From the NCBI GenBank assembly GCA_014730235.1, contig WJIO01000280.1, positions 1-6,608 on the forward strand: a stretch of DNA of 6,608 nucleotides, in the 5' to 3' direction. Both the position numbers and the translations under genes were made by a program. Positions within the stretch are counted from its first letter, which is position 1, and each line of letters starts with the position of its first letter. The notes under the pieces are model-generated. The model was not told where the DNA came from. It ran no database searches and worked only from the letters and a program-made list of their open reading frames with translations. Of this stretch, positions 1 through 6,608 are shown piece after piece. Source of the stretch: Candidatus Poribacteria bacterium. GTDB lineage: Bacteria > Poribacteria > DTPJ01 > WJIO01.

Positions 1-1
1 C

Positions 2-391
2 TACCAGGATTACATATATCACACTCCCCCAAATCTGTTTTCTATGAGACTCAGATCCACTATAAAGACTCTCCTGAAATCAGCTCCATATCTTGCAGAA
101 CTAGAAGAATACCTGGTCTCTAACAACGAATCTCTCGGGGATTTTGATGTAATTACAATTCCCGGCATTGTCCTGAGAAAATACGACTACAATATCTACA
201 TCCTTGCCGAATCCGCAAAAGAGATGCTGTCTGCATTGCATAATTATTGCCGTAACTTATCTGTCCTATGTCCTGAATTAAACAGGTTGATACTTGAATT
301 TTCAAACCTAATAATCGAAGAACAGAAAATCTCAAAAATCTATATAAACCAGTATAGACAGTTATACAAGACTCAACGAGGTAAGATATAA
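2..391 (+). CDS. Unrecognised helical protein, probably 5'-truncated by the window edge
   Basis: I do not recognise this protein. The frame stays open to the left edge (Y-Q-D-Y-I-Y-H-T-P-P-N-L-F-S precedes the first Met), so it is probably the C-terminal part of a gene starting outside the window. The only internal ATG in this early part, at 44 (115 aa from there), has no Shine-Dalgarno sequence upstream. The AT-rich string at 11-20 could be a TATA box for a leaderless start at 44, but it is equally just coding sequence. The product looks mostly alpha-helical, with an amphipathic start (TIKTLLKSAPYLAELEEYL), two Cys residues (CRNLSVLC) and a basic C-terminus (YRQLYKTQRGKI). No signal peptide or membrane segment is evident. 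The next possible ATG (393) lies two bases after its stop. Coding status is likely; the start is uncertain. Confidence 0.6.
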   Translation, partial: YQDYIYHTPPNLFSMRLRSTIKTLLKSAPYLAELEEYLVSNNESLGDFDVITIPGIVLRKYDYNIYILAESAKEMLSALHNYCRNLSVLCPELNRLILEFSNLIIEEQKISKIYINQYRQLYKTQRGKI

Positions 392-395
392 CATG

Positions 396-547
396 CTCCT
401 GAGAAACTCCAAAGCCCAAAACCCGCCTGATCGCTCAGGAGAATGGTGTTACCAATCAAATCATATTTTTCCGGTCAGGCGGACTAGGGACTTATTTAAT
501 CTCCTGAAAAGTGTTTCGGCCCGAATCCCGTTCGGTTGTTCAGGAGA
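396..547 (+). other. Structured region with interleaved inverted repeats (candidate RNA pseudoknot plus hairpin)
   Basis: Three perfect 8-bp inverted repeats sit in about 150 bases. P1 pairs CTCCTGAG (396-403) with CTCAGGAG (434-441). P2 pairs 423-433 with 472-482: 8 perfect pairs (CCGCCTGA/TCAGGCGG) extending to 11 with one G-U. P3 pairs TCTCCTGA (500-507) with TCAGGAGA (540-547) and encloses a CCGAA-TCCCG-TTCGG hairpin (521-535). P1 and P2 interleave, with the 3' strand of P1 directly following the 5' strand of P2: the topology of an H-type pseudoknot. P1 and P3 strands share the core CTCCTGA/TCAGGAG, so alternative pairings (501-507 with 435-441) are also possible, as in a switch. It lies before the likely start of the secreted protease, so a 5' UTR element is one reading; a DNA-level repeat or binding-site cluster is another. 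I cannot match it to a known riboswitch. Confidence 0.45.
491..499 (+). promoter_or_regulatory. Possible archaeal TATA-like element upstream of the metalloprotease gene
   Basis: The AT-rich string CTTATTTAA stands out in a locally GC-richer stretch. If it is a TATA box, transcription would begin around 520-525, inside the P3 hairpin, leaving a leader of about 60 bases before the ATG at 585. No clear BRE is visible. This is a weak call made on sequence resemblance and position only. Confidence 0.2.
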
Positions 548-584
548 GGTATCGCAAAAACCTGCATTTACTGCCGGACGGGCT

Positions 585-1403
585 ATGGGCTTTTTCATTC
601 TTTTTGTCTTATTATCATTTTCAACATCAGCGTTCGAACTCATCCTGGATGATGGTGTCAATGAATCCATGGTAGAGCTTGCCCTTTCCCGTGTCCCTGC
701 CAATGCGACCATAGGTATTAACAAGATATATGTGTATTCCGGAAAATGCCATGACTTTTCATGCAAGATAAGAAAGCTCTTTGGTGGCAATGATATTTAC
801 GGCAAATACCGCCTTAATCCTTCTTTTCTGATAACCCACAAGCTGAAATCAAATATCTATATCTACCACACTAACGAAACAAGCATCTATGAATTCTATT
901 CAACACTCCAGCATGAATTAGGCCATCATAATGATTATAGGCTTAATGGTATCACAGAGGAATTTTTTGATTTTACGTTTTTGAAAACAGGCGAGGAATA
1001 CGATAACGACCCTTCTGAAATTTATGCCAATAACTTCGAATTATTGCCCAAATGCGGCTGCACCATAGACTACTGTTACGCTCACGACAGACTTGCCATG
1101 ACCAAACCCATTACTTACAAAACACCATCAAGCGGGTCTGTCGAGGGAATGCAAGAGAGGGGGGACGGTATCCATATTCACACTCCAACTGATGAGATTC
1201 TATCCTTCTTCTCTGCATTTTTTCCCAGATTTCACGCTCAAGACAGGCAGGATAGGAACCATGTTCTCTCTTATTTTCTTGCACACCCAAGTTCTGAACT
1301 GCCTGATCAAGAGGTCTATAACCCCCAGGTTAAGACAATTAAGGAAGGCGAAGTTTCTATCCATTCTTTGCCTTCCTTTTTTTCAGAGGTTGATAAAAAA
1401 TGA
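585..1403 (+). CDS. Secreted zinc metalloprotease-like protein (HExxH)
   Basis: Numbering is from the ATG at 585 (272 aa). Residues 1-16 form a hydrophobic signal peptide (MGFFILFVLLSFSTSA) with probable cleavage after STSA, so the protein should act outside the cytoplasmic membrane. The zinc site is H110-E-L-G-H114, and E145 in the segment DPSEIYANNF fits the third ligand of gluzincin-type enzymes, where a second helix carries E-x-x-A-N. Cysteines (CHDFSC and CGCTIDYC) could form disulfides in the exported protein. Substrate and family are not recognised. The frame is also open from an ATG at 393 that has a fair GAGGT site at 378-382; that form adds 64 residues of poor protein character, encoded by the inverted-repeat region, and would bury the signal peptide. 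I prefer 585 although its own ribosome site is weak and its signal lacks an N-terminal basic residue. The stop overlaps the next start (ATGA). Confidence 0.7.
   Translation: MGFFILFVLLSFSTSAFELILDDGVNESMVELALSRVPANATIGINKIYVYSGKCHDFSCKIRKLFGGNDIYGKYRLNPSFLITHKLKSNIYIYHTNETSIYEFYSTLQHELGHHNDYRLNGITEEFFDFTFLKTGEEYDNDPSEIYANNFELLPKCGCTIDYCYAHDRLAMTKPITYKTPSSGSVEGMQERGDGIHIHTPTDEILSFFSAFFPRFHAQDRQDRNHVLSYFLAHPSSELPDQEVYNPQVKTIKEGEVSIHSLPSFFSEVDKK
1341..1383 (+). terminator. Hairpin plus T-run inside the end of the metalloprotease gene
   Basis: Bases 1341-1353 pair with 1366-1378: nine perfect pairs (AAGGAAGGC/GCCTTCCTT) extending to 13 with one G-U, around a 12-base loop. The stem runs straight into a T-run at 1377-1383. 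This is the form of an intrinsic terminator. Archaeal termination depends mainly on the oligo-U and can use a hairpin. It lies about 20 bases before the stop codon of the protease gene and just upstream of the ribosome site of the next gene, so it could attenuate transcription into that gene. Confidence 0.5.
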
Positions 1404-1654
1404 TGAACAAATCTTTGGTAATTTTTGTAGGACTTATTGCTGTGGGAATCATTGTAGTTTCAATATTAACCTATATGGAACTACAAGAAATTGAAAAAGA
1501 AGCAGAAATCCTTGGAAAATCGTTTTGCCAATCTAAAGGCCTCACTTATGTTTATGGAGCAACATGCACTGCCCTTTCGCCTATTGCCAAAGTTCATTGC
1601 AAGGATAAATTAGGACAAATAACTGAGTATAAAATAGCTTGTGAGGAGGACTGA
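1400..1654 (+). CDS. Small membrane-anchored protein with four extracytoplasmic cysteines
   Basis: This is an 84-aa protein of unknown family. Residues 5-26 form one transmembrane segment or uncleaved signal anchor (LVIFVGLIAVGIIVVSILTY), preceded by a Lys, so the C-terminal part is predicted outside. That part has a short charged helix (ELQEIEKEAEIL) and then four Cys in two pairs spaced similarly (C-x12-C, then C-x12-C), suggesting two disulfides. ATG at 1400 overlaps the protease stop as ATGA; a second ATG at 1403 is equally usable. The ribosome site AGAGGT (1385-1390) lies 9 bases upstream of 1400. Tight coupling to a secreted protease suggests a shared extracytoplasmic role, such as partner, inhibitor or anchor. 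That is inference, and the hairpin at 1341-1383 may reduce its expression. Confidence 0.65.
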   Translation: MMNKSLVIFVGLIAVGIIVVSILTYMELQEIEKEAEILGKSFCQSKGLTYVYGATCTALSPIAKVHCKDKLGQITEYKIACEED

Positions 1655-1704
1655 GAACAATATTACAGTGATTCGTAATGTAGAAATAAGCTAAAGGTGA
1701 AAAC

Positions 1705-1857
1705 ATGAGATGCCCTAACTGCAACAGACCCCATAAATACGTGACCCATAAATACGTGAAAAGAAGACACCGACTGGACTGCGATATTCCGGGAAAAGAA
1801 TCCAGAGGATTCAAATGTAGCAACTGTGGAAATGTATTCAGAGTGATTATAAAGTGA
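1705..1857 (+). CDS. 50-aa zinc-ribbon protein
   Basis: A short gene starting ATG-AGA-TGC at 1705, with a good archaeal ribosome site (AAAGGTGA, 1693-1700) ending four bases upstream. The protein starts MRCPNC and ends with KCSNCGNVFRVIIK. C3, C6, C38 and C41 make two CxxC knuckles about 31 residues apart, a zinc-ribbon arrangement. The region between the knuckles is very basic (KRRHR), compatible with nucleic-acid binding. It contains an in-frame five-residue duplication (HKYVT/HKYVK) from a 15-bp tandem repeat. No function can be assigned beyond zinc binding. A similar 42-aa zinc-ribbon gene follows five bases after its stop. Confidence 0.65.
   Translation: MRCPNCNRPHKYVTHKYVKRRHRLDCDIPGKESRGFKCSNCGNVFRVIIK
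1730..1759 (+). repeat. Perfect 15-bp tandem duplication within the zinc-ribbon gene
   Basis: The 15-mer CCCATAAATACGTGA occurs at 1730-1744 and again at 1745-1759 with no mismatch and no gap. It is a multiple of three, keeps the reading frame, and inserts five residues into the loop between the two zinc knuckles. Perfect identity points to a recent slippage or duplication event. Confidence 0.95.
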
Positions 1858-1862
1858 AAATA

Positions 1863-1991
1863 ATGAAATGTCCCAACTGTGGTGAGGAGCTACATATTGT
1901 AAAATATTCGCAGATATATGATTATGCCTACTGCTATAACAATGATTGTCCTATTGAAGTATTGACTATAAGGAAGAAAAAAGAGGAATAA
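1863..1991 (+). CDS. 42-aa zinc-ribbon protein
   Basis: ATG at 1863 gives a 42-residue protein starting MKCPNCGEELHI, with a second cysteine pair CYNNDC. C3, C6, C24 and C29 can bind one zinc. The C-terminus is charged (RKKKEE). Its first six residues closely match those of the preceding gene (MRCPNC versus MKCPNC) at both protein and DNA level, but the rest differs, so the two may be divergent paralogues or simply share the knuckle. Only GTGAAAATA separates the previous AAG codon from this ATG, so translation is probably coupled; GTGA there is a weak ribosome site. Function unknown; a nucleic-acid-binding or protein-adaptor role is typical of such mini-ribbons. Confidence 0.6.
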   Translation: MKCPNCGEELHIVKYSQIYDYAYCYNNDCPIEVLTIRKKKEE

Positions 1992-1994
1992 GCA

Positions 1995-2297
1995 ATGAAA
2001 TCAATAATAAATATAGAAATTACAACAAATATGATTGAAGGAAGATCTGCAATACCTGAAGAGTATGAATTAGATCCTGATAGCTGCCCGGAAGATGAAA
2101 TGCTGTCTCCAGAGGATATCGAAAAATCAATCCATGAGTCCATACCAAGGGTAATTAATACTGATAGAGTAAAGAAAGCAATCTGCGATATTATCAACGA
2201 GGGTGGGTGGATTATAGACCTTGAAGGATACATATTCCCTGACGAATACTGTGATTTTGAAATTAAGGCAACGTCTTTAAAAAAGAAAAAAAGGTGA
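1995..2297 (+). CDS. Acidic 100-aa hypothetical protein
   Basis: I do not recognise the family. The ATG at 1995 follows the previous stop by three bases and has a GAGGAAT ribosome site at 1983-1989, within the end of the upstream gene. The N-terminal half is strongly acidic (EEYELDPDSCPEDEMLSPEDIEKS), followed by what looks like a small alpha/beta segment (INTDRVKKAICDIINEGGWIIDLEGYIFPDEY) and a basic tail (KKKKR). No membrane segment or zinc motif is visible. Its TGA stop sits inside the AAAGGTGAT ribosome site of the next initiation region, indicating translational coupling. The acidic N-terminus could mimic DNA or bind a basic partner, but nothing in the sequence proves this. Confidence 0.6.
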   Translation: MKSIINIEITTNMIEGRSAIPEEYELDPDSCPEDEMLSPEDIEKSIHESIPRVINTDRVKKAICDIINEGGWIIDLEGYIFPDEYCDFEIKATSLKKKKR

Positions 2298-2305
2298 TAC
2301 AAATG
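2287..2305 (+). repeat. Copy 1 of a 19-bp direct repeat carrying a ribosome site and ATG
   Basis: AAAAAAGGTGATACAAATG is identical to 3996-4014. It contains a near-ideal archaeal ribosome site (GGTGAT, matching the 16S 3' end AUCACC) and an ATG five bases on. Here the ATG opens a six-codon frame ended by TAA at 2321-2323, in the same frame as the downstream LEHxQW gene. Confidence 0.9.
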
Positions 2306-2332
2306 GCGATGCAAGAGGAATAATTAATTGAG
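2303..2332 (+). other. Interrupted N-terminal segment of the LEHxQW gene (in-frame TAA)
   Basis: From the ATG at 2303, in the same frame as the CDS at 2333, the reading is M-A-M-Q-E-E-stop-L-I-E-M-L-A-D-L-E-H-K-Q-W. The TAA at 2321-2323 is the only stop between the best ribosome site and the conserved core. The likely ancestral start is therefore 2303, now cut off by a nonsense change. Alternatives are a short coupled leader peptide with reinitiation at 2333, or a sequencing error. Stop-codon recoding is unlikely because TAA, unlike TAG, is not a pyrrolysine codon. Confidence 0.55.
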
Positions 2333-2593
2333 ATGCTGGCAGATCTGGAACATAAGCAATGGGAAACATGGAGTAAATCGATTGCTGAGGAATTAAGGCA
2401 AATTCGGCAAGATTTGGTTGGCAGAAATTTACATATGAGTTTGGATTCGGCCAGAAAGGGAATTGATAAAATGCTAGATCGATGGGGAGAAAACTGGAAA
2501 CCATATGAAAAGCTCAATGAAAAAACAAAGGAAAAGGATAGAGAATGGGCTAGAAAAGTAATTGATGTTTATGATGTATATTTACAAAGCTAA
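2333..2593 (+). CDS. Small RyR-like 'LEHxQW' domain protein
   Basis: An 86-aa protein starting MLADLEHKQWETWSKSIAEE and later carrying the motif W-x-P-Y-x-x-L-x-E-K-x-K-E-K-D-R-E-W-A. The L-E-H-x-Q-W opening together with P-Y-E-x-L and K-x-x-D-R-E-W-A resembles a short protein common in phages and archaeal elements and related to the RyR (ryanodine-receptor repeat) domain. I assign it from memory of the pattern. Molecular function is not established, but RyR domains in microbes are suspected to bind small ligands such as nucleotide-like molecules. The ATG at 2333 has only a distant GAGGAA (2315-2320). The better start at 2303 is separated from it by an in-frame TAA, so expression may rely on reinitiation, or the gene may be recently damaged. 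Confidence 0.6.
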   Translation: MLADLEHKQWETWSKSIAEELRQIRQDLVGRNLHMSLDSARKGIDKMLDRWGENWKPYEKLNEKTKEKDREWARKVIDVYDVYLQS

Positions 2594-2596
2594 AAA

Positions 2597-3862
2597 ATGA
2601 CCAGGAGCAAAGACACAGAAATCAGCAAGTTCCAGATTGAGATACTCCTGAGAATCCAGAAAGACCCTCACATCACAAGGAAAGAACTCTCCAGATTACT
2701 AAATAAGCACCCGAAGACAATAATATACCATCTGAAAAAACTCATATCCGCCGGATTAGTCAAAGAGAAAGACAACAAGAATTACAAATCATATTCCCTC
2801 ACCAAAGAAGCAGAACAATGGCTGAAAAAAGACAAATCCCCGATAATCAGCAAACCCATCACCCGTCTTCATTTCTACCAGCTCAAATTCGATATAATAA
2901 AGGACTATGAAGGAAACCTCCTTGAGATTGGCTGGAAAAAAGGAAGAGATCCTGATAAATGGAACTGGCCTTCATACACTCACAGGATAGAATCGCAATT
3001 AGGCGAGATATTCATAGAGAAGACCCCGAGATCATTTCTTGTAACTCTCCCGAAGATAATAACTTCACATCCCGCAGAAGCCGACAGAATAAAGAACAGA
3101 TTGGCATTTGCAGTCTCTGACTACTTGAAAAAAGAACTGCCGGGCTTGAAAATAGGCATATTCGACAAGGACAAAAAGATACAAACTTCATTCTCCCGTA
3201 CACACAGCCATTATGGAATCCCTGGAGATCCTCTGGCATCCGCCTGCACCAGATTGGGAATGACTTTGAGATCAGATAGACTGCTGATAGACAACTCCCC
3301 CGGAAAAGAAAACCTGAAAGATATTAACGGAAATATATATGTCGGCGAAACAGAAGCCATAGACAGAAAATGGAGCCAGCAGGACTGTTATTCTCTTTTC
3401 GACAGATACCATGAGATGATAGATGGGAACTTATCCGCCGGAAGGATTGATACTGTGGAGGATGTAGCTGTCAGCACAAGGCAGATGGCCGAATCCTTTG
3501 AGAAAGAGCAGGAGTCCCAGAACGAAGAACTGGAATCCCTGAAAGAGACTCAGAAACAGCATGAAACCGCTATCGGAAAGATAACCGCCATTCTGGACAG
3601 AATTGATAACAGCATGAAACAAAGGGATGATGCCTTTGCCAATATTCAACAGCAGCAGGAGACATTCCAGACCGCATTGAACCGTCTTGCATATGCTGAG
3701 ACTGCTCTTTCTGAGCGTGTTATCAGCCCACTGACGGCGTTAAAAGAGCAGATAGTATGTTATGATGATGTTAGTTCAGGAATCGCTCAGAGAGCAATAC
3801 AGGAGCTTACAGAAGGCGAGAAAAGGGAGCTGAAAAGACATATCGGTAAATTATACTGGTGA
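2597..3862 (+). CDS. Winged-helix protein with a C-terminal coiled coil (421 aa)
   Basis: Residues 9-77 form a winged helix of ArsR/MarR type: the helix LLRIQKDPHITRKELSRLL, the recognition helix region KTIIYHLKKLISAGLV, then a wing KEKDNKNYKSYSLT. Residues 85-260 form an unrecognised domain with several Trp (WKKGRDPDKWNWP) and a conserved-looking I-D-N-S-P-G-K-E motif near 231-238. Residues about 292-375 are heptad-like and rich in Gln and Glu, a probable coiled coil for oligomerisation, and the C-terminus is basic. No ATPase, nuclease or membrane motif is visible. The ATG at 2597 follows the previous stop by three bases and lacks a good ribosome site. Similar layouts occur in plasmid and virus regulators, partition adaptors and replication-origin binders of archaea. 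Which of these applies here is open. Confidence 0.7.
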   Translation: MTRSKDTEISKFQIEILLRIQKDPHITRKELSRLLNKHPKTIIYHLKKLISAGLVKEKDNKNYKSYSLTKEAEQWLKKDKSPIISKPITRLHFYQLKFDIIKDYEGNLLEIGWKKGRDPDKWNWPSYTHRIESQLGEIFIEKTPRSFLVTLPKIITSHPAEADRIKNRLAFAVSDYLKKELPGLKIGIFDKDKKIQTSFSRTHSHYGIPGDPLASACTRLGMTLRSDRLLIDNSPGKENLKDINGNIYVGETEAIDRKWSQQDCYSLFDRYHEMIDGNLSAGRIDTVEDVAVSTRQMAESFEKEQESQNEELESLKETQKQHETAIGKITAILDRIDNSMKQRDDAFANIQQQQETFQTALNRLAYAETALSERVISPLTALKEQIVCYDDVSSGIAQRAIQELTEGEKRELKRHIGKLYW

Positions 3863-3866
3863 AACA

Positions 3867-4046
3867 ATGACATGGACAATAAAATTCAGAAGCAATACTT
3901 CGGAAAAACTACAGAAATTCACTGGCAATGACAAAGAAATCCAGAAATTAATATCCAATCTGATGGAAAAATATGACACTGTTAGGATTGTGATGAAAAA
4001 AGGTGATACAAATGATCGAAGAAGGAAAATATGTATTAGACATTGA
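3867..4046 (+). CDS. 59-aa small protein overlapping the exonuclease gene
   Basis: The ATG at 3867 has the ribosome site GGTGA (3858-3862), which includes the stop of the preceding gene, four bases upstream. The product begins MTWTIKFRSNTSEKLQKF and has an amphipathic helix (NDKEIQKLISNLMEKY), then a strand (TVRIVMKKG) and a very basic tail (NDRRRKICIRH). The last 35 bases overlap the exonuclease gene in another frame, so the tail is encoded by sequence that also encodes the first residues of the exonuclease. The helix-strand part could end a small alpha/beta fold. I do not recognise the family. It fills an otherwise empty 150-base gap with good start signals, which supports it as real. Confidence 0.5.
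   Translation: MTWTIKFRSNTSEKLQKFTGNDKEIQKLISNLMEKYDTVRIVMKKGDTNDRRRKICIRH
3996..4014 (+). repeat. Copy 2 of the 19-bp direct repeat; ribosome site deciding the exonuclease start
   Basis: Identical to 2287-2305. AGGTGAT (4001-4007) lies five bases before the ATG at 4012, which fixes that ATG as the exonuclease start. A GTG at 4003, three codons upstream in frame, lies inside the ribosome site itself and is not a credible start. Confidence 0.9.
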
Positions 4047-4575
4047 AACAACAGGTCTAGACCCTTGGAGAGGGGACAGAATAACAATGATTGGCGTAAA
4101 GCCAGTAGGTGAAGAGCCAATAATATTCTATGACGAGGACGAATCCATCATACTCAAGAAATTCTGGGACTGGATTATGAAAATAACAGAAAAAGGTTTG
4201 TCAGAGGAATGCCCTACGATTATCACAAAGAACGGTGACGGCTTTGACTTTCCCTTCCTAAAGGTGCGAACATTGATACATGACAGAGTAATTGGAGATC
4301 TTCGGATAAGGTCCGCTCTAATAGACCATATCATGGAAATGCAATCTCACATAGACCTTCAGATTGAATTAGGCCAGGTAGAAGGACAGAAAACTCCCTC
4401 TCTCAACGATATGGCAAAAGCCCTTGGGATTCCGGAGAAATTAGGTTCCGGCAAAGACTCGCCAAAGCTATTCTGGCAGGGAAAGATAGACAAACTCCAA
4501 GAATACCTGAAAAGGGATCTGGAAGTCACCGAACAGATATATATCAGGGCTAGACCACTGTTGATGCGGTGGTAA
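4012..4575 (+). CDS. Stand-alone 3'-5' exonuclease, DnaQ/DNA-polymerase-B-exonuclease type
   Basis: The 187-aa protein carries all three exonuclease motifs of the RNase-H-like DEDD superfamily. Exo I is VLDIETTGLDP with D10 and E12. Exo II is NGDGFDFPFL with D79. Exo III is YLKRDLEVTEQI with Y165 and D169 (DEDDy form). The segment TPSLNDMAKALGIPEKL matches the region before Exo III in archaeal PolB-like exonucleases, which fits a DNA 3'-5' exonuclease acting in proofreading, repair or end resection. No polymerase domain follows, so it is a stand-alone enzyme of about one domain. The start is ATG 4012, chosen from the ribosome site at 4001-4007. It overlaps the 59-aa gene upstream, and the next gene begins two bases after its stop. 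It probably works with the other DNA-processing genes of this element. Confidence 0.85.
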   Translation: MIEEGKYVLDIETTGLDPWRGDRITMIGVKPVGEEPIIFYDEDESIILKKFWDWIMKITEKGLSEECPTIITKNGDGFDFPFLKVRTLIHDRVIGDLRIRSALIDHIMEMQSHIDLQIELGQVEGQKTPSLNDMAKALGIPEKLGSGKDSPKLFWQGKIDKLQEYLKRDLEVTEQIYIRARPLLMRW

Positions 4576-4576
4576 A

Positions 4577-4870
4577 ATGACCGATATACCAATCCCACCA
4601 ATGGAAATTCCAGAATGTCCAGCAGGACACGGAAAAACGATGGAAGTAAGGCCACTGGAAAAACAGACCTATGAACAAAAGTTTTGCGGAACCTGGTTTG
4701 ATTGTACCGTGCCTGGATGTATTTGTTCTGTTCTTTTTGAATCGAAAGAACTGTTGGATCATCTAAGCAATCAAGGGGTAAGAGGAAAGATGCAGAAATA
4801 TGAAACGGAAGGTTATTGGAACAAGCTTTTGGAGCCATATGGGATTAATGTTTGGGGAGAAAAGATATGA
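4577..4870 (+). CDS. 97-aa zinc-ribbon protein
   Basis: The start ATG at 4577 has GGTGG (4568-4572) four bases upstream, and the previous stop is at 4573-4575. The N-terminal part contains CPAGH (C14, H18), then C37, and FDCTVPGCICSVLF (C43, C48, C50), followed by a helical region SKELLDHLSNQGV and a C-terminal tail with W81 and W93. C14/H18 with C43/C48 can build one zinc ribbon; C37 and C50 are extra. The pattern G-T-W-x-D-C-x-x-P-G-C-x-x-S-V-L resembles small zinc proteins of phages and archaeal elements. No enzymatic motif is seen. It is likely a structural or nucleic-acid-binding adaptor. The stop TGA (4868-4870) directly abuts the next ATG. Confidence 0.65.
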   Translation: MTDIPIPPMEIPECPAGHGKTMEVRPLEKQTYEQKFCGTWFDCTVPGCICSVLFESKELLDHLSNQGVRGKMQKYETEGYWNKLLEPYGINVWGEKI

Positions 4871-5104
4871 ATGGCTTACGAGCAATACCCAATTCCAGGT
4901 CGGGACATCTGGCCCTATACCTGCGAAATATGTGACGTCAGCTTTGCCTATAAGGAGGACTACAATAAGCACATGAAAATCCACAAAGAACTGGGCCACA
5001 GCCAGAGGACATTGGCGGAATCATTGAATCCATCAGAGAAAAAAGTTATTCCGAGTGAGTATGTAAAATACGGTTTTAGAATCGAGAATACAATTCAACG
5101 ATGA
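4871..5104 (+). CDS. Small C2H2 zinc-finger protein
   Basis: A 77-aa protein with one canonical finger: YTCEICDVSFAYKEDYNKHMKIH, read as C18-x2-C21-x12-H34-x3-H38, with the hydrophobic core positions F25 and Y31 filled as in classical C2H2 fingers. Such fingers bind DNA or RNA and occur, usually singly, in archaea and their viruses. The flanks (residues 1-16 and 40-77) are short and partly charged, with no other domain. The ATG at 4871 abuts the previous stop; GGGGAG (4855-4860) is a suitable ribosome site ten bases upstream. An alternative ATG at 4867 is in another frame. Part of a run of DNA-binding mini-genes between the exonuclease and the terminator, so a regulator of this element is a plausible role. 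Confidence 0.7.
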   Translation: MAYEQYPIPGRDIWPYTCEICDVSFAYKEDYNKHMKIHKELGHSQRTLAESLNPSEKKVIPSEYVKYGFRIENTIQR

Positions 5105-5107
5105 AAG

Positions 5108-5329
5108 ATGGGGCGGCAACAACTTTATGATGCACTGTTGGAACGGCCGAATCAAAGACTCACAGCAAAGGAACTCGCTGGAATTGTGAAGGTTCGTTAC
5201 CAAACCGCTTATATGGTATTGTTAAGGATGGCAAAGACTGGAGAGATAAAAAGCGTGACAAGAAAAGAGGGTAGATATTGGACTACACGATTTTGGATAG
5301 ATAACACGGAGGTAAAAGAAAATGAGTAA
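5108..5329 (+). CDS. Small winged-helix DNA-binding protein
   Basis: A 73-aa protein that is essentially one winged helix: helix 1 QLYDALLERP, helix 2 TAKELAGIV, recognition helix YQTAYMVLLRMAKTG, and a wing with strands EIKSVTRKEGRYWTTRFWI. The layout fits a compact transcriptional regulator binding DNA as a dimer, or a DNA-binding accessory protein. The ATG at 5108 follows the previous stop by three bases. Upstream ribosome signal is weak, so coupling is likely. The last eight bases overlap the next gene (ATGAGTAA). The family is not recognised beyond the fold. The specificity is unknown; autoregulation of its own operon is a possible role. Confidence 0.7.
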   Translation: MGRQQLYDALLERPNQRLTAKELAGIVKVRYQTAYMVLLRMAKTGEIKSVTRKEGRYWTTRFWIDNTEVKENE

Positions 5330-5558
5330 CCACCCAGAAAAGAAATTTGTCGCTGGCGGAATTGCTGTGACAATATGGAAAAACACAGGGAAGGATGAAT
5401 CGAAATCATATCATTCGATTGTCCTGGAGAAAAGATACAAGGACAAAGAAGGGAACTGGAAAAGCACCAATTCGCTTAATTCAAACGACCTGCCGAAAGC
5501 CCGGCTCGTGCTGGCGAAGGCCTACGAGTATCTTATGTTGAAGGACAACACTGAGTAG
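5322..5558 (+). CDS. Conserved archaeal small protein, KKFxAGxIxxTIW family (possible ssDNA-binding fold)
   Basis: The 78-aa protein has the pattern KKFVAGGIAVTIWKN, then YHSIVLEKRYKDKEGNWKSTNSL, and ends DLPKARLVLAKAYEYLML. I recognise this as a family widespread in archaea and their mobile elements: a beta-sheet of about four strands followed by one helix. Its basic strands with an aromatic residue are reminiscent of PC4/Whirly-type single-stranded DNA-binding folds, but that link is inference. Ribosome site GGAGG (5308-5312) is strong, nine bases before the ATG. The stop is TAG, the only amber stop seen in the window, with a TAA two codons later. It is the last gene before the terminator. 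An accessory role in replication or transcription would fit its DNA-processing neighbours. Confidence 0.7.
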   Translation: MSNHPEKKFVAGGIAVTIWKNTGKDESKSYHSIVLEKRYKDKEGNWKSTNSLNSNDLPKARLVLAKAYEYLMLKDNTE

Positions 5559-5593
5559 ATCTAAGTTAGAAGAAGCGTTCTGTCATTGGAGCG

Positions 5594-5609
5594 TTTTTCT
5601 CTTTTTTTT
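5594..5609 (+). terminator. Oligo-T transcription terminator
   Basis: Two T-runs (5594-5598 and 5602-5609, separated by CTC) follow the end of the 78-aa gene by about 35 bases, the form of archaeal oligo-U termination. No strong stem is needed and none is seen; only a four-pair AGAA-GCG-TTCT hairpin (5571-5581) precedes it. It ends the long gene run that begins upstream. The same T-rich stretch lies about 25-30 bases before the next start, so a promoter may overlap it. Confidence 0.65.
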
Positions 5610-5634
5610 ATTCAATGAACAAGACTGATGAACT

Positions 5635-6009
5635 ATGAAGGAATCCGAATCAATCCGCACCATCTGTGAAGCACTCTCACATATCAGAATCAAAAGAACA
5701 ATGGAGGAGATACAAATCCAGGACGAGATAGAATCGCAGTTCAGGGGAAGCGGCATCCCCTATCAAAGAGAGATAAAAGTTGCCCCCCGCTTTCGTCTTG
5801 ATTTCCTTGTGGAAGATATCGCTGTGGAGGTTAAGAAACGCCGTCCCGCCAGAGGTAAGCTGATAAGCCAGATAGAAAGATACGCATCCCTTGCAATAAT
5901 AAAAGGCGTGATAATCGTACTTGAAAAGAACACCAACATCCCAAAAACAATCTGCGACAAACCTGTGAAGATAGTCTCCCTTAACAGACTCTGGGGTGTC
6001 GCCCTTTGA
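5635..6009 (+). CDS. PD-(D/E)XK family nuclease
   Basis: A 124-aa protein with the restriction-endonuclease-like core: E31 in a helix, GIPYQREIKV, D56 in RLDFLVED, E65 and K67 in IAVEVKK, then Q79 and Y83 in SQIERY. D56-x8-E65-x-K67 is the D-ExK metal-binding signature, and the following Q-x3-Y helix is usual in small nucleases and resolvase-like proteins. It should cut DNA with a divalent metal. It lacks the VRR-NUC pattern common in phages, and I cannot name its subfamily. The ATG at 5635 has no ribosome site, so a leaderless transcript beginning after the T-rich stretch near 5602-5612 is possible. Its TGA overlaps the TTG start of the SNF2 helicase, so the two are translated together and probably act on the same DNA. 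Confidence 0.75.
   Translation: MKESESIRTICEALSHIRIKRTMEEIQIQDEIESQFRGSGIPYQREIKVAPRFRLDFLVEDIAVEVKKRRPARGKLISQIERYASLAIIKGVIIVLEKNTNIPKTICDKPVKIVSLNRLWGVAL
5993..5998 (+). promoter_or_regulatory. Ribosome binding site fixing the TTG start of the helicase
   Basis: GGGGTG lies seven bases before the TTG at 6006. The helicase frame opens only at 5985, after a TAA at 5982-5984, and contains no ATG or GTG before conserved sequence, so this site together with TTG is the only reasonable initiation point. Confidence 0.6.
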
Positions 6010-6608
6010 TCCCGCAATACCTCGACAGAATCAGGAAGACAGACCGTATTTATGGAAAACTCGTAAAGACCGAAGATGCCTGGGAGATACACGGAGAACC
6101 GCAGGTGGTCCAGCTTGCCAAGAAACTGTTCCCCGGATGCAAAGGCGAGGGCAGGGGAGTTGCCCGTTTCTACGCTACAAAGCGTATCCTTGCCGACCTA
6201 AACTGGCTGATGATGCGATACCCCCTGGAGATAGAAAATCAAAATGACTGGGAAAAGGCATACCAGAAGACAGTCGCCCATGTAAAGAAAAGAATCGAGA
6301 TCTCCCAAAGACCTATAAAGCTGGATAACCCGGCGGGATTCAACGGCGAACTCAGGGAATTCCAGAAAGAAGGGCTTGCCTTTCTAATGCACAACAGACG
6401 GGCTCTTCTGGCGGATTCAATGGGCTTGGGAAAGACGGTAATAGCACTGTCATGGCTGGCTCAGATAAACCAGTATCCTGTTTTGATAGTCGTTCCGCCC
6501 CATCTCGTGAAACAGTGGGAATCTGAAACAAAAAAATTCCTTAACGCAGTCAAGGTCGAACCATCGGAGAATCATATTATCAGACCGAATAACGAACTCA
6601 CCTACCAC
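6006..6608 (+). CDS. SNF2-family (superfamily 2) DNA helicase/translocase, 3' end outside the window
   Basis: Starts at TTG 6006 (overlapping the nuclease stop as TTGA) and is open to the right edge: 201 codons. Residues 1-105 are a helical N-terminal region. The SF2 Q-like motif LREFQKEGLAFL is at 116-127 with Q120, and motif I (Walker A) DSMGLGKT is at 137-144 with K143. Motif Ia VVPPHLVKQWESE begins at about 162. The spacing and the block MGLGKT are typical of SNF2 ATPases, which use ATP to translocate on double-stranded DNA. In most, motif I reads DEMGLGKT; here S138 replaces Glu. The C-terminal motifs (II to VI) lie outside. Paired with a nuclease gene, it likely works in DNA recombination, repair or replication of this element; a defence role is a less supported alternative. 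Confidence 0.85.
   Translation, partial: MIPQYLDRIRKTDRIYGKLVKTEDAWEIHGEPQVVQLAKKLFPGCKGEGRGVARFYATKRILADLNWLMMRYPLEIENQNDWEKAYQKTVAHVKKRIEISQRPIKLDNPAGFNGELREFQKEGLAFLMHNRRALLADSMGLGKTVIALSWLAQINQYPVLIVVPPHLVKQWESETKKFLNAVKVEPSENHIIRPNNELTYH

Follow-up and report, generated by a model that had tools for sequence, protein, structure and literature searches.

Candidate tandem pseudoknot leader RNA upstream of a putative secreted-protease gene on a virus- or plasmid-like contig

Genes and context of the contig

The window analyzed here is an entire contig of 6,608 bp from a 5.5 Mb genome bin with a bacterial 16S. Its genes encode a winged-helix protein, a C2H2 protein, a PolB-type exonuclease, and an SNF2 helicase, and judging from these the contig looks like a virus or a plasmid. 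The exonuclease matches Methanocaldococcus fervens tailed virus 1 at 45% identity along part of its sequence, so the contig may be an archaeal element binned with bacteria; its genes resemble those of archaeal viruses, whereas the 16S of the bin is bacterial, and the contig may thus be misbinned. At its 3' end (3731-3862), the winged-helix gene shares about 80% identity over 133 bp with another contig of the same bin, C147 (L010:16898-17030, minus strand), in a stretch adjoining transposase genes; the shared stretch may be what is left of a related element, or a fragment that is mobile.

The feature under study precedes a gene for a putative secreted metalloprotease (Table 1). The gap before ATG585 measures 193 nt, compared with at most 76 nt for the other intergenic gaps of the contig, and is spanned by an in-frame extension, the reading frame 393-1403 staying open throughout. 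The alternative start ATG393 lies 1 nt past the upstream stop codon, with GAGGT 10 nt before it, and has a better Shine-Dalgarno-like sequence than ATG585. Nevertheless, ATG585 is more likely to be the start codon because of the signal-peptide-like N terminus located there, as judged by eye. The protein had no match among Pfam, NCBIfam, and PDB sequences or toxin families, and its structure prediction (pLDDT 35) was not used.

Table 1. Features of the tandem unit and of the reading frame that follows it
Feature	Position	Strand	Partner	Description and basis
Alternative in-frame extension	393..584	+		64 codons of the same ORF as the downstream gene, preceded by GAGGT; unlikely to provide the main start
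Unit A	394..500	+		First copy of the pseudoknot unit; in-register alignment with 499-605, direct repeats at spacing 105
P1A 5' strand	396..403	+	434-441	CTCCTGAG; helix list
Candidate short outer stem, copy A	414..417 with 487-491	+		GCCC/GGG(A)C; same motif at 519-522/587-590 in copy B
P2A 5' strand	423..433	+	472-482	11 pairs including one G-U
P1A 3' strand	434..441	+	396-403	CTCAGGAG, includes AGGAG (Shine-Dalgarno-like); helix list
P2A 3' strand	472..482	+	423-433	Helix list, copy comparison
Unit B	499..605	+		Second copy, whose 3' end enters the start of the downstream gene; alignment, direct repeats, helices
P1B 5' strand	500..508	+	539-547	TCTCCTGAA; P3 of the first-pass annotation; helix list
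P2B 5' strand	527..536	+	573-582	CCCGTTCGGT; 10 pairs, three both-sided changes relative to P2A
P1B 3' strand	539..547	+	500-508	TTCAGGAGA; helix list
P2B 3' strand	573..582	+	527-536	GCCGGACGGG; stops 2 nt short of ATG585, over its weak ribosome-binding region
Downstream gene	585..1403	+		272 aa with a signal-peptide-like N terminus (MGFFILFVLLSFSTSA) and an HELGH motif; putative secreted metalloprotease

Anatomy of the duplicated unit

A first-pass annotation of this locus had described three perfect inverted repeats, which are present where it placed them: P1 (8 bp), P2, and P3 (9 bp). Its extension of P2 to 11 pairs holds, with a Watson-Crick core of 8 bp and one G-U pair in the extension, as does the direct contact between the P2 5' strand and the P1 3' strand (433|434). 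It had read these repeats as one pseudoknot and a separate P3, and this layout is replaced by a tandem duplication of a single unit. What had been called P3 serves as P1 in a second copy, and this copy likewise carries an interleaved P2, so that the feature reaches to about 605. The CCGAA/TTCGG hairpin noted within P3 does exist (521-526/530-535), but a stronger helix competes with it. The full list of possible helices in the region 385-625 is headed by P2A, P2B, P1B, and P1A; the second of these had been missed.

The unit is about 105 nt long and present as two copies 105 nt apart, as marked by direct repeats 396-405/501-510 and 414-442/519-547, both at that spacing. Duplication is modest at the sequence level: the score of 13 at offset 105 stands near the 99th percentile of the region and is ordinary for the whole window. 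The P1 repeats of the two copies agree at 14 of 16 positions, and the remainder of the unit has diverged. In each copy the strands follow the order P1 5', P2 5', P1 3', P2 3', which is an H-type layout, so that each unit would be able to form an H-type pseudoknot with a P1 of 8-9 bp and a P2 of 10-11 bp. The P2 5' and P1 3' strands are separated by 0 nt in copy A and 2 nt in copy B, loop 1 measures 19 and 18 nt, and loop 3 measures 30 and 25 nt, respectively. Stem energies are approximately -13 (P1A), -21 (P2A), -13 (P1B), and -17.5 (P2B) kcal/mol, with a GAAA cap.

The P1 strands of the two copies are nearly identical, and therefore four alternative pairings of 8-9 bp are available within and between the copies: 396-403 with 434-441 or with 539-546, 435-442 with 500-507, and 500-508 with 539-547. 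The first-pass annotation had likewise proposed that mutually exclusive pairings are possible through the sequence common to the P1 and P3 strands. Unit A additionally contains a 14-codon frame, from ATG443 (1 nt past the AGGAG of P1A) to the TAG at 485-487, which is a possible leader peptide; it has no counterpart in unit B.

Compensatory changes, strand, and chance expectation

Comparison of the two copies revealed four pairs that are changed on both sides and still paired, three of them in P2 (from copy A to copy B, C426-G479 to U531-A578, U428-A477 to C533-G576, and A430-U475 to G535-C574) and one in P1 (G403-C434 to A508-U539). Among the other differences, one pair becomes G-U and one pair is lost in copy B. 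The proposal of a pseudoknot-forming RNA is supported, and more strongly than in the first-pass annotation, by this second interleaved pair with compensatory changes between the copies. The proportion of paired cells in the two-copy alignment is 97.4%, vs 32-50% after sliding by 1-3 columns. The shuffle control of the covariation (37 of 500) is weak because there are just two sequences, and the covariation rests on this one pair since no homologous locus was found.

Three pairs, U431-G474, U532-G577, and U536-G573, can form on the plus strand only. The folding z-score of 388-590 is -3.0 on the plus strand and -1.0 on the minus strand, and the stretch 401-550 has the lowest z-score among 260 stretches. 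Together, the G-U pairs and the folding z-scores point to an RNA of the plus strand. Duplicated protein-binding sites on DNA, or hairpins acting as single-stranded DNA or as cruciforms in replication, recombination, or transposition, would fit the conservation of the P1 repeats in an otherwise diverged unit and the virus- or plasmid-like nature of the contig. This explanation is improbable: the P2 compensation includes G-U pairs, which is typical of RNA, the unit was found nowhere else in the 5.5 Mb genome or in genomes of the phylum, and no recombinase or transposase gene was recognized on the contig.

An alternative at the protein level, in which translation starts at ATG393 and the two copies form a 64-residue N-terminal extension with an in-frame duplicated segment, the pairing being incidental or secondary, is unlikely but deserves some weight. 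Besides the favorable position of ATG393 and its 64 open codons, the repeat period of 105 and an internal gap of 6 nt are both multiples of three, and the 393 frame is the best of six by codon usage. Its codon score over 393-584 is nevertheless -0.08, in the low tail of the real genes of the contig (median, 0.13). The clearest repeat spans 16 codons, of which 6 are the same in both copies, 9 carry a nonsynonymous difference, and 1 carries a synonymous one; third-position differences are not in excess over the alignment as a whole. The frame from 393 thus shows no protein-like constraint between the copies; a protein-like substitution pattern, named in the first-pass annotation as evidence against an RNA, is absent from this comparison, which is limited to the two copies. 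Furthermore, a signal peptide placed at residue 65 would be unusual, and coding would leave the P2 compensatory changes unexplained.

That the complementary segments cluster by chance is very improbable, despite the number of 8-bp inverted repeats in the whole window being at chance level (13, vs 12.7 expected from shuffles). The high repeat density that had been claimed for the locus therefore stands locally and not window-wide: just 4 of 300 shuffles of the window placed four such repeats within one 160-nt stretch. Three of these four are not independent because all derive from one duplicated unit. A pseudoknot scan with fixed score and loop limits, chosen once the helices were already known, returned exactly two interleaved helix pairs in the window, P1A/P2A and P1B/P2B. 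At the same limits, none was seen in 660,800 bases of Markov sequence modeled on the window, and among 1,500 locally composition-matched shuffled regions one had an interleaved pair and none had two. A looser cut-off returned the same two pairs in the window, with at least one pair in 2.3% and two in 0.2% of the null regions; at a still looser cut-off, these proportions rose to 13% and 6%. P2B was found only once copy A was known; random mutation or shuffling of the copy produced an equally good helix at that place in 0.2-0.5% of cases, a test closer to independent than the scan.

Comparison with known systems and a proposed regulatory model

In the collections searched, neither the RNA nor either of its two flanking genes had relatives. 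Homologues of the downstream protein were absent from phages (one chance match only at E-values up to 10), plasmids, viral contigs, genome contigs, and relatives; in 84 genomes of the phylum there was one weak match of 40 residues and no homologue. Among the viral contigs, the upstream gene, the HTH protein, and the exonuclease had no relatives, and the helicase had one distant relative (L007), in which no credible RNA match was seen. DNA patterns of the unit gave no matches, or chance matches without P2, and distant blastn of 360-640 against phages and plasmids found none. Matches of model R1 in four relatives were rejected as chance, the P1 pairing being not intact or the match being sited in other genes; three lay within a conserved tRNA-nucleotidyltransferase-like gene. 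Model R2 recovered the window alone, plus one weak match (E 0.3).

No Rfam family, including preQ1, SAM-II, fluoride, glutamine, twister, and HDV-like RNAs, matched at gathering scores, in line with the earlier impression that no known riboswitch fits; with E-values up to 10, just two microRNA models appeared, far under their cut-offs. HDV-like and twister ribozymes were dropped for lack of an Rfam match and, for the HDV-like fold, also because its strand order differs from that of the duplicated unit. With no homologous locus and no Rfam match found, support for the RNA comes from two copies on a single contig.

The leader resembles the preQ1 classes and SAM-II, in which two stems likewise interleave within an mRNA leader and the final 3' strand adjoins the start codon, and its tandem arrangement recalls that of SAM-II/SAM-V in Pelagibacter (PMC11508383, PMC11625349). 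It differs from preQ1 and SAM-II in its longer stems and loops (L1 of 18-19 nt, L3 of 25-30 nt), in the absence of an Rfam match, and in a downstream gene that is protease-like and not metabolic; in contrast to all of these, including tandem SAM-II/SAM-V, it consists of two copies of the same unit. As in pseudoknot riboswitches that control translation by hiding the ribosome-binding site, a 3' strand (P2B, 573-582) lies over that site in the gene that follows, if ATG585 is the start.

The candidate tandem pseudoknots also invite comparison with the type III antitoxins ToxI, CptI, and TenpI, whose tandem repeats lie directly upstream of a gene, each fold as an H-type pseudoknot, and measure about 34-36 nt (PMC5086642). 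By this analogy, the locus would encode a tandem RNA that acts in trans or is processed, and whose partner is the downstream protein; we consider this highly improbable. The two units here are 105 nt long and diverged, no terminator-like site was found in 1-1700 and hence none between the repeats and the gene, and the downstream protein, with its signal-peptide-like start and HELGH motif, matched no ToxN-family endoribonuclease in the protein searches described above.

With moderate confidence, we interpret 394-605 as a 5' leader of two tandem pseudoknot-capable RNA units controlling translation of the putative secreted-protease gene from ATG585, and thus as what is probably an uncatalogued RNA switch for that gene. 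The sequence itself shows the helices, the in-register duplication, the compensatory changes between the copies, and where P2B lies relative to ATG585; a translational switch would be the simplest reading of them. The leader would be transcribed within a polycistronic mRNA. With AGGAG lying in the P1 3' strands and 2 nt separating P2B from ATG585, folding would conceal the region around the start: in folded copy B, P2B would mask the ribosome-binding region, P1B would mask the AGGAG at 542-546, and translation would be low. Unfolding would free the start, as might re-pairing between the copies (396-403 with 539-546, or 435-442 with 500-507, 8 bp each). Candidate triggers are a ligand, a protein, temperature, or the transit of ribosomes from the upstream gene. 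As a counterpoint, translation from ATG393, if any, would have ribosomes unfold the leader RNA.

Tandem pseudoknot leaders are rare, and for viruses and plasmids whose hosts are uncultivated hardly any structured regulatory RNAs have been catalogued. A more ambitious and doubtful interpretation is that the leader represents a new class of structured-leader RNA carried by an uncultivated virus or plasmid, possibly archaeal, in which the duplicated pseudoknot and P1 exchange would form a two-domain switch controlling a secreted protease. If real, the duplicated unit, with its exchangeable P1 strands, would offer a compact system in which cooperative or either-or RNA switching could be tested, linked to a secreted protein encoded by a virus-like element.

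A CTCCTGA/TCAGGAG inverted repeat also occurs in a viral contig (L022:12903-12957). It lacks P2, is probably unrelated to the duplicated unit, and lies just before the ATG of an HNH-like gene, whose Shine-Dalgarno sequence it would hide.
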